DNA from: Thiotrichaceae bacterium
GTDB lineage: Bacteria; Pseudomonadota; Gammaproteobacteria; Thiotrichales; Thiotrichaceae
NCBI GenBank assembly: GCA_023144895.1
Contig: JAGLEV010000009.1
Span: 1 to 64,000 of the forward strand
Length of the DNA: 64,000 nucleotides
Direction: 5' to 3'
Position 1 is the first letter of the stretch; each line of letters starts with the position of its first letter. The notes beneath the pieces are model-generated. The model was not told where the DNA came from. It saw only the letters and a list, made by a program, of their open reading frames with translations, and ran no database searches. Below, piece by piece: positions 1-64,000 of this stretch. A program made the position numbers and the translations under genes.

Positions 1-673
1 ATAATGATCATATGATTCTAAACACCTAATGATACTAAAAAAATACCAAAATTTGAAGCGCCTAAATTTGCCCATTGAAAAAATTTAACGATTGCTATTC
101 AATCTCAGCAAGAAAAGGTTTGGGATGTCATTGCTTATCTAGCTGAATAATAGAAGGTTTCTAAAAACTTCATTTATTCCCTTTTGCTCTCTTTTAAAGA
201 AACGCTTGAATTTTGGTTTCCTCCAGTGCAAATCTTAATCCTTTATTAAAAGAAGCTATTGAGGCTAAAATATTAGCGTATCATTATTGAAGATAAGTCC
301 AGTATTTATGTTTATTATGTAATATTTTCTGAAAAGCATGGAGTTGATTGGTATAACCATAAAACGGGCTTTCAATACAGTTGATAAACTCAATAGTAGA
401 CCTAAAAATGCTTAAATGACAAAACACCTGAAAAGAGCACAGTTTGGCCTAATATTTAAAGCAACAGTTGATAGCATGAGAAGGCTTTGTGCTGTAAAAC
501 TGAGTAGAATTACAGGGATTTTAGTACCTAAAATCAGCCAAAATAGCTGATTTCAACAAAATGATAAATATATTTTTTGACCATAACAAATAGGTGTGTA
601 TTTATACAGTCGATTTAATAGGTTCTCTCTTAATATTGCGTGACCTACAGAGTGGAAGTGACTGAATAAAGAC
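1..673. other. Non-coding, decayed region downstream of ffh
   Basis: No open frame of useful length is seen on either strand. The sequence is A+T-rich with frequent stops. One stretch near 376-450 reads, after one frameshift, like the C-terminus of an IS30-type transposase and is listed separately. The rest looks like eroded former coding DNA, with short readable peptides broken by stops, but I cannot assign it. Confidence 0.5.
376..453 (+). pseudogene. Possible remnant of an IS30-type transposase C-terminus
   Basis: Reading from about 376 and shifting frame once near 408 gives a peptide containing LNSRP, then KCLNDKTPEK. This matches the pattern LNxRPRKxLxxxTP found near the end of IS30-family transposases. 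Stops and the frameshift rule out a working gene, and no inverted repeats or upstream DDE motifs were recognised. The match is short, so this is a suggestion only. Confidence 0.3.
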
Positions 674-2059
674 CTAAAACATTCCTGGAGGCATTCCACC
701 ACCACCCATTCCACCTGGTGGCATCTGTCCTTTCATAGAGCGCATCATTTTACGCATCCCGCCTCCTTTAAACTTTTTCATCATTCTTTTCATTTGCTTG
801 TGTTGTTTTAACAAGCGATTGACATCTTGAATTTGTAAGCCACAGCCTTTAGCAATTCGACGCTTATGTGAACCTTTGATCACATCAGGAAAACGGCGTT
901 CTTTTGGAGTCATTGAATTAATAATAGCTACCATGCGTGCAACTTGTTTATCGCCAGACTGATCTTTAATTTGACTCGTGATATTACCCATGCCAGGAAG
1001 TTTGCCCATTAACCCTGCCATGCCGCCCATTTTCTCCATTTGTAGCATTTGGTCGCGGAGGTCTTCAAGATCAAAGTTTTTTCCTTTATTCAACTTCTTA
1101 GCAAGATTTTGAGCCTTTTGATGATCCACCTTGCGAGTCACTTCTTCTACAAGACTTAATACATCGCCCATGCCTAAAATACGGGATGCCATACGATCAG
1201 GATGAAAAGTTTCTAGAGCATCTAGTTTTTCACCCATACCGATATACTTAATCGGCTTGCCTGTAATTTGGCGTACTGAAAGTGCTGCACCACCCCGTGC
1301 ATCACCATCGGCTTTGGTTAAAATAACCCCCGTTAATGGTAATGCTTCATCAAAGGCTTTAGCAGTATTAGCGGCATCTTGCCCCGTCATACTATCAACG
1401 ACAAATAGCGTTTCTACGGGGTCAATAACGGAGTGAATACTTTTGATTTCACCCATCATCTTTTCATCGATATGCAAACGACCTGCCGTATCAACAATCA
1501 ATACATCCACAAAACGCTTTTTTGCTTCTTTTAGTGCTGCTTTAGCAATTTTTACTGGGGACTGTTTTACTTTACTAGGGAAGAAATCAGCCTCTACTTG
1601 CCCAGCAACCGTTTCTAATTGCTTGATTGCAGCAGGACGATAGACATCACAACTCACGACCATGACCGATTTCTTTTCTTGCTCTTTAAGAATTTTTGCT
1701 AGCTTACCGACAGTTGTTGTTTTACCCGCACCTTGCAAGCCTGCCATCAGGATAACAGCAGGAGGTTGAGCTTTGAGGTCAAGCCCTACACTCTCTTCCC
1801 CCATAATAGCAACAAGCTCTTCATCGACCACCTTAATCAGAGCATCGCCTGGCTTTAAGCTACCAATCACTTCTTTACCAATAGCACGAGTACGAATCTT
1901 ATCGATAAATTGCTTCACCACAGGCAGTGCAACATCCGCCTCTAATAAGGCCATGCGGACTTCACGTAAAGTGTCTTTAATATTATCTTCAGTAAGACGT
2001 GCTTGACCACGCATCTTCTTTACTGTTTGTGACAGTCGTTGATTTAAATTGTCAAACAT
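674..2059 (-). CDS. ffh: Signal recognition particle protein Ffh
   Basis: Ffh is the SRP54 GTPase. It binds 4.5S RNA and signal sequences of nascent membrane proteins and delivers them to FtsY at the membrane. The protein has the N domain (about 1-90), the NG GTPase with the P-loop GLQGAGKTTT near residue 110, DTAGR near 190 and TKADGDARGG near 248, and a C-terminal M domain rich in methionine and glycine ending in GGGMPPGMF. At 461 residues it has the usual length. It is divergent from ypjD, the same arrangement as in E. coli. The ffs RNA gene was not seen in this window. The assignment is firm. Confidence 0.97.
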   Translation of the reverse strand: MFDNLNQRLSQTVKKMRGQARLTEDNIKDTLREVRMALLEADVALPVVKQFIDKIRTRAIGKEVIGSLKPGDALIKVVDEELVAIMGEESVGLDLKAQPPAVILMAGLQGAGKTTTVGKLAKILKEQEKKSVMVVSCDVYRPAAIKQLETVAGQVEADFFPSKVKQSPVKIAKAALKEAKKRFVDVLIVDTAGRLHIDEKMMGEIKSIHSVIDPVETLFVVDSMTGQDAANTAKAFDEALPLTGVILTKADGDARGGAALSVRQITGKPIKYIGMGEKLDALETFHPDRMASRILGMGDVLSLVEEVTRKVDHQKAQNLAKKLNKGKNFDLEDLRDQMLQMEKMGGMAGLMGKLPGMGNITSQIKDQSGDKQVARMVAIINSMTPKERRFPDVIKGSHKRRIAKGCGLQIQDVNRLLKQHKQMKRMMKKFKGGGMRKMMRSMKGQMPPGGMGGGGMPPGMF

Positions 2060-2221
2060 ATTGGTACGTTACTCTAGTAATAAATAGCTGAACATCATCC
2101 ATTTAGCTAAGCTGATGATTATGGTGGCAGAAATTAGCTAATCAGTATACCATTATACTTGTAACTAAACCTGAGTGAGTGCATCTATTGGCTCAGAATC
2201 ATACTAAAAAAGCTACCTGTT

Positions 2222-3016
2222 TTGAATACAATCAACTTATTAATGTGCGTTCTCTACGGTATTAGTGGTGTATTAATCACCATCTCTATCAGAACTAACA
2301 CCAAAAAAATTATCTACATGCTGAGTCGTGCGACGTGGTTGCTAGCCATTATTTTGCACGGATACTTCCTGTACTCACCTTTATTCAATGAGGCAGGTCT
2401 ACGCTTTGATATTATTGCCACAAGTTCACAAGTATTATTGCTTTCTAATATTGTCCTATTCATGACCTCTTTAACACATCGTGTTGATATCCTTGCCTTA
2501 TTTATTATTCCATGGACAATGATTACCATATTAATGGAAATATTAGGAGGGAATGGTTATCAGTCAGTCAATATTTCTGGGGCATTGAGCCTACATGTTT
2601 TATTTTCCTTTCTGGGTTATAGTTTATTGTTTTTGGCAACATTACAGGCGGTAATACTCTCTATACAAAGTCGCTTATTAAAAAGTCATCGCCCTAAAGT
2701 GATTCGTTCTTTACCTGCTTTACAAGACATGGAAACCTTACTATTTCGTTTGCTGGTCATGGGGGTTGGTTTGCTGAGTATTGGCTTACTGGTTGGCTTT
2801 ATCTTTCTGGATAACTTTTTTGCAACAGAGCGTTTACATAAAACGATACTATCGGTTGTGGCATGGGGGGTATATAGCATCTTAATTATTGGTCATTGGA
2901 TCAAAGGTTGGCGAGGTAATAAAGCCGTTAAGTGGACAATTACAGCGTTTGTTATTTTGGTCGTCGCCTTTTTTGGTAGTAAATTTGTACAGGAAGTCGT
3001 ATTGAATGCAACATAG
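2222..3016 (+). CDS. ypjD: YpjD/CorE-like inner membrane protein (CcsA-type cytochrome c assembly fold)
   Basis: This is a membrane protein of about eight hydrophobic segments over 264 residues, related to the CcsA/ResC cytochrome c assembly superfamily. In enterobacteria the homologue YpjD (CorE) sits between ffh and yfjD (corB), as it does here, and has been linked to divalent cation efflux. The tryptophan-rich WWD heme-handling motif of true CcsA is not evident, so a direct role in cytochrome c maturation is doubtful. The start is a TTG with no clear ribosome binding site. The next gene follows after 15 bases, suggesting an operon with corB and radA. Confidence 0.85.
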   Translation: MNTINLLMCVLYGISGVLITISIRTNTKKIIYMLSRATWLLAIILHGYFLYSPLFNEAGLRFDIIATSSQVLLLSNIVLFMTSLTHRVDILALFIIPWTMITILMEILGGNGYQSVNISGALSLHVLFSFLGYSLLFLATLQAVILSIQSRLLKSHRPKVIRSLPALQDMETLLFRLLVMGVGLLSIGLLVGFIFLDNFFATERLHKTILSVVAWGVYSILIIGHWIKGWRGNKAVKWTITAFVILVVAFFGSKFVQEVVLNAT

Positions 3017-3031
3017 CTGGCGGTTAATCGT

Positions 3032-4294
3032 TTGAGTACGACCATTATATTATTCTTATTATTAATCCTATTATTTGCTCTATCTGCTTTCTTCTCAGGC
3101 TCTGAAACAGCATTAATGTCGATTGATCGTTATAAACTTCGGCATCATGCACGGCGTGATAAAGGGGCGAGATTAGTTGTTAATTTATTGCAACAGCCTG
3201 ATCGTCTGATTGGTTTAATTTTACTGGGTAATAATTTAGTCAATATTCTTATTACTCAAATAGCGAGCTATCTGGGTTATCACTTAGCAGGCAGTAGTGG
3301 GGTTGCGATTGCTACAGGAGTTTTAGCTTTATTATTATTGATCTTTGCTGAGCTAGCACCGAAAACGCTGGCAACGGTCAAAGCGGATCAATTTGCCTAT
3401 TCCGCTGCGCGTATTTATACACCGTTGTTAAAAGTGGCAGGCCCCTTAGTTTGGTTGGCTAATCAAGTGGCGAATGCCTTAATACGCCGCTTTGGTGTTG
3501 ATCCTCAAGCAGTACAGTCTGCCAGTATTAACCAAGATGAACTACGCACCTTAGTTCGTGAGTCTGAAAGTTTAATTCCCAATAATCATCAGCAAATGCT
3601 ATTGAGTGTGTTGGACTTAGAATCAATTACAGTGGAAGATATTATGATTCCACGGATGGATATTTCAGGTATTGACTTGGCGGCGGATTGGAGTTTAATT
3701 GAACGTCAAATTGCCCGTTCTCCATTCTCGCGAATGTTGGTTTATCGTGAGAAATTAGAAAATACACTCGGTTTTTTGCATCTCCGCCAGTTATTGCCTT
3801 TTATACAAGATAATACACTCAAGCCTGAAGTGATCGAAGAGTCTATGACGGATATCTTCTTTACCTTGGAAACAACGGTATTAACCCAGCAATTAATCAA
3901 TTTCCAATCAGAGCGTACTCGTATTGCATTGGTAGTGGATGAATATGGTGAAATTCAAGGTTTAGTAACTATTGAAGATATTTTGGAAGAAATTGTTGGT
4001 CAGTTTGTGACAGATCCTGCCAGTATTACGAATGACTTAGAGATCAAAGACGATGGTACAACTTGGGTTGATGGAGGTATGCCAGTACGTGAAGTCAATC
4101 GTTTAGCAGGTCTAAAGTTACCCATGCCACAGGATGCAAAAACACTGAATGGCTTAGTTATTGAGTACTTGGAAACCATACCACGAAAGGGTTTATGTAT
4201 GCTAATTGGTGGTTATCCTATCGAGGTGCGTAGAGTCACGAATAATACGGTGAAAACATTAATTATCTCTCCTAAATTACAAGGCAAGCAGTAG
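3032..4294 (+). CDS. corB: CNNM/HlyC-CorC family transporter (YfjD/CorB)
   Basis: The protein has an N-terminal DUF21 (CNNM) membrane domain of about 180 residues with FFSGSETALMS near residue 22, a typical family signature. Two CBS domains follow at roughly 200-330, including VDEYGEIQGLVTIEDILEE, and then a C-terminal CorC/HlyC domain. Members of the family are Mg2+ or Co2+ extrusion proteins of the inner membrane. The start is TTG. Its stop codon TAG abuts the ATG of radA, so the two are probably co-transcribed. Gene order with ffh and ypjD matches enterobacteria. Confidence 0.92.
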   Translation: MSTTIILFLLLILLFALSAFFSGSETALMSIDRYKLRHHARRDKGARLVVNLLQQPDRLIGLILLGNNLVNILITQIASYLGYHLAGSSGVAIATGVLALLLLIFAELAPKTLATVKADQFAYSAARIYTPLLKVAGPLVWLANQVANALIRRFGVDPQAVQSASINQDELRTLVRESESLIPNNHQQMLLSVLDLESITVEDIMIPRMDISGIDLAADWSLIERQIARSPFSRMLVYREKLENTLGFLHLRQLLPFIQDNTLKPEVIEESMTDIFFTLETTVLTQQLINFQSERTRIALVVDEYGEIQGLVTIEDILEEIVGQFVTDPASITNDLEIKDDGTTWVDGGMPVREVNRLAGLKLPMPQDAKTLNGLVIEYLETIPRKGLCMLIGGYPIEVRRVTNNTVKTLIISPKLQGKQ

Positions 4295-5662
4295 ATGGCA
4301 AAGGCAAAAATTGAGTACAATTGTCAAGAATGTGGTGCGATTCATAATAAATGGAGTGGGCAATGTGGTGACTGTAAAGAGTGGAATTGCCTCATTGAGG
4401 TAGCACCACAGACAGCGGGTTCAGCAAAGACTGCGAAGAACCCTCGTTTTGCTGGCTATGCAGGTGTGCAACAAGGTGTGCAATTACTGGGCAGTGTAAA
4501 TTTAGAGAAGACACCACGTATTATTACTAAGATGAGTGAACTTGACCGCGTACTCGGTGGTGGCTTAGTGCGTGGCTCAGTAACATTGATTGGTGGTGAT
4601 CCTGGTATTGGAAAATCAACCATTTTATTGCAAGCACTAGATAGCTTGTCACAATTAAAGTGCTTGTATGTTTCAGGTGAGGAATCATTACAACAGATTT
4701 CTATGCGTTCACAACGTTTGAATTTAGCGCTTGATGATCTCAAGCTACTGACTGAGACAGGGATAGAGCGCATTCTGACAATAGCGCAGCGAGAGCAACC
4801 AGAGCTTATGGTGATTGACTCTATTCAAACGATTTACACCGAGCAACTTAATTCAGCACCTGGTTCCGTCAGCCAGATACGTGAATCGACAGCGCAACTT
4901 GTTCGTTATGCTAAACAAACGGGTACTTCATTATTTATTGTGGGTCATGTGACAAAGGAAGGGACACTAGCAGGGCCACGAGTGCTGGAGCATATGGTGG
5001 ATACTGTCTTGTATTTTGAAGGTGACCCTGGTAGTCGTTATCGTATTTTACGTGCAGTAAAAAATCGTTTTGGTGCAGTGAATGAGATTGGTGTTTTTGC
5101 GATGACCGATAAGGGTTTAAAAGGAGTGGCTAATCCTTCTGCTATTTTTTTGGCAGGGCATGAAGAGAATGTGGCAGGTAGTGTGGTGATGGTAACACGC
5201 GAAGGCACACGACCTATTTTAGTTGAAGTGCAAGCACTTGTTGATGAAAGTCATGGGGGGAATCCACGTCGAGTGACTTTAGGTTTAGAGCAAAATCGGA
5301 TGGCAATGCTGTTAGCTGTATTGAATCGTCATGGAGGAATTTCTATGTATGACCAAGATGTTTATGCTAATGTGGTTGGCGGTGTGAAAGTGACAGAAAC
5401 TGCATCAGACTTGCCTCTATTATTAGCAGCATTGTCAAGTTTTCGTAATAAATCAGTGCCGTCAGACTTGGTTATTTTTGGGGAAGTTGGCTTGGCTGGA
5501 GAGGTGAGACCTGTTCCTAATGGTGAAGAACGTTTAAAAGAGGCAAGCAAGCATGGCTTTAAACGTGCTATCATACCGACCGGAAATCTACCACAGAAAC
5601 CAATCAAAGGAATGGAAGTGCTTGGAACACACCGAATTGAAAGTGCATTACAGTATTTGTAG
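4295..5662 (+). CDS. radA: DNA repair protein RadA (Sms)
   Basis: RadA is a RecA-like, DnaB-type branch migration helicase that helps process recombination intermediates. The order of domains is canonical: a four-cysteine zinc finger at about 10-27 (CQECG and CGDC), Walker A GGDPGIGKST near residue 100, the RadA signature KNRFG near 254, and a C-terminal Lon-protease-like domain that lacks the protease dyad. It has 455 residues, the normal length. The ATG follows directly after the corB stop codon, indicating translational coupling. Confidence is high. Confidence 0.97.
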   Translation: MAKAKIEYNCQECGAIHNKWSGQCGDCKEWNCLIEVAPQTAGSAKTAKNPRFAGYAGVQQGVQLLGSVNLEKTPRIITKMSELDRVLGGGLVRGSVTLIGGDPGIGKSTILLQALDSLSQLKCLYVSGEESLQQISMRSQRLNLALDDLKLLTETGIERILTIAQREQPELMVIDSIQTIYTEQLNSAPGSVSQIRESTAQLVRYAKQTGTSLFIVGHVTKEGTLAGPRVLEHMVDTVLYFEGDPGSRYRILRAVKNRFGAVNEIGVFAMTDKGLKGVANPSAIFLAGHEENVAGSVVMVTREGTRPILVEVQALVDESHGGNPRRVTLGLEQNRMAMLLAVLNRHGGISMYDQDVYANVVGGVKVTETASDLPLLLAALSSFRNKSVPSDLVIFGEVGLAGEVRPVPNGEERLKEASKHGFKRAIIPTGNLPQKPIKGMEVLGTHRIESALQYL

Positions 5663-5791
5663 GTAGAAAAAGGGCTTGAATATGTAGTTACTCAGTTTAT
5701 TATATTGGTAATATTTTCCTAAGATTATGATGTGGCTGACATCTTTAAAGGTGCATACCGCTTGTTTATTTTAAACTTGACTCCTTTGATG

Positions 5792-5800
5792 TGATATAAT
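5792..5800 (+). promoter_or_regulatory. Extended -10 promoter for the DEAD-box-like gene
   Basis: TGATATAAT at 5792-5800 is a perfect extended -10 element (TGn plus TATAAT). A -35 at the right distance is poor, as expected for an extended -10 promoter. Transcription from about 5807 would give a leader of nearly 200 bases before the TTG start at 6001. That is long for this genome and recalls leaders of cold-shock helicase messages. Confidence 0.6.
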
Positions 5801-5966
5801 AGGTTTAGAAGTGTTACGCGTTTGCTAGTAGCCCAGCCTCATTATTCATAATAAAAGGCACATATTTCTAATAGATACCTTAATCGTTTGACGATTTTTA
5901 GGGTCATATTTATCTTAGCAACGCTATTTCTTATTCATTCAGAAGATTTTTAACCTTATCGTTAAG

Positions 5967-5991
5967 CCCGTGCTTTCTAGGCACAGGGGAG
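5967..5991 (+). promoter_or_regulatory. Hairpin that sequesters the ribosome binding site of the DEAD-box-like gene
   Basis: CCCGTGC at 5967-5973 can pair with GCACAGGG at 5981-5988 (one bulged A), with a seven-base loop. The 3' arm contains most of the Shine-Dalgarno AGGGGAG at 5985-5991, which lies nine bases before the TTG at 6001. Folding would hide the ribosome binding site. Temperature or protein control is an inference. Confidence 0.5.
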
Positions 5992-6000
5992 ATTTTAATT

Positions 6001-7587
6001 TTGTCGTTTCAAAGCTTTAACCTTAATGAGGATTTAGCCGCATCATTGAATGCTGCCGGATATGAGAATCCGACTCCTTTGCAAAAATCACTAATCCCTC
6101 TCGTTAACGAACGTAAAAATGTCGTTATTGAAAGTCAAACAGCAGCTGGCAAAACAGGGGGGTATCTTATTCCCTTGACAAGCTATTTGCTGAATAATCC
6201 TATTGATGATTATCGTGGCTCAAGAATATTGATATTGACCTCACGCCGAGAGCGAGTGAATCAAATCAATTACACCTTAAAGAAGATTATAAAAGACTTT
6301 AATCTACGCCTTGGATTTATTAGTGGTGGTCGTCCTTACCAACACCAAATGAGGTTATTAAAACGTCCTTTGGATTTTTTGATTGCAACACCTGGGCGAC
6401 TGGATGATCTAGTTAAAAATAACAAAACAGATTTTTCTAATATTGAAGCATTAGTCATTGATGACTTTTCAATTATACATAAGCAAGGTCTCCATTTACT
6501 GTGTGAACAGATCTATAAGCAAGTGAAAAGAGAATGTCCTGTTATTACCTTTATTGAGAAAAACAGTGAATCTAAAGCCTTCTTAGATAGTTTTGTTAAA
6601 GACAGTGAAGTTGTTGAAATTGAGGAAGAAAAGAATCCTTTAGTCAGTACTCCTCAAGAAGTTTATATTACGGATGATTACACACATAAAGTGGCATTGA
6701 TGGATTTAATGCTCGATGACTTAGAAGGCAAATCATCATTAATCTTTGTGTCAACGAATAAAGCAGCGACGGGGTTGCAAGAATCACTATCTAACCATGG
6801 TCACCCCAGTATAATAGCGAGTCAGAGTAAAGATAACGAACGCTTTACTGAGGATGATTATCCCATATTAATTGTGAGTGATCAGGTGGATAGTAATATT
6901 CATACCGCAGGATATAAAAATATATTTCACTTTGACCTACCAAGACAAGTTTCTATTTTCCAAAGTAGAGTGGTTAATCGTGGTTGGGAAGATCTGGAGC
7001 GACCCGCTGCTATTTTAGTTGACCCTCATAATCGTGTCACCTTAAAGAAGATAGAGGCTCAAGCAGGTGAAGGCTTAACGCAAAATCAGGTGCCTGGTTT
7101 AGAGCCAATGAATATTTATATTTCAACACCTTTGCTTTCCTTGGGAGGAAAGAAGAAACCGAATCGCTCACAAAAAGGGGGGCGTAGACAAAACAGCAGT
7201 GGGGGGCGTAATAATCCACAGTCAAAAAATAATAATCGTCAAAAGCAACATAAGGGGCAATACGGTCGTCTTAGTGGTGGGATACATCGAAAAAATAGTC
7301 GAACTAAAGTAAAAACTAATAGCCCTAGAGGTAATGCGAGATTCACCAATAGAAACAATAGTAATAGTAATCAGAACCAAGGTGGGAATCAGGGTAATAA
7401 TCCGATGTTCTCAAGTGGAGAAGATGAAAGTTTTGCTAATGAGGTGAAAGCATTGCAAGAAAAAGAAGCAAAGCAGAGCAAAGTCGTTATTCGCTATCGT
7501 GATCGTAAAAGTAGGCGCTCAATGACTTCTCAATCATCGCCAGAGTCAGAGTTAGAGCCACCAGAAAGTGGGAACTCTGCTGATTAG
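6001..7587 (+). CDS. Degenerate DEAD-box RNA helicase-like protein with N/Q/R-rich tail
   Basis: The first 350 residues follow the DEAD-box helicase fold. The Q motif GYENPTPLQ (20-28), a P-loop SQTAAGKT (45-52), GG at 109-110 and TPGRL (130-134) are preserved. Motif II is DDFS (154-157) in place of DEAD, motif III is not SAT, and motif VI, usually HRIGRTGR, reads SRVVNRGW near 322-329. ATP hydrolysis and unwinding are therefore doubtful, while ATP and RNA binding may persist. Residues 385-490 form a disordered tail rich in N, Q, R and G, similar in composition to the RNase E tail encoded further on. The start is TTG behind a strong but hairpin-covered Shine-Dalgarno. It stands alone as a transcription unit. 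A scaffold or RNA-chaperone role is inference. Confidence 0.85.
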   Translation: MSFQSFNLNEDLAASLNAAGYENPTPLQKSLIPLVNERKNVVIESQTAAGKTGGYLIPLTSYLLNNPIDDYRGSRILILTSRRERVNQINYTLKKIIKDFNLRLGFISGGRPYQHQMRLLKRPLDFLIATPGRLDDLVKNNKTDFSNIEALVIDDFSIIHKQGLHLLCEQIYKQVKRECPVITFIEKNSESKAFLDSFVKDSEVVEIEEEKNPLVSTPQEVYITDDYTHKVALMDLMLDDLEGKSSLIFVSTNKAATGLQESLSNHGHPSIIASQSKDNERFTEDDYPILIVSDQVDSNIHTAGYKNIFHFDLPRQVSIFQSRVVNRGWEDLERPAAILVDPHNRVTLKKIEAQAGEGLTQNQVPGLEPMNIYISTPLLSLGGKKKPNRSQKGGRRQNSSGGRNNPQSKNNNRQKQHKGQYGRLSGGIHRKNSRTKVKTNSPRGNARFTNRNNSNSNQNQGGNQGNNPMFSSGEDESFANEVKALQEKEAKQSKVVIRYRDRKSRRSMTSQSSPESELEPPESGNSAD

Positions 7588-7796
7588 CATCTTACCTTGC
7601 TTAAAATATCTATAACGAAATGGCTAAATTTTTATAACTATGCACTATGTAGTCTTTCAGGATCGATACTTTACACTGGGTTATTACGTTATTACAAACC
7701 TGCTTTACTATAGCGTTTGTGATAAAGTGCTTTTATTAGCATAGACATTTTTATAATAATAGAGTTAAGATTTTGTTTGGGATTTTTACAAGTATC

Positions 7797-9266
7797 ATGG
7801 GCAAACGATATTTTCTACTGACGATTATCGCAGTATGTGCCATTAGTCTGGCATCATATAGTTATTTTTCATCATTCACTCGAGCAGAAATTGGCTCTAA
7901 GAGTGTGCTTCCTAATGGTGGAGTTTTAGTCTGGACGAAGTGCTGGTTTGAAGCCGCAGAGAATATTGAATGTGCAAAATTTCATACGGCTCCACGAAAA
8001 AAAGGTGGGGTCTCTGATTATATCCTCCCTGTAGTTGTTTTGCGTTATACAGGTTATGGGCGTAAAGAGGATCCTGTACTTAATATGGCGGGTGGTCCTG
8101 GCTCTCCTGCAGGGCTGGACAGGCAGCATGTCTTTGATCACTGGAATGGCTGGTTTAAGAGGATTAACTTTAAGCGTGATATCATTCTGTTCGATCAACG
8201 TGGTGCAGGTCTGAGTGAGCCTAGTTTAAGTTGTGACTCCTATAATAAAGCGGTAAAGGAAAGTATTTTTAAGGGTTCTTCTGAAAAGGGTGCTCATGAG
8301 ATTATTAACACTTGCTATCAAGAGATGAAGCAAAAGGGTGTGCCTGTTGATCAACTAAGCACCTTACATAGTGCAGGTGATATTCGGGATATAATGGATG
8401 CCCTGCATTATAAAAAATGGAATTTATACGGGGTTTCCTATAGTACGCGCTTAGCAATGGTTGTTGAGAGTCAAAATCCAGAGCGAGTGAGGACTCTATT
8501 ACTTGATTCAGTTTATCCTATTTCCCAGCATTTCTTTAAAGATTGGCCTTTATTGCTCAATAAAAGCTTAGAGCGTTTATTTATATTTTGTAAAAATAAC
8601 TCTCAGTGCGCAACGGATTATGGTGATCTTCAGACATTATTATGGAAAACAATAGCCGATCTACAGAAAAACCCATTACGGATTCAATTACCTAATATTA
8701 AAGAGGAAATTATTTTCGATGATGAGTTGTTTATTGGATTTTTATTTGGTACACAGTACGAATCAAAAAGCTTAAAAATATTGCCAGAAGTCATTTATGA
8801 TTTTAGTCGCCGTGATGTTAGTAATTTTCAAAAATATATTTCTTATTTTATTCATTCACGTATCGATAGCTCTAGTAGTGAATTAGTTCACCGTGCAGTA
8901 GAGTGTCAGGATAATTCCATTTTGTCTCGGCAAGAAATGACAAAAATATATAAGAATTTTCCTAAATTAACGCCTTATCTTATTCGTGAAGTGGGTATGT
9001 GTGAATCTTGGAAAGATAGTCATTTTTTTGAATTAGTCACGCTCCCTGATTCTAAAGTTCCAGTCTTGTTGTTTGCAGGTGAAGATGACCCTGTAACACC
9101 GATTGAATGGGCGGAGTCAATACGTGGAAAGTATACTAATACAATAATATTTAGTTTTAGAGATATTTCTCATAGTGTCATGGATGCTAAGGATTGCGCA
9201 ATAGATCTGTATGGTCATTTTTTGGATGATCCTTTGACTTATCCTTCTGCTGATTGTCGTGAATAA
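7797..9266 (+). CDS. Exported alpha/beta hydrolase (tripeptidyl aminopeptidase / proline iminopeptidase type)
   Basis: An N-terminal hydrophobic segment (about residues 4-25) looks like a signal peptide or anchor. The body is an alpha/beta hydrolase. GGPGSP, an oxyanion-hole motif, lies near residue 96, and DQRGAGLSEP near 135 is typical of proline iminopeptidase relatives. The nucleophile elbow GVSYS follows near 213. The C-terminal part has AGEDDPVTP and SHSVMD, supplying the acid and histidine as in the TAP-like C-terminal domain. Substrates are probably short peptides in the periplasm. A TTG at 7773 in frame is an alternative start, but ATG at 7797 puts the signal segment nearest the N-terminus. 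It is convergent with the type II secretion genes. Confidence 0.85.
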   Translation: MGKRYFLLTIIAVCAISLASYSYFSSFTRAEIGSKSVLPNGGVLVWTKCWFEAAENIECAKFHTAPRKKGGVSDYILPVVVLRYTGYGRKEDPVLNMAGGPGSPAGLDRQHVFDHWNGWFKRINFKRDIILFDQRGAGLSEPSLSCDSYNKAVKESIFKGSSEKGAHEIINTCYQEMKQKGVPVDQLSTLHSAGDIRDIMDALHYKKWNLYGVSYSTRLAMVVESQNPERVRTLLLDSVYPISQHFFKDWPLLLNKSLERLFIFCKNNSQCATDYGDLQTLLWKTIADLQKNPLRIQLPNIKEEIIFDDELFIGFLFGTQYESKSLKILPEVIYDFSRRDVSNFQKYISYFIHSRIDSSSSELVHRAVECQDNSILSRQEMTKIYKNFPKLTPYLIREVGMCESWKDSHFFELVTLPDSKVPVLLFAGEDDPVTPIEWAESIRGKYTNTIIFSFRDISHSVMDAKDCAIDLYGHFLDDPLTYPSADCRE

Positions 9267-9482
9267 GAATAAGCCTGATTTACTCCTAAATTCAGGTCTT
9301 TCATCAAACAGCTTCAATCACTTTACCTCCAATACGTGAAAGAAATACTAGTATCTCTATTTTCTTGCGCCTATTTTTCATTATCACTTTTAAGTGAGTT
9401 GATTAATAATGAGATTAGAAAATGGTACTTGCCTTCAATCAAAAACTAACAAAGGTCTTGTTGTCTTGTGAGCGACATAGAT

Positions 9483-10244
9483 TTATCTTTGAATGGATAG
9501 GCTTCCATTCTCCCTAATAATATAGCTTCCTTGGTCATTCGCTCTTCCTCGCATCATATTTAAGATCTTTTTCATGTTTTGTCCCTGTTCACTCGGTGTG
9601 AGTTGTAAATCAGTCACATACCTCCACTGTTGATCAAGTTGTATATTACCCTCAATAATGAGCGCAGCTTCATCAGATTCAATCGTTGTTAATAAATTAT
9701 CATCTTTGTTCTGCTCAATAATCGCTTGATAGTTTCCATGAGGTATTGTTAGGAAGGGACTATTAATTCCTCCTTCAAGCCAATTAACCTGCCCTTTGAT
9801 AATAGGGGGTTTCGGTGCTTTACTAGGGGTCATAATGAGATAATCTATATCACCTATAAATTCCCCTGTAAGCTTAATGGGGTTATTGGCTAGTTTATTA
9901 ATTAATGGTGTCTTACACTTAAAGCCTAGCTTTTTTATTTTAAGTTTTTTATCAAGAGCTAGCTCAAACTCACCTTTCGCTTTAAGCTCATCTCCTTTGA
10001 TTTTAAAATGACCTTCAGCCTTTCCTTTGACCACAGAAAATGGGTCAATAGACCATTCAACAGCACCAATGACAACCTCTTTGTAACTTGCCTGAGCCAC
10101 TGTTCCTTGCCATAAGGTTCCTGTCGCACCCTGCAACTGTAAAGGTGTGCGTTGGTTTATTTGTTGGCTGACTAAGTGGGCAGGAGTTTTTATGACTAAT
10201 AGAAGCAAGAGACTAATAATACCTAGAAAAATAAATTTCTTCAT
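9483..10244 (-). CDS. gspN: Type II secretion system protein N (GspN)
   Basis: A 253-residue protein with one N-terminal membrane segment (about 4-22) and a beta-rich periplasmic body. The motif TPLQLQGATGTLWQG near residues 34-48 is the recognisable GspN signature. GspN is an inner-membrane accessory component found in a subset of type II systems. Its start overlaps the gspM stop by four bases, so it is translationally coupled. It is the last gene of the slt-gspKLMN run. Confidence 0.88.
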   Translation of the reverse strand: MKKFIFLGIISLLLLLVIKTPAHLVSQQINQRTPLQLQGATGTLWQGTVAQASYKEVVIGAVEWSIDPFSVVKGKAEGHFKIKGDELKAKGEFELALDKKLKIKKLGFKCKTPLINKLANNPIKLTGEFIGDIDYLIMTPSKAPKPPIIKGQVNWLEGGINSPFLTIPHGNYQAIIEQNKDDNLLTTIESDEAALIIEGNIQLDQQWRYVTDLQLTPSEQGQNMKKILNMMRGRANDQGSYIIRENGSLSIQR

Positions 10245-10738
10245 GGAGTTTCCCCTATTTTCATTTTAGTGTTTATTCTTCCTTTAACTTTTTGTGGCTT
10301 AATTTCAAGCTTAAGAATTGATAGTTGAGGATGTTTTTCTATACCCCCTAAGAAGCGACTAAGGACATCCATATTAATCTTATCTAGGCTTAAGCTAATG
10401 ATCTTATTGCCACTCATCGACTTAATGCTTTGTCTTAACTTATGACGGCGCAATAGATCCTCAATGACTTGTGCAGGGTTTTGCTTTGGTTTTGATTGTC
10501 TGGGCGTGCTTTGTTGCTGTTCTCTCGCTAGTTGTATTTTTTGTTGTAGTTTTGACATGTAACGGTGTTCTTTTTGATATTGAACGACCTGATTTTGTAG
10601 TTGTACTGTTTTTTTCTGTAATGGCTGCCAGACAAAGCTCCAATATAAAACGACGATGCCAGTGATAAGACCCACAGAAACTATTATTTTTTCTCTTGAG
10701 TTCATCATGCTAATTTGATTATTAATTGCTTGAATCAC
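10241..10738 (-). CDS. gspM: Type II secretion system protein M (GspM)
   Basis: A 165-residue bitopic protein. It has a short cytoplasmic N-terminus including NSREK, a membrane helix at about 17-36, a coiled coil rich in Q and K at about 37-80, and a small ferredoxin-like periplasmic domain. GspM partners GspL in the inner-membrane platform. Sequence conservation is low in this family, so the call rests on size, architecture and position between gspL and gspN, each overlapped by four bases. Confidence 0.88.
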   Translation of the reverse strand: MIQAINNQISMMNSREKIIVSVGLITGIVVLYWSFVWQPLQKKTVQLQNQVVQYQKEHRYMSKLQQKIQLAREQQQSTPRQSKPKQNPAQVIEDLLRRHKLRQSIKSMSGNKIISLSLDKINMDVLSRFLGGIEKHPQLSILKLEIKPQKVKGRINTKMKIGETP

Positions 10739-11928
10739 GATTTAATCTCATTGATAAGAATAATGGCTCGAACCTTATTTGCAGAAGTGTTAGAAGTCGT
10801 TTTCTTTGCTGATATATTTTCAGGTAATCCTTTGATAATAGAGTCTATTTCTACTGTTGATCGAGCCGATAAGGTTAAGTGCAAGCCCTTTCTATCATAA
10901 TTAATTTTGAGTAGTGAGACGCTATTTTGATGAGTAAGTTTTTCAGCAATCATATGAAGGAGTTTTAAGGGTGATGCAACGGTCTTTGTTGTAGTGACGT
11001 TATATTTTTTTAATTCATTTTGCATCTGAGAGTTTAAAATTTGATAATCACTATCGACATTGCGATTAGGTAATGTCTCGCTAAACATCGTATTAATTGC
11101 ATTGTGTAGTTTTTCAACTTTTTGATGGGCTGAGTGATTATTGTAGGCGGTTTGTGCTGTCCAAAGCCCTAGGCAAAAGAGGGAAAGTGCAACAATAGAT
11201 TTGCTATAGGGAATCTTTTTTGCTGAATGCTGTGCTTCATCAATACCACGAAGTAAGTTTAATGGTAAAGCGGTGACTAGGTCTTTATGACAATGATTGG
11301 CTAAATCGAGATAACATTCTTGCTCTATCTCAGTGTTTAAGTCTGTTAAGGCTTCTTGTTGATTGCTTAATAAGTTTGTTAGTACTTGACCTTCTTCTTT
11401 AGATAGCTGATTGAGTAAGGTTGACAGAATACTAGCATGGGTTGTAAAACCAGAAAAATTACTGCATCGAACCGTTGCCTGATCATTAAGCAGAATGAGG
11501 CTACAACCTTCTTCTATGACAGGTAGGGCAAAGAGATCAGGTAATATAGTCTGTACTTTAATATTATAATTAGATAATAAAAGTTGCCATTGCTTTAAGC
11601 GTGCTTTCTTAATGGTCGCAGTTTCTAATGCGGCATTTTTAGGGCGATGAAAGCTAAAATGTAGGTCTTTAATATCATCAGCAAGATCATTTTCTAAGGC
11701 ATAAGGAATTGCCTTCATTAATTGGCTATAAGACTTTGTTGGTAGCTCTAGCGTGTTTAAGGTGACCTCAGTGCTAGGAATAAGCACAATACAATGGCTG
11801 TACTTGAGTCGTGCAATTTCTTCCCAGCTGACCTCGACAAAATGACTACTGATCGTTTTTTTATCCAAAAAACAATAAGCTGGTGTTTGGGTATCAAGTG
11901 CTGATAGTTTAATAACTAGCGATTGCAT
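10735..11928 (-). CDS. gspL: Type II secretion system protein L (GspL)
   Basis: A 397-residue protein with an actin-like cytoplasmic domain (about 1-240), where LIPSTEV and AIPYALEN are typical GspL signatures, then a membrane helix near 250-270 and a periplasmic ferredoxin-like domain. GspL links the ATPase GspE to the inner-membrane platform through GspM. The gene overlaps gspM by four bases and starts three bases after gspK. The assignment is secure. Confidence 0.92.
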   Translation of the reverse strand: MQSLVIKLSALDTQTPAYCFLDKKTISSHFVEVSWEEIARLKYSHCIVLIPSTEVTLNTLELPTKSYSQLMKAIPYALENDLADDIKDLHFSFHRPKNAALETATIKKARLKQWQLLLSNYNIKVQTILPDLFALPVIEEGCSLILLNDQATVRCSNFSGFTTHASILSTLLNQLSKEEGQVLTNLLSNQQEALTDLNTEIEQECYLDLANHCHKDLVTALPLNLLRGIDEAQHSAKKIPYSKSIVALSLFCLGLWTAQTAYNNHSAHQKVEKLHNAINTMFSETLPNRNVDSDYQILNSQMQNELKKYNVTTTKTVASPLKLLHMIAEKLTHQNSVSLLKINYDRKGLHLTLSARSTVEIDSIIKGLPENISAKKTTSNTSANKVRAIILINEIKS

Positions 11929-11931
11929 CGA

Positions 11932-12969
11932 CTATATCTCGCTGAATTCACGTTTAATAACATGGCTATTACCATTTCTGTCCCGTTTGATTACACTGTT
12001 AATATATAGCCTTATGGAACCAATTTCTATTTTTCCATCCAAAAGAAAATACTGCGAGGTGACAGAGATAGATTTTTTATCAATTTCTTTCTGTATTGCT
12101 TGGGGGAATATGCGCAAAAAATCACTTATTGTTGCAAAAGGCTCTTCATCTCTATCGGTCATTATATTATTAACCTGTGCTTCACTGAGATTACCTAGAG
12201 ATAAAATGACTTCTCTAGAAGCGGTATTGACATTAATAGGGGTATTTTGGGGGAGGGTGCTAATAAAGGGTAGTATTAGCTCGGTAATACTCTTAGGTTT
12301 AGGTGGCGGTTTTTTGCTTTTTTTGTCTTCTGGTTCTTGACTAATCAATTGATCAAAACCTTTGACTAAGCGTAGTTCAGAAGGTGAAACCATCTCACTA
12401 TTAGCAGGAAGATAAGCTGGCTTTAAGGTCTGATAGTAAGAGCTTTCAGCACCACGGTCACGTACTCGGCTATCTTGATCAATCCAATCTGCTAAGTTAT
12501 CAATAAGTTCATTACTTTGTTCATCATGTTCAACTAGCCCCAGCCGAGTCAGTAAGCGTTGAAGTCGGGCTTTGTGAATAACATTAATAATAAGTTTTTT
12601 TTGGCGAGTTCGTTTTTTAGGTCTTGTTATTCTAGTAATTTCATTGAGGTTGAGCCGTCCTTGTAAATCAATCAACTTACCTTTCATTGTACCACCAGGA
12701 ATAGGCAGTGCTGGTAGTTCTGTTGCCCAATCTTCAGTGAGATCATCAGTATTGCTATCGTTAAAGTCACGCTTCAACAATACCTTAACCCAATCCTCCA
12801 TGCCTGTTGCATAAAGGTAAGCTTGTTGTAGGTTGTTAAGGTTGCTGGTGAGTCGTAGCGCTGTGTATTGTTGATAGGCAAGAGTCGTGGCAATGCTAAC
12901 CGCTAATGCGGTAATGATTAGCGCAGTAATCAGTGCAATCCCTGTTTGTTTCTCTGCTTGGTTATTCAC
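11932..12969 (-). CDS. gspK: Type II secretion minor pseudopilin GspK
   Basis: The N-terminus GIALITALIITALAVSIA is a pseudopilin hydrophobic helix that follows a short leader, as processed by the prepilin peptidase GspO. The large C-terminal domain contains DLQGRLNLNE and DWIDQD, both typical of GspK, which caps the pseudopilus tip. It has 345 residues, within the normal range. Its start overlaps the end of slt by eight bases, showing coupling to an upstream lytic transglycosylase. The other pseudopilin genes (gspG, H, I, J) are not in this window. Confidence 0.94.
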   Translation of the reverse strand: MNNQAEKQTGIALITALIITALAVSIATTLAYQQYTALRLTSNLNNLQQAYLYATGMEDWVKVLLKRDFNDSNTDDLTEDWATELPALPIPGGTMKGKLIDLQGRLNLNEITRITRPKKRTRQKKLIINVIHKARLQRLLTRLGLVEHDEQSNELIDNLADWIDQDSRVRDRGAESSYYQTLKPAYLPANSEMVSPSELRLVKGFDQLISQEPEDKKSKKPPPKPKSITELILPFISTLPQNTPINVNTASREVILSLGNLSEAQVNNIMTDRDEEPFATISDFLRIFPQAIQKEIDKKSISVTSQYFLLDGKIEIGSIRLYINSVIKRDRNGNSHVIKREFSEI

Positions 12970-14890
12970 TATCTTTTTTTAGTCTGCCGATAACAGGGGT
13001 TAAATTTGTGGATATGCGCTGCTCATTACCCGATGTTAGCTTATGATCATAAATAGTAGTATAGGACATGACCGCACGAACATAGTTACGTGTTTCTTTA
13101 AAAGGAATACTATCAACCCAGCGATCTGCCTCGATGGTTGTCTTTGGTGTCCAGCGTTTTGAGCGGGTCGGGCCCGCATTGTAACCCGCTGTTGCTTTAA
13201 CATAATCCCCATCAAACCGAGATAACATACTACCAAGATAGGCACTACCTAAGTTAATATTGACCTCAGGAGTAAATAAATCATTCTTTCGTACGCGATT
13301 AATACCGAGCTTTCGACCGACATGGCGTGCAGTTGAGGGCAGTAATTGCATTAAGCCTCTAGCATCTGCTGATGAGACAGCTTTTTTATTAAAGACACTT
13401 TCTCGGCGCATGATACCGTAAACCCATGCTGGATTTACATTATTCTTTTTACTAATCTCTTTAATTAGGTTTTTGTAAAGTAGGGGAAAGCGTAAATTAA
13501 CTTGATTCCAATCCCCTGTTTTTGCCACAGTACGCACAGCTAAAACAGGTTTTTTAAGTTTTAGGGCTAAGGCTGCGGCTGAGAGAATATCTTCTTTTTC
13601 CATGTGATTTAAAGCCCATATCCATTCTCGAAAAGCGAGTGAATCATTGCCTTGCTGAAACCACTCGACTGCTCGTGCTATTGCAGGATGTTTGGAAATT
13701 TCTTTAATTTCTTTTTCCCAGTTACCTCGTTGATTATCAAGCACATGGTACTCTTTTCCTAATATATCAGCTGCAAGGAAACCATGAAAAGAAGCATTTT
13801 TTGCTAGTGCCTCATAAATTTCAGTGGCTTCTCTTGGTTTGCCTAGTTTATCCTTTGCACGGGCTTTCCAGTAAGTCCATGTTTCTTCTGCTTGAGTTTT
13901 TTCATCTAATTCATTAATGGTGGTTAATAATGTTTTCCATTTACCTTCTCGTAAGGCCATTCTAGCAAGCCAAATATTTGCTTCATTATTGCGATAACGG
14001 CTAGGGACTTTTTTGAGTTGTCTAAAGGCATCTTTATCTAAATTAAAAGCTGAGCGTAAGCCAAGGTGTGCTTCAATAGTGTAGCGCTCTGCCTTAGTGA
14101 AGGGTATTTTATTCTTATACTGTTGCCAGTACTTGTGACCTTCTTTGTAGTTACGTTGAGTAATGCGTTTAATCGCGTAGCGGATAACTTTGCGAGAATA
14201 ACGCCCTCTAGTAATATGTCGGCTTTTTAGTGCACGCTTAGGATTTTTGTAAGCATTGACATACTGTTGAGCAATAGCTCTTTCATCTTTAGGAAGCAAC
14301 TTAATGAGACTGCGAGCTAGTCTACGATTTTTCTTATCCATCGCTAACTCAAAGCGTTGCCAAATATCTTTCTTAGTAATACGGTTAGTACTTTTCAGTT
14401 TTCCAAAAATGAAGTCACAAGACTTAGGGCGTGACTTTGCTGACATCCATAGATCTTTTGCTTCTGTAGCGATATCTTTAGACAAGGCTTCTTTGTTATA
14501 GAGAGCATGTAGGTAATAACATTGACTAGCCACGCTAGCTATTTTTGGATCATAAATCTCACGTATTTTTGGCCATTTATTTTCACTGGCTAAGCGTTTG
14601 ATCCAGCGTTGCCATAGATTGCTACTAAGTCGGCTAGGTGAGTGCTTATCAAGGAATCGTTTAATCTCTCTTGTTGAAGTCTCATTAAAGCGTTGATTAA
14701 ACTTCTCATATTCCAGATAAGGGTAAAGAGGATAGTCTTTTAGGCTACTGAAACTAATGTTATTATTGTTTTTTATTTGAGAAAGGGTAAATTTAAATTG
14801 CAGGCGTTCAATCCCGTTGGGAGATGCCGTCGCTGTGAACGTAAAAGAGTAAATAAGTGTACAGAGTATCAATGATAATGGTATTTGCAT
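12962..14890 (-). CDS. slt: Soluble lytic murein transglycosylase Slt
   Basis: A secreted 642-residue lytic transglycosylase. The signal peptide is at about 1-22. The middle is an alpha-superhelical U/L domain of the Slt70 type, and the C-terminal catalytic domain begins near 480. The catalytic glutamate sits in MRRESVFN (about 498-505), followed by GLMQLLPSTA and later TAGYNAGP, both hallmark lysozyme-fold motifs. It cleaves glycan strands, releasing anhydromuropeptides. It is the first gene of the run into gspK, with an eight-base overlap, so it may open the wall for the secretion apparatus. That link is inference from gene order. Confidence 0.95.
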   Translation of the reverse strand: MQIPLSLILCTLIYSFTFTATASPNGIERLQFKFTLSQIKNNNNISFSSLKDYPLYPYLEYEKFNQRFNETSTREIKRFLDKHSPSRLSSNLWQRWIKRLASENKWPKIREIYDPKIASVASQCYYLHALYNKEALSKDIATEAKDLWMSAKSRPKSCDFIFGKLKSTNRITKKDIWQRFELAMDKKNRRLARSLIKLLPKDERAIAQQYVNAYKNPKRALKSRHITRGRYSRKVIRYAIKRITQRNYKEGHKYWQQYKNKIPFTKAERYTIEAHLGLRSAFNLDKDAFRQLKKVPSRYRNNEANIWLARMALREGKWKTLLTTINELDEKTQAEETWTYWKARAKDKLGKPREATEIYEALAKNASFHGFLAADILGKEYHVLDNQRGNWEKEIKEISKHPAIARAVEWFQQGNDSLAFREWIWALNHMEKEDILSAAALALKLKKPVLAVRTVAKTGDWNQVNLRFPLLYKNLIKEISKKNNVNPAWVYGIMRRESVFNKKAVSSADARGLMQLLPSTARHVGRKLGINRVRKNDLFTPEVNINLGSAYLGSMLSRFDGDYVKATAGYNAGPTRSKRWTPKTTIEADRWVDSIPFKETRNYVRAVMSYTTIYDHKLTSGNEQRISTNLTPVIGRLKKDSE

Positions 14891-15095
14891 AGTAATGTAT
14901 TAACGAACTAGAGGTTGCCTAGTGAATAGTTATTACCGCAGTAATAACTTCTGTAAATTACTGATAACTTTATTAGTTTTATTATAGTTATCAAGAGTGA
15001 TCCTTCCTAAGTATTTTTACAACTTAATCAGTCCTTAAGTATACAGTTTATTTCATGTGTGGATATTTAAAATTGAAAGCTGGTCATTGAATGAT

Positions 15096-16007
15096 TTAAT
15101 CAAGTGTTGCTAATAACTTTAAGTAACGCTGGTAGCGCTCAGAAGGAATTTTATTATCAGCAAGTTGCTGGCGTACAGCACATTTTGGCTCATGCTGATG
15201 ACTACAATTGTTAAATTTGCAAGAGAGGCTAGCATCATTGAACTCAATATAGCCTGCCCTAAGCTGTTGTGCCGTCAGCTCAGGAAGAGCAAAGTCACGA
15301 ACTCCAGGAGAATCAATCAACTTACCTCCAGCATTCAGCTTATAGAGCCTAGTTGAGGTTGTTGTGTGGCGACCTTCACCATTATCAGAGATGGCACCGA
15401 CTTGAATATTGGCATCTTTAAGTATTTCATTGGCTAATGAAGACTTACCAACTCCCGATTGCCCGACTAGGGTGCTGGTTTTATTGTGTAGATATTTTTG
15501 TAATTCAGTAATGCCAGTAACTTCGTCAGCATCACCTGCGGAAGCACTAATAATGGGATAGCCAATTTGCTTGAACTCATCCAGTCTTAACCGTGCCTCT
15601 GCTGATGCATATTGCTCATATAGATCAGCTTTATTGATAATAATCAGTGCATCACAGTTTAGGCGTTGGCTGGCAATGAGGTAGCGATCAATGAGAGACC
15701 ATGATGGTTTAGGTCGCCATGCAATAACAATAATGAGCTGATCAATATTAGCCGCAATTGTTTTCAATTTATGGCTATAGTCAGGGCGCATTAGCGCATT
15801 GTGTCGTGGCTCAATACTCTGTAGTTGTGCATTGCCATGCTCTGCAAGACTTATCGTAACAAAGTCACCACAGGCAACATGGTCTAGTTTACGTTTGGCA
15901 GTACAGCGAACAACTTGCTGGTTATCTTCTATTTCAACTAGAATTTCAGCACCATAGCGGGTGATAACTTGACCCTTTGTAACCCGCTTCTTATTCAGTG
16001 TGTTCAC
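15096..16007 (-). CDS. rsgA: Ribosome small subunit-dependent GTPase RsgA
   Basis: RsgA checks late 30S maturation using a circularly permuted GTPase. An OB-fold occupies about 1-80. The G4 motif NKAD (near 125) comes before G1 GQSGVGKS (near 178), followed by DSPGVRDF near 229, which is the permuted order expected. A C-terminal zinc-binding knuckle has CKFNNCSHQHEPKC near 253-266. Length of 303 is normal. A short gap of 21 bases separates it from the upstream SPOR-domain gene, with which it may be co-transcribed. Confidence 0.96.
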   Translation of the reverse strand: MNTLNKKRVTKGQVITRYGAEILVEIEDNQQVVRCTAKRKLDHVACGDFVTISLAEHGNAQLQSIEPRHNALMRPDYSHKLKTIAANIDQLIIVIAWRPKPSWSLIDRYLIASQRLNCDALIIINKADLYEQYASAEARLRLDEFKQIGYPIISASAGDADEVTGITELQKYLHNKTSTLVGQSGVGKSSLANEILKDANIQVGAISDNGEGRHTTTSTRLYKLNAGGKLIDSPGVRDFALPELTAQQLRAGYIEFNDASLSCKFNNCSHQHEPKCAVRQQLADNKIPSERYQRYLKLLATLD

Positions 16008-16028
16008 CTTCTACTCGTGTTAATTCCA

Positions 16029-16679
16029 TTATGATTTAAGATGAATCACAAGAGGTTGATGTCCACTACCTTCAAGTATTTTCTTCCAGTTTTGTAGCTC
16101 TGATTGTAATTGAATAGGCACTGTAATAATTCGATACCAACTACGTCCACGGACTACTTTTTTCTCAATTCGAGTACCAATACCTTGAGATGCTAGTTTT
16201 TCTTTCGCTCTTTCAGCCATTTCTTCTTTTCTAAAAGAGGCAATTTGTAGCAGGTAATTACCCGTTATAGCGTTATCAGGTGTTTCTGTCTCAGCAGTCA
16301 CAATGGCATCATTGGTTTTGGTTTCTACAGTGACTTTAATTAGCTTGTCTTTAGCATCTTGTTTTATTTGTACATCCCTTTCTAGATTGGGTAATACACC
16401 AAAGTAAGTAAAGGTAGCACGCTTCCTTTCTTGTAAGTTGCGTGACTCAGTAATTACGGTGGAAATTGGCTCAGGACCATTGTCTTCAGCAAGAACAGGA
16501 ATAATATTGACTTCATTGCTAAGGACTTGTTCCATGTCATTGAGTTTTGCTTGTGGATTAGAAAAGAAAAACATAGCTAGCCCAATGAATAGACCAATTG
16601 TCATTCCGCTAACCATCCATAAGTAACTTGTTTTAGGCTCAGAGTCGTTAGTCTTCACTTGTTTATAATCTTTAGTCAT
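16029..16679 (-). CDS. SPOR-domain inner membrane protein (FtsN-like)
   Basis: The protein has a short cytoplasmic N-terminus, a membrane helix at about residues 19-40, a low-complexity periplasmic linker, and a C-terminal SPOR domain of about 75 residues beginning YLLQIASF. SPOR domains bind denuded glycan strands at division sites. The architecture is that of FtsN or DedD relatives. I chose ATG 16679 because it places the membrane segment near the N-terminus. A TTG at 16727 in frame gives 16 extra residues. Neither start has a good ribosome binding site. It may be the divisome FtsN, but this is not proved by sequence. Confidence 0.85.
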   Translation of the reverse strand: MTKDYKQVKTNDSEPKTSYLWMVSGMTIGLFIGLAMFFFSNPQAKLNDMEQVLSNEVNIIPVLAEDNGPEPISTVITESRNLQERKRATFTYFGVLPNLERDVQIKQDAKDKLIKVTVETKTNDAIVTAETETPDNAITGNYLLQIASFRKEEMAERAKEKLASQGIGTRIEKKVVRGRSWYRIITVPIQLQSELQNWKKILEGSGHQPLVIHLKS

Positions 16680-17094
16680 TATTTTTAACTCAGTATGCGG
16701 TGAAAGTATTAAGCATTTGTCCATCAAAGGAAAATTTTACAGTTTGACTAGTTTTTAGTCTATTTCCTTAAAGAGTAATGGCCGTTATTAGCAGACTGAA
16801 CTCTGGATCAATAGATTTTGATCCTGTTGGATATAGTGACTGTTATTTTACCAGTAGCTTTCTTACATAAAAGCTGTCTAGGAGTGAGTCCTATGATATA
16901 GCAAAGCGCCTCAATGGGTAATTATTAAATATTAATCAGCCATTTACATTATATTAATCTGCCAAACAAATCACAATCCTAGAATCGATGATAGGTTTGC
17001 TTTCTATCATAGCAGAAAATAAGGTAATTGTTGTATTATTTTAGTGGTATTTTAATGCTCAGGAAGCAACTAATGTTGCTCCTGAGTGTTAATA
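16680..17094. other. Intergenic region between rne and the SPOR gene
   Basis: No further gene is seen. The part next to rne contains a strong hairpin (17058-17086), listed separately. The remainder is A+T-rich and should hold the promoter of the SPOR-rsgA unit, but no convincing pair of promoter hexamers was found. Confidence 0.5.
17058..17086 (-). terminator. Hairpin just downstream of rne
   Basis: CTCAGGAAGCAAC at 17058-17070 pairs with GTTGCTCCTGAG at 17075-17086, a twelve-pair stem with a single bulged A and a four-base loop. It lies nine bases past the rne stop. No uridine run follows on the minus strand, so it may stabilise the 3' end rather than terminate on its own. Confidence 0.5.
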
Positions 17095-20000
17095 CTAGCT
17101 TGAAGATGCACTTTCTGGTGTGCTAGAAGTTGGCTGTTCTTTTTCAACCTTGGCTTTTGTTGGTTTGGCTTTAGGTGTTTCTTTCAATTCACCTGCTTCT
17201 ATTTTTTTTGATGTTGCCTTCACCTTTACTGGCTCTTTAGTTTCCTTTTTTGCCACTGTCGGTTTTGATGCTTTTTTAGCGGCTGGAGCTTTTTTTGCAA
17301 CCATTTCAGGCTTGCTATCTATTGCCTTAGTTTTTTCTGGCTTTGCCTCTTTGCTTACAGGCTTTCTTGTCGGCTCTTTCTTTGTCTTGGCTTGCTCAAC
17401 TTTGCTTGCCTCCTTCGGCTTGCTAGCTTTTTCCTCTTTGCTTACAGGCTTCTTGGCCGGCTCTTTATTCGCCTTGGGTTGCTCAGCGTTGTGTACTTCC
17501 TTCGGCTTGCTAGGTTTTTCCTCTTTACTAACAGGCTTCTTGGTCGGCTCTTTATTCGCCTTGGGTTGCTCAGCGTTGTGTACTTCCTTCGGCTTGCTAG
17601 GTTTTTCCTCTTTACTAACAGGCTTCTTAGTTGACTCTTTGTTTACCTTGGGTTGCTCAGCGTTGCGTACTTCCTTCGGCTTGCTAGGTTTTCCTTCTTT
17701 ACTAACAGGCTTCTTGGTCGGCTCTTTATTCGCCTTGGGTTGCTCAGCGTTGCGTGCTTCCTTCGGCTTGCTAGGTTTTTCCTCTCTACTCACAGGCTTC
17801 TTGATCGGTTCTTTATTCACCTTGGCTTGCTCTACCGTACTTGCTTCTTTAGGTTTGCTTGCTTGGGTTTCTTTACTAATATTAGGCTGCTCTATATTAC
17901 TTGCCTTGCTTTCATTTTTCGCAGATTTAACGTTTGTACCTTTTTCTGTTGCTAAATCTTTAGCAACCTTCGCCGTTGTGCTTTGGATTTTTTCACTAGA
18001 GATTGTCCGCTTTTTCTTCGCTGGAGGTTTTTTGCGTGAACGAGTCGATGTAGGTGCAGGGATTTTTATCTCAATCGGAGTCATATCCATTTGATCATGA
18101 TCAATGGGAGTATGTTTTGGTGGAGACTTTCTTCTCTGGTTTGAGTTATATCGATTCGTTCTCTTGTTGCGTTGAGAGTATGTATTGCCATTGGCTTCTT
18201 GTGTGTTCTGGACTTGATTGTCCTCTGGCTTTCTGTTTCCGTTTTGCTCTTGTCTCTGGTTCTGATTAGGATTGCGTTCTTGCTGATTATTAGGCTGTTG
18301 TTGCCCTTGGTTTTGATTAGGACTGCGTTCTTGCTGGTTATTCGGCTGCTGTTGTCCTTGGTTTTGATTAGGATTGCGTTTTTGTTGATTGTTAGGCTGT
18401 TGTCCTTGGTTTTGATTAGGATTGCGTTTTTGTTGGTTATTAGGCTGTTGTTGTCCTTGGTTTTGATTAGGATTGCGTTTTTGTTGGTTATTCGGCTGTT
18501 GTTGCCCTTGGTTCTGATTAGGATTGCGTTTTTGTTGGTTATTAGGCTGTTGTTGCCCTTGGTTTTGATTGGGATTACGTTTTTGTTGGTTATTAGGCTT
18601 CTGCCCTTGATTCTGGTTAGGGTTGCGTTTCTGCCGATTATTATTGTTTTGCTGAGAGCGATGGTTATTATTTTGTGTTCTTGGCTTAGCAGTGCTTGGT
18701 TTAGCTTCAGCTTTCACTTCCTCAGTAGCAGGCGTTGCTTTATTAGCAAAAATATTACCAAAGACACGGCGGATAAAACTTGTGTTTTCAGCTACTGGTT
18801 CTTTTACTTCTGAGCTTGTATTAGCAGGAGAAGGCATGGGCATATCTGGCATGACAGGAGCAACAACAGGAGTTTCTGCACGTGGTGTATTATCTACTGG
18901 ATTGCTATCTGAATCTTGTTTGGACTGTTGTACTTTATGGTATTTGTCATAACTTGCGCCTGTGTCATTGCTGATATCTTGCACTCGGTTACGTTCAATC
19001 TCATAATGAGGTGTTACCATATGGGGATTAGGTAAAATAACAATATCAATATCATGCTGTTCTTGTAACTTATTGAGTGTTGGACGCTTTTCATTAAGTA
19101 AGAAGCAGGCGACATCAACAGGTACTTGTGTCGTTACCTTCTTCGTCATGTTTTTCATGGCTTCATCTTCAATGAGACGAAGAATAGACAAAGCTAAAGA
19201 TTCAACACCACGGAAGGTGCCATGACCACTACAACGTGGGCAAACAATCTGGCTAGACTCATCTAATGAAGGGCGTAAACGTTGACGTGACATTTCTAAA
19301 AGACCAAAGCGTGAAATGCGTCCAATTTGGACACGTGCACGGTCAATTTTTAGTTTTTCACGTAAGCGCTTTTCAACACTGCGTTGATTTCTATTGGGCA
19401 TCATGTCGATAAAGTCAATAACGACGAGTCCACCAAGGTCACGTAAACGTAACTGTCGTGCAATTTCTTCAGCGGCTTCTAAATTGGTATTGAGAGCGGT
19501 CTCTTCAATATCACCACCCTTAGTCGCACGGGCAGAGTTAATATCAATAGAGATGAGTGCTTCAGTATGATCGATAACAATTGCACCACCTGATGGTAGC
19601 GTAACTTCACGTTCAAAGGCTGACTCAATTTGATGCTCAATTTGGTAACGACTAAAGAGTGGCGTACTTTTGTCTCTATAGAGTTTGAGTTTATTGATAT
19701 TGTGAGGCATTACTGCCTTAACAAACTCACAAGCTTGGTTATAGATACTTTCCTTATCAAAGATAATCTCACCCACATCAGGGCGGAAGTAATCCCGCAA
19801 GGTGCGGATAATTAAGTTACTCTCCTGATAGAGGAGTGTCGGGGCTTTGTGCTTTTTATGAGCAAACTGGATAGCACTCCAGAGCATTTTGAGATAATCT
19901 AAATCCCACGATAGCTCTTCAAGCTCACGTCCTAAGCCTGCGGTACGTACAATGGCACCACCATTCTCAATATCCAACTCATTAAGAATCTGCTTGATGC

Positions 20001-20445
20001 GATGACGATCTTCACCCTCAATGCGACGTGAAACACCACCTGCCTTAGGGTTGTTCGGCATTAATACTAAAAAACGACCTGCTAGACTGATATATGTCGT
20101 TAAGCTCGCGCCTTTATTGCCTCGCTCTTCTTTATCGATTTGAATAAGGACTTCTTGCCCTTTACGCATCACTTCTTTAATTGATGGGCGGCCTTCTGTT
20201 TTAGTCTTTTTCCAATACTCGTGAGAGATTTCTTTAAAGGGTAAAAAACCATGGCGCTCAGCACCATAATCGACAAAAGCTGCGTTTAGGCTGGGTTCAA
20301 TACGTGTAATTGTGCCCTTGTAAATATTGGATTTTTTTTGAACATGATTGGTATGCTCGATGTCGAGGTCATAAAGATATTGACCATCCACCATTGCAAC
20401 TCTAATTTCTTCCTGCTCAGTTGCATTTATTAATATTCTTCTCAT
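17095..20445 (-). CDS. rne: Ribonuclease E with repeat-rich C-terminal tail
   Basis: RNase E is the endonuclease that starts bulk mRNA decay and matures tRNA and rRNA. The catalytic half is canonical. It has an S1 domain at about 35-125, [13 protein letters not shown] near 300 and VIDFIDM near 343 supplying the two metal-binding aspartates, and the zinc-link CPRCSGHG near 405. The C-terminal half (about 520-1116) is disordered. It contains eight 16-17-residue repeats of the form [17 protein letters not shown] (about 605-737), then six 29-residue K/E/P-rich repeats containing [15 protein letters not shown] (about 861-1035). The start is a clear ATG with CAGGA nearby. It is divergent from rluC, as in E. 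coli. A 963-base gap upstream leaves room for a long autoregulatory leader. Confidence 0.97.
17360..17880 (-). repeat. 87-bp tandem repeats in rne (29-residue K/E/P-rich units)
   Basis: About six in-frame copies of an 87-bp unit encode [19 protein letters not shown] plus ten more residues ending Q-P-K-A-N. The period was checked from two near-identical copies at 17464 and 17551. Copies differ by a few substitutions, more at the edges, as expected from repeated unequal crossover or slippage. Confidence 0.9.
18240..18635 (-). repeat. 48/51-bp tandem repeats in rne (N/Q/R-rich units)
   Basis: Eight in-frame copies of a 48- or 51-bp unit encode RNPNQNQGQ(Q)QPNNQQK. Unit length varies by one glutamine codon. 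Central copies are nearly identical, so the array is young or being homogenised. These are prone to change in copy number between strains. Confidence 0.9.
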
Positions 20446-21414
20446 TGACTGTGTCCTGTTGTCAGCGCCCTAAAGTGGGCAAGCTTAGTCAATGATTTTT
20501 CGGCAAAATAACAGGTCGTGCGTGTTTCAATTTTACACTGAGATCTAAATAGTTAGGGTTTAGCTTAGCGCTTTAGGCGTTATAGAATAAGCCCATAGGT
20601 ACATACGCTGAATATAAGTATATCTCAGCTTAGGCGTGTTGCACTAAGTTGATATTATAGCTATTTGCTAAGTTACAATAATTGGTTGCCCTACATGTTT
20701 CTCATTGTGAAAGACTGAAAATAAAAAGGATGGTTGTGAGACACTGATTAATGCCTTTAGTATGTTGACTGCCTTTTTATTTACTGCGTTAATCTCAAGA
20801 ATAAGCGTAATACCTCAGTCTTTGAGTTATTACGTCATGCTCTTAAGTTAAGGTGCTAAATTAGCATTACCTTGGTAAAACCTGTTGTATAACCTGACGC
20901 TAGTTTCCTCATAATGTTTACTAGGTAATCAGGTTAGTGCCAATAATCATCGACAATCTCTATTTATACAATTTTGGAGTTTATTTTTATCCGCTTAGGT
21001 GTGCTAGATTTAAAATCTCCATTAGTGAGGTTGTTTGGCATACATTATTGTTGTTATGGGTGACCGTACTGGTTAATATTCCAGCCTCCTGAGGTCTATA
21101 GGCTTGATTTTGCCATCCTTGCTATCAAGGATCCCTGTGTTTGCTTCGCAACCGGCTTATAAGCTAAATTAGCTTGTTTAACATAGTGGTATCAATTAGA
21201 TACCGAATCTGCATCCATGTTTTAATACAGATTTAAATATTCATTGCTTTTATCAATTAGCCCTACATATATGTACAGATACCAAAAGATAGGCTGAATA
21301 TAGCAATTTAATTACAAAGATTCAATCATGAATAAAATTTAGGCAAATTAGTAAATTAATTAGAAATAGAGAAAATAAGTTTAATTGATTGGTAATTACA
21401 GATAGGATATGAAT
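20446..21414. other. Long rne-rluC divergent intergenic region
   Basis: Nearly 970 bases hold no gene I can support. Sequence near 21050-21180 is less A+T-rich and contains several short stems: ATCCTTG/CAAGGAT at 21114-21131 and AAGCTAA/TTAGCTT around 21161-21175. If transcribed with rne this would be a leader of well over 600 bases. RNase E of E. coli autoregulates through structures in its leader, so a similar role is possible but unproven. Confidence 0.5.
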
Positions 21415-22359
21415 ATGGAAGAAACTACATTAGAATATCAATCAGTTAGAATGGTTGATATTACAGAGGCTCATGCGGGGCAACGTCTTGATAATTTTTT
21501 AATTCGTGAATTAAGTGGTTTACCTCGATCTCGAGTTTATCGGATTATCCGCAAAGGTGAGGTGCGAGTTAATAAAAAAAGAGCCAAGCCGACACAAAAA
21601 CTGCATATTAATGATGTTGTGCGTATACCACCATTACAGCTAGCACCTAAAACTGATCAACCCCAAGCAAGTGTGGGACTATTACGACGGTTGCAAGAGG
21701 CTATTTTATTAGAAGATGAGCATATTATTCTCATCAACAAGCCCGCAGGTTTAGTGGTTCATGGCGGGAGTGGTTTTGATTTGGGCTTGATTGAGGCTTT
21801 TCGACAATTACGTCCAAACGTAGATAATATAGAGTTAGCGCATCGTTTAGATAAAGAGACTAGCGGTCTTTTGATTTTAACTAAAACACGTCCTGCTTTA
21901 CAGGCAATACATCACTTGTTTGCTTCAGGTGGCTTGGATAAACGTTATTTAACCTTGGTACAGGGATGTTGGCGAGGTAATGAGCGACAGATTAATACTC
22001 AGTTGCAAAAAACAGAAGGTAAAAGGGCAAAGATGCAAGTGGCTGAGGGGGGTAAGGAGTCTCGTAGTATTTTTTCTGCCCGTCAGGTTTTTGCTGACAA
22101 GAGCTTACTTGAGGTGAAATTATTAACAGGGCGCATGCATCAAATTCGTACACAGCTAGAACATATTGGAATGCCAGTACTCGGTGATGATCGCTATGGT
22201 GATTTTGCTTTAAATCGAACATTTAAAAAAATGACAGGGCTTAAACGTTTATTCTTACATGCTTATCATCTTGATTTTACGCTAGAGTTTATTGATCGAC
22301 GCTATCAATTAGATATTCCATTGGCTGATGATTTACAAAAGGTAGTTGATCAATTATGA
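21415..22359 (+). CDS. rluC: 23S rRNA pseudouridine synthase RluC
   Basis: RluC makes pseudouridines at positions 955, 2504 and 2580 of 23S rRNA in E. coli. An S4 RNA-binding domain occupies about 16-75 (QRLDNFLIREL), and the RluA-family catalytic motif HRLDKETSGLL near residue 144 carries the essential aspartate. I chose ATG 21415 over the in-frame ATG at 21409, because the AGGA at 21404-21407 is then seven bases away instead of one. It is divergent from rne and overlaps the next gene by four bases. Confidence 0.94.
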   Translation: MEETTLEYQSVRMVDITEAHAGQRLDNFLIRELSGLPRSRVYRIIRKGEVRVNKKRAKPTQKLHINDVVRIPPLQLAPKTDQPQASVGLLRRLQEAILLEDEHIILINKPAGLVVHGGSGFDLGLIEAFRQLRPNVDNIELAHRLDKETSGLLILTKTRPALQAIHHLFASGGLDKRYLTLVQGCWRGNERQINTQLQKTEGKRAKMQVAEGGKESRSIFSARQVFADKSLLEVKLLTGRMHQIRTQLEHIGMPVLGDDRYGDFALNRTFKKMTGLKRLFLHAYHLDFTLEFIDRRYQLDIPLADDLQKVVDQL

Positions 22360-23012
22360 AGGTAAGTCAGCGATTTTCCCTTATTATTTTTGATTGGGAT
22401 GGCACCTTAATGGATTCAACAGCTCATATTGGTCATTGTTTGTTAGATGCTATTAATACCTTATCATTAGAACCACGTACAGCACTACAAGTTAATGATA
22501 TTATTGGTTTAAGTTTGGATTCTGCTATTAGTACCCTATACCCTAAACTAAAAAAATCATTACATCAGCAGTTATCTCTATTGTTTCGTGAGAAAATCAT
22601 GACGGATAAAGTGGCAACACCATTGTTTACAGGAGCAGAAAACTTATTAGCTCAATTGCAATCCGCAGATTTGGATTTAGCGGTTGCCACAGGTAACTCA
22701 CGAGCAGGTTTAGACAAGGCAATGAGCGAATCAGGGGTGGCAAAATACTTTCCCATTACCCGCTGTGCTGATGAAACTTTCTCAAAACCTCATCCACAAA
22801 TGCTTGAAGAAATAATAACAGACTATAATATAGGGGTGAGTGAAGCTTTAATGGTTGGTGATAGCGAATATGATTTGCAAATGGCTAACAATATTGGTAT
22901 GCCAGCATTAGCAGTAAGTTATGGTGTACACGGAAGAGAGCGATTACTGGCTCAGCAACCCTTAGCAATAGTGGATAATCTTAATGCAGTGGGTGCTTTT
23001 ATCCTTGATTGA
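22356..23012 (+). CDS. HAD-family phosphatase (phosphoglycolate phosphatase-like)
   Basis: A 218-residue haloacid dehalogenase hydrolase of subfamily IA. Motif I is FDWDGTLMDS (residues 11-20), motif II lies in VATGNS near 110, motif III is the K in SKPHP near 147, and motif IV is GDSEYD near 168. Its start overlaps the rluC stop by four bases, a coupling often seen next to rne-rluC. The substrate cannot be read from sequence; phosphoglycolate is possible and would fit an autotroph, but many relatives act on nucleotides or sugar phosphates. Confidence 0.9.
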   Translation: MKVSQRFSLIIFDWDGTLMDSTAHIGHCLLDAINTLSLEPRTALQVNDIIGLSLDSAISTLYPKLKKSLHQQLSLLFREKIMTDKVATPLFTGAENLLAQLQSADLDLAVATGNSRAGLDKAMSESGVAKYFPITRCADETFSKPHPQMLEEIITDYNIGVSEALMVGDSEYDLQMANNIGMPALAVSYGVHGRERLLAQQPLAIVDNLNAVGAFILD

Positions 23013-23126
23013 GAATAGATCTTAAGTTCTTGACTTACTTTATTTTATATGGGGATATGTCCTATTATCCTTAGTAACGTCATTACCAATTGTAAATAAC
23101 CAAATTAAACGGAATATAGTATAGAC

Positions 23127-24065
23127 ATGAATGAATCAGAAATGGGGGCAATTGTTGCCCTAAAGAGTATTGCCATGGAGGGCGTTATTGAGCAGCGCCG
23201 TTCTAGACGTTGGGGTATATTTTTTAAAATTGTATTTTTACTGTGGGGCTTGTTACTACTCATTTCTATGTTTGTGTCAGGCAATAGTATTCGATCAGAT
23301 GCTGATGAGTTTACAGCGGTTGTCGATGTTAAAGGCGTGATTATGGATGGCTCTGATGCAGGCTATGCCGCTGTGAGTGAAACCTTACAGGATGCTTTTG
23401 CAGATGAGCGTACTCAGGGTGTTATCTTGCGTATCAATAGTCCAGGTGGAAGTGCTGTACAGTCTGCGATGATTTATGATGAAATCATGCGTTTACGAAA
23501 AAAATATAAGGCTATTCCTGTTTATGCTGTGATTCAAGATGTCGGCGCTTCAGGCGGGTACTTTATTGCCGCAGCAGCGCAAGATATATTTTCTAACCGA
23601 TCCAGTATTGTTGGCTCGATTGGAGTAAGAATGGATAGCTATGGAGTGGTTGAAGTTGCAAAGAAAATTGGTATTGAGTCACGTCTAGTGACAGCAGGAG
23701 AGAATAAGGCAATACTTGATCCTTTCCAACCTGTATCAGAGCAAGATACTGCACACTTGAAAGCATTGCTAGAAAGTACGCATAAAGAGTTTATTAAATC
23801 AGTAAAAGAAGGTCGTGGTGATCGTTTAGTTGATAATCCTGATATTTTTTCTGGTCTTTTCTGGACTGGAACTGAGGCGAAGCAATTGGGTTTAGTTGAT
23901 GACTTTATGACGGTGAGACAAGTAGCAGAAAATATGATTAAAGCGGAAGAAATTGTTAACTTTACACCGCAAAAAACTTTCTTGGATAAACTCGCAGGCG
24001 AAGTGCAGATGAAATTAAGTGAAGTCTTAATGAGTACCCGTTATCAAGGGGGTATGCAATTTTAA
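23127..24065 (+). CDS. sppA: Signal peptide peptidase SppA (S49 family, short form)
   Basis: A membrane-anchored serine protease that degrades cleaved signal peptides. A membrane helix lies at about 33-53. The S49 core has RINSPGGSAVQSA near 103, the nucleophile serine in GASGGYFIA near 140, and a downstream lysine region after SIVGSIGV. At 312 residues it is the short, single-domain form rather than the doubled E. coli SppA. It follows rluC and the HAD gene, a common gammaproteobacterial arrangement. It has its own gap of 114 bases upstream. Confidence 0.94.
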   Translation: MNESEMGAIVALKSIAMEGVIEQRRSRRWGIFFKIVFLLWGLLLLISMFVSGNSIRSDADEFTAVVDVKGVIMDGSDAGYAAVSETLQDAFADERTQGVILRINSPGGSAVQSAMIYDEIMRLRKKYKAIPVYAVIQDVGASGGYFIAAAAQDIFSNRSSIVGSIGVRMDSYGVVEVAKKIGIESRLVTAGENKAILDPFQPVSEQDTAHLKALLESTHKEFIKSVKEGRGDRLVDNPDIFSGLFWTGTEAKQLGLVDDFMTVRQVAENMIKAEEIVNFTPQKTFLDKLAGEVQMKLSEVLMSTRYQGGMQF

Positions 24066-24109
24066 GATAGAAGATTGGGTCACAAGTCTATCAATTTTCT
24101 ATCGACAGG

Positions 24110-24151
24110 CTAAAGCTTGACCTGCTCTTTTAAGGGTAGGTTAGACTTTAG
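24110..24151. terminator. Imperfect hairpin between convergent sppA and the Crp/Fnr gene
   Basis: CTAAAG at 24110-24115 pairs with CTTTAG at 24146-24151, and the stem continues with G-U pairs through TTGACCTGC/GTAGGTTAG. It sits five bases beyond the regulator's stop and between two converging genes, as a bidirectional terminator would. No strong T-run flanks it. Confidence 0.4.
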
Positions 24152-24155
24152 TCCA

Positions 24156-24860
24156 TCAGTTATGGTTAGACATCGCTTTTAGCTTAACCACATCACACAA
24201 ATAATATCCCACCGATACCTCAACAATTAAATGTTGACGTTTAAACTCTGCAATAATGCGACTGGTTGTTTCTGTTGTAATTCCTAGTGTTGCTCCCATG
24301 TCTTCCCGACCAAATAATAAACAAGTATTGGCAGGATTACCTTTGACTAATAAGAGGATCAGCCGAGCAATACGTTGTTTTGAATTTCCTGTTGAGAAAT
24401 CTGTTACCCATGCATCCGCTTCATTTAAAGCACGTTGCCAGCGGGTCATTAGCTCATGATGTAACTTGGGATTAGTTTTTGAAAGTTCGGTGACAATACT
24501 AACAGGAAAGCGACAAATTTCTGTAGGGTGTAACGCAACGGCATCATGCTTGTAGCTTGGGTCTAAAATAGCTTCTAAGCCGATAACATCCGATGTGCGT
24601 AATAGCCTAACAATCCGCATGGTTCCATCAGGTAAATAATTGACAAGTTTTATCAGACCACTACGAATAGTATACATATACTCAGTGGGGTCACCTCTGC
24701 CGTAAATCTTGTCGCCTGCTTTGAGCTGGTATTGATGAACGGGTTTATGGAGTGCTTTAAAATCTTCTTCAACTAGACCTGAAAATAAAACAGAATGACG
24801 CATTGTGCATTGGCTACAATTAGCGATGCCTTGCCAAGCTTCTTTAGAGTTGATATGCAT
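24156..24860 (-). CDS. Crp/Fnr-family transcriptional regulator
   Basis: The protein has a cyclic-nucleotide-binding-type beta-barrel (about 25-140), a dimerisation helix, and a C-terminal winged helix-turn-helix (about 178-228) with REDMGATLGITTETTSRII, the Crp/Fnr HTH signature. The N-terminus has NCSQCTMRHSVLF, a two-cysteine motif. Fnr proteins use four cysteines for a 4Fe-4S cluster, and only one other cysteine (about residue 113) falls in the sensor part, so the usual Fnr cluster is uncertain. It may respond to redox state, NO or another signal. An Fnr-type box precedes hemN later in the window. The gene is monocistronic. Confidence 0.9.
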   Translation of the reverse strand: MHINSKEAWQGIANCSQCTMRHSVLFSGLVEEDFKALHKPVHQYQLKAGDKIYGRGDPTEYMYTIRSGLIKLVNYLPDGTMRIVRLLRTSDVIGLEAILDPSYKHDAVALHPTEICRFPVSIVTELSKTNPKLHHELMTRWQRALNEADAWVTDFSTGNSKQRIARLILLLVKGNPANTCLLFGREDMGATLGITTETTSRIIAEFKRQHLIVEVSVGYYLCDVVKLKAMSNHN

Positions 24861-25052
24861 TGATCAATTTACTTTGAAGGGGATAGGTAGGAAAGGTTAC
24901 AGAGTATTGGAGGGAAATACAAAAAGTTATAAAGAATGTGGTAGTGTATCAAACGGGTGGCTTTGCTTATAATATTATATTTTATCGGGAGTTGTGAGCT
25001 TTTGTGTGTTTAGTTATGATGACTAAAATAGCCACTTAACCCAAAAACTAAA

Positions 25053-25084
25053 AAGGCTCATAACTGAAAACAGCTATGAGCCTT
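25053..25084 (-). terminator. Intrinsic terminator of tRNA-Thr
   Basis: On the minus strand AAGGCTCATA and TATGAGCCTT form a ten-pair stem (25075-25084 with 25053-25062), followed by a T-rich tract. It starts about nine bases after the tRNA 3' end, as expected for a tRNA transcript terminator. Confidence 0.8.
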
Positions 25085-25092
25085 ATAGTATA

Positions 25093-25168
<76 letters not shown>

Positions 25169-25658
25169 TTTTGAGATTGAGAATTCTATACAAGCTTTTA
25201 GTCTTTGGCAAGTATCAATTCGTGATTTTAACTTATTTTAGTCTACTTATTTATTATCTGTTGTTTTTATTCGTTTTTTTCAGGATAAAATTTATCTTTT
25301 ACTCGATATTTGGTTGGTAGCAGACCGTTTATCCCAAATGACTCAAGGGATACTATTTTTTTCATGATAAAAAACCTCTGTACTATCTGTTCCATCGATA
25401 GTACAGAGCGTTCATAGTATACGTGTTGTTGTTATTGTTTGTCGCATAGTGTTCCATATTGCCATTGATCAACGCTCAATAAACAGCAGCATATAGAGAC
25501 TTTCTTTGGATTTATTTATTTTATTATTATCCAGTTCCTTGTTGTTAGTGTTGCGTCCTTGTCTATGCGATGCATTGTACTTATAGTGACTGAACGCATT
25601 ATTAACTAAACTTATTGATTGAAAATATTTTTAATGAGCCTGTTTAAAAAATAGACTC
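25169..25658. other. Intergenic region with a strong minus-strand terminator and possible small RNA
   Basis: No protein gene is seen. A perfect twelve-pair terminator on the minus strand lies at 25376-25408, about 250 bases beyond the stop of the preceding minus-strand gene at 25659. This distance is unusually long for an ordinary 3' end. See the terminator entry and the corresponding finding. Confidence 0.6.
25369..25408 (-). terminator. Strong intrinsic terminator, minus strand
   Basis: CTCTGTACTATC (25376-25387) and GATAGTACAGAG (25397-25408) form a perfect twelve-pair stem with a nine-base loop. On the minus strand the stem is followed by a run of six T residues. The loop reads GATGGAACA on the minus strand. 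It ends either the Sel1-gene operon or a small RNA encoded between 25409 and about 25575. Confidence 0.8.
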
Positions 25659-26048
25659 CTAAAGATTGAAACTAATCACTTGTTCTTGCTGAGCCTCCTC
25701 ATAGCCTCGATCAAAGACGAGTTCTATCGAAGTACTGTCATCTTCAGTTTTAGCTTTGACTTGTTTCAAATCGGGGATTCTTTTAGCAAGGTAGCTACAC
25801 ATTGCTGTTGCTATCGGGTCATTGTCTTCCTGTAAAGCATAGATTAGCGAGCTAGCAACAAATTGGGCGCACTGTAATGTATTGGGTTCACTGATTTCGT
25901 CATCACCTAGTTTAATGCCTGTACGCATTTTTTCATCCATACGATCAAGGTATTCACGCTGGCGAGCAGGTAAGGGCTGATTGCGGTTAAACTCTAAAAT
26001 TGAGTCACCGTCAATGACAACGGTTAATTTAGGATGATTGGTTTTCAT
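25659..26048 (-). CDS. Conserved hypothetical protein (129 aa)
   Basis: I do not recognise a named family. The protein is soluble and acidic, with no signal peptide or membrane segment. It has an N-terminal beta strand (KLTVVIDGDSILEF), a central helical part containing LGDDEISEPNTLQCAQFVA, and ends with a possible strand. Its start overlaps the stop of the Sel1-repeat gene by four bases, so the two proteins are made together. The pair is divergent from the TrpD2-like gene, which may hint at a shared process. Confidence 0.75.
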   Translation of the reverse strand: MKTNHPKLTVVIDGDSILEFNRNQPLPARQREYLDRMDEKMRTGIKLGDDEISEPNTLQCAQFVASSLIYALQEDNDPIATAMCSYLAKRIPDLKQVKAKTEDDSTSIELVFDRGYEEAQQEQVISFNL

Positions 26049-26497
26049 GATAGGTCATCAAATCCAGCTTGCTTATAAAGTTTTTTTGCTTTTTCTTTAT
26101 CCTGCTCAACACCATCGCCTTGGTCATACATCATTGCCAAGGTTGTTAAAGAGCCTTGTAAGCCTTGCTCACCTGCTTTAGTAAACCATTCAACCGCTTT
26201 CTCACCATTTTTTGCAACACACTCACCTTGCAAGTACATAAACCCTACACCGTGCTGTGCAATGGCATAGCCTTGTTCTGCTGATTTTACCATCCAGTTA
26301 TAAGCATAATTATCATTTTGTGTAATGCCGAGACCATTTTGATACATAATGGCTAACATGTGCTGAGCCATCATATCACCTTGGTCAGCAAAGGGAGATA
26401 ATAGCTGTATGGCACGTGAAAAGTGCTTTGCTTCAAAAGCAGCGACACCACTAGAGAAATACATTTCTTCATCATCAGTGCGTTGGTAGTCTGTCAT
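26045..26497 (-). CDS. Sel1-repeat (TPR-like) protein
   Basis: The 150 residues consist of about three to four Sel1-like repeats, each near 36 residues, with the signatures AQHMLAIMYQNGLGI, AQHGVGFMYLQGE and SLTTLAMMYDQGDGV. Such repeats form alpha-solenoids that bind partner proteins. No signal peptide is present, so it is probably cytoplasmic. It is the first gene of a two-gene unit with the 129-residue protein. The function is unknown; a protein-protein adaptor role is inference from the fold. Confidence 0.88.
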   Translation of the reverse strand: MTDYQRTDDEEMYFSSGVAAFEAKHFSRAIQLLSPFADQGDMMAQHMLAIMYQNGLGITQNDNYAYNWMVKSAEQGYAIAQHGVGFMYLQGECVAKNGEKAVEWFTKAGEQGLQGSLTTLAMMYDQGDGVEQDKEKAKKLYKQAGFDDLS

Positions 26498-26633
26498 GAT
26501 TCAATCCGAGTGTTAAATTAGCTAGAATATTACAGGACAATGCCCAAAATACTAAATTAATAGCAGTTGACAGGGGTTTTATCCCTATGGGGGTATTCAG
26601 AAAGTCTAATATAGCCGTATACTGTAGCACTAT

Positions 26634-27740
26634 ATGAATGATATCAATTATACAAAGATTATGCGCCAGTGTATCCAGAAGGTTGCAACGGGGCCAGAAT
26701 ATAGTAAAGACCTTGAGTTTGATGAGGCGCGTGATGCTATGCGTGCTATTTTGTCAGGCGAGGCTGATGATGTGCAGATTGCCATTTTCTTTATAGCACT
26801 ACGCATGAAGCGTGAAACGAATGAAGAAAACTGTGGCATTCTACAAGCACTATTAGAAACCATGAATCAAGTGGAAGCAGGTGTTGACGAAGTAGTTGAT
26901 ATTTGTGATCCCTATGATGGTTATGCACGGGGAGTTCCTGCATCACCCTTTATACCCGCAGTTTTAGCGGCACTCGGGGTTAATGCGGTAAGTCACGGTT
27001 TAAATTTTGTTGGCCCTAAGGGTGGAACAACATTTCATAAAGTCTATAAGGCAGCAGGCTTACGAGTTAATCTAACTCCAGAAGATGCGGCAAAGCAACT
27101 GGCGGATATTGGCTGGGCTTATGTGGATCAATCACAATTTTCTCCTCAGTTGCATGACATGATTCCACTGCGTCAACGTATTATTAAGCGCCAAGTACTG
27201 ACGACCGTTGAAACCATGCTTGGACCTATTCGTGGACGAGAGAAAACACATTTAATGGGAGGTTATGTACATAAAGCTTATCCTCCTATTTATGAAGCTT
27301 TAGCACGACATGCTGGCTTTAGTAGTGCTTTATTTGTACGAGGTGTTGAAGGCGGTGTCATTCCTTCTTTACAACAAGCAGGTAAGTTATTTTCTTATCA
27401 TGGTGATGCTGAGTTGGAGCAACGTGATTTAGCACCTGCTGATTTAGGAATTACGGCGGCTAAGCGTGCAGTACCTGTTCCAGATGGAATGCCAAGTGCT
27501 GTGAATGCTGATCAAGTCGCGACTAAGTTTGATAGTGATGCGCTTGCAGCCACATCGGCAGCGATGGGGCAAAAGGCAATGTCAGGTGAATCGGGACTTA
27601 TGTACGATAGTTTGGTATATTCTGCGGCAATCTGTTTAACACATTTGCAACGTTTTGATGCAATTGGTGAGGCGGGTGATGCGGTACGTAAAGTGCTAGA
27701 TTCTGGTCTGGCACTAGAGAAGTTCAAATCAGCCAGTTGA
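26634..27740 (+). CDS. ybiB: TrpD2/YbiB-like glycosyl transferase-fold protein
   Basis: The protein has the anthranilate phosphoribosyltransferase fold: an N-terminal helical domain with MRAILSGEADDVQIAIFFIALRMK near 30-53 and an alpha/beta domain with GGTTFHKVYKAAG near 124. The PRPP-binding GTGGD of true TrpD is replaced by DPYDGYARG, as in the TrpD2 group. E. coli YbiB of this group binds nucleic acid rather than making tryptophan. At 368 residues it is longer than TrpD2 of enterobacteria by a little. No Shine-Dalgarno is obvious. A 64-residue protein follows on the same strand. Confidence 0.82.
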   Translation: MNDINYTKIMRQCIQKVATGPEYSKDLEFDEARDAMRAILSGEADDVQIAIFFIALRMKRETNEENCGILQALLETMNQVEAGVDEVVDICDPYDGYARGVPASPFIPAVLAALGVNAVSHGLNFVGPKGGTTFHKVYKAAGLRVNLTPEDAAKQLADIGWAYVDQSQFSPQLHDMIPLRQRIIKRQVLTTVETMLGPIRGREKTHLMGGYVHKAYPPIYEALARHAGFSSALFVRGVEGGVIPSLQQAGKLFSYHGDAELEQRDLAPADLGITAAKRAVPVPDGMPSAVNADQVATKFDSDALAATSAAMGQKAMSGESGLMYDSLVYSAAICLTHLQRFDAIGEAGDAVRKVLDSGLALEKFKSAS

Positions 27741-27801
27741 ATTGGAGCGATTTGATTGATTGTCAAATGGCTATAAGTTTTAATGAGTAGAGGTAAAAAC
27801 G

Positions 27802-27996
27802 ATGAATCAAGAATATTATGATACTGTTGTAAAAATGGAAGCAGCTAACACAGATGCTGAGTATGTACAGGGCTGGCAGGGTGGATACCTTATTAATCCT
27901 GAACGTGAAGAGCAGCGTTTAACTGATGCTTATAATGCAGGTTATGCTGATGGCAAAGAGAAGAAGCTTGATGGCTATAGTGAATGGTCTGCATAA
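27802..27996 (+). CDS. Small conserved protein (64 aa), unknown
   Basis: A small gene with a good ribosome binding site (AGAGG, eight bases from ATG) and a strong terminator after it, so it is very likely real. The protein contains two similar aromatic-glycine patches, YVQGWQGGY and AYNAGYADGK, and ends YSEW. No membrane segment is present. The pattern slightly recalls ribosome modulation factor (AxxxGYxAG), but length and the rest differ, so I leave it unnamed. It lies 61 bases after the TrpD2-like gene and is probably co-transcribed. Confidence 0.75.
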   Translation: MNQEYYDTVVKMEAANTDAEYVQGWQGGYLINPEREEQRLTDAYNAGYADGKEKKLDGYSEWSA

Positions 27997-28052
27997 TTTT
28001 CTAGCCAATGATTATGGTTGATTTACCTGAGTAGGGGTCACCATACAATCAA

Positions 28053-28091
28053 AAAAAAACCCGACTATATCGCTATAGTCGGGCTTTTTTG
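28053..28091. terminator. Bidirectional intrinsic terminator
   Basis: CCCGACTATA (28060-28069) pairs with TATAGTCGGG (28074-28083). An A-run precedes and a T-run follows, so it works on both strands. It serves the 64-residue gene on the plus strand and the ridA end of the spoT operon on the minus strand. Confidence 0.9.
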
Positions 28092-28103
28092 TTTTAGAGT
28101 TAT

Positions 28104-28131
28104 TTACTGATTACTGATTACTGATTACTGA
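28104..28131. repeat. Four tandem copies of TTACTGA
   Basis: Four perfect head-to-tail copies of the heptamer TTACTGA lie between the terminator and the end of ridA. Such short arrays vary by slippage. No coding frame is involved. Confidence 0.9.
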
Positions 28132-28162
28132 TAAGAGTAGTAGCGCTATGGGAAATTGATCA

Positions 28163-28543
28163 CTATCCAATAATCATGACACCATCCACTTCAACCTCAG
28201 AATCTTTTGGTAAAGCCGCGACTCCGACAGCAGCGCGTGCAGGGTAAGGCTGAGTAAAAAACTCTTCCATCACTTGATTAATAATTTGAAAATTACCTAA
28301 ATCGGTTAAGAATATATTGAGTTTTACAAAATCAGCTAATGTTCCGCCTGCTTCTTGAGCAACCGCTTCTAGGTTACGGAATATTTGACGTGTTTGCTCT
28401 GCAATGTCCCCTTGATTAAGCTCCATTGTTTTAGGAATAAGTGGAATTTGACCAGAAAAATAAATTGTATTGCCATGTTGTATTGCCTGAGAGTAGGTGC
28501 CAATGGCTTGTGGTGCTTTTTCTGTACTAATTGTCTTTCTCAT
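28163..28543 (-). CDS. ridA: RidA family reactive enamine/imine deaminase
   Basis: RidA (YjgF/YER057c) hydrolyses 2-aminoacrylate and related reactive imines. The 126 residues show the family hallmarks: AIGTYSQAI near 17, YFSGQIPL near 33, NLEAVAQEAG near 72 and ARAAVGVAALPKDSEVEV near 102, including the substrate-binding arginine. A Shine-Dalgarno AAGGA precedes the ATG. It lies 31 bases after spoT on the same strand, a frequent arrangement in gammaproteobacteria. Confidence 0.96.
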   Translation of the reverse strand: MRKTISTEKAPQAIGTYSQAIQHGNTIYFSGQIPLIPKTMELNQGDIAEQTRQIFRNLEAVAQEAGGTLADFVKLNIFLTDLGNFQIINQVMEEFFTQPYPARAAVGVAALPKDSEVEVDGVMIIG

Positions 28544-28574
28544 TTTATGTCCTTAATAAATGTATATGAAAAAT

Positions 28575-30740
28575 TTAGGTAATCACTTGAGGGCTGGAAA
28601 GTTGTGGAATACGTGTTGCATCACTGACATGAGCCAGTTTATTAAGCTTTGCAACAAGCTTTTTCAGTTCTTTTGTATGGGTAACACGGATAAGAACCTC
28701 AATTCTTTTACTTCCCTTATCTCCAAAAATATTAATATCTTCAATATCAATATCAGCCTGTTGAAACTGTTGTGTAATTTCAAATAAAACACCTTGTTGG
28801 TGTTGTGCACGCAAGGCAAGAGGGACAAGGTAACTGAGGGTTTCACTTGTATCCCATGCAGCTGTTAGTTGTTTTTTATGATGAATATGCCTAAGAATAG
28901 AACAGTCGTTACGATGAACGGCTAAGCCACGATTATCAATAATAGCCGCAGTAATCGTGTCATCAGGTATTGGGTGGCAACAAGTGCTTAATTGCACGGC
29001 AAGACCTTTGGCGCCTCTAATATAAAAGGCCTGTTCTGTTCTATTCGTGCTTTCGATGTTGTCCGTTTCTAATAGGCGGTGAGTGATTAGTTTAGAGCAT
29101 TGATTACCTTTAGCAATTTCAATGAATAACTGCTGTATATTGGTTATTTCTAGTGTTTCTAATAGCGTATCAATAATTTCAGGAGCAATATCCTCAAGCT
29201 TTTTTTCTACATTATTGAGTGTATTTTTAAATAATCGCTCACCAATTTCAATATATTCACTGTTCTCATAAGAGGTTAACCAGCTTCGAATGGCTGAACG
29301 AGCTTTACCCGTGACAACAAAGTTTTGCCAAGAAGGATGAGGGATAGCATTAGGGTTAGTAATAATTTTAACCGTTGCACCATCATGTAACTGAGTGTTT
29401 AAAGGCTTGCGTCGACCATCAATATAGGCACCAGTACAGTGATGACCAATATCGGTATGAATAGCATAGGCAAAGTCAACGGGGGTAGCCCCTATTCGTA
29501 ATGCTTTAGCTTCTCCTTTCGGTGTGAGAACAGAGACTTCACGCAAAAAGAAGTCAGCTTTCATATCCGCAAGGAAGGCTTCGGGGTCACCAGTATATTG
29601 TTGTATTTCTTTAACTTGTTCTAGCCATGCTGATAAGCGACTTTGCGCTAGATTAAATTTATTTTTGTAGTCTAGTTGAGGGAATCGCCATTGTGCAGCA
29701 ATACCATATTGAGCGACCTGAAACATTTCACGGCTTTGAATTTGAATACAGATTAGGTTTTGATTTTTTGTAATGACCGTGGTTTGTAATGCTTGGAATC
29801 CATAGACTTTAGGGACAGAAATAAAATCTTTAAAGCTACCAATTTTTGGCAAGAAAAGGTTGTGAATAACACCAAGTGCAAGATAGCACTGTTGTGATGA
29901 CTGGGTAAGAATACGAATATCATAGGAAATAGCATCACGACTAAAGTGAATGGGATTCTTGTGTTGTTTTCTATCTTCATACAGTCGATAAAGGTTTTTT
30001 TCCCAATGAAAAACAGTGCTATTTTTATCAAGTTCCTTATTGAGAGAGGTCTGTATTTTACTCATGATTTTTTCATGATTGTCTTGTTGTTCATCAAGAC
30101 ATTTTTGCCACCACCGAGAGAGTATACTACTACGCCATGGGTGTAAGCTTTGAAAAGCAAACATTTGTAAGCTGTGACGAAGTGTATTCATGCCCATGCG
30201 GCGTGCTAAAGGGACATGTATCTCTAGTGTTTCTTGAGCAATGCGACGCTGTTTTACTGGTCGCATAGAGCTTAATGTTTTTACATTATGTAAGCGGTCA
30301 GCCAGTTTAATAATCACAACACGGTAGTCATCAACCATGGCAGTCATCATTTTTTGAAAGCTTGCCATACCAGCATCGTACTTATTACTAAAATTTTCAT
30401 AGGAGAGTTTTGTTACTCCTTCAACAAGATCAGCAACGGTATCACCAAATTCATTAGCAATATCATTATGGGTATAGTCAGTATCTTCGATAACATCATG
30501 GAGTAGAGCAGCACAGAGAGTATCTACATCTAAATGTAAATCAGCTAGGGTGTGGGCAACTTCTAAAGGGTGGCTGATATAAGGTTCGCCTGATTTGCGA
30601 GTAACACCTTCATGCGCGACAGCAGCATAAAGAAAAGCCTCATAGACTTTTTTAACTTCCTCTTCAGATAAATAACGTTCTGTTAATCGACACAGATCGA
30701 CCATGCGAAAACTGACCTTGGATGTTTTTAGATATTCCAT
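28575..30740 (-). CDS. spoT: SpoT, (p)ppGpp hydrolase with a degenerate synthetase domain
   Basis: SpoT controls the level of the alarmone (p)ppGpp. The hydrolase domain (about 40-185) is intact: H57, H81-D82, E85-D86 in HDVIEDT, and D148 in KLADRLHN. The synthetase domain (about 240-360) is eroded. The usual GYQSLHT reads GFQALQT (314-320), the catalytic glutamate of EVQIRT is cysteine in CIQIQS (331-336), the aspartate of DIYAFR is lost (SYDIR, 272-276), and the GR before the Y-rich helix reads HW. TGS (about 385-450) and C-terminal ACT domains remain. It is preceded by rpoZ and followed by ridA. It should degrade but not make (p)ppGpp; a separate RelA elsewhere would be needed. Confidence 0.95.
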   Translation of the reverse strand: MEYLKTSKVSFRMVDLCRLTERYLSEEEVKKVYEAFLYAAVAHEGVTRKSGEPYISHPLEVAHTLADLHLDVDTLCAALLHDVIEDTDYTHNDIANEFGDTVADLVEGVTKLSYENFSNKYDAGMASFQKMMTAMVDDYRVVIIKLADRLHNVKTLSSMRPVKQRRIAQETLEIHVPLARRMGMNTLRHSLQMFAFQSLHPWRSSILSRWWQKCLDEQQDNHEKIMSKIQTSLNKELDKNSTVFHWEKNLYRLYEDRKQHKNPIHFSRDAISYDIRILTQSSQQCYLALGVIHNLFLPKIGSFKDFISVPKVYGFQALQTTVITKNQNLICIQIQSREMFQVAQYGIAAQWRFPQLDYKNKFNLAQSRLSAWLEQVKEIQQYTGDPEAFLADMKADFFLREVSVLTPKGEAKALRIGATPVDFAYAIHTDIGHHCTGAYIDGRRKPLNTQLHDGATVKIITNPNAIPHPSWQNFVVTGKARSAIRSWLTSYENSEYIEIGERLFKNTLNNVEKKLEDIAPEIIDTLLETLEITNIQQLFIEIAKGNQCSKLITHRLLETDNIESTNRTEQAFYIRGAKGLAVQLSTCCHPIPDDTITAAIIDNRGLAVHRNDCSILRHIHHKKQLTAAWDTSETLSYLVPLALRAQHQQGVLFEITQQFQQADIDIEDINIFGDKGSKRIEVLIRVTHTKELKKLVAKLNKLAHVSDATRIPQLSSPQVIT

Positions 30741-30889
30741 AGTTATATCGCTATTTTAGGTTAATTCAAAGAAGAATTTGGGTGAGGTTGTTTATTACTT
30801 TTAGGTTGGCCCTGAAGAGTTATAGTGGTCTTAATTTTGTAATCTTTACTGCCTATGTATGAGGTTTATCTCATACATAGATTGTTCAG

Positions 30890-31123
30890 TTATTTAAAGT
30901 TAGAGTTTCCGCTGATCATTCCGTCGTAGCTCACTTGAGAATTTTCTTCACTCATATTCGCAGCTATTTCACGTAAAGCAATAACGGTAGGCTTGTCATT
31001 TTCTTCGTCGACTAATGGTATTGCACCTTGAGCAATAGCACGGGCACGTTTTGAAGCTTCTAGTATGAGAGTGAATCGACTTTCTGTGTGCTCTAAGCAG
31101 TCTTCTACAGTGACTCTTGCCAT
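30890..31123 (-). CDS. rpoZ: RNA polymerase omega subunit
   Basis: Omega assists assembly of the beta-prime subunit. The 77 residues begin [12 protein letters not shown] and contain [17 protein letters not shown]-like sequence (here [19 protein letters not shown]), the conserved binding segment. A ribosome binding site (GGAA) precedes the ATG. It lies 149 bases upstream of spoT on the same strand. The gmk gene that usually precedes rpoZ is not here; hemH is divergent instead. Confidence 0.96.
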
Positions 31124-31295
31124 TTTCTTCTATTCCTTAATTTTCAATAATTTCATAGCACAAGAATCATTGCTGTATTCTTCCACGGCATTCTGTGCAT
31201 AAGTCATCAGATTATATCCTTCAAGTCATTTAATAAATAGCTTTATTCGTTTAATAACGATAAATTAAGTGACTTAATATCAAGGTGGCGTGGCG

Positions 31296-32411
31296 ATGTT
31301 TGTAAAAAATTATAGTGCTGATGATGAATTTTTTCATGGAAAGAAAGAGGCAGTAGGGGTCTTGCTGGTTAATTTGGGGACTCCTAAGATGTCGGATAAG
31401 TCCTCTGTTAGACGTTATTTATCTGAGTTTTTATCTGATGCACGAGTCGTTGAAATACCGCGTTTTATTTGGCTGCCTTTATTGCATGGGGTTATTTTGC
31501 GTAAACGTGTACCGATTAGTGCCAAAGCTTATCAATCGGTTTGGATGGAAAAGGGCTCGCCCTTGATGGTTTATTCGCAACGCCTAGCGGATAAGCTAGG
31601 TAAGCAGTTGCAGCAACGTTATGCGGGTCCTGTTAAGCTGGCTTTAGCTATGCGTTATGGCGAACCTTCGATTGCTCAGGCTTTGGCTGAGCTTAGGCAA
31701 GAAGGTGCTCGACGTATTGTTGTATTGCCACTTTATCCTCAGTATTCAGCGACAACAACGGCAACGGTTTATGATGCCGTTGCTAAAGTATTATCACGTT
31801 GGCGCTGGATACCAGAAATGCGTTTTATTAATCAATATCATGATCATCAATATTATATTCGTGCACTGACTTCCAGTGTAAAGAGGTATTGGCAACAACA
31901 TCAGCAGGGCTTTTTGCTATTGTCTTTTCATGGTCTTCCACAGCGGAATGTACAACTTGGCGACCCTTATTTTTGTCAATGTCATAAAACAGCGCGCTTA
32001 TTAGCAAAAAGTTTAGGCTTGAAAGAAGATCAATGGAAAATCTCATTCCAATCACGTTTTGGTAAAGCGCAGTGGGTTCAACCTTATACCAATGCAACTT
32101 TACAGGAGCTGGTAGAGCAGGGTGAGCAACGGATCGATGTTCTTTGTCCTGGCTTTCCTGCGGACTGCTTAGAGACTTTAGAGGAAATGAATGTAGAAAA
32201 CCGAGCGGTCTTTATGGAGGCTGGTGGTGAGGAGTATCATTATATTCCTGCATTAAATGATCAAGCAGATCATGTTATTGCTCTATCAGAAATACTGAGT
32301 GAGCATATGCAAGGTTGGTCTGAAACCAGTACTCACTGGAATGCAAAGAAAGTTGAACGTGATGCCTTAGTGAGTAAGGAGCGCGCACTTTCTCATGGGG
32401 CAAAAATCTGA
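31296..32411 (+). CDS. hemH: Ferrochelatase
   Basis: HemH inserts Fe2+ into protoporphyrin IX, the last step of heme synthesis. Recognisable motifs are GVLLVNLGTP near the N-terminus, PLYPQYSATTTAT near 148, LSFHGLPQRN with the metal-binding histidine near 205, and CPGFPADCLETLEE near 283. I prefer ATG 31296, which has AAGGTGG seven bases upstream, over the GTG at 31290 that adjoins the same site. The C-terminus carries about 25 residues beyond the usual end and overlaps the next gene by 17 bases. Confidence 0.96.
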   Translation: MFVKNYSADDEFFHGKKEAVGVLLVNLGTPKMSDKSSVRRYLSEFLSDARVVEIPRFIWLPLLHGVILRKRVPISAKAYQSVWMEKGSPLMVYSQRLADKLGKQLQQRYAGPVKLALAMRYGEPSIAQALAELRQEGARRIVVLPLYPQYSATTTATVYDAVAKVLSRWRWIPEMRFINQYHDHQYYIRALTSSVKRYWQQHQQGFLLLSFHGLPQRNVQLGDPYFCQCHKTARLLAKSLGLKEDQWKISFQSRFGKAQWVQPYTNATLQELVEQGEQRIDVLCPGFPADCLETLEEMNVENRAVFMEAGGEEYHYIPALNDQADHVIALSEILSEHMQGWSETSTHWNAKKVERDALVSKERALSHGAKI

Positions 32412-33342
32412 TTCAATCGTTTGTGGGTCTACTTTTACGCTGGCATTGTTGGCTCCACGTTACTGGCTGATATGGCTTGGTTTGCTTGTCTTTATCCCTA
32501 TCGCTTGGTTGCCGATTAGTATGCGACAGTCAATAGGGCGTGCAATAGGGCGTTTGATTTATTCTAAAAATAGCAAAAGGCGTTCGATTATTATCCAAAA
32601 TTTATCCATTGCAGAGCCTGAAAGTACAGCTAAAGAGCTTGAGGAAAAAGCACTTGCTATGTTGCAATGGTATGGTTGTGCAATGATAGATTATAGTGTG
32701 CTCTTTTTTCGTTCTCGTCGATACTTGCAAAAACATTCACTATTTAAGGGCTTGGACAAGGTGGAGCAAGCCGTTAAGGAGGGGCGCAATGTTGTCATAT
32801 TATTAACTCATAGTGTCTGGCTAGATTTTGCACCTGCTTTATTGAGTGCTCACTTTGAATTGTATGGCTCCTATAAGTCTTTATCTAATGGTTTATTAGA
32901 TTGGTTGCTACAGAAAATGCGCTGTCGTTATGTCAGTTTTGTTATTTCAAGAGAACAGGGCATGATGCGCTTAGTGCGTTCGTTACAAAAAGGGCGTTTA
33001 CTCATTTTCCTACCTGATGAGGATTTGGGTGTAGAGCAGGCAGATTTTGCACCATTCTTCGGGCGTAAAAAAGCGACACTCAATACACCAGCACGTATTG
33101 CTAAGATGAAAAAAGCCGTATGTTTTCCTTGTTATAGCTATTTTGATCCTGTGAATAAGAATTATTGCACTCTATTAGGCGATTCTTTGGAACCATTTCC
33201 CGCAGAAAGTGCCATAAAAAGTGCAGAGGTACTTAATCAAGGATTGGAAGGCGTGATTAAGGCTGATCTTCAGCAGTATATGTGGCAACTAAAGTATTAT
33301 CGTTCAGTGACCCTAGGTGATAAGACTTTGTATGATAATTAG
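32395..33342 (+). CDS. LpxL/HtrB-type Kdo2-lipid IVA acyltransferase
   Basis: A membrane-associated late acyltransferase of lipid A synthesis. A hydrophobic segment at about 14-38 anchors it. The catalytic HxxxxD motif is HSVWLD near residue 135, and LPDEDLGVEQADFAPFFGRKKAT near 204-226 is the second conserved block of the LpxL/LpxM family. The 315 residues are normal. It starts inside hemH, overlapping by 17 bases, so it is translationally linked. Whether it adds laurate (LpxL) or myristate (LpxM) cannot be told. Confidence 0.9.
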   Translation: MGQKSDSIVCGSTFTLALLAPRYWLIWLGLLVFIPIAWLPISMRQSIGRAIGRLIYSKNSKRRSIIIQNLSIAEPESTAKELEEKALAMLQWYGCAMIDYSVLFFRSRRYLQKHSLFKGLDKVEQAVKEGRNVVILLTHSVWLDFAPALLSAHFELYGSYKSLSNGLLDWLLQKMRCRYVSFVISREQGMMRLVRSLQKGRLLIFLPDEDLGVEQADFAPFFGRKKATLNTPARIAKMKKAVCFPCYSYFDPVNKNYCTLLGDSLEPFPAESAIKSAEVLNQGLEGVIKADLQQYMWQLKYYRSVTLGDKTLYDN

Positions 33343-33795
33343 ACAGAATGCGGTGTGTTTTGATGATTAATGAGTGCCTTGTTACAGTCCGCAACGCTTA
33401 TCATGTTGCTTAGTTCTATAGCAGTGTTTTCTTTATAGAAGTCATGTTATAGGTGATTGCTGGTACACATCAATGAAACTGATTGACTTTCTATCGGTTT
33501 TTTTATACGTTAGTCGCTGCCTTTGTTATAATTTAATAAGAATGACTATACGAAGTACATCTTCTTGGGGTATTGGGTTGCCATGTTATGAATACTCCAA
33601 TTTAATCATGAAGATTGACTGAATAGATCAGAAGATAACAATATTATAAACAGATTGATCGGCATATTTGATTGAAGCATACTGAGACTAAGGGTAGTAC
33701 GGGTTTATTTCTCAGTGATGTGATTAAGGTTCGATACTAGTTTATTATCATTGATGGCTTTTCACGATAATAATAGATAAAAAAAGGGGAAAACA
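33343..33795. other. Intergenic region upstream of a lipoprotein gene
   Basis: No gene is seen in about 450 A+T-rich bases. A TTGACT at 33615-33620 and TATTAT at 33642-33647 are spaced 21 bases apart, too far for a normal sigma-70 promoter. The lipoprotein gene has a good ribosome binding site (AAGGGGA) at the end of this stretch. Confidence 0.5.
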
Positions 33796-34359
33796 ATGAA
33801 TAAAAGATTAATATTGTTACTAATTGGAGTGGCATTATTTTTACAGGGCTGTGGATCTAAAGTACAACAAGGGTCGTTGACGACTTTCTTGAGGCTTCAT
33901 ACTGACTACTGTGCATCTGGCTTTAAGTCGGCAGAGCAATTGAGTCGTATCTTACGCAAAGATGAAACTTTTCAAGCGAATGTTAATAATGGTGGAATCT
34001 ATGAAAAGGTGGTTTCTAATATTAGCTATGCAGTCTCTCCAGAAGCAGATGGTTGTACCACTGATCTAAAAATTAAAAAAACATCGAAATCGGTTGCTTA
34101 CTTTAGTTTTGATGAAATAAATACAGCCCTAATTAAGCGTGGCTATACTCCTGAAGGTAAAAAAGTGTACCGTGATGAAATCGGTACTGACCAGCATGAG
34201 CTACAAGTGGTTGAGCAGAAATATATCTCACCTGATGAAGTCGTATCAACCTTAGTCTTTCCGCTAGAAAGTCAAGATAAATACTATATGACGTTATTTG
34301 CAGAAACGTTAGAGCACGCTTCTACTGATGATGATGCTCCTAGTGTTTTAGAAATTTAG
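33796..34359 (+). CDS. Putative lipoprotein, unknown function (187 aa)
   Basis: The N-terminus has a lipoprotein signal peptide: MNKR, a hydrophobic stretch, and the lipobox LQGC with the acylated cysteine at residue 19. The residue after it is glycine, so sorting to the outer membrane is likely by the +2 rule. The mature part is small and mixed alpha/beta, with two other cysteines that could form a disulfide. I recognise no family. It has a strong Shine-Dalgarno and a hairpin after the stop, and looks like a single-gene unit. Confidence 0.82.
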   Translation: MNKRLILLLIGVALFLQGCGSKVQQGSLTTFLRLHTDYCASGFKSAEQLSRILRKDETFQANVNNGGIYEKVVSNISYAVSPEADGCTTDLKIKKTSKSVAYFSFDEINTALIKRGYTPEGKKVYRDEIGTDQHELQVVEQKYISPDEVVSTLVFPLESQDKYYMTLFAETLEHASTDDDAPSVLEI

Positions 34360-34366
34360 GTTTTTC

Positions 34367-34391
34367 GCGCTCTATCGTTTATATAGAGCGC
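34367..34391 (+). terminator. Hairpin after the lipoprotein gene
   Basis: GCGCTCTAT (34367-34375) and ATAGAGCGC (34383-34391) form a perfect nine-pair stem with a seven-base loop, eight bases past the stop codon. The following tract is only weakly T-rich. Confidence 0.6.
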
Positions 34392-34649
34392 TATTGACTT
34401 TGAAGTATGCTTTATCTGTCACAGAATATCCATTTTGTGAACTGAACCTTCTTACTCCTCATTTAACTCCATTCATCCTTCCTCCCAATGCCTATTTTTT
34501 ACCTTTCCTAGCCATTAATAACCGTTAGTGTCTAAAACTAAGTTCTTTTATCAATGATGTTGCATTGAATCCCTAATTACTTGAATCCTTTGCATATACT
34601 AAGGTCTGAATCACTGCTTGCTACTTGAAAATCAGGTTAAGGTTAAATA

Positions 34650-35348
34650 ATGGATTATATTTATATCATTGAATTAGTTATTTTGGCATCAGTCATTATT
34701 GGTCTGATTGCTGTTAATTATTTCATGGTAAGTGCAAGGAAAGCTAAGCTTAGAGCAGTGGTTCAATTACATAATACAATGGATTCACGCTTAGTTGAGT
34801 TGAATGACTTAATGGACTTTGTTAAAGATAGAGGGCAGGAGTTAGCAATGTTTTCTTCTACCTTGCAGTCCTATATTAAGCAATATCCACGATCTATAAA
34901 TCATAAGACCAGTCGTAATAAAGGGACTATATTGCCCCCTCCTTTACCTTCAGACCCACGAGAATTAGCCGCTAATGGTGAGCTAAAGAGAAAATATTTT
35001 GGTAGTGCGAGTTATTTAGACTTTGTGCATTCCACCGTTAATCAGCTTTCTAGTAAAACACAGTCTTATCTTAAAGAAATTTATCATTTAATCGCTCAGA
35101 CGGATCAGGAGATAGTGGCAGAGTCAAAGGTCATCGTTGCATTGCAACAAGAGATCACACACTATATTGAGATAATACAATCGACTATTAGTGGTGATGA
35201 AAATGAGTTGATTAATTCAGTGGATCAAAAGCTAATCCATTCTTTATCTAAACTACTTGAAGAGCTGTCGTTATTAAATTCTCATCAAGTTGAGGCTCAA
35301 TCCGTAACTTCTGCTTTACATGATGCATTAGGGATGTGTACAAAATAA
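34650..35348 (+). CDS. Membrane-anchored coiled-coil protein, unknown function
   Basis: A 232-residue protein with a single N-terminal membrane helix (about 5-27) followed by a long helical, probably coiled-coil region that faces the cytoplasm or periplasm. A proline stretch TILPPPLPSDP lies near 92-102. No catalytic motif is seen and I do not recognise the family. It sits alone between the lipoprotein gene and the mraZ promoter, with A+T-rich DNA on both sides. Confidence 0.75.
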   Translation: MDYIYIIELVILASVIIGLIAVNYFMVSARKAKLRAVVQLHNTMDSRLVELNDLMDFVKDRGQELAMFSSTLQSYIKQYPRSINHKTSRNKGTILPPPLPSDPRELAANGELKRKYFGSASYLDFVHSTVNQLSSKTQSYLKEIYHLIAQTDQEIVAESKVIVALQQEITHYIEIIQSTISGDENELINSVDQKLIHSLSKLLEELSLLNSHQVEAQSVTSALHDALGMCTK

Positions 35349-35804
35349 CTCCCAAACTCGATGTATGATTATCTTCTGTCGAGCTGAATAATTTTTATTC
35401 ATTGTGTGCTTCTCTAGAAAAGCAAAACAAGCCCTCTGGTGTATTTACACACTATTCTGATTGTATTTCACTCACAATGATATTTTAACCCGCCATCTAT
35501 AAGGCTCTATACTCTATCTTCACTTTTTAAGAGTGCTTATTTTTTTCTGTGCATTAGCTAAGCAATAGGCTCATATCTTATATCTTTATGATTCCTAAAT
35601 AGGTTTTAAGTGTCTAAAATTATATCACCCCACTACTTTCTATAGGCGTTAAATATTCCCCACATTCAGCCCATCTTAATACTTTACTTTAAGTTGTCTA
35701 TACACATTATTGATAATGGAAGTTTAATTTTTTTATATTCTGCCTGTTTCTAAATAGTCCCTATAAGTTACTGTCTTTTATCTGAAACATATTGCTTTAT
35801 TGGC

Positions 35805-35833
35805 TTGACAGAGTAGGGGGGAGTATCTATATT
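35805..35833 (+). promoter_or_regulatory. Sigma-70 promoter of the mraZ-dcw cluster
   Basis: TTGACA at 35805-35810 and TATATT at 35828-35833 are separated by 17 bases, a near-consensus sigma-70 promoter. Transcription should begin near 35840, just before the MraZ repeats. Confidence 0.85.
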
Positions 35834-35842
35834 CGAACTTAA

Positions 35843-35867
35843 GTGGGGATTAGTGGGGGAAAGTGGT
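35843..35867 (+). promoter_or_regulatory. MraZ operator (three direct repeats, 10-bp period)
   Basis: GTGGG at 35843-35847, GTGGG at 35853-35857 and GTGGT at 35863-35867 repeat with exactly ten bases between starts. MraZ is known to bind tandem TGGGN repeats separated by five bases upstream of its own gene. These repeats overlap the expected transcription start, which fits autorepression. Confidence 0.8.
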
Positions 35868-35915
35868 TTTTTCTCCTAGCTTCTTTCTAATTTTATAGAA
35901 ATTGATGGTTGACCC

Positions 35916-36374
35916 ATGTTTAGAGGCATTAATAATCTTAATATTGATATGAAGGGAAGGCTTGCAATTCCTTCTAAATATCGTGGTGCCGTCATTTCAG
36001 AATCAGCAAGTCAAATTATTGTCACAATAGATCATACCGACAAATGCTTATTAGTCTATCCCATGGCGGATTGGTTGCTTGTTGAGAAGCAATTAAACTC
36101 ATTAAATAATATGAACCGTCGTGCAAGAAATGTACAACGCTTGCTTTTAGGTCATGCTGCTGAATGTGAGCTTGATAGTCAGGGGCGTATCTTAGTTCCA
36201 GCACCACTACGTAATTTTGCAGGCTTGAAGAAAAAATTAGTACTGGTTGGACAACTTAATAAGTTTGAGTTGTGGGATGCTGAACAATGGATCATACAGC
36301 GAGATTCTTGGATTGTTGAAGCACAGGAAGATGATTTTGATAATGATGAGGCATTAGCTCAGGTGTCAATTTAA
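35916..36374 (+). CDS. mraZ: Transcriptional regulator MraZ
   Basis: MraZ binds DNA through two AbrB-like half domains and represses its own division cluster in E. coli. The 152 residues start MFRGINNLNIDMKGRLAIP, and the second copy of the motif is CELDSQGRILVPAPLR near 86-101. Both DxxGR signatures are intact. Its stop overlaps the rsmH start. The matching operator lies about 50-70 bases upstream. Confidence 0.97.
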   Translation: MFRGINNLNIDMKGRLAIPSKYRGAVISESASQIIVTIDHTDKCLLVYPMADWLLVEKQLNSLNNMNRRARNVQRLLLGHAAECELDSQGRILVPAPLRNFAGLKKKLVLVGQLNKFELWDAEQWIIQRDSWIVEAQEDDFDNDEALAQVSI

Positions 36375-37303
36375 TGAATACAGAGTATTCACATCAAACC
36401 GTTTTATTATACGAAGCGATTGATGCACTCAATATTAAAGCCAATGGTTGCTATATCGACGCTACATTTGGTCGTGGTGGACATAGTGAATTATTATTAC
36501 AGAAACTGGGTGAGAATGGTAGGTTGATTGTTATTGATAAAGATCCTGAAGCTATTGTTGTCGCTAAAGAATTGCAAGAAAAAGATGCTCGTGTATTTGC
36601 CTGGCAAGGGGCTTTTAGTCATTTTGATCAAGCCATTGTTGCCTCAGGATTTACTACTCAAGTTGATGGTATATTACTCGATTTAGGCGTATCGTCACCG
36701 CAGTTAGATGATGCCTCAAGAGGGTTTAGTTTTCTGCGTGATGGCGCATTAGATATGCGCATGAATCCTGACAAGGGAGTGAGTGCAGCGGAATGGCTAA
36801 TGACCGCAGAGCAAGATGAAATTGCAGATGTTATTTGGCGTTATGGTGAGGAGCGTTTTTCTCGTCGTATTGCTAGAACCATAGTGGCTCATCGTGAAAC
36901 TCATGAGATAGCAACAACAAAACAGTTAGCCGACTTAATTGCAGGAACAATCTATCAAAAGGATCGTAAAAAACATCCAGCAACGAGAAGCTTCCAAGCC
37001 ATACGGATTTTTATTAATCAAGAGCTTGATAATTTAACTGAGTGCTTACAAAAAACAATCCAGTATTTAGCACCAGAGGGGCGTTTGGCGGTCATTAGCT
37101 TTCATTCATTGGAAGATCGAATTGTAAAACGTTTTTTAAAACAGTTACAACAAGGTCCAAAATTACCTAAAGGTTTACCCGTGATAGTTCCTGAGCATAA
37201 GCCTGAAATTAAAATTATTAGCCGTGTAAAACCGAGTAGAAATGAGGTAGGTGGTAATGTGCGTTCACGTAGTGCGATTATGCGTGTTGGAGAAAAAACA
37301 TGA
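36374..37303 (+). CDS. rsmH: 16S rRNA (cytosine-1402-N4)-methyltransferase RsmH
   Basis: RsmH (MraW) methylates C1402 in the ribosomal P site using SAM. The SAM motif is DATFGRGGHSE near 29, followed by LLDLGVSSPQLDD near 106 and GFSFLRDGALDMRM near 121, all strongly conserved. C-terminal VISFHSLEDRIVKRF near 238 is also typical. It has 309 residues, as expected. It overlaps both mraZ and ftsL by one to four bases. Confidence 0.97.
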   Translation: MNTEYSHQTVLLYEAIDALNIKANGCYIDATFGRGGHSELLLQKLGENGRLIVIDKDPEAIVVAKELQEKDARVFAWQGAFSHFDQAIVASGFTTQVDGILLDLGVSSPQLDDASRGFSFLRDGALDMRMNPDKGVSAAEWLMTAEQDEIADVIWRYGEERFSRRIARTIVAHRETHEIATTKQLADLIAGTIYQKDRKKHPATRSFQAIRIFINQELDNLTECLQKTIQYLAPEGRLAVISFHSLEDRIVKRFLKQLQQGPKLPKGLPVIVPEHKPEIKIISRVKPSRNEVGGNVRSRSAIMRVGEKT

Positions 37304-37575
37304 TTAATAAGTGGCGTTTATTTTTAATGGGTATTTTGTATATTTCGGTAATTATGATGGCAGTACAAGTGGTAATGAATCGCTTTCAAGCACGGGGCTT
37401 GTACTCTGAGTTACAAAATTTAGAAAATAAGAATGATGCATTAGTGGCTCAATGGAGTCGACTAAAACTGGAAGAAGGGACACTATTAAATCATGTGGTT
37501 GTTGAGACAAGAGCACGACAAGAGTTGAATATGCGTTTACCTAGCTTTGGAATGATACAGGTTATAATTGAGTGA
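37300..37575 (+). CDS. ftsL: Cell division protein FtsL
   Basis: A 91-residue bitopic protein with a short cytoplasmic tail, a membrane helix at about 6-25 and a periplasmic leucine-zipper-like coiled coil (YSELQNLENKNDALVAQW). FtsL works in the FtsQLB complex that activates the septal synthase FtsWI. Sequence identity in the family is low; position between rsmH and ftsI with four-base overlaps makes the call secure. Confidence 0.94.
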   Translation: MINKWRLFLMGILYISVIMMAVQVVMNRFQARGLYSELQNLENKNDALVAQWSRLKLEEGTLLNHVVVETRARQELNMRLPSFGMIQVIIE

Positions 37576-39386
37576 AGTCTAAGCACACACCACTGCAAGC
37601 ACTAAGAAGAAGAAGGCTCATTTTAATACTGCTTTTATTCGCTGGTTTAGGAATATTGTTGCTACGTTCGATTTGGCTTGAGGTCTTTGATAGTGCTTGG
37701 TTAAAAGAGCGTGCCGATAAATTGCAAATCAGAGTGGTAGAAATACCCCCTTATCGGGGGATGATTTTAGATCGTTCTGGAGAGCCTATTGCGGTGAGTT
37801 CTCCTGTGCGTAATCTGAGTTGTAATCCTCGTGTTTTATTGGCAAAAATGAACCGTTTGGCAGCCGCAGCAAAAGCCACGGATATCTCTGTTGAGGAGCA
37901 AAGGAATGCTGAAAATAAACAAATTGAGTTTAGTGAGAAGCTACGACTTTTAGCCTCTGAACTCAATATAGATGAAGAGTCTTTATTTAATAAACTTGAC
38001 CGATATAGTGCGAAACATTATATGCAACTTGCTCGACAAATAGAGCCAGAGTTAGCTGAACGTGTTATTTCATTGGATCTTCCTGGTGTTCTTGCAACAA
38101 TAGGGCACCGTCGATTTTATCCTGGTTCTGAAACATTCGCTCATGTGGTGGGTGTGACAAATATATCAGGTCAAGGCGTTGAGGGAATTGAGTTATTCCA
38201 AAATAAACGTTTAGCTGGTAAGAAAGGTCGTTATCGGATAGAAAAAGATCGTCGTGGTCGAGCGATTGAGATTGTAGAAAAGCTAGAAGAAATGATACCG
38301 GGTGAAGATGTGCAGCTATCGATTGATCGACGTATTCAATATGTTGCTTATCGTGAGTTAAAAAAACAAGTTTATCGTTTACAAGCTCAGGCAGGATCAA
38401 TTGTTGTTCTTGATGTGCATAGCGGTGAAATCTTAGCGATGGCGAATATGCCTAGTTTTAATCCCAATAATCGTAAGACCTTAAAAGCTAGAAATATGCG
38501 TAATAGAGCGGTTATGGATGTTGTAGAAATGGGTTCTACCGTAAAGCCACTGACAGTGGCTGCCGCACTTGACTCAAAGGTGGTGAGAGTCTCTGAAGGT
38601 ATTGATACTTCACCGGGTTATATTAAATTGGGTAGTTATAAAATAACTGACTCTAGAAACTTAGGGGTATTGTCTCTACGTCGTATTATACAGCGATCCA
38701 GCAATGTGGGTGCAAGTCGGGTTGCATTCCGTATGGAACCACGGAAGCATTGGATGTTTTTAGATCGTGTGGGCTTAGGTCGAATTGCAGGTTCAGGATT
38801 AAAGAATGAACGTAGTGGACGCTTACCTCACTATAGAAAGTGGACAATGGTTGATCGTGCCTCACTTTCCTATGGTTATGGTCTCTCATCTAGCTTAATG
38901 CAAATGGCACATGCTTATACTGTTTTTGGCACAGAAGGTGTGCTATATCCCATTACTATTTTAAAAAGAAAGCAGCCAGTGGAAGGGCAACGTGTTCTCT
39001 CTGAAAAGGTTGCTAACCAAGTATTATTAATGATGGAGTCAGTAGTCTCTCGAAAAGGTACAGCGATTGCTGCAAAGGTTGATGGTTATCGTGTTGTGGG
39101 TAAAACAGGAACAGCTTACAAGTTAATTGGTAAGAAATACCGTAAAGATAAGCGAATTGCTAGCTTTATCGGCTTAGCACCCGCTAGTAACCCTAAAATT
39201 GTTGTTGCAGTAATGATTGATCAGCCAAAATTAGATGCAACAGGTGGAAAGGCGGCAGCTCCCGTATTTTCAAAAGTGATGGCACAAGCATTAAGAGTGA
39301 TTGATGCGGCACCAGATAATGTACAAAATAATAAAAATGTGGGTTTAAAAGCTTCACTATTTAATGCTAGTGGGGTGGCATTATGA
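37572..39386 (+). CDS. ftsI: Peptidoglycan transpeptidase FtsI (PBP3)
   Basis: FtsI cross-links septal peptidoglycan with FtsW. A membrane helix is at about 16-34, the PBP dimer (pedestal) domain starts near PPYRGMILDRSGEPIAVS, and the transpeptidase motifs are in order: STVK (serine nucleophile, about residue 318), SSN near 378 and KTGT near 515. The start is GTG and overlaps the ftsL stop by four bases. It has 604 residues, normal for the family. Confidence 0.97.
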   Translation: MKSKHTPLQALRRRRLILILLLFAGLGILLLRSIWLEVFDSAWLKERADKLQIRVVEIPPYRGMILDRSGEPIAVSSPVRNLSCNPRVLLAKMNRLAAAAKATDISVEEQRNAENKQIEFSEKLRLLASELNIDEESLFNKLDRYSAKHYMQLARQIEPELAERVISLDLPGVLATIGHRRFYPGSETFAHVVGVTNISGQGVEGIELFQNKRLAGKKGRYRIEKDRRGRAIEIVEKLEEMIPGEDVQLSIDRRIQYVAYRELKKQVYRLQAQAGSIVVLDVHSGEILAMANMPSFNPNNRKTLKARNMRNRAVMDVVEMGSTVKPLTVAAALDSKVVRVSEGIDTSPGYIKLGSYKITDSRNLGVLSLRRIIQRSSNVGASRVAFRMEPRKHWMFLDRVGLGRIAGSGLKNERSGRLPHYRKWTMVDRASLSYGYGLSSSLMQMAHAYTVFGTEGVLYPITILKRKQPVEGQRVLSEKVANQVLLMMESVVSRKGTAIAAKVDGYRVVGKTGTAYKLIGKKYRKDKRIASFIGLAPASNPKIVVAVMIDQPKLDATGGKAAAPVFSKVMAQALRVIDAAPDNVQNNKNVGLKASLFNASGVAL

Positions 39387-40864
39387 AAAATATAAATTTA
39401 GTCGATCTATTGGTTGATATTATTGATCTACCGAGTGAATTTGAGGCAATTTTGGTGTCTCAATTAACACTAGATAGCCGTGAAGTCACTAAAGGTGGTG
39501 TGTTTATTGCTCTACAAGGTGAAGCTGAACATGGCGTTGAATATGCAGAAAAAGCGGATGAACACGGTGCTGTTGCGATATTGCTAGAAGATAAGCAATG
39601 CTTTGTTAGCCTATCAACCCCTTGTTTTACTATTCCTAATTTGCGTAAACACTTAGGGACTCTTGCTAATCGCTTTTATGGTGCTCCTAGTGAGTCTATT
39701 TCTGTCATTGGAGTCACAGGTACTGATGGTAAAAGTACAGTCAGTCACTTTATTGCAGATGCACTAAACCACTTAGGAAAAAAGTCAGCCGTTATAGGGA
39801 CTTTAGGGGTAGGGATTCCAGGTACATTAGTCAGTACAGGCTTAACGACTCCCGATGTATTAACGGTGCATCGTTTATTGGCTGAATTAAAAGCGGAAGG
39901 TGTTGAGACTGTCATCATGGAAGTTTCATCACATGCTTTAGATCAAGGTCGTGTTGATGGAGTAAAGTTTGAAACAGCTTTACTCACTAATTTAGGTCGG
40001 GATCATTTGGATTACCATCATGATTTAGCGACTTATAGAGATGCCAAAGCAAAATTATTTTCACGTTCAGAATTACAACATATTGTGGTGAATGCAGAGG
40101 ATGATTTTGGTAAAATATTATTTAATCAGTACCGAAAAACATCGATTGATACCACTAGTTTTTCAAGTACAACAGACGATAGCCATAGTATTGTTTCAGC
40201 ACAAAATGCCAGTTATACACCGAATGGCATTGAGGCAGAGATTGTTTATCAAGCAAAGAGTTACCCTATAAAGGTCTCAGTGATTGGTGAGTTTAATCTT
40301 GAAAATATTTTAGCAACAATGGCTGTTTTGCTAACAATGAATCTTTCTATTGAACAGGTACTTGATAGTCTTTCTGCGATAAAAACAGTACCTGGAAGAA
40401 TGGAGCGAGTCAATAATGAGCAAGGTATATTAGTCGTTGTTGATTATGCTCATACAGCTGGTGCATTGATGGCGGCTTTGAGTGCTGTTAAAGCCCATAC
40501 TTCTAATCGCATCCTCTGCGTCTTTGGATGCGGTGGTGATCGTGATAAGGGTAAACGTCCTTTAATGGCACGAGTTGCAGAAGAAAATGCTCAGATGGTG
40601 GTATTGACTGATGATAATCCTCGTTCAGAAATGCCCTTTCAGATTATACATGACATGATTGAAGGCTTAGAGCATCCAGAGCATGTTGCCGTTGAGCATG
40701 ATCGAGCGAAGGCAATTCATTTTGCAATTCAATCAGCAAGTCATGGCGATTCGGTACTGATTGCAGGAAAGGGTCATGAAACCACGCAGTTGATTGCAGG
40801 TATTACGCACCCCTTTAGTGATTACGAACAGGCGATGCTAGCCTTAGCGGAGCGTGAAACATGA
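39383..40864 (+). CDS. murE: UDP-MurNAc-tripeptide synthetase MurE
   Basis: MurE adds meso-diaminopimelate to UDP-MurNAc-L-Ala-D-Glu. The ATP-binding motif GVTGTDGKST lies near 113, and the C-terminal DDNPR motif near 413 is the signature for a meso-DAP rather than lysine substrate. The protein has 493 residues in three Mur-ligase domains. ATG overlaps the ftsI stop by four bases and has a GGGGTGG upstream. Confidence 0.97.
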   Translation: MKNINLVDLLVDIIDLPSEFEAILVSQLTLDSREVTKGGVFIALQGEAEHGVEYAEKADEHGAVAILLEDKQCFVSLSTPCFTIPNLRKHLGTLANRFYGAPSESISVIGVTGTDGKSTVSHFIADALNHLGKKSAVIGTLGVGIPGTLVSTGLTTPDVLTVHRLLAELKAEGVETVIMEVSSHALDQGRVDGVKFETALLTNLGRDHLDYHHDLATYRDAKAKLFSRSELQHIVVNAEDDFGKILFNQYRKTSIDTTSFSSTTDDSHSIVSAQNASYTPNGIEAEIVYQAKSYPIKVSVIGEFNLENILATMAVLLTMNLSIEQVLDSLSAIKTVPGRMERVNNEQGILVVVDYAHTAGALMAALSAVKAHTSNRILCVFGCGGDRDKGKRPLMARVAEENAQMVVLTDDNPRSEMPFQIIHDMIEGLEHPEHVAVEHDRAKAIHFAIQSASHGDSVLIAGKGHETTQLIAGITHPFSDYEQAMLALAERET

Positions 40865-42204
40865 TGACAATGGGCTTGGTTGAAATTGCAGAAGCTTTAA
40901 ATGCTTGTTTAGTCGGCGAAAACGGTACGATTGAAGGGGTAAGTATTAATAGTCGTGAAGTCAGTGCGTTACAGTTGTTTGTGGCAATCAAGGGGGATCG
41001 TTTTGATGCTCATGATTTTATTGATGGACAAGCAATTAATGCGGGTGCTGTCATGGTGGATCATGAAGTAAAAACATCGTTACCACAGTTAATAGTCAAT
41101 GATACAACCTTAGCTCTGGCAAGCTTGGCCTCATTATGGCGACAGCAGTTACCCACAACAATTTTAGGTATTACAGGAAGTAATGGTAAAACGACATTGA
41201 AAGAAATGTTGGCGGCTATTATCTCAATAGATAAACAGGTCTTAGCAACAAAAGGCAATTTAAATAACAATATTGGTATGCCATTAACCTTACTACGTTT
41301 AAGTGCTGAGGATGAAGTGGCAGTGATTGAAATGGGTGCCAATCATTTCAATGAAATTGAATTTTTAACACAGTGTGCAAAACCAGATGTTGCCGTTATT
41401 AATAATGCAGGGCCAGCACATTTAGAAGGCTTTGGTGATGTCGAAGGTGTTGCCCGAGCTAAGGGTGAAATCTTTAATGGACTGAGTGAGTCAGGGATAG
41501 CTGTTATTAATGCGGATGACCCCTATGCAGATTATTGGTTGGAGCTAAATGCTGATCGTGAGTGCATTACTTTTGGTCTTGATCAACAGGCAACGGTTAG
41601 TGGTGACTATCATGGTAATGGTGAGTTAACCGTACGCATTGGAGATGAAGTAGAGACTATTAAATTGTCACTACTGGGTCATCATAATGCATTAAATGCA
41701 TTAGCTGCCTGTGCAGTATCAAGTACTTTGCAGACTTCATTAGCTACGATGAAGCAAGGTTTAGAGTCATTGAAAGGAGTTAAAGGCAGACTTCATGCAG
41801 GTGTGGGTATTGCCAATAGCATGATTATTGATGATAGCTATAATGCCAACCCTGGTTCAATGGCTGTGGCTATTGATGTATTAGCAGAAGCGAGTGGAAA
41901 AAGAATTTTGGTTATTGGTGACATGGCTGAGCTAGGTGGTGATGTTGATAGAATACATGCCATTGTTGGAGAGCAGGCAAAAGCACAAAAAATTGATGCG
42001 CTATATTGTCTTGGAGAAAAAAGCAAAGCAGCTTGTGTTGCCTTTGGTGATGCTGATAAGGCATACCAAGAGCTAGGCTCTCTGATGATTGATTTGTTGA
42101 GTGAAGTGAATAAAAATACCACAATATTGGTGAAAGGTTCCCGTTCTGCAAAAATGGAACGTGTCGTGAAACAGTTATTAAAACAAAACGAGAAGGTGAG
42201 CTAG
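40861..42204 (+). CDS. murF: UDP-MurNAc-tripeptide-D-Ala-D-Ala ligase MurF
   Basis: MurF attaches D-Ala-D-Ala to complete the UDP-MurNAc pentapeptide. ATP site GITGSNGKTT is near residue 102, KGNLNNNIGMPLTLL near 125 and DDSYNANPGSM near 322, all hallmark MurF sequences. The 447 residues are normal. It overlaps murE by four bases, and its TAG abuts the mraY ATG. Confidence 0.97.
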   Translation: MMTMGLVEIAEALNACLVGENGTIEGVSINSREVSALQLFVAIKGDRFDAHDFIDGQAINAGAVMVDHEVKTSLPQLIVNDTTLALASLASLWRQQLPTTILGITGSNGKTTLKEMLAAIISIDKQVLATKGNLNNNIGMPLTLLRLSAEDEVAVIEMGANHFNEIEFLTQCAKPDVAVINNAGPAHLEGFGDVEGVARAKGEIFNGLSESGIAVINADDPYADYWLELNADRECITFGLDQQATVSGDYHGNGELTVRIGDEVETIKLSLLGHHNALNALAACAVSSTLQTSLATMKQGLESLKGVKGRLHAGVGIANSMIIDDSYNANPGSMAVAIDVLAEASGKRILVIGDMAELGGDVDRIHAIVGEQAKAQKIDALYCLGEKSKAACVAFGDADKAYQELGSLMIDLLSEVNKNTTILVKGSRSAKMERVVKQLLKQNEKVS

Positions 42205-43284
42205 ATGCTGGTTGCTTTATTTGATTACTTAAGCCAATTTTATGGTGGCTTTAGTGTCTTTCAATATATTACATTGCGTGCAATATTAGGTTTATTAACA
42301 GCACTGGGTATTTCATTACTACTCGGTCCTTGGTGGATAAAACGCTTAAAAATGTTAAAGGTTGGGCAGTCTATTCGTGATGATGGACCCGAGTCTCACC
42401 TTGAAAAGGCGGGAACACCAACAATGGGAGGAGTTTTAATTCTCTTGGCTATTACCGTCGCGACTTTACTGTGGAGTGATTTATCCAATAGCTATGTATG
42501 GTTAGTTTTGCTTGTGACTTTAGGTTTTGGTGCCGTTGGTGGTATTGATGACTACCTAATGATAAGAGAAGGTAATAGTAAAGGTCTGCCAGCAAAGTGG
42601 AAATATTTAAGTCTTTCTGTTGTGGGTTTGGTGGCTGCAAGTTATATGTATGCCGTTGGTGGTATTACAGAAACAACCTTATATTTTCCTATTTTTAAGG
42701 ATTGGAACTGGCATTTAGGTTGGTTTTTTATCCCTTGGGCTTATTTGGTTCTTGTGGGGACTAGTAATGCAGTGAATTTAACGGATGGACTGGATGGTTT
42801 GGCGATTATGCCCGCTATTTTAGTTGCGGGTGGCTTAGCCATCTTTGTCTATGTTAGTGGTCATGCAGAGTTTGCCAACTATCTTGATATTCCTGCAATT
42901 GAAGGCGTGGGTGAGATTGTTGTCTTTTGTACTGCAATATTCGGTGCAGGTTTAGGTTTCTTATGGTTTAACACCTATCCTGCACAAGTCTTTATGGGTG
43001 ATGTAGGTTCATTATCTTTGGGGGCAGCCTTGGCAATGGTGGCATTGGTTGTGCGTCAAGAATTAGTTTTAGTGATTATGGGTGGAGTCTTTGTTATTGA
43101 AACCGTTTCTGTCATCTTACAAGTCGGTTCTTTTAAATTAAGAGGTAAGCGTATCTTCAGAATGGCGCCTATTCATCATCACTATGAATTAAAAGGCTGG
43201 GCAGAACCAAAAGTTATCGTACGTTTTTGGATTATTACCGTGATATTAGTATTAATTGGTTTAGCAACATTAAAGGTTCGTTAA
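42205..43284 (+). CDS. mraY: Phospho-MurNAc-pentapeptide transferase MraY
   Basis: MraY transfers phospho-MurNAc-pentapeptide to undecaprenyl phosphate, forming lipid I at the inner membrane. About ten membrane helices are visible. The catalytic aspartate pair lies in GGIDDYL near 113, [10 protein letters not shown] is near 192, and the cytoplasmic loop motif [12 protein letters not shown] is near 322. Length of 359 is standard. It directly follows murF without a gap. Confidence 0.97.
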
Positions 43285-43287
43285 AAA

Positions 43288-44646
43288 ATGGATAAGCAGA
43301 ATAATGATTGGGAGGTACTTGTGGTTGGCTTAGGTCAAACAGGTCTTTCTGTGGTTCATTATTTAGCAGAACGAGGCATTAAATTTGCAGTAACGGATAG
43401 CCGAAAAAATCCTCCTGGACAGGATGAGTTATTGAGTCAATACAGCAACGTTCCTTATTTCTTTGGTGATTTTAAAGCGGCTGTTTTTAAGCAAGCCAAA
43501 CAGTTAGTCGTATCACCCGGTATTTCAGTACAGACACCAGAAATACAGATGGCTCGAGATGAAGGTGCAGAGATTGTTGGTGATATTGAGCTATTTGTAC
43601 GTAATGTATTAAAACCAGTCATTGCTATTACTGGCTCCAATGGAAAAACCACCGTTACATTGCTAATGAAAAGTATGATAGAGCAAGCAGGGCTCACGGT
43701 ATCAATAGGGGGCAATATAGGGATTCCAGCATTGCAAACCTTAGCAGATGATGCGGATGTTTATGTTCTCGAATTATCCAGTTTTCAAATGGAAACGACT
43801 AATTCGATGAATGCGAAAGCCGCGGTTATTTTGAATATATCAGAGGATCATTTAGATCGTTATGATTCATTTGAGAGTTATATTTCAGCAAAAGCAAAGA
43901 TTTATGATCAGTGTCAAGTGCCTGTGATTAATCGGGATGACAAAATAGTCTCTGCTTTAGTGAATACTGATGACGTGCTTAGCTTTGGTTATGGAGAGCC
44001 TCTACAGGCAGATGATTTTGGTATCAGACAGCATGAAGGCAGTGACTGGTTAGCGAAAGGTCAACAGTTGTTAATGCCTGTTGGTGAGATACGGATGTTG
44101 GGGCGACATAATACTTGTAATGCCTTGGCTGCTTTAGCGCTGGGTGAACAGGTGGGACTGCCATTGAACTCGATGTGTGAGACTTTGCGAGTATTTGCGG
44201 GTGTAGAGCATCGCTGTCAATGGGTAGGGCGTTATAATGGCGTCGATTGGTATAATGACTCCAAGGGAACCAATGTTGGCGCGACAATCGCCGCTCTCTC
44301 TGGCTTAGATGGCAACGTGATATTGCTAGCAGGAGGTCAATCTAAAGGTGCTGACTTTAGTGATTTAGCCAAAGTGGTTAAAGAAAAAGATTGTGATGTG
44401 ATCTTAATCGGTGAAGATGCTGAGTTAATAGCGGGTGACTTGCATCACTCTACTCGCTTCTACATTGTGGGGTCATCTATGCGTTGTGCAGTACAAAAAG
44501 CAGCAGAATTAGCAAAAGAGGGGAGTCATGTATTGCTATCACCTGCTTGTGCTAGCTTTGATATGTTTAAGAATTATGAGGAACGTGGTGAAGTTTTTAT
44601 GAATGAAGTGAAGGAGCTATCGTGTGAAATGGCCACTAAAAAATAA
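43288..44646 (+). CDS. murD: UDP-MurNAc-L-alanine:D-glutamate ligase MurD
   Basis: MurD adds D-glutamate to UDP-MurNAc-L-Ala. An N-terminal Rossmann domain begins VVGLGQTGLSV, the ATP loop is ITGSNGKTTV near 113, and the C-terminal WYNDSKGTNVGAT near 315 is characteristic. It has 452 residues. Its 3' end overlaps ftsW by 23 bases. Confidence 0.97.
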   Translation: MDKQNNDWEVLVVGLGQTGLSVVHYLAERGIKFAVTDSRKNPPGQDELLSQYSNVPYFFGDFKAAVFKQAKQLVVSPGISVQTPEIQMARDEGAEIVGDIELFVRNVLKPVIAITGSNGKTTVTLLMKSMIEQAGLTVSIGGNIGIPALQTLADDADVYVLELSSFQMETTNSMNAKAAVILNISEDHLDRYDSFESYISAKAKIYDQCQVPVINRDDKIVSALVNTDDVLSFGYGEPLQADDFGIRQHEGSDWLAKGQQLLMPVGEIRMLGRHNTCNALAALALGEQVGLPLNSMCETLRVFAGVEHRCQWVGRYNGVDWYNDSKGTNVGATIAALSGLDGNVILLAGGQSKGADFSDLAKVVKEKDCDVILIGEDAELIAGDLHHSTRFYIVGSSMRCAVQKAAELAKEGSHVLLSPACASFDMFKNYEERGEVFMNEVKELSCEMATKK

Positions 44647-45871
44647 AATAACGGACTGGCCTCGTTATGTCGATGCAGACTTATTAGCCGTTGTGATGTT
44701 GCTATTAGGTTTTGGTCTCATCATTATGACCTCTGCTTCTGTTGCGAAAGCAAATCAGATGGTAGGAGACCCTTATTACTTCCTTGCTCGCCAAGTTGCT
44801 TATGTTGCTGTTGGACTTACTGTTGCATTTTTAATTTATCAAGTTCGCTTAAATCGCTGGGCTGGTGTGGGTGCTTGGTTATTGCCCGTGATTATTGTGT
44901 TGTTATTAGTCGTCCTTATTCCTAGTATTGGAATAAAAATTAATGGTAGTCGTCGATGGATTAGCTTAGGTATAGCCAATATACAAGTCTCTGAATTTGC
45001 TAAGATCATTATCTTTGTGTATTTCGCTAGCTATATGGAACGACATGGAAAGAAGCTAAGAACTTTAGAATCTTATCGACCGTTGTTTTTACCATTAATT
45101 GTATTAGGTATTTTTGCTGGCTTGCTATTATTAGAGCCAGACTTTGGAACCGTCGTCGTGATTGTTTCTACGGGTATCGCCATGTTATTTCTTGGCGGTG
45201 TAAAATTGATTAGATTGGGTGTGGTGTTTATTGTCGCTATTGTTGCGATGGGATTGTTTCTCACACTAGGGAGTTATCGAGTAAACCGTGTTATTTCTTA
45301 TCTTGATCCATGGGCTGATGCTACAGGTACAGGGTATCAAGTGACGAATGCATTAATGGCGATTGGTGATGGTGGATGGTTAGGTTCAGGTCTTGGTGGC
45401 AGTGTGCAAAAACAACTATACTTGCCTGAAGCACATAATGATTTTATCTTTGCAATATTGGCTGATGAATTTGGGTTTATAGGTATTTGTATTACCATCG
45501 GCTTATTTGCATGGCTTATTTATCGTGCCTTTATCATTGGTTTACGAGCGGATAGAAAACGCCAATATTTTAATGCCTATATTGCTTATGCCATTGGGTT
45601 CTGGCTAGGATTCCAGTCAATATTTCATATTGGTGTAAACCTCGCCTTATTGCCATCAAAGGGGTTAACGTTGCCCTTTATGAGTTACGGCGGTAGTAGT
45701 ATGGTCGCAACATTATTAGCAATCGGGCTATTAATGCGAGTTCATTATGAAAGCAGACTAAGTGCTGCTGAATATAAAAAATTAACTGAGATGTCTGTTA
45801 AGAATGTGGAGCAGCAGGTCGTTGTTCCAAAAACAGTAAGCAAAGGACGTAAAAGGAAATCATATGTCTAG
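44624..45871 (+). CDS. ftsW: Septal peptidoglycan polymerase FtsW
   Basis: FtsW is the SEDS glycosyltransferase that polymerises lipid II at the septum together with FtsI. Ten membrane helices are predicted. Recognisable SEDS sequence includes NGSRRWISLG near 108, LLLEPDFGT near 168, EAHNDFIFAILADEFG near 270 and MSYGGSSM near 352. GTG start lies inside murD. The C-terminus has a basic cytoplasmic tail. It overlaps murG by eight bases. Confidence 0.96.
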   Translation: MKWPLKNKITDWPRYVDADLLAVVMLLLGFGLIIMTSASVAKANQMVGDPYYFLARQVAYVAVGLTVAFLIYQVRLNRWAGVGAWLLPVIIVLLLVVLIPSIGIKINGSRRWISLGIANIQVSEFAKIIIFVYFASYMERHGKKLRTLESYRPLFLPLIVLGIFAGLLLLEPDFGTVVVIVSTGIAMLFLGGVKLIRLGVVFIVAIVAMGLFLTLGSYRVNRVISYLDPWADATGTGYQVTNALMAIGDGGWLGSGLGGSVQKQLYLPEAHNDFIFAILADEFGFIGICITIGLFAWLIYRAFIIGLRADRKRQYFNAYIAYAIGFWLGFQSIFHIGVNLALLPSKGLTLPFMSYGGSSMVATLLAIGLLMRVHYESRLSAAEYKKLTEMSVKNVEQQVVVPKTVSKGRKRKSYV

Positions 45872-47072
45872 TAATGCACCAATTTTAATTACAGCAGGAG
45901 GCACAGGGGGTCATGTCTATCCTGGGTTGGCCGTTGCACAAGCTTTGATACAACAAGGTATACCTGTTGTATGGATGGGTACACGTAAAGGTTTAGAAGC
46001 AAAAATAGTACCAGAAGCGGGTATTGAAATAGCATGGCTGGAAGTCACTGGAGTTCGTGGTAAAGGCTTTATGGCAAAGTTATTAGCGCCATTTCGAATT
46101 CTAAAAGCCATGCGTCAATCGATGAAAATCATGCGTAAATATCGCCCTTCAGCGGTGCTGGGTTTAGGGGGCTTTGTTTCTGGTCCGGGTGGCATTGTTG
46201 CTGCTTTAATGGGGATTCCTGTCATTATTCATGAGCAAAACGCTTACCCAGGAACGACTAATAAGATTCTTAGTCGTTTTGTATTAGAAACACTGGAAGG
46301 TTTTGATAATACCTTCCCTGAAAAAATTGATGCAGTACCTGTCGGTAATCCAGTACGACCAGAAATAACACGTATTGCACCACCAGCAGAACGCTTAGCC
46401 AGTCATGATGGTGCTTTTCGCTTGCTCGTTGTTGGTGGGAGTTTAGGAGCACAAGCATTAAACGAATTAGTACCTGTTGCTTTGACTCAATTACCTAAAG
46501 AATCTGTGCAAGTTGTACATCAAGCCGGTGAAAAAACGTTGTTAGTTGCAACAAAAGCTTACGATGATGCAGGTATTCAAGCACATGTCGTTCCCTTTAT
46601 TGAAGATATGGCAGGCGCTTATGAATGGGCAGACTTAATTATATGTCGCTCAGGAGCATTAACCGTTGCAGAGGTTGCAGCTGCGGGCTTGGCATCTATC
46701 TTAGTGCCATATCCTTATGCGATTGACGATCACCAAACAGCGAATGCAATGTATTTAGCGAAAGAAGGTGCGGCAATATTGTCATCACAAAAAGACCTTA
46801 CCGCAGAATCATTAGCTCAGGTGCTTAAAGTCTTGATGGATCAGCCTGCTCAGCTATTAGCAATGAGTGAAAAAGCTCGCTCATTAGCTAAGCCTGATGC
46901 AACGCATAAAGTTGCGGCTGTTTGTGCTGATATTGCTGGCTACCCTTATGAGCTAAATAGCTTTGTAGCACCCGTTGAAACGGCGATAGAACCTGTTGCG
47001 GGAGAAAATGACATTGCTGTCACTATCACTGAAGATGAAGTAATGAATATTGCCAATAGGGGTAAGTTATGA
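45864..47072 (+). CDS. murG: UDP-GlcNAc:lipid I transferase MurG, with C-terminal extension
   Basis: MurG converts lipid I to lipid II on the cytoplasmic face. N-terminal [16 protein letters not shown] is the family G-loop, [11 protein letters not shown] near 124 and [16 protein letters not shown] near 254 are the other conserved blocks. AAGGA precedes the ATG. The protein has 402 residues, about 45 more than usual; the surplus is an acidic C-terminal tail after the conserved end (PYELNSFV onward). The function of the tail is unknown. Confidence 0.96.
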
Positions 47073-48487
47073 AAGTAGGTTTAGACCTAGCTCGTCGTCG
47101 TATTCAACAAGTTCACTTTGTCGGTATTGGTGGTGCGGGAATGGGAGGTATTGCTGAAGTTGTCGCTAACCTTGGCTATCGAGTGACAGGTTCTGATATT
47201 GCTGAAAGTGTGATGACTGCCAGATTACGCACTGTTGGTGTTGATGTTATTATTGGTCATGCTACGGAAAACATTTCAGGTGCTGATGTTGTTGTTATTT
47301 CATCGGCAGTAAGTGCAGATAATGAAGAAGTTGTTGCTGCACATAAAGCAAATATTCCCGTGATTCCACGTGCAGAGATGCTGGCTGAATTGATGCGTTT
47401 TCGTAATGGTATTGCGATTGCGGGTACTCATGGCAAGACAACCACCACTTCACTTGTCACTAATATTTTAGAAAAAGCAGGCTTAGATCCTACTTATGTT
47501 ATTGGCGGCAAGCTGAATAGTTCATCAAGCAACTCACGTTTAGGTTCAGGAGACTACCTGATTGCTGAAGCCGATGAGAGTGATGCATCATTCTTACTAT
47601 TACAGCCAATGATCTCAGTGATTACTAATATTGATGCTGATCATTTGGGTACGTACGATGGCGACTTTAATAAGCTGAAAGATGCTTTTGTTGAGTTTCT
47701 GCATCATCTGCCTTTTTATGGTGTGGCGGTGCTATGTATTGATGATGAACATGTGCGTGATATTTTGCCACGAGTGACACGTACCGTAGTGACCTATGGC
47801 ACACGACCAGAAGCGGATATTCGGGCTGAAAATATTCGTTATGAAGGGGTAAAAAGCCATTTCACTCTGTGTTGTTGTAAAGATGGTCGTCGTCTTGATG
47901 TTTGTTTAAATATGCCCGGTGAGCACAATGTATTAAATGCCTTAGCTGCTATTGCAATTGCTGTTGAGCTTGATGCTCCTGATCTTGTCATTCAGAAGGC
48001 TTTAAATGAGTTCCAAGGAGTCGGGCGACGCTTTACTCAATATGGTGATATTCAAACGGCTAGTGGCATGATTACTTTGGTAGATGATTATGGTCATCAC
48101 CCAACAGAAATGGAAGCAACGTTGAAAGCCTTACGTGGCGCATGGCCTGATCGCCGCCAAGTGGTGTTATTTCAGCCACATCGTTTTACTCGTACTCGTG
48201 ATTTATTTGAAGACTTATCCCGTGTACTGGCTGAGCCTGATGTTTTAGTTTTGATGGATGTTTATGCCGCTACTGAAGAGCCTATTGCAGGTGCGGATGG
48301 GCGAGCACTAGCAGCGTCTATTCGTATGCGTGGCAAAGTGAATCCAATCTTTGTATCAGATCAGGAAGATGTGATTGAAGTATTGGGTGATATTATTTGT
48401 GATGGTGATGTGGTGTTGACGCTGGGCGCAGGAAGTGTTGGTGGCATCGCGATAGAAATACCGACTCGATTGGGGAATAAAGAATGA
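47069..48487 (+). CDS. murC: UDP-MurNAc:L-alanine ligase MurC
   Basis: MurC starts the peptide stem by adding L-alanine to UDP-MurNAc. N-terminal [14 protein letters not shown] binds the nucleotide sugar, ATP site [11 protein letters not shown] lies near 117, and [14 protein letters not shown] near 337 is characteristic. 472 residues is normal. It overlaps murG and ddl by four bases each. A murB gene is not present between murC and ddl. Confidence 0.97.
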
Positions 48488-49404
48488 GTCAAGAAATACA
48501 TGCTTTTGGGAAAGTTGCTGTATTAATGGGAGGCTGGGCAGCAGAACGTGAGGTCTCTTTAAAAAGTGGTCGCTCAGTGCTGAATGCTTTGGAAGGTGCG
48601 GGAGTCGATGTTCATGGAGTTGATTTATCTCGTGAAGGTGTTGCACAGTTAACGGCAGGAAGTTATGACCGTGTTTTTAATATTGTACACGGTCGTGGTG
48701 GTGAAGATGGTGAGTTGCAAGGTGCTTTAGAAATTGCTCAAATTCCTTATACGGGATGTGGTGTTATGGCATCAGCAATTAGTATGGATAAGCTGATGAC
48801 TAAGCGTTTATGGCGTGGAATGAACTTGCCTACACCAGAATATCGCGTATTGGATGCTGAAACCGATTGGAGTGAAGTTGTGGATTCCTTAGGATTGCCA
48901 TTGATTATTAAGCCAGCATTAGAAGGTTCTAGTATTGGTATGTCGAAGGTTGATAGTCAAGAGGAACTACCCGCAGCCTATGAGTTAGCAGCTGAATACG
49001 GTGAAGTATTTGCTGAACAATGGGTAACAGGATCTGAGTACACCGTCGCGATAGTGAATGGTGAGGTGCTCCCTTCGATTCGATTACAGGTGAGTAATGC
49101 TTTTTATGATTATGAGGCCAAATATCAATCGAATGATACCCAGTATTTTTGTCCTAGTGGACTTAGTGATGATGCTGAGTTAGAAATTGCAGCATTGGCA
49201 CAACGCGCATTTAATGCTGTGGGTGGTCGAGGCTGGGGGCGAGTTGATGTGATGTGCAGTCAGCAGGGTGATTTTGTATTGATTGAAGTGAACACAGTAC
49301 CAGGAATGACAGATCATAGTTTAGTACCAATGGCAGCAAAACAGCAGGGTTATAGTTTCGAGTCTTTAGTGTTGAATATATTATCAACGGCACGACTGAC
49401 CTAA
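48484..49404 (+). CDS. ddl: D-alanine:D-alanine ligase
   Basis: Ddl makes D-Ala-D-Ala, the substrate of MurF. Its ATP-grasp fold has [17 protein letters not shown] near residue 13, the phosphate-binding [10 protein letters not shown] near 157, and a metal-binding end [15 protein letters not shown] near 270. Length of 306 is that of the DdlB type found in dcw clusters. Start overlaps murC by four bases; ftsQ follows after seven bases. Confidence 0.97.
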
Positions 49405-49411
49405 GAGATGG

Positions 49412-50233
49412 ATGGGAATGATAGGTAGAGCAAGAAAACCACGAAATACACGTAAAAAGGTTAAAAAGGTTAAAAAGCCAGAAAGTATAGGCAAGAAGGC
49501 TAAAAAGTTAGTACGTAAACGTGTTAAAAAGCAGATTGTTATTCCTTGGAAAGCTCTGCGATTAGGTTTTATTGTGCTTTTCTTGATGATCGTTGTGACA
49601 CAAGGTCGTCAATGGTTATATCATCCTGATAATATAGTGATTAAAAACTATGAACTGAAAGGAAAATTACAATTTATTGATCGAGAAGCCTTGGATGAAA
49701 TTGTCCAGCCTTTATTAACCAATAATATGCTAGCAGTTGATTTAACAGTTATTGCTGAGGCATTGCAACAGCAACCGTGGATAGAAAAAGCAACGGTGTA
49801 TAGACGTTGGCCATCGGAGTTGGTGATTGAGGTAATAGAGCAAACCCCTATTGCATTTTGGGGTGAAGATCGTTTAGTGAATCATCGTGGTGAAATTTTT
49901 GAAGCCAGTTTACCATCAATGGTGGGCAAAATGCCCATGTTATATGATAGTAAAAATACTGGTAATATGATGGATATTATAGAGCAATATAAGCATATTA
50001 GAGAGGTATTGTTACCAACAAAACTTGGCATAACTCGCTTTGTAATAAGTGATAGAGGTGCTTGGGAAATTCAATTAACCAATGACTGGGTTATTGAAAT
50101 TGGAAAAAATCATCAACAAAAACGCCTACAAAGATTGGTGGTTGCCTATAATAAAGAGTTAAGAAATAAAACTAATGAGATTAGTAGTATTGATCTGCGA
50201 TACTCCAATGGTTTAGCAGTACGGTGGAAGTAA
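49412..50233 (+). CDS. ftsQ: Cell division protein FtsQ
   Basis: FtsQ joins FtsL and FtsB in the periplasm to regulate FtsWI. The cytoplasmic tail of about 45 residues is unusually rich in lysine and arginine. A membrane helix lies near 50-67, followed by a POTRA domain (IKNYELKGKLQFIDREAL) and the FtsQ beta domain with ATVYRRWPSELVIEVIEQ. 273 residues is usual. An in-frame ATG six bases later is an alternative start. Confidence 0.95.
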   Translation: MGMIGRARKPRNTRKKVKKVKKPESIGKKAKKLVRKRVKKQIVIPWKALRLGFIVLFLMIVVTQGRQWLYHPDNIVIKNYELKGKLQFIDREALDEIVQPLLTNNMLAVDLTVIAEALQQQPWIEKATVYRRWPSELVIEVIEQTPIAFWGEDRLVNHRGEIFEASLPSMVGKMPMLYDSKNTGNMMDIIEQYKHIREVLLPTKLGITRFVISDRGAWEIQLTNDWVIEIGKNHQQKRLQRLVVAYNKELRNKTNEISSIDLRYSNGLAVRWK

Positions 50234-50282
50234 TAGAAATATGTGGGCTGAGGAGTAATATTTCTCATTCCTAAGAGTGCAA

Positions 50283-50308
50283 AATTGCTCCGCCCCAAAG
50301 GTGCAATT
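50283..50308 (+). promoter_or_regulatory. Small hairpin in the ftsQ-ftsA gap
   Basis: AATTGC (50283-50288) pairs with GCAATT (50303-50308) around a C-rich loop. It lies in the 117-base gap between ftsQ and ftsA, one of the few real gaps in the cluster, where an ftsA promoter or processing site would be expected. No T-run follows. Its role is unknown. Confidence 0.35.
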
Positions 50309-50350
50309 AACAGAAGAGATCAAAATGAATTTCTTTTAGGAGATACATAG

Positions 50351-51580
50351 ATGGCAAACAAACGTGAAGATATGGTTGTTGCTTTAGATATTGGTACATC
50401 AAAAGTTGTTGCATTAGTTGGTGAAGTAGACCTTGATGGACGATTAAGTGTTATTGGTATTGGTAAGCAACCCTCCCGTGGAATGAAAAAAGGCGTAGTG
50501 GTTAATATTGACGCGACGATTGATTCTATTCAGCGTGCAATAGAAGAAGCAGAGCTAATGGCGGGCGTTAATATCGAAACGGTTTATTGTGGTATTGCTG
50601 GTAGTCATATACGCAGTATGAATTCACATGGGGTTGTGGCGATTAAAGAAAAAGAAGTGACTGATGCAGATGTGGATCGGGTAATGGATTCAGCTAGAGC
50701 GATTGCAATACCTGCGGATCAACAAGTCATTCATGTATTACCACAAGAATTTATTATTGATAATCAAGATGGTATTCGTGATCCTGTGGGTATGTTTGGT
50801 GTTCGCTTGGAAGCCCGAGTACATATGGTAACAGGCGCTCAAAGTGCTGCTCAAAATATTATCAAGTGCGTAAAGCGTTGTGGTTTAACGGTGAGTGATA
50901 TTATTTTAGAGCAAGTCGCATCTAGTTTGGCGGTATTGCAAGATGATGAGAAAGAGTTAGGTGTTTGTATTGTTGATATCGGTGCAGGAACAACGGATAT
51001 CGCCATTTATGTGAATGGTTCAATACAGCATACAGCGGTTATTCCTATTGCAGGTAACCAAGTGACTAGTGATATCGCATTTGCAGTACGTACACCAACA
51101 ATGAGTGCGGATATGATTAAAATTAAACATGGCTCCGCATTACGTCAACTAGCGGGAACAGAAATCATTGAGGTACCTAGTGTGGGTGAGCGGGCACCTA
51201 GAGGATTGTCAGCAGAGATTTTGGCATCTTTTATTGAGCCACGTTATGAAGAACTATTTTTAATGGTCAAAGATGAGTTAAGTCGTAGTGGATACGATCA
51301 GAAAATTGGTGCAGGTATTGTACTAACGGGCGGTTCATCTTTGGTAAAAGGAGCAGTTGAGCTGGCTGAAGAAATATTTAATCTGCCAGTTCGTATTGGA
51401 ATGCCAAGAGATATTGGCGGGTTGAAAGGCGAGGTTGAGAACCCAATTCACTCAACTGGTATTGGTTTACTACTTTACGGTGTAGACCAACAAGCCTATG
51501 GTGATAATCATTCGTTTGTAAATACTAATAAAGAGAGCTTTTGGACACGATTTAAAAATTGGCTTAATGGAAATCTTTGA
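50351..51580 (+). CDS. ftsA: Cell division protein FtsA
   Basis: FtsA is an actin-like ATPase that tethers FtsZ to the membrane. Motifs are ALDIGTSKVVALVGE near 11 (phosphate 1), VDIGAGTTDIAIY near 210 (phosphate 2) and GIVLTGGSSLVKG near 321 (adenosine). The C-terminal amphipathic membrane-targeting helix ends SFWTRFKNWLNGNL. TTAGGAGA precedes the ATG. 409 residues is slightly shorter than the E. coli protein, normal for the family. Confidence 0.97.
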   Translation: MANKREDMVVALDIGTSKVVALVGEVDLDGRLSVIGIGKQPSRGMKKGVVVNIDATIDSIQRAIEEAELMAGVNIETVYCGIAGSHIRSMNSHGVVAIKEKEVTDADVDRVMDSARAIAIPADQQVIHVLPQEFIIDNQDGIRDPVGMFGVRLEARVHMVTGAQSAAQNIIKCVKRCGLTVSDIILEQVASSLAVLQDDEKELGVCIVDIGAGTTDIAIYVNGSIQHTAVIPIAGNQVTSDIAFAVRTPTMSADMIKIKHGSALRQLAGTEIIEVPSVGERAPRGLSAEILASFIEPRYEELFLMVKDELSRSGYDQKIGAGIVLTGGSSLVKGAVELAEEIFNLPVRIGMPRDIGGLKGEVENPIHSTGIGLLLYGVDQQAYGDNHSFVNTNKESFWTRFKNWLNGNL

Positions 51581-51649
51581 TACCCAGAAGATTCCAACAA
51601 ATGACTTCTGATGAAGAAGTATTAATACAACGAAGTAAGGTCTTAATGA

Positions 51650-51678
51650 CCAAATAAATAACGAAGCTGGAGTGTAAT
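51650..51678 (+). promoter_or_regulatory. ftsZ leader with strong ribosome binding site
   Basis: The 29 bases before ftsZ contain GGAG at 51669-51672, six bases before ATG. Almost the same stretch occurs before the second ftsZ at 54164-54190, with two single-base deletions and few substitutions. This copy keeps the full GGAG. Confidence 0.8.
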
Positions 51679-52851
51679 ATGTTTGAAATGATAGATACAA
51701 ATGAAACAACAGCCAATATACGAGTAATTGGTGTTGGTGGTGGTGGCGGAAACGCAGTAAAAAATATGGTTGAGTCTGGTATTGAAGGTGTTGAGTACAT
51801 GTGTGCTAATACTGATGCACAGGCACTACAAAGCACAGGTGTTGATAGCTTGTTGCAGCTTGGTAATGCATTAACAAAAGGCTTGGGCGCTGGAGCAAAT
51901 CCAGAAGTAGGGCGTGAAGCGGCACTAGAAGACCGTGAGACAATTAAAGAGCTAGTGGGTGAAACTGATATGCTCTTTATTACGGCTGGCATGGGTGGCG
52001 GTACGGGTACGGGTGCAGCACCTGTTGTTGCAGAAATGGCAAGAGAGTTAGGTGTATTAACCGTTGCTGTTGTGACTAAGCCGTTTCCTTTTGAAGGCCC
52101 TAAGCGCATGAAAGCAGCAGAAGCGGGGATTGATGAGTTAAGCAAGTATGTTGACTCGATTATTACTATCCCTAATGAGAAGCTATTGAGCTCTTTAGGT
52201 AAGCACATTACGCTTATCGATGCGTTCAAAGCGGCTAACGATGTACTACTTAACGCGGTACAAGGCATCTCTGAGCTAATTACTCGCTCAGGCTTGATCA
52301 ATGTTGACTTCGCGGATGTGCGTACTGTCATGACAGGCAAGGGTGTTTCAATGATGGGCACCGGTGTTGCCCGTGGTGAAGATCGTGCAACGACAGCGGC
52401 AAGAGCAGCGATTTCAAGCCCTTTGCTTGAAGATGTTTCTCTTAAAGGCGCACAGGGTATTCTAGTGAATATCACCGGTGGGCTTGATATGGGAATTCAT
52501 GAGTTTGATGAAGTAGGTAATATCATTCGTGAATTTGCCTCTGATGACGCTGTTGTTGTGGTTGGCAATGTGGTTGATCCTGAAATGAGCGATGAAATTC
52601 GTGTGACTTTGGTTGCTACAGGTCTTGAGCAAGATAAAGTAGAAGTTGCAGCTCCTGTGGTTGATCCACAGCATAATCCAGGCGCTTTACGTGCTGTTCG
52701 TGTTGCACATGATCCTTATCAGGGGCGACAAACTCAGCGAGTCGTAGGTAGTGATGTTAATCATGAAACACAACAACAACAGCAACAAGCTGAGACTGAT
52801 AACTCAAACTTACTCGATATACCTTCATTCTTGCGTAACCAAGCGAACTAA
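51679..52851 (+). CDS. ftsZ: Cell division GTPase FtsZ (copy 1, canonical)
   Basis: FtsZ polymerises into the division ring. N-terminal [16 protein letters not shown], the tubulin signature [16 protein letters not shown] near 107 and the T7 catalytic loop NVDFADVRTVM near 210 are intact. A C-terminal linker with a run of glutamines leads to the conserved peptide LDIPSFLRNQAN, the docking site for FtsA and ZipA. It has 390 residues. It ends the canonical cluster 98 bases after ftsA. The usual next gene lpxC is absent. Confidence 0.97.
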   Translation: MFEMIDTNETTANIRVIGVGGGGGNAVKNMVESGIEGVEYMCANTDAQALQSTGVDSLLQLGNALTKGLGAGANPEVGREAALEDRETIKELVGETDMLFITAGMGGGTGTGAAPVVAEMARELGVLTVAVVTKPFPFEGPKRMKAAEAGIDELSKYVDSIITIPNEKLLSSLGKHITLIDAFKAANDVLLNAVQGISELITRSGLINVDFADVRTVMTGKGVSMMGTGVARGEDRATTAARAAISSPLLEDVSLKGAQGILVNITGGLDMGIHEFDEVGNIIREFASDDAVVVVGNVVDPEMSDEIRVTLVATGLEQDKVEVAAPVVDPQHNPGALRAVRVAHDPYQGRQTQRVVGSDVNHETQQQQQQAETDNSNLLDIPSFLRNQAN

Positions 52852-53155
52852 AACAGGTTTGCTTCAGATACTTCGTTGAGTGATCCTATGTTGAGACATA
52901 GGGTTGCTATTGAAGATTTGAATTTTATGGCTAAAAAATGAAGACTGTTTCATATCAACAATAGGCTGAGTTAATCAATCGGTCAGTTGCAGTGCGGGCT
53001 GTTTTGTTACTAATATTAATCGATTAAACCCGATCAGTATTATTCCCTTGTTATCGTGTGATTGGAAAGTCAGGTATTGACAGGTTTATGGTGGATTACA
53101 TCAGTAATTTTTGTTAGTTTGAGAAGCCAATGATAATACAAACTAAGAGTAAACT
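52852..53155. other. Intergenic region after ftsZ
   Basis: About 300 bases without a gene. A short stem CCTATG/CATAGG at 52885-52902 may mark the end of the cluster, but no T-run follows. A TTGACA at 53077-53082 lacks a -10 at proper spacing. The PhnA-like gene begins at 53156 (GTAAACT before ATG, weak ribosome binding site). Confidence 0.5.
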
Positions 53156-53725
53156 ATGAGCCTTATCGAATCATTAAAAACACGTGCAGATTCACAGTGC
53201 GAATTGTGTCAATCAAAAGATCTGCTTGATGCCTATAGTGTTCCTCCCAGTGAAAATGCAACGATAGACCAATCTGTTTTATTATGTTCGATGTGTTTAT
53301 CTTCATTGAATGCGACAGAAGCGAGTGAGCATTGGCGTTGTCTTAGTGATACCATGTGGTCAACTGAACCTGCTGTGCAGGTTATGGCGTGGCGTTTACT
53401 GACCCAGCTTAATGAACACGCTTGGGCTAACGGCTTATTAGATGGGCTATATCTTGAAGATGATGTTTTACAATGGGCGCAATCAATAGAAAATAGTCAC
53501 GATGATGATCAGCTGATGACTCGTGACAGTAATGGAGCACCATTAGCAACAGGCGATAGCGTCACCTTAATTAAAGACCTTGTAGTGAAAGGTGCAAACT
53601 TTACCGCTAAACGTGGAACTAGCGTGAAAAATATTCGTTTAACGGATAATCCTCTGCATATCGAAGGTAAAGTCAATGGTACTCAGATTGTACTAGTCTC
53701 GGCTTTCTTAAAGAAACAAGCATAA
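53156..53725 (+). CDS. PhnA/YjdM-family zinc-ribbon protein
   Basis: The N-terminus has a zinc ribbon with CELC near residues 18-21 and CSMC near 46-49. The C-terminal part is the PhnA domain, with DSNGAPLATGDSVTLIKDLVVKG and a terminal strand-rich module. PhnA proteins were named from an E. coli phosphonate operon, but no phosphonate-degrading activity follows from the fold and their role is unclear. At 189 residues it has both domains plus a spacer. It lies between the two ftsZ copies, which is an unusual location. Confidence 0.9.
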   Translation: MSLIESLKTRADSQCELCQSKDLLDAYSVPPSENATIDQSVLLCSMCLSSLNATEASEHWRCLSDTMWSTEPAVQVMAWRLLTQLNEHAWANGLLDGLYLEDDVLQWAQSIENSHDDDQLMTRDSNGAPLATGDSVTLIKDLVVKGANFTAKRGTSVKNIRLTDNPLHIEGKVNGTQIVLVSAFLKKQA

Positions 53726-54163
53726 ATTTTTTTTACCCTTTATTGGTTAAATCACTCCTCCTATCTACCTTCTTGTAGATATGGGTTAAGCTTTAAGTAC
53801 ATAGTGACCTAATACACTAACTAGCTCAAAATATTTGTATAAATGAGTCTTCAAGCTGTCATCTGTGTTGTTATTCTTGCTCACAATTACTTACTGAAAT
53901 ACTTAATAATTAACCACTTGGAAGTCAATTTTTGTCATGCTTTAGCGAATGGATGTACTAATGTATCAACTGGGTTTTATTGATAATTTTAAATTTAATC
54001 GCCTAAAAATCCAGTGTCTATGTTAATTTTTCAGTGTTGCGATTCAGATAAAAATTAAAGAGTTCTTATTATATTTAGAACGCTCTTCAGAGAGTACTAG
54101 AGTGTGAATAAAAAAGCTGTTTTAATACACATATTGAAACAGTCTATAAAAACGGTTTTAGAG
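53726..54163. other. Intergenic region between the PhnA-like gene and the second ftsZ
   Basis: No gene is seen. A T-run follows the PhnA-like gene closely without a good stem. An in-frame GTG at 54104 could add 29 residues to the second FtsZ, but those residues resemble nothing in FtsZ and correspond to the copied leader, so I treat this as non-coding. Confidence 0.5.
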
Positions 54164-54190
54164 CCAAATAATAACGAATCTGGGTGTAAT
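54164..54190 (+). promoter_or_regulatory. Copied ftsZ leader with weakened ribosome binding site
   Basis: This stretch matches the leader of the first ftsZ (51650-51678) almost base for base up to the ATG. The Shine-Dalgarno GGAGTG has become GGGTG by loss of one base, which should lower translation. It shows that the duplication included non-coding DNA. Confidence 0.75.
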
Positions 54191-55273
54191 ATGTTTGAAG
54201 TAATAGAAGATGAGGAAATAACCGCAAATATTCGAGTCATTGGTGTTGGTGGTGGCGGCGGAAACGCTGTTGAAAATATGGTTGAGGCAGGTATTGAAGG
54301 TGTTGTGTATATGTGTGCAAACACTGATGCACAGGCATTACAAAAGACAGGTATTGATAATTTATTACAAATAGGCAAAGTGCTAACCAATGGATTGGGA
54401 GCAGGTGCAGACCCTCTTGTCGGTCGTGAAGCGGCATTGGAAGATCGTGAAGAGCTAAAATCTTTTGTGAACGGAGCTGATATGCTCTTTATCACTGCTG
54501 GTATGGGAGGTGGGACAGGTACTGGAGCTGCACCTGTGGTGGCTGAAATAGCGCGTGAATTAGGTGTGTTAACCGTTGCCGTAGTGACTAAGCCATTTCC
54601 TTTTGAAGGTCCTAAACGCATGAAAATGGCGGAAGAGGGTATTACTGAACTCAGTAAGCACGTTGATTCTATTATTACTATTCCTAATGTAAAGTTACTT
54701 AGCTCACTTGACCCTAAAGCTTCTCTTATTGATGCCTTTAAGGCGGCTAATGATGTGTTGCTCAATGCGGTACAGGGTATCTCTGAGCTTATTACACGTC
54801 CTGGTTTGATCAATGTTGATTTCTCTGATGTCCGTACCGTGATGACGGATAAGGGTGTATCAATGATGGGAACGGGCGTTGCTACGGGTGATGAGCGAGC
54901 AGTCGCCGCCGCTAGATCAGCAATTTCAAGTCCATTATTGGAAGATGTTTCACTAAAAGGTGCTCAGGGTATTTTAGTGAATATTACGGCAGGCTTTGAT
55001 ATGGGAATTCATGAGTTTGATGAAGTGGGTAGTATTATCCGAGAACTTGCATCTGATGATGCGATTGTTGTTATTGGTAATGCACTTGACCCTGAAATGA
55101 GCGATGAAATTCGGGTAACACTGGTTGCTGCAGGCTTAGGAAAAGCAGAAGTAGAAGACATTGCTGCTGCTCCTAAGCCAGGCTTAGGAGTACCTCCTAT
55201 AGAGGAGGCTAGACCAGCCACTGAGCTGCCTCCTGTCATTCCTGTTATTGAGCGCCCTGGCTTTCTAAGGTAA
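54191..55273 (+). CDS. Second FtsZ paralogue (FtsZ2)
   Basis: A full FtsZ GTPase of 360 residues aligned with copy 1 without gaps through most of the GTPase domain. [32 protein letters not shown] and the T7 loop [11 protein letters not shown] are intact, so it should bind and hydrolyse GTP. The linker is short and proline-rich without the glutamine run, and the protein ends VIERPGFLR. The conserved end peptide is altered and lacks the last residues (K/NQAD/N). I start it at ATG 54191, which matches the start of copy 1; GTG 54104 is less likely. It may co-polymerise with copy 1 or tune ring geometry. That role is inference. Confidence 0.93.
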
Positions 55274-55337
55274 ATAAACAGGGTTAGCCTGTATCAATAC
55301 AGTCGTTCCTGTTAGATTGTAGCCAAAAATCTATTGT

Positions 55338-56717
55338 TTATATTGCCTTAGAAAACTGTTGCTTACCAGTCTGTTTGCGCTGGTAGGCATCAAAGACCAT
55401 ACAGATATTACGAATTAATAAACGCCCTGTGGCAGTCACTTCTACTTTGCCATTTTTCAAGATCAATAAATCATCCTCCGCCATGATTGCCAGTTCCTTC
55501 ATTTCAGTGGCAAAGTAGTCATTAAAATTAATCGTAAACTTTGTTTCTATGGTTTGCATATCCAGTGTAAAGTGACAGCTTAATTGTTGAATAATTTGAT
55601 GACGTATTAGATCCTCATCAGTTGAAGCAATACCTCGTATAATCGGTAAATGCTTGTCATCAATTTGCTGATAATATGCTTCTATATTTTTATCATTTTG
55701 ACAATAGGCATTATTGACTTTACTGATTGCACTCACTCCCATTGCGACTAAATCACAGTCAGCATGAGTTGTATATCCTTGAAAATTACGGTGTAGCGAG
55801 CCTTTTCTTTGTGCTTGAGCTAACTCATCATCAGGCTTGGCAAAGTGATCCATGCCAATATAAACATAACCTGCATCGGTTAGCGCCTCGATGGTTTTTT
55901 GTAAGATAATTAGCTTATCTTCTGCAATCGGTAAATCATCTTCGTTGATGCGACGTTGTGGTTTGAATATATGTGGCAGATGAGCATAATTAAAGATCGA
56001 TAAGCGATCAGGTGATAGCTCAATCACACGTTGTAAGGTCGTCGTGAAGCTATCAATCGTTTGTAGGGGTAAACCATAGATTAAATCGATGCTAATGGAG
56101 TGAGTATTATTGTCACGACAGGCATCAATAATCGTCTTAGTTTCTTCAATTGGTTGAATGCGGTTAACGGCTTTTTGTACCTTGTCATCAACATCTTGTA
56201 CACCAAGACTAAAGCGGTTAAAGCCTACCTCTCGTAATAGCTTAATCGTTTCCTTGCTGACACTACGTGGATCAATCTCAATAGAGTAATCACCACTATC
56301 ATCATCTAATAAATTAAAAGATTGACGGGTATAAGCCATTAAATCTTTAATTTGCTGATGGTTCAGAAAGGTCGGTGTGCCTCCTCCCCAATGTAACTGC
56401 TCAACGATACGAGATTGATCAAATAATCCAGCTTGAATATCAATTTCTCGATACAGGTAATCTAAGTACTTATCTGCTTTGGAATAATCTTTAGTGACCA
56501 CTTTATTACAGGCACAATAAAAACAGACGGTGTCACAAAAGGGGATATGAAAGTAGAGGGATAAAGGTGTGGCATGTTGGTTGCTGTCTTTTGCGTGCTG
56601 TAAGTAGTCAGCCTCAGTAAAATTAGGGCTAAAGGCAACCGCTGTGGGGTAAGAAGTGTAACGTGGTGCAGTGGTGTTGTAGCGCTTTATTTTTTCTGCA
56701 TCAAATTTAATTTTCAT
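55338..56717 (-). CDS. hemN: Oxygen-independent coproporphyrinogen III oxidase HemN
   Basis: HemN is a radical-SAM enzyme that makes protoporphyrinogen IX without oxygen. The 4Fe-4S motif is CDTVCFYCACNK near residue 60 (CxxxCxxC), preceded by YFHIPF. LHWGGGTPTFL near 108, GVQDVDDKVQKAVNRIQ near 173 and a C-terminal HemN domain follow. 459 residues is normal. An Fnr-type box about 70-80 bases upstream suggests induction at low oxygen. It is convergent with the second ftsZ. Confidence 0.96.
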   Translation of the reverse strand: MKIKFDAEKIKRYNTTAPRYTSYPTAVAFSPNFTEADYLQHAKDSNQHATPLSLYFHIPFCDTVCFYCACNKVVTKDYSKADKYLDYLYREIDIQAGLFDQSRIVEQLHWGGGTPTFLNHQQIKDLMAYTRQSFNLLDDDSGDYSIEIDPRSVSKETIKLLREVGFNRFSLGVQDVDDKVQKAVNRIQPIEETKTIIDACRDNNTHSISIDLIYGLPLQTIDSFTTTLQRVIELSPDRLSIFNYAHLPHIFKPQRRINEDDLPIAEDKLIILQKTIEALTDAGYVYIGMDHFAKPDDELAQAQRKGSLHRNFQGYTTHADCDLVAMGVSAISKVNNAYCQNDKNIEAYYQQIDDKHLPIIRGIASTDEDLIRHQIIQQLSCHFTLDMQTIETKFTINFNDYFATEMKELAIMAEDDLLILKNGKVEVTATGRLLIRNICMVFDAYQRKQTGKQQFSKAI

Positions 56718-56785
56718 TCATTTTCCCCACGGAATAGTTTGGTTTGTCAATGCTTTTAGCTTGTGTGATGGAGGTTGTTTTGACA

Positions 56786-56799
56786 TTGATTCCTGTCAA
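56786..56799. promoter_or_regulatory. Fnr/Anr-type box upstream of hemN
   Basis: TTGATTCCTGTCAA matches the Fnr consensus TTGATNNNNATCAA in nine of ten fixed positions. It ends 69 bases before the hemN start. HemN is a known Fnr/Anr target in other gammaproteobacteria, and a Crp/Fnr-type regulator is encoded at 24156-24860. Confidence 0.65.
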
Positions 56800-56860
56800 T
56801 ATAATCAAGTATTCATTTTAGCTAGCATTGTATGATTAAATATTTCATAGTGCTATACCG

Positions 56861-57295
56861 TTATACATTATGAGGGTTGTTTTTAAGCCTTAGCCATGCT
56901 CGATGATATTTTTGCAGGCGCTGTAAATCCTCTTGATGCACTTCTTTTAATCGTAAGATATTGATATTATCTTCAATATCCGCTTTCTTGACTTTAGATG
57001 CTAAGGGGTTCTGTAATACTCTTTCAATAAACACATTATAATCTTCACCATCAGTTTTTGAAAGCGCAATGACAGCCTCAACAATATTGACAGGAATCCC
57101 TGCATTCAATAAATTGGTATGGGTATAAGCTGAATCTTCGATGACATCATGTAATATAGCAACTGACATTTCTTCTTCAGTATCCATCTTCTCCATCACT
57201 CTTAATGGATGAAGAATATAGGTCATTCCTGCCTTATCTTTCTTTCCTGAATAAGCATCTAAGGCAATTTTAAGTGATGTTTCAATAAGGTTCAT
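56861..57295 (-). CDS. Small HD-domain hydrolase of the (p)ppGpp hydrolase (SAH/MESH1) type
   Basis: A single-domain protein of about 144 residues that resembles the hydrolase domain of SpoT. The motif order is the same: YILHPLRV, ILHDVIEDSAYT with the HD and ED pairs, and KKADIEDN in place of KLADRLHN. Such small alarmone hydrolases degrade (p)ppGpp or related nucleotides in other species. I prefer ATG 57295; a TTG at 57322 is possible. It is 144 bases upstream of hemN on the same strand. The substrate is inferred from the motif only. Confidence 0.82.
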   Translation of the reverse strand: MNLIETSLKIALDAYSGKKDKAGMTYILHPLRVMEKMDTEEEMSVAILHDVIEDSAYTHTNLLNAGIPVNIVEAVIALSKTDGEDYNVFIERVLQNPLASKVKKADIEDNINILRLKEVHQEDLQRLQKYHRAWLRLKNNPHNV

Positions 57296-57363
57296 AATGG
57301 ACAACTCAGAAAGGTGTTGCAAAGACGCTGAATATAACGCCTTTGCAAGTTAAATTTAAGACC

Positions 57364-58593
57364 TTACTTCAACAGATGGGAAACAATACCATCGGCTAGC
57401 TTAGGCTCAAACCACGTTGATTTGGGTGGCATCACATCATTATCATCAGCGACATTCATTAAATCTTCCATACGTGTCGCAAAGATAGCAAAGGCAACGG
57501 CCATTTCACCGCTATTAACCCGCTTTTCAAGACCCTCTAAGCCACGAATCCCACCCACAAAATCAATACGATTATCAGTACGAGGGTCACTAATACCCAG
57601 TATAGGATCAATCAAATGCTTTGCAAGGCGACTAATATCCAAGCGGCTGACAGCATCTTCACTAGCGTCAATTAAATTATTATTCAGGGTCAGGCGGTAC
57701 CACTGTTTGTCCATATACATTCCATACTCTGAAGTCTGTATAGGCTTAACAGGTGTATCGCTTTTTTCTACACTGAAATGATGACTAATTTTAACAATAA
57801 ACTCATCGGCAGATAATCCATTCAAATCTTTAATCACACGATTATAATCAAAAATCTTCATTTCATGATGCGGGAAGGTCACGGATAAAAAGTAATTCCA
57901 TGGTGCGTTGTCATCTTTACTGCGTTGCGCGCAAATACGTGAAGCTGAGGCTGAGCGGTGATGCCCATCAGCGATATAAATAGCCCTCATTGCATTGAAA
58001 GCATCAGTAAGTTGCAAGAGGGTAGCATCATCATCAATGACCCATAAGGTGTGTTGAATCCCATCATCAGCCGTTGCATCCATATCGGGTGTGCCAGCAG
58101 AAGCTTTTGCTAATATCTCATCAACAATCGGTGCATCAGGATAAGCGAGTAATACGGGACCTGTTTGTGCATTCGTGGCATCAATCTGGCGTACACGGTC
58201 ATCCTCTTTAACAGGGCGAGTATATTCATGTTTGCGAATACGGTTGGTATCATAATCAGCCACTGAAGCACCAGCGACTAAACCTGTTTGTATAATATCA
58301 CCCATAATAAGGCGATAGGCATAGTAACAAGGTTTTTCATCCTGCTTTAATACACCTTCCTTGATCATCTGCTCAAGGTTTTCAGCAGCTTTTGCATACA
58401 CTTCAGGAGCATAAGGGTCGGTACCTTCAGGAAGATCAATCTCTGGTTTAGAGATATGCAAAAAGCTCCAAGGCTTACCTTCAGCTTGCTCACGCGCCTC
58501 AGCAGTATTAAGCACATCATAAGGAGGAGCAATAACATCGTCAGCCCGACCTGTTGCGGGGCGTAATCCCCGAATGGGAGAGATTAGATTCAT
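57364..58593 (-). CDS. DUF1015 family protein
   Basis: A 409-residue cytoplasmic protein of the DUF1015 family. Signatures include IRGLRP and VIAPPYDVL at the N-terminus, FLHISKPE near 47, and IYIADGHHRSASA near 210. An archaeal member of this family (SerK) is an ADP-dependent serine kinase; whether bacterial members share the activity is not settled. Next to it are an HD hydrolase gene and an unrecognised two-gene locus, giving no clear functional hint. Confidence 0.9.
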   Translation of the reverse strand: MNLISPIRGLRPATGRADDVIAPPYDVLNTAEAREQAEGKPWSFLHISKPEIDLPEGTDPYAPEVYAKAAENLEQMIKEGVLKQDEKPCYYAYRLIMGDIIQTGLVAGASVADYDTNRIRKHEYTRPVKEDDRVRQIDATNAQTGPVLLAYPDAPIVDEILAKASAGTPDMDATADDGIQHTLWVIDDDATLLQLTDAFNAMRAIYIADGHHRSASASRICAQRSKDDNAPWNYFLSVTFPHHEMKIFDYNRVIKDLNGLSADEFIVKISHHFSVEKSDTPVKPIQTSEYGMYMDKQWYRLTLNNNLIDASEDAVSRLDISRLAKHLIDPILGISDPRTDNRIDFVGGIRGLEGLEKRVNSGEMAVAFAIFATRMEDLMNVADDNDVMPPKSTWFEPKLADGIVSHLLK

Positions 58594-58637
58594 AACGGTA
58601 AGTCTCGTCAGTAGAAAATGACGATATTATAGCGAAA

Positions 58638-59645
58638 TTAACGCAACTCTGACACTAATTGCTTAAGCTCCACTGGCTTAAAGCGTTGTGCGCTAGGCAG
58701 ATCATAAAAAGTAATCTCATTAGGCTGGATAAAATTCGTTAAATTTTTAATAGCGATTTTAAGTTGTTTAATATTAATTTTATCAAGTACTAAAATATCA
58801 TCAGGATAGAGGTACTGACCTTGGTAATAATGCCCCTTATTGACATGGTAGCGACTCATACTAATTTTGGTCAGTTTTTTAAGATTGAGTGGGCTAATAC
58901 CACGACTCATATAAGCCCAGCGACCTTGTCGGATCACGCGTACCTGCTGATATAAAGGTAGAGCGAGATCAAGTGCGAGTGGGTAGCGTTTGAAGTTAAC
59001 AAGATAGCGTTTAGCCATACTATTATCGAGAATATAATTTTGTGTGGCAGGATCATAGATATCACTCATATTATAATACATGAGTACACCTTTAGTGACG
59101 GGAGGAACGCCCGTTCTTTCAAAAAATTTTACTTGATGCAGGCGTATGGTGACACTCACTTCTGCATATTGTTTACCGAGCTTTTCTAATAATTGAAAAT
59201 ACTTATCTTTTGTCGAATCACTCCAATCACAATCAATTTGAATTTTTTGATGTTGCACACGATTAACCGCTTGATTAATCAATGACATGATCTTAGATTC
59301 TTTGCTTTGTTTTAATGCCATATTAGAGAGATAAATAACAGGTATGTAATTAACGGTAATCTCTTGTTTAAACTTGGTTTTATTGATTATTAACTGATTG
59401 TTTCGGTAGGCAAGATCCAAGAACTTTATATACAGTCTATGGGGGGCATATTTTTTTAATACCAGAGGGCTTACCTCATAGCTCTGTTGCCAATAGTAAT
59501 AGGATATAGGGATAGAGCTTTGAGTTAATGGTTTATCAAATATTAGTATCGTGCCAATGAAGCTAAGGACGAGCAAGATAACTAGTTTTAGTTCCGATGG
59601 AAAGGAACGAGGTCTACGTTTTAAAAATTCATATAAGCCGCGCAT
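58638..59645 (-). CDS. Membrane-anchored protein, possible TIM-barrel fold, unknown function
   Basis: I do not recognise a named family. A basic N-terminus and a membrane helix at about 20-41 anchor a large domain of about 290 residues, probably periplasmic. The pattern of strands and loops (IQIDCDWS near 136, VSVTIRLHQV near 163, GVLMYYNMSD near 185, ALDLALPL near 222) suggests a barrel like glycoside hydrolases, with acidic residues at strand ends. It overlaps the preceding 754-residue gene by 25 bases, so the two are made together. Envelope polysaccharide or protein handling is speculative. Confidence 0.8.
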   Translation of the reverse strand: MRGLYEFLKRRPRSFPSELKLVILLVLSFIGTILIFDKPLTQSSIPISYYYWQQSYEVSPLVLKKYAPHRLYIKFLDLAYRNNQLIINKTKFKQEITVNYIPVIYLSNMALKQSKESKIMSLINQAVNRVQHQKIQIDCDWSDSTKDKYFQLLEKLGKQYAEVSVTIRLHQVKFFERTGVPPVTKGVLMYYNMSDIYDPATQNYILDNSMAKRYLVNFKRYPLALDLALPLYQQVRVIRQGRWAYMSRGISPLNLKKLTKISMSRYHVNKGHYYQGQYLYPDDILVLDKINIKQLKIAIKNLTNFIQPNEITFYDLPSAQRFKPVELKQLVSELR

Positions 59646-61885
59646 TCTTTAATCACTTCATTGTAATATTGAGTATCTTGATAATCCTTTATTTTCTTAA
59701 AATAGATGCCAAAACCTAACGCCTTTTTCTTTGCCATACTTTCAGCATAAGAATCATGGTCATCAGTCAAAAAATCTGGCCAGTGACTTTCCTTGTTGGC
59801 AGCAAATTTAATGAGGTTTTCATTGTTTTCTATCTTTGCTAAAGCATAGAGTGATTTGACAACTAATTCACGATCATTATCTAATGCAATGATTTTCTGG
59901 TAGTGCTTTTTTGCCATAGTCATATCTAGAGCACCACCATAGTGTGATGTTGTTGAACGAAACTCACGAATCAACATTGGTGAGTTACCAAACCATGACA
60001 TATTATAATAGGCTGTTGCGAGGATAAAATGGTTTTGGCTATTCTCTGGATTTTCTTTTATCTTTCTTTGGACTTCAAGTACAACCTCTGTAAATTTTTT
60101 CATAGTGAAGGGGGTCGATTTAATCCGATTATGACTACCACGGCTGGTAGTAAATGGGTTGTATGTTGTCTTCCATTGCTTTGTATTTTTTGCTTGTTCT
60201 AGCGATTCTTTTGCCTTAGAAAATAAACCTGCTGAGAGATACTTCTTAGCATAAATAGTTTCAATATTATGGCTATGTTTTAAATGTTCTTTTAAGGGTT
60301 GGCTGAGCTGAACCTCAAGAGCACTAGGCTTATCTTTCTTTAATAAAGCATTAAGATCTCGAAGTTGATAAATAATCATATTATCAATAGTAATGTCACC
60401 TCTATTTTTACTAACATAGTGTTTTCCCTCTTCTTTGTTGTTTTTATAGAAAGATTCTAGTTTAGTGAAGGTATAGATAATATAATCATCTATTTCATAA
60501 TCATAGTCAGACTCATTCTTTTTTGTATTTTTGGCGATAGCCTCTAAGTAATTTGATATTTCTCGCTCTTTATTAGCATCGACTTTATCCATATTGTTCA
60601 AGTAGGCATAAAGCTCTAATTTATTAACATATTGGGCACGAGGGTCTTGGGCGTAGGCTTTTATAAAGCTTTGCACATCACTTGTTGCAAGTTTATTCGT
60701 TGAGAGCAATTCTAGGTATAGCTGAGCATATCGAGCAAAGAATAAATCCTTACGCTTATTCTCTTTAATAATTTTCTTGACCTGTGTGCTGAGCTTTTGA
60801 AGGTAGCTAATACGCCGTTGTTCCAGTTGTTTTCTCTCCGCATCTGTTGTTCTGGAGTCCTGATATTTATCAAGATCAGCAATCAACACAGCATTCATTT
60901 TTTTAAGTTTTGGGTTCTGGGTATATTCATAATACCGACTAAACTGTACATACTCTAACTCTCGATAAAGTAAGGAATCGAGCCATTTTGAATTGGGGGC
61001 TAAGGCATAAATTGTTTTAAACTCTTCTAAGGTATTCGCATTTGTCTTTGTGGCTCGCATAAAGTGCATTAAGGCTTTTTCATTATCATTTTTACACAGT
61101 GCGATTAGTTGACTCCATTGCTCATCTGTTGTAATCCGAAAATCAACATGAGCGGCTACGCGTTTAGTCGTCGAGTCACGATAAACCATTGCGAAGAGAT
61201 AGGCAGATTCTGCGGGTTTATTCGCTCTTAGACTTCCTGCTTTTAAAGAAATAATCCATTGTTTTACTTCATTATCAAGCGCATTAATATCAGCATTATA
61301 TTTTTCATACAGCCGTGCAACAGGTTCTTCACTATGGTTAGAGCCAACATTAGTATAGTGAGCTAAGCGAATCATCAAGAAAACATATCGTTGACGCAAG
61401 AAAGGCGCTTTTGTTGTCTCTAATTGCTTTTCTATCCGCTTAATCATTGTTTTAGCCATCTCTGCTTCTTTGGCTTGACGCTGAATAGCATCCTCAGCTG
61501 TCTCCTTCCATTTTACTGCAAAGTTAACGAGAGGCTCTTGTTCATGGGCAATATCCATATATTCACGAACGGCTTTAGGAAGACTGTCTAGATTCTTTTT
61601 TTTATAAATAATCAGTTCAGCATCTTCTTTAGATATGTTCAAGAACTCTGCCCATGCTCTAAGATTATAGTGTTGAAATACTCCCCTCTCACTATATTCA
61701 ACCCATGTGTAAGTTGTTGAATTAAAGTTTGTTGGGCGCTTTATTAGTGTATCAATCAGCTTATGATGTAAAACATTAAAGCCACGATCTACAAAAAAAG
61801 GTTTGTAGGACTCACCTCCACCTGCAAGCGCAATGTTAGCTAATAAGTAACAAATCATAGCAAGAGTATATTTCATTGGACTCAT
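59621..61885 (-). CDS. Exported large helical-repeat protein, unknown function
   Basis: A 754-residue protein with a signal peptide at about 4-22 (cleavage near ALAGG) and no other membrane segment. The body is largely helical with many short tandem helices, such as ENSQNHFILATAYYNMSWFG near 650, resembling TPR solenoids. An ATG at 61876, nine bases downstream, is an alternative start. GGAG lies before the first ATG. It is translated together with the membrane-anchored 335-residue protein by a 25-base overlap. No catalytic motif was recognised; it may be a periplasmic scaffold for its partner. Confidence 0.8.
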   Translation of the reverse strand: MSPMKYTLAMICYLLANIALAGGGESYKPFFVDRGFNVLHHKLIDTLIKRPTNFNSTTYTWVEYSERGVFQHYNLRAWAEFLNISKEDAELIIYKKKNLDSLPKAVREYMDIAHEQEPLVNFAVKWKETAEDAIQRQAKEAEMAKTMIKRIEKQLETTKAPFLRQRYVFLMIRLAHYTNVGSNHSEEPVARLYEKYNADINALDNEVKQWIISLKAGSLRANKPAESAYLFAMVYRDSTTKRVAAHVDFRITTDEQWSQLIALCKNDNEKALMHFMRATKTNANTLEEFKTIYALAPNSKWLDSLLYRELEYVQFSRYYEYTQNPKLKKMNAVLIADLDKYQDSRTTDAERKQLEQRRISYLQKLSTQVKKIIKENKRKDLFFARYAQLYLELLSTNKLATSDVQSFIKAYAQDPRAQYVNKLELYAYLNNMDKVDANKEREISNYLEAIAKNTKKNESDYDYEIDDYIIYTFTKLESFYKNNKEEGKHYVSKNRGDITIDNMIIYQLRDLNALLKKDKPSALEVQLSQPLKEHLKHSHNIETIYAKKYLSAGLFSKAKESLEQAKNTKQWKTTYNPFTTSRGSHNRIKSTPFTMKKFTEVVLEVQRKIKENPENSQNHFILATAYYNMSWFGNSPMLIREFRSTTSHYGGALDMTMAKKHYQKIIALDNDRELVVKSLYALAKIENNENLIKFAANKESHWPDFLTDDHDSYAESMAKKKALGFGIYFKKIKDYQDTQYYNEVIKECAAYMNF

Positions 61886-62515
61886 AAGCTCCGTATAAAG
61901 GTAATAAAAGTAGTAGGTCTTTATTTATTATAGTCTTGATGTATATAAATATCGCATTATCATAGGATGAAGTAATCTAAGAAGCTAATAATAAAGGGAT
62001 TGTAATAGAAATATCAATAGACTTTTTATGGATAAAAAATCACTTAGGTTGATAAAGAATTTTTCTAAAGTTCGTCAACAGATGAGAGCTTTAGTGAAAT
62101 CATTCTAAACAGCTTTCAGGTCTCAGTGAGTTGCAAATAAATCATTAAATCGTTGTCAACTAGCCGTTCCTTTGCCTCTGTGAAATGCTCTAAATTTTGT
62201 GATCTTTGCTTTTTTTTAGAAGAATCGCGTAGCATCAACCTTCAACTAAAATCTCACGGGAACAGTGGATTGTCAACCTCATCTTTTGGTTGGTCAAGGA
62301 ATGGCTGGATACAAAATAATCTAAAATATAATCTAAAATATATTATATAATCTATTTAGTATTAGTATTTTAATTCCCTGTGAATTAAGCAGAGAGTGTG
62401 TCAATAAAATTATTATACTAACAATAAAAATTATAACAATTATTATTAATACAGTCGCTATTTATTATTATCCCTATAGTTAATAGGAGTGTGTCCCTGT
62501 ATTACAAAGGTTAGT
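61886..62515. other. A+T-rich intergenic region between divergent genes
   Basis: About 630 bases separate the 754-residue gene from the deacetylase-like gene. An open frame of 65 codons at 62153-62350 has no ribosome binding site and odd composition, so it is not called. A short A+T-rich repeat at 62316-62352 is listed separately. Regulatory sites for both divergent genes should lie here, but I see no clear promoter. Confidence 0.5.
62316..62352. repeat. Three A+T-rich near-repeats of ATAATCTAAAAT
   Basis: The twelve-base unit ATAATCTAAAAT occurs twice in tandem and a third, partial copy follows a few bases later. It lies 160 bases upstream of the deacetylase-like gene. It could be bendable promoter DNA or binding sites, or simple slippage. 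Confidence 0.7.
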
Positions 62516-63397
62516 ATGATAATGGACGTGATTCCTTCAATTGAATATACCTATCCAATGGTAGTCAATATAAAAAAACAAGTCGTTGTAGCTAGATCCT
62601 TTAAATATTTTAGTGGGTTATTAGTTTCGGCTAAGAGCCAAAAAGTAAGCATCAATAGGCAACCTCAGTTTTCTAGGAAATGGTATCAAAAACGTTTTTT
62701 AAATCAGTATAAAAATCACCACCACCACCGTCGATGGGGTCATAGGAGACCGAAGGTGAGTATTACGATTGATCATATTGGGGAGAATAGGGCAAGAAAT
62801 ACCTATGATGTTGTTAGAGATGGTTTAAGGGATAGCTATAATAAGGCACATTTTACTGTTTTTATTGAATGTACCGATCCGAGTAATCGATGTCTTCATA
62901 GTCAGCAGTGGGCAAGAAGAATCAATGCTCTGAATCCTTATAGAGTTCAATTGGGTATTCATACATTAGCAACTTCTGGACGATATGTTGCTTCAGCAAA
63001 GAATCAGGAAATGAATATCATTAATTTATATCATATTATTGGAAATATTGAGGGTAGAAATACAAAAGTCCCATTGTCATATCATGGAGTCAATGCAGGG
63101 AGAACGGTGCAAACAGCGATTCCTGTTTATTTAAGAGATAAAGTTAGATATGGGCGATCAACTAAAACAGATAATGGTCATTATTATCATCGTTTAGATA
63201 CACGAGTTATTCCTAATAGTGCATCATTGCAAAAAGCACAGCAAATTATGGATATTAATGTAAAGAAAAGAAAGGTGAGTACTTTTTTCTTTCATAGTCA
63301 TGAGTTATATGGTGGAACACCACAAAACAGACTCTATATGGATATAATCGATGGTATTGCCACAGGGCGTTATATTTCTGTCCCTTATCCAAAATAA
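62516..63397 (+). CDS. Divergent polysaccharide deacetylase-like (NodB-fold) protein
   Basis: Several blocks in the right order suggest the NodB/glycoside hydrolase-deacetylase fold: VSITIDHIG (strand with aspartate), HFTVFIEC, VQLGIHTL (histidine motif), LSYHGVNAG, and FFFHSHELYGG near the end. The classic TFDDG and HxxxH motifs are altered, so metal binding would differ. A His/Arg-rich stretch with four histidines precedes the domain. No signal peptide is clear. I chose ATG 62516 because AAAGG lies five bases upstream; GTG 62489 adds nine residues. Substrate unknown. Neighbouring unrecognised envelope genes make a wall or capsule role plausible but unproven. Confidence 0.7.
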   Translation: MIMDVIPSIEYTYPMVVNIKKQVVVARSFKYFSGLLVSAKSQKVSINRQPQFSRKWYQKRFLNQYKNHHHHRRWGHRRPKVSITIDHIGENRARNTYDVVRDGLRDSYNKAHFTVFIECTDPSNRCLHSQQWARRINALNPYRVQLGIHTLATSGRYVASAKNQEMNIINLYHIIGNIEGRNTKVPLSYHGVNAGRTVQTAIPVYLRDKVRYGRSTKTDNGHYYHRLDTRVIPNSASLQKAQQIMDINVKKRKVSTFFFHSHELYGGTPQNRLYMDIIDGIATGRYISVPYPK

Positions 63398-63699
63398 ATA
63401 GTAGTACTATTTATTATTGGTATTAATATTTTAAAAATATTAAGTGATCAATGATATTGGCTCTTAATCTTTTATTGTCCAAGGCTCTCAGAATAGGGGG
63501 CTGAATTTATTATTAATTAAAGTAGTTACCTTGTGGCATTATTATAATGATTTTTGGCAGAATATTGTTTTTTAGATAGTATGAAGGATACCAAAGAATA
63601 ATGCAGATAGTATTAGAATTTTGATGAGTATTTGCTTAGCCGCTTTGTGGTATGCCAGCTGTCTGGCACTACAAAGCAACTAAGATTTAAGAAAAGTGA
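63398..63699. other. Intergenic region between convergent genes
   Basis: About 300 A+T-rich bases with no gene. A strong hairpin near the phosphoribulokinase end is listed separately. Confidence 0.6.
63642..63677 (-). terminator. Hairpin downstream of phosphoribulokinase
   Basis: GCTTTGTGGT-AT-GCCAG pairs with CTGGCACTACAAAGC across a four-base loop, giving about fifteen pairs with one G-U and a two-base bulge. It lies 23 bases beyond the stop of the minus-strand gene. It lacks a following T-run, so it may protect the 3' end or terminate with help. Confidence 0.5.
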
Positions 63700-64000
63700 T
63701 TAGCCTTTATTCTCAATCATCTTGTGAATAATCGGTGTCAGGATAATCTCCATTGCCATTCCCATTTTTCCACCAGGAACAACAATAGTATTTCTACGTG
63801 ATATAAATGAATTGCCAATCATATTCAGTAAATAAGAAAAATCAATACCAAATTTCATGGGATCTTTAAAGCGAATAACGACAAAACTCTCATCAGGAGT
63901 AGGGATATCACGAGCAATAAAGGGGTTAGAAGTATCAACCGTTGGCACACGTTGGAAATTAATATCCGTTTGTGAGAACTGAGGAGTGATATGAGAGATA
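63700..64000 (-). CDS. prk: Phosphoribulokinase, C-terminal part (cut by window edge)
   Basis: Phosphoribulokinase phosphorylates ribulose 5-phosphate to the RuBisCO substrate, a step specific to the Calvin cycle. The visible 99 codons read ISHITPQFSQTDINFQRVP, then VDTSNPFIARDIPTPDES, then IVVPGGKMGMAMEIILTP, which are characteristic of the proteobacterial enzyme of about 290 residues. The reading frame stays open to the window end, so the true start is outside; a GTG at 63948 is internal. It is followed by a strong hairpin. The organism is therefore expected to fix CO2. Confidence 0.93.
   Translation of the reverse strand, partial: ISHITPQFSQTDINFQRVPTVDTSNPFIARDIPTPDESFVVIRFKDPMKFGIDFSYLLNMIGNSFISRRNTIVVPGGKMGMAMEIILTPIIHKMIENKG

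Follow-up and report, generated by a model that had tools for sequence, protein, structure and literature searches.

A DEAD-box protein of Thiotrichaceae that has probably become a conserved pseudohelicase

Introduction

The Escherichia coli DEAD-box protein SrmB acts in the assembly of the 50S ribosomal subunit. Part of its role is antitermination, by which it guards against premature termination in the leader of rplM, and SrmB in which DEAD is replaced by AAAD acts as a deletion in vivo (PMC6736130). Pseudohelicases, in which the helicase fold is kept while the catalytic motifs are lost throughout a conserved orthologous family, are rare in the open-licence literature: the word was found in three papers, two of which have it in the title and deal with the eukaryotic Utp25 and the Deinococcus DNA protein PriA. 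Utp25 belongs to the SSU processome and has a non-catalytic role in ribosome assembly (PMC9539457), while PriA of Deinococcus radiodurans has been shown biochemically to be a bacterial DNA pseudohelicase (PMC4504706). We found no earlier report of a bacterial DEAD-box pseudohelicase in the open-licence literature; such a protein is likely, though not certain, to be previously unreported.

Here we describe a protein encoded in a 64,000-nucleotide stretch of Thiotrichaceae DNA (contig JAGLEV010000009.1; "the window" hereafter means this whole stretch). Like Utp25, it keeps the DEAD-box fold, has lost the catalytic motifs and is conserved, and by analogy it may have a role at the ribosome; however, Utp25 is eukaryotic, essential and more diverged, whereas the Thiotrichaceae protein comes from bacteria, has a parent group of active helicases that can be identified, and retains GKT and TPGR. 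With PriA it shares the loss, throughout a lineage, of helicase motifs in a family whose other orthologues are active, although PriA, which retains binding, is a DNA replication-restart protein and not a DEAD-box RNA helicase, and the Thiotrichaceae case is read from sequence. SrmB and the window protein have in common an ADD..HK motif and a C-terminal extension, but SrmB requires its DEAD motif in vivo and the window protein has none.

We consider it probable that the window protein is a conserved DEAD-box pseudohelicase. Its forerunner would have been an intact RhlE/SrmB-like gammaproteobacterial helicase that ceased to hydrolyse ATP in the common ancestor of the Thiotrichaceae; selection would have preserved the protein from then on, and it would now serve as an ATP- and RNA-binding scaffold or chaperone. 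With a likely active parent, one apparent loss and many sequenced descendants, a bacterial case would be a means to test the function of a helicase core that does not unwind, and to learn what in the parent's role does not depend on catalysis. Some Thiotrichaceae genomes consist of one complete contig (3-5 Mb), and the family may therefore include culturable members.

Results and Discussion

Gene, fold and motifs of the window protein

The gene and its domains are located as follows:

6001..7587, + strand: putative pseudohelicase gene, 528 aa, TTG start, stop TAG (open reading frame, homologues and start-codon survey)
6001..6615, + strand: RecA1 domain, residues 1-205 (alignments, structure model and dN/dS)
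6643..7068, + strand: RecA2 domain, about residues 215-356 (alignments and structure model)
7123..7584, + strand: disordered basic tail, residues 375-528, pI 11.2 (pLDDT mostly <50)

On the evidence of sequence and structure model, the DEAD-box ancestry of this protein is certain. It has two RecA domains and the Pfam DEAD domain (PF00270, E = 8e-25); in the AlphaFold model both RecA domains are mostly above pLDDT 80 and the tail is disordered, and the top PDB matches of this model in Foldseek are DEAD-box proteins. Sequence comparison with the PDB places Vasa and CshA on top. The top NCBIfam match is SrmB (E = 1.7e-51), but the score of 175 bits against the curated cut-off of 507 means that the protein fails as an SrmB equivalog (NF008394). 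Conserved alignment columns in the tail mark two short motifs, around RQKQHKGQYGRLSGGIHRK and VVIRYRDRKSRR, and tails are strongly basic across the pseudohelicases (pI 10.5-11.5).

The Q motif (GYENPTPLQ) and ATPGRL are present together with GKT, in agreement with the preliminary description, which had reported the Q motif and TPGRL as intact. Motif Ib is likewise retained. It had also taken the P-loop to be intact; this holds for GKT but not for the loop as a whole, since Gly48 is changed to Ala and AxTGxGKT is no longer canonical. The losses it had listed are all seen in the window sequence: motif II reads DDFS for DEAD, FIEKN replaces SAT at motif III, and motif VI is SRVVNRGW in place of HRIGRxxR, without the arginine-finger pattern. 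Two changes come in addition to that list, namely an altered motif Ia (PTREL to SRRER) and the disappearance of motif V (ARGxD). According to the structure model RecA2 has kept its fold, and it has lost motif V and the motif VI arginine fingers. Set against an active DEAD-box RNA helicase, the protein has the Q motif and GKT and is deficient in motif II, in SAT and ARGxD, and in motif VI.

Origin and intact relatives

A profile of the family was run over 369 genomes of the class. Outside Thiotrichaceae its best matches score 250-297 bits and are intact RhlE/SrmB/CsdA-like helicases of other Gammaproteobacteria, whose nearest NCBIfam models are NF053636 (CsdA-Psy1082) and NF008394 (SrmB), both below cut-off. 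All outside matches inspected, i.e., the best ones, 40 weaker ones and two new ones from a 399-genome phylum-level sample, have an intact DEAD; no pseudohelicase was found among these matches, which reach down to about 205 bits. The intact group resembles the pseudohelicases in its signatures (IVGGxPYPPQxRLLxRPLDLLVATPGRL, DFSxLE, ADDxxHK and PGLEP, the last in the linker), in the RecA1/RecA2 layout, in the frequent use of non-ATG starts and in a hairpin at the ribosome-binding site. It differs in keeping DEAD, SAT, ARGxD and HRIGRTGR, all of which the Thiotrichaceae have lost.

A second profile, built on the intact group, gives its own members about 560-780 bits. Thiotrichaceae genomes reach at most 508 bits, which is the level of RhlE (E. 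coli RhlE, 504), so that no intact member of this helicase group turned up among the Thiotrichaceae genomes searched. The preliminary description had proposed looking for an intact deaD or rhlE elsewhere in the genome; the window's genome has six other intact DEAD-box helicases, matching E. coli DeaD, DbpA, RhlB and RhlE (three). Its term "paralogue" is probably wrong: judging from the signatures and the distribution, the pseudohelicase is probably orthologous to an intact RhlE/SrmB-like helicase and has taken its place, rather than being an extra copy. Catalysis apparently disappeared from the active helicase a single time, in the ancestor of Thiotrichaceae.

In the tree, the pseudohelicases form one clade (support 100/100), whose stem branch measures 2.19 changes per site. 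Topologies joining them with RhlE are rejected (p 0.001), while those joining them with E. coli SrmB (p 0.27), or with paralogues instead of the proposed intact group (p 0.37), are not. Because the stem is long, the tree does not fix the exact sister of the clade; the case for orthology is made by the signatures in common and by complementary presence, and not by the topology. The two topologies that are not rejected would accommodate an origin by duplication of another helicase, or of an E. coli-type SrmB, with the intact group lost or never present independently; the catalytic loss would stand and the parent would differ. We regard this origin as unlikely, as the signatures PYPPQxRLLxRPLD and PGLEP belong to the intact outside group, which also has in common with the pseudohelicases the non-ATG starts and a leader hairpin in the same place.

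Conservation of retained and lost motifs

The survey sample comprised 63 genomes of the order, all from one family, Thiotrichaceae. A homologue is present in 61 of them, and the two genomes in which none was found are MAGs that are 80-89% complete. These figures come from a homology search of the genomes and not from a scan of genome contigs by peptide pattern, which returned one locus only. The pseudohelicase is essentially single-copy; one genome (G057) has two overlapping pseudohelicase fragments on separate contigs (L079 and L081), representing a second copy or an assembly duplicate.

Motifs were counted in 62 extracted loci, with unreadable sites left out of each denominator; motif II could be read in 60 of the 62, from 59 genomes. 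GKT occurs in all 62 loci and the Q-motif glutamine, Q28, in 61/61, while the P-loop AxTGxGKT has become [ST]Q[ST]A[AS]GKT, with the Gly48 to Ala change fixed (61/61 readable loci). Motif II of the family is DD[LMFY][STA]: the pair D154-D155 is found in 60/60 readable loci and DEAD in none of them, a consistency that leaves no room for chance. SAT at motif III and the HRxGRxxR arginine fingers of motif VI are absent from every one of the 62 loci, and the letters ARG appear within the motif V region of a single locus. Comparing the intact relatives with the pseudohelicases, 13 sites have switched from one fixed residue to another (for example E155D, G48A, P81S, T82R and L85R), and new invariant residues have been gained in the pseudohelicases. 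A helicase fold thus accompanies the loss of catalytic motifs throughout a conserved orthologous family, as in a pseudohelicase.

The change of the motif II glutamate to aspartate beside an intact GKT does not, taken alone, prove that ATPase activity is lost. The protein could be an unusual but still active ATPase, in which Asp155 stands in for the catalytic glutamate and an arginine finger is supplied in trans or from elsewhere. The nucleotide site is indeed under selection: invariance across the family extends to GKT, the Q-motif glutamine, the leading Asp of motif II, D294 in motif V, and R323, which is the first Arg of motif VI. However, both arginine-finger columns are variable and rarely Arg, SAT and ARGxD have been lost family-wide, and RecA2 holds 22 near-invariant sites against 57 in the intact relatives. 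We consider such an activity improbable. In RecA1 the corresponding numbers are 72 in the pseudohelicases and 76 in the intact relatives; this half is about as conserved as in the intact relatives and RecA2 is not, which points to a retained nucleotide- and RNA-binding half and a relaxed second half.

Selection on the protein is visible in the core dN/dS, which is mostly 0.01-0.09 between closely related pairs (RecA1, 0.01-0.06). The maintenance of the 528-residue protein, first suggested by its open frame, is borne out by this purifying selection on a family-wide loss, and comparison with orthologues, proposed at the same time as a check, gave DD at motif II in all readable loci and the loss of motif VI in every locus. 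The idea of a decaying gene, or of a sequencing or assembly error, may draw on the long stem branch and the many helicase residues lost, but recent decay or error is ruled out by an open frame with the same substitutions in 59 readable genomes, a dN/dS far below 1 and the gain of new invariant residues, so that its probability is negligible. The loss of catalytic residues together with maintenance by selection is strongly supported by these sequence comparisons.

Leader, start codon and hairpin

The region upstream of the gene contains two features:

5663..6000, + strand: intergenic leader, 338 nt, between radA (4295-5662) and the gene; no Rfam match
5966..5989, + strand: predicted hairpin CCCGTGC...GCACAGGGG in the leader; its 3' arm extends into the Shine-Dalgarno GGGGAG, immediately upstream of TTG

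A tRNA is the only known RNA family detected in the window. TTG is the start codon in 61/61 readable pseudohelicase loci; the 27 intact relatives use TTG (13), GTG (10) or ATG (4), and the RhlE genes of this bacterial family, as far as they allowed a check, all have ATG (5/5). That TTG is invariant although one base change would give ATG, and that the relatives mostly have TTG or GTG, suggests selected weak initiation.

In the intact relatives (L086-L111), a 7-pair hairpin immediately precedes the ribosome-binding site, some 10-35 nt upstream of the start codon. Covariation supports it, with 16 cells showing two-sided changes compared with 6.3 in shuffles, and 0 of 500 shuffles score as high. 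Every slid register scores lower, a comparison that flatters the hairpin because the structure was read from the same sequences. At the same position, when a narrow segment is scored, the pseudohelicase leaders show a modest excess of structure (mean z -0.61, versus -0.03 and 0.08 at control positions), while their hairpin z-scores over the full leader segment are about zero (mean -0.25); the hairpin is not clear in every genus. The regulated leader of the preliminary description stands to the extent that TTG is invariant and the hairpin abuts the Shine-Dalgarno; the covariation, however, is that of the intact relatives only. Expression of the pseudohelicase may be translationally controlled via the weak TTG start and the hairpin beside the ribosome-binding site.

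Proposed function

In the preferred reading of a pseudohelicase kept by selection, an intact RhlE/SrmB-like RNA helicase would have lost ATP hydrolysis in the Thiotrichaceae ancestor and the protein would have been retained. RecA1 would still bind ATP, as a structural or regulatory ligand. RNA would be bound by a remodelled RecA1 surface (SRRDRV, GRPYQxQMRLxRRPLD and TPGRL) and by the basic tail, the fixed basic segment SRRDRV, GRPYQxQMRLxRRPLD having newly arisen or been strengthened. The protein could then act as a scaffold or chaperone in an RNP process, most likely large-subunit ribosome assembly or an SrmB-type event at an mRNA leader, and might recruit one of the intact helicases. The most likely function suggested by sequence and analogy is that of an ATP- and RNA-binding scaffold in ribosome or RNP assembly, where the ribosomal part derives from the parent family and the Utp25 parallel.

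An RNA clamp without unwinding is plausible. It is less likely to be of the classic ATP-locked type, since motifs V and VI, with the RecA2 residues needed for closing such a clamp on ATP and RNA, are gone. An SrmB-like role by ATP-driven unwinding appears unlikely for the Thiotrichaceae protein. If the ancestral function was SrmB-like, it must have been altered, since SrmB with AAAD acts as a deletion. A more complete scenario can be put forward tentatively, although it is less likely than not that all its parts hold together: the family-fixed pseudohelicase would have replaced its active parent and would now serve ribosome assembly as an RNA scaffold that senses ATP, its expression being under the control of an obligatory UUG start and of a ribosome-binding-site hairpin inherited from the mRNA of the active helicase.

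Genomic neighbourhood

No conserved operon or neighbourhood was found; neighbours vary between genera and give no functional pointer. Since they differ, the setting has changed while the pseudohelicase gene was kept. The gene lies near radA in three genera (g1, g7 and g8), as it does in the window, and in many loci of genera g2-g4 (L050-L074) the neighbours were read by eye as rpsB, tsf and methionine aminopeptidase. Downstream in the window, at 7773-9266, there is a TTG-start open reading frame of 497 aa, a putative alpha/beta-hydrolase as judged by eye.

Follow-up and report, generated by a model that had tools for sequence, protein, structure and literature searches.

Two ftsZ genes at one locus of a Thiotrichaceae bacterium and the altered tail of the second copy

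FtsZ builds the bacterial division ring, and its C-terminal tail peptide normally ties this ring to the membrane. In gammaproteobacteria, the class from which the standard division machinery is known, FtsZ is almost always encoded by a single gene. Pairs of FtsZ proteins are known from plastids and archaea. Plastid FtsZ1 is a duplicate of the tail-bearing FtsZ2, co-assembles with FtsZ2 and speeds its turnover, and later work found that FtsZ1 is itself able to reach the membrane via another motif (PMC12343686). For the archaeal FtsZ1 and FtsZ2 of Odinarchaeota and Haloferax a different membrane tethering of the two proteins has been described (PMC12583498). Here we analyze a Thiotrichaceae genome that carries two ftsZ genes at one locus, encoding Z1 and Z2. 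As in the plastid pair FtsZ1/FtsZ2 (FtsZB/FtsZA), the second FtsZ arose by duplication and the conserved C-terminal peptide is found in one copy only. The plastid pair, however, is of cyanobacterial origin and tethered by ARC6, and its co-assembly is known, whereas the pair described here is a lineage-specific bacterial duplication with FtsA and ZipA as partners, for which co-assembly can be predicted from sequence. With the archaeal pair it has in common the presence of two FtsZ proteins, which differ in their tails here and in tethering there; the archaeal duplication predates the Asgard lineage and tethering involves SepF and an N-terminal helix. Plastid and archaeal pairs are thus ancient, unlike a duplicate confined to the lineage of one species. 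If the reading developed below is correct, a slow copy and a fast anchor-less copy would represent a young and testable case of the evolution of a two-FtsZ ring.

The two ftsZ genes and their surroundings

The window, meaning the whole 64-kb stretch of DNA that was analyzed, contains the end of the dcw cluster in the order ftsQ, ftsA, ftsZ1, followed by a PhnA/YjdM-like gene, ftsZ2 and a converging hemN-like gene. The gene ftsA (50351–51580, plus strand), named from conserved synteny with relatives, is the normal upstream neighbour of ftsZ and shows 68–77% identity to the ORFs at the ftsA position in relatives. It is followed by the leader (51638–51678, plus strand) and the coding region (51679–52851, plus strand) of the canonical ftsZ1, whose product Z1 has 390 amino acids and ends with the tail LLDIPSFLRNQAN. 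The PhnA/YjdM-like gene (53156–53725, plus strand; PF03831, 95.5 bits) lies between the two copies. A copy of the leader (54153–54190, plus strand) then precedes ftsZ2 (54191–55273, plus strand), which starts with the ATG at 54191 and encodes the 360 amino acids of Z2. The hemN-like gene (55338–56717, minus strand), named from its translation, converges on ftsZ2 and forms the outer boundary of the locus. Both ftsZ ORFs are intact and full-length, their products reach 424 (Z1) and 414 bits (Z2) against the FtsZ equivalog TIGR00065 with its cut-off of 295, and both show the Pfam domains Tubulin and FtsZ_C (PF00091 and PF12327) above cut-off. The first-pass annotation had described a second full-length ftsZ past the canonical one, separated from it by a PhnA-like gene, and was right on both points. 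The entire genome (2.64 Mb, completeness 100%, contamination 0.07%) contains exactly these two FtsZ matches. Their cores are 83% identical at the protein and 76.6% at the DNA level, and the GC contents of the two copies are alike (0.448 and 0.455).

The gene downstream of ftsZ in relatives is lpxC, with secA located further along. In the genome studied here the dcw cluster is broken straight after ftsZ (52852–55337 of the window), and another contig (C89; L111: 10121–14683) carries lpxC together with secA and a conserved ORF of 138 aa that adjoins lpxC, secA now being upstream of lpxC. A tblastn search for a remnant of ftsZ near the relocated lpxC gave nothing meaningful. In the relatives examined the PhnA-like and hemN-like genes adjoin neither ftsZ nor each other, and homologues of the hemN-like gene were found away from ftsZ in 10 of 10 genomes searched. 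The duplication is thus located where the end of the cluster has been rearranged, and the two events are associated in place. The two copies had been called a tandem duplication, and a nearby copy is indeed present; the combination of adjacent copies, shared flanks and ancestral gene order that marks a simple tandem is not seen, with the PhnA-like gene in between and the cluster rearranged downstream. Because the cluster breaks after ftsZ and lpxC and secA are located on another contig, a point that the first-pass annotation did not mention, "tandem" is a loose term for this arrangement.

Origin and distribution of the second copy

In a phylogenetic tree of 39 FtsZ proteins Z1 and Z2 are sisters inside the genus (support 100/99), and no grouping of Z2 with a distant lineage was seen. 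Trees in which Z1 joins the genus without Z2 were rejected by the AU test, both for the three nearest species (p = 0.001) and for all five (p = 0.009). Moreover, Z1 and Z2 have both changed at seven alignment columns where the family is near-invariant, and in six of these the new residue is identical. The two leaders match over about 41 nt with an alignment score of 40, and the similarity stops about 41 nt before the ATG. The runner-up to the leader of ftsZ2 among the 272 ATG starts of the window, those of Z1 itself excepted, scores 19, and no ftsZ leader of a relative scores above 21 against that of ftsZ1. The match within the pair is thus clearly closer than that to the leaders of relatives. 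Since the segment AACGAAGC-GGAG of the leader also occurs in three further species of this genus, the leader alone is weaker evidence than the first-pass annotation held: the near-identity it reported stands, its rank as the best evidence for duplication does not, and we regard the tree and the shared derived residues as the stronger argument. These comparisons give good support to a duplication of ftsZ in the line leading to this Thiotrichaceae species, later than its divergence from the other genus members sampled.

The earlier proposal that DNA was duplicated and not transferred is therefore in line with the tree, the AU tests, the shared derived residues and the leader match. A transfer of ftsZ2 from another lineage, or a chimera of the assembly, would fit with its presence in this genome only and with the rearranged locus, but it has to be considered very improbable given the strongly supported sister position to Z1, the shared derived residues, a GC content that resembles that of ftsZ1 and the location of both copies on one contig of a genome with low contamination. 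On the basis of tree, AU tests and composition, transfer or contamination was rejected as the origin of Z2. Among codons for the same residue, 32 of 46 use the identical synonymous codon within the first 60 codons compared with 102 of 206 (p = 0.015), which is no more than suggestive of recent gene conversion.

Genome-wide searches of the five other genomes of the genus gave a single ftsZ each, which rules out a second copy hidden elsewhere in these relatives and means that the pair is not retained across the genus, a point that had been raised for checking. No second intact ftsZ was found in the other genomes of the family, 57 of 63 giving a match and six incomplete genomes giving none; two family genomes (G061 and G066) have only fragments at contig edges, which resemble one split or one partial gene. 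In a class-wide sample FtsZ was found in 352 of 370 genomes, and besides the genome studied here a second near-full-length copy is present in G393, G428 and G392. None of these is linked to the first copy, and that of G392 is truncated at a contig edge and almost identical to its counterpart. Two more genomes, G645 and G753, came from a second sample, along with several strongly diverged FtsZ-like genes (29–35% identity), all unlinked. A second FtsZ in gammaproteobacteria is rare, though not unknown, in agreement with the earlier statement that it is unusual there. The proximal pair was found only in this genome among the samples surveyed, and a limited literature search found no earlier report of two FtsZ proteins in Thiotrichaceae.

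Two FtsZ proteins are common in one alphaproteobacterial family (survey code f207), which is presumably Rhizobiaceae. As in our case a short copy exists beside a normal one and the tail motif is missing from the second FtsZ of G470 and G519, but the copies are unlinked and spread over the family, whereas here they are proximal and found in one species. The gammaproteobacterial genomes G645, G753, G428 and G393 likewise encode two full-length FtsZ proteins each, with the difference that the second gene is located on another contig or more than 1 Mb away and its product is 44–59% identical to Z1. Three of these four second proteins keep the tail motif. Taking all near-canonical second FtsZ proteins inspected, the motif is absent from those of G470, G519 and G393 and kept in those of G645, G753, G428 and G457; tail loss is thus not a rule among second FtsZ proteins, since several keep the full tail. 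The second FtsZ of G393 (L138), 52% identical to Z1 and without the C-terminal peptide, may show this pattern independently.

Divergence and possible role of Z2

The synonymous distance between the two copies (dS by NG86, 1.35) is near that of the species pair G002–G005 (1.40), and as it reaches the level found between species the pair must have been kept for long. In contrast, dN is 0.117 versus 0.031 for G002–G005, nearly fourfold. Of 32 replacements that could be polarised with the genus, 29 fall on Z2 and 3 on Z1 (p = 2.6e-6), and Tajima counts with G002 as outgroup are 36 versus 8. A codon model that assumes equal time for both copies gave omega values of 0.0065 for Z1, 0.05 for Z2 and 0.02 elsewhere, which are rough because synonymous sites are near saturation. 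The omegas of Z1 and Z2 differ under the equal-time assumption (p = 2e-9), the difference not being significant without it, and the direction of the asymmetry rests also on the replacement counts. Omega = 1 for Z2 was rejected with the equal-time assumption and also without it (2 delta lnL about 39). The comparison of non-synonymous and synonymous change proposed by the first-pass annotation thus points to purifying selection on Z2; these comparisons show a conserved Z1 as the slow lineage and a faster Z2 that is still constrained. The open frame, the low omega and the intact motifs rule out that ftsZ2 is a pseudogene.

The GTPase core of Z2 is intact. Tubulin signature GGGTGTG, GGGG loop and the N/D/D residues of the T7 loop are present in both copies, and G20–G24, G106–G112, N208, D210 and D213 are invariant in Z1 and Z2, as expected from the GTP-binding and T7 loops already noted in both translations. 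Changes of Z2 at near-invariant positions include L61I, K67N, I89L, G174D, K175P, F286L and T314A, and also A212S in the T7 loop. The linker of Z2 is short, and its tail differs from the family tail LDIPAFLRNQAD, which is near-invariant in 33 FtsZ proteins of the family: Z2 ends with VIERPGFLR, L, D, I and A being replaced by I, E, R and G, and the protein stops straight after FLR. Z1 matches the canonical C-terminal peptide LDIPxFLRxQAD with LDIPSFLRNQAN, in which N stands for D as the last residue, and Z2 does not match it. The conserved tail is therefore present in one copy only, that of Z2 being degenerate rather than absent. Neither this tail nor the asymmetry between the copies had been noted by the first-pass annotation. 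The tail of E. coli FtsZ depends critically on I374 and L378 for ZipA, FtsA and MinC, loses SlmA binding with I374K and tolerates D373E alone (PMC4117426); ZipA binding is disrupted when I374, F377 or L378 is exchanged for alanine (PMC8669495). Z2 has R at the position of I374. Its degenerate tail and short linker predict weak binding of FtsA and ZipA, and residual binding is possible as the tail retains P, F, L and R. The genome encodes one ZipA and one MinC, so that the usual partners exist.

The distance from the PhnA-like gene to ftsZ2 is 465 bp, and the Shine-Dalgarno sequence of ftsZ2 is one base shorter than that of ftsZ1 (GGGTG instead of GGAGTG). Its position apart from the ftsQA promoter region together with the weaker ribosome-binding site suggests that Z2 is expressed separately and at a lower level than Z1. 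Promoter or terminator predictions for ftsZ2 showed no clear excess over chance, no known RNA element was found in the leader or the gap, and the folding of the leader is unremarkable.

From the origin, integrity, asymmetry and tail change of Z2 we infer a function that would be most likely a modulation of the ring in which Z2 itself provides no anchor, similar to what has been proposed for plastid FtsZ1. The duplication would have occurred near the rearrangement that also parted ftsZ from lpxC. Since neither half of the longitudinal GTPase interface has been lost, Z2 should still polymerise and co-assemble with Z1, and it would bind FtsA, ZipA, MinC and SlmA poorly. As a membrane-uncoupled and probably less abundant subunit it might then alter turnover, bundling or width of the ring anchored by Z1. 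The altered ring geometry, for example in filamentous or unusually shaped cells, that the first-pass annotation had suggested is at present conjecture. To such a kept paralogue, polymerising with Z1 and poorly anchored, we assign an about even chance. A role of Z2 identical to that of Z1, as redundant or dosage copy whose faster change reflects relaxed constraint only, would be compatible with a core that is 83% identical and has all motifs intact, with the remaining PxFLR of the tail and with the higher omega of Z2, which relaxation would likewise produce. We consider this unlikely, as decay would be expected over a dS of about 1.35, yet frame and core motifs are kept and specifically the tail is altered. 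Furthermore, the division of model bacteria is disturbed when FtsZ is in excess.

The altered tail and a likely transcription unit of its own past the 465-bp gap could also point to a Z2 specialised for stress, altered cell shape, an internal structure or the like, mainly apart from the division ring. A precedent is FtsZm of Magnetospirillum, whose deletion affects biomineralisation under some conditions only (PMC7017999). This is an unlikely explanation for the locus described here, since no functional gene partner is found nearby, the PhnA-like and hemN-like neighbours being unlinked in relatives, and since copolymerisation with Z1 would be hard to avoid at such a high core identity. An untethered subunit with intact polymerisation motifs and a degraded anchor might as well act as a negative modulator of division that poisons or thins the Z1 filaments when expressed. 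By sequence this would look the same as general modulation of the ring, but no regulatory signal was found and promoter-like sites do not exceed chance frequency, and we regard it as improbable. If Z2 does act as a poorly anchored modulator, a gammaproteobacterium might have independently evolved a two-component ring, with one FtsZ anchored and one not, via local duplication and thus repeating the plastid route, an idea that we put forward only tentatively.

Further genes in the window and in relatives

In the 3' part of an RNase E-like gene (17095–20445, minus strand, 1116 aa), beyond the catalytic domains, an 87-bp unit is tandemly repeated 5.6 times and a 51-bp unit 7.5 times. Neither of the two neighbouring ORFs at 58638–61885 (minus strand; 335 and 754 aa) has a match in Pfam or NCBIfam. 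A stand-alone HD-type ORF of 153 aa (56861–57322, minus strand) weakly resembles the N-terminal hydrolase part of SpoT/RelA, and a full-length gene of the SpoT/RelA type is located at 28575–30740. Among the relatives, the ftsZ of G077 (L089) runs off frame at its C-terminal end and that of G737 (G737:C1:2339401-2340578) is split into two overlapping pieces; both are likely the result of sequencing errors, though they may be real frameshifts.
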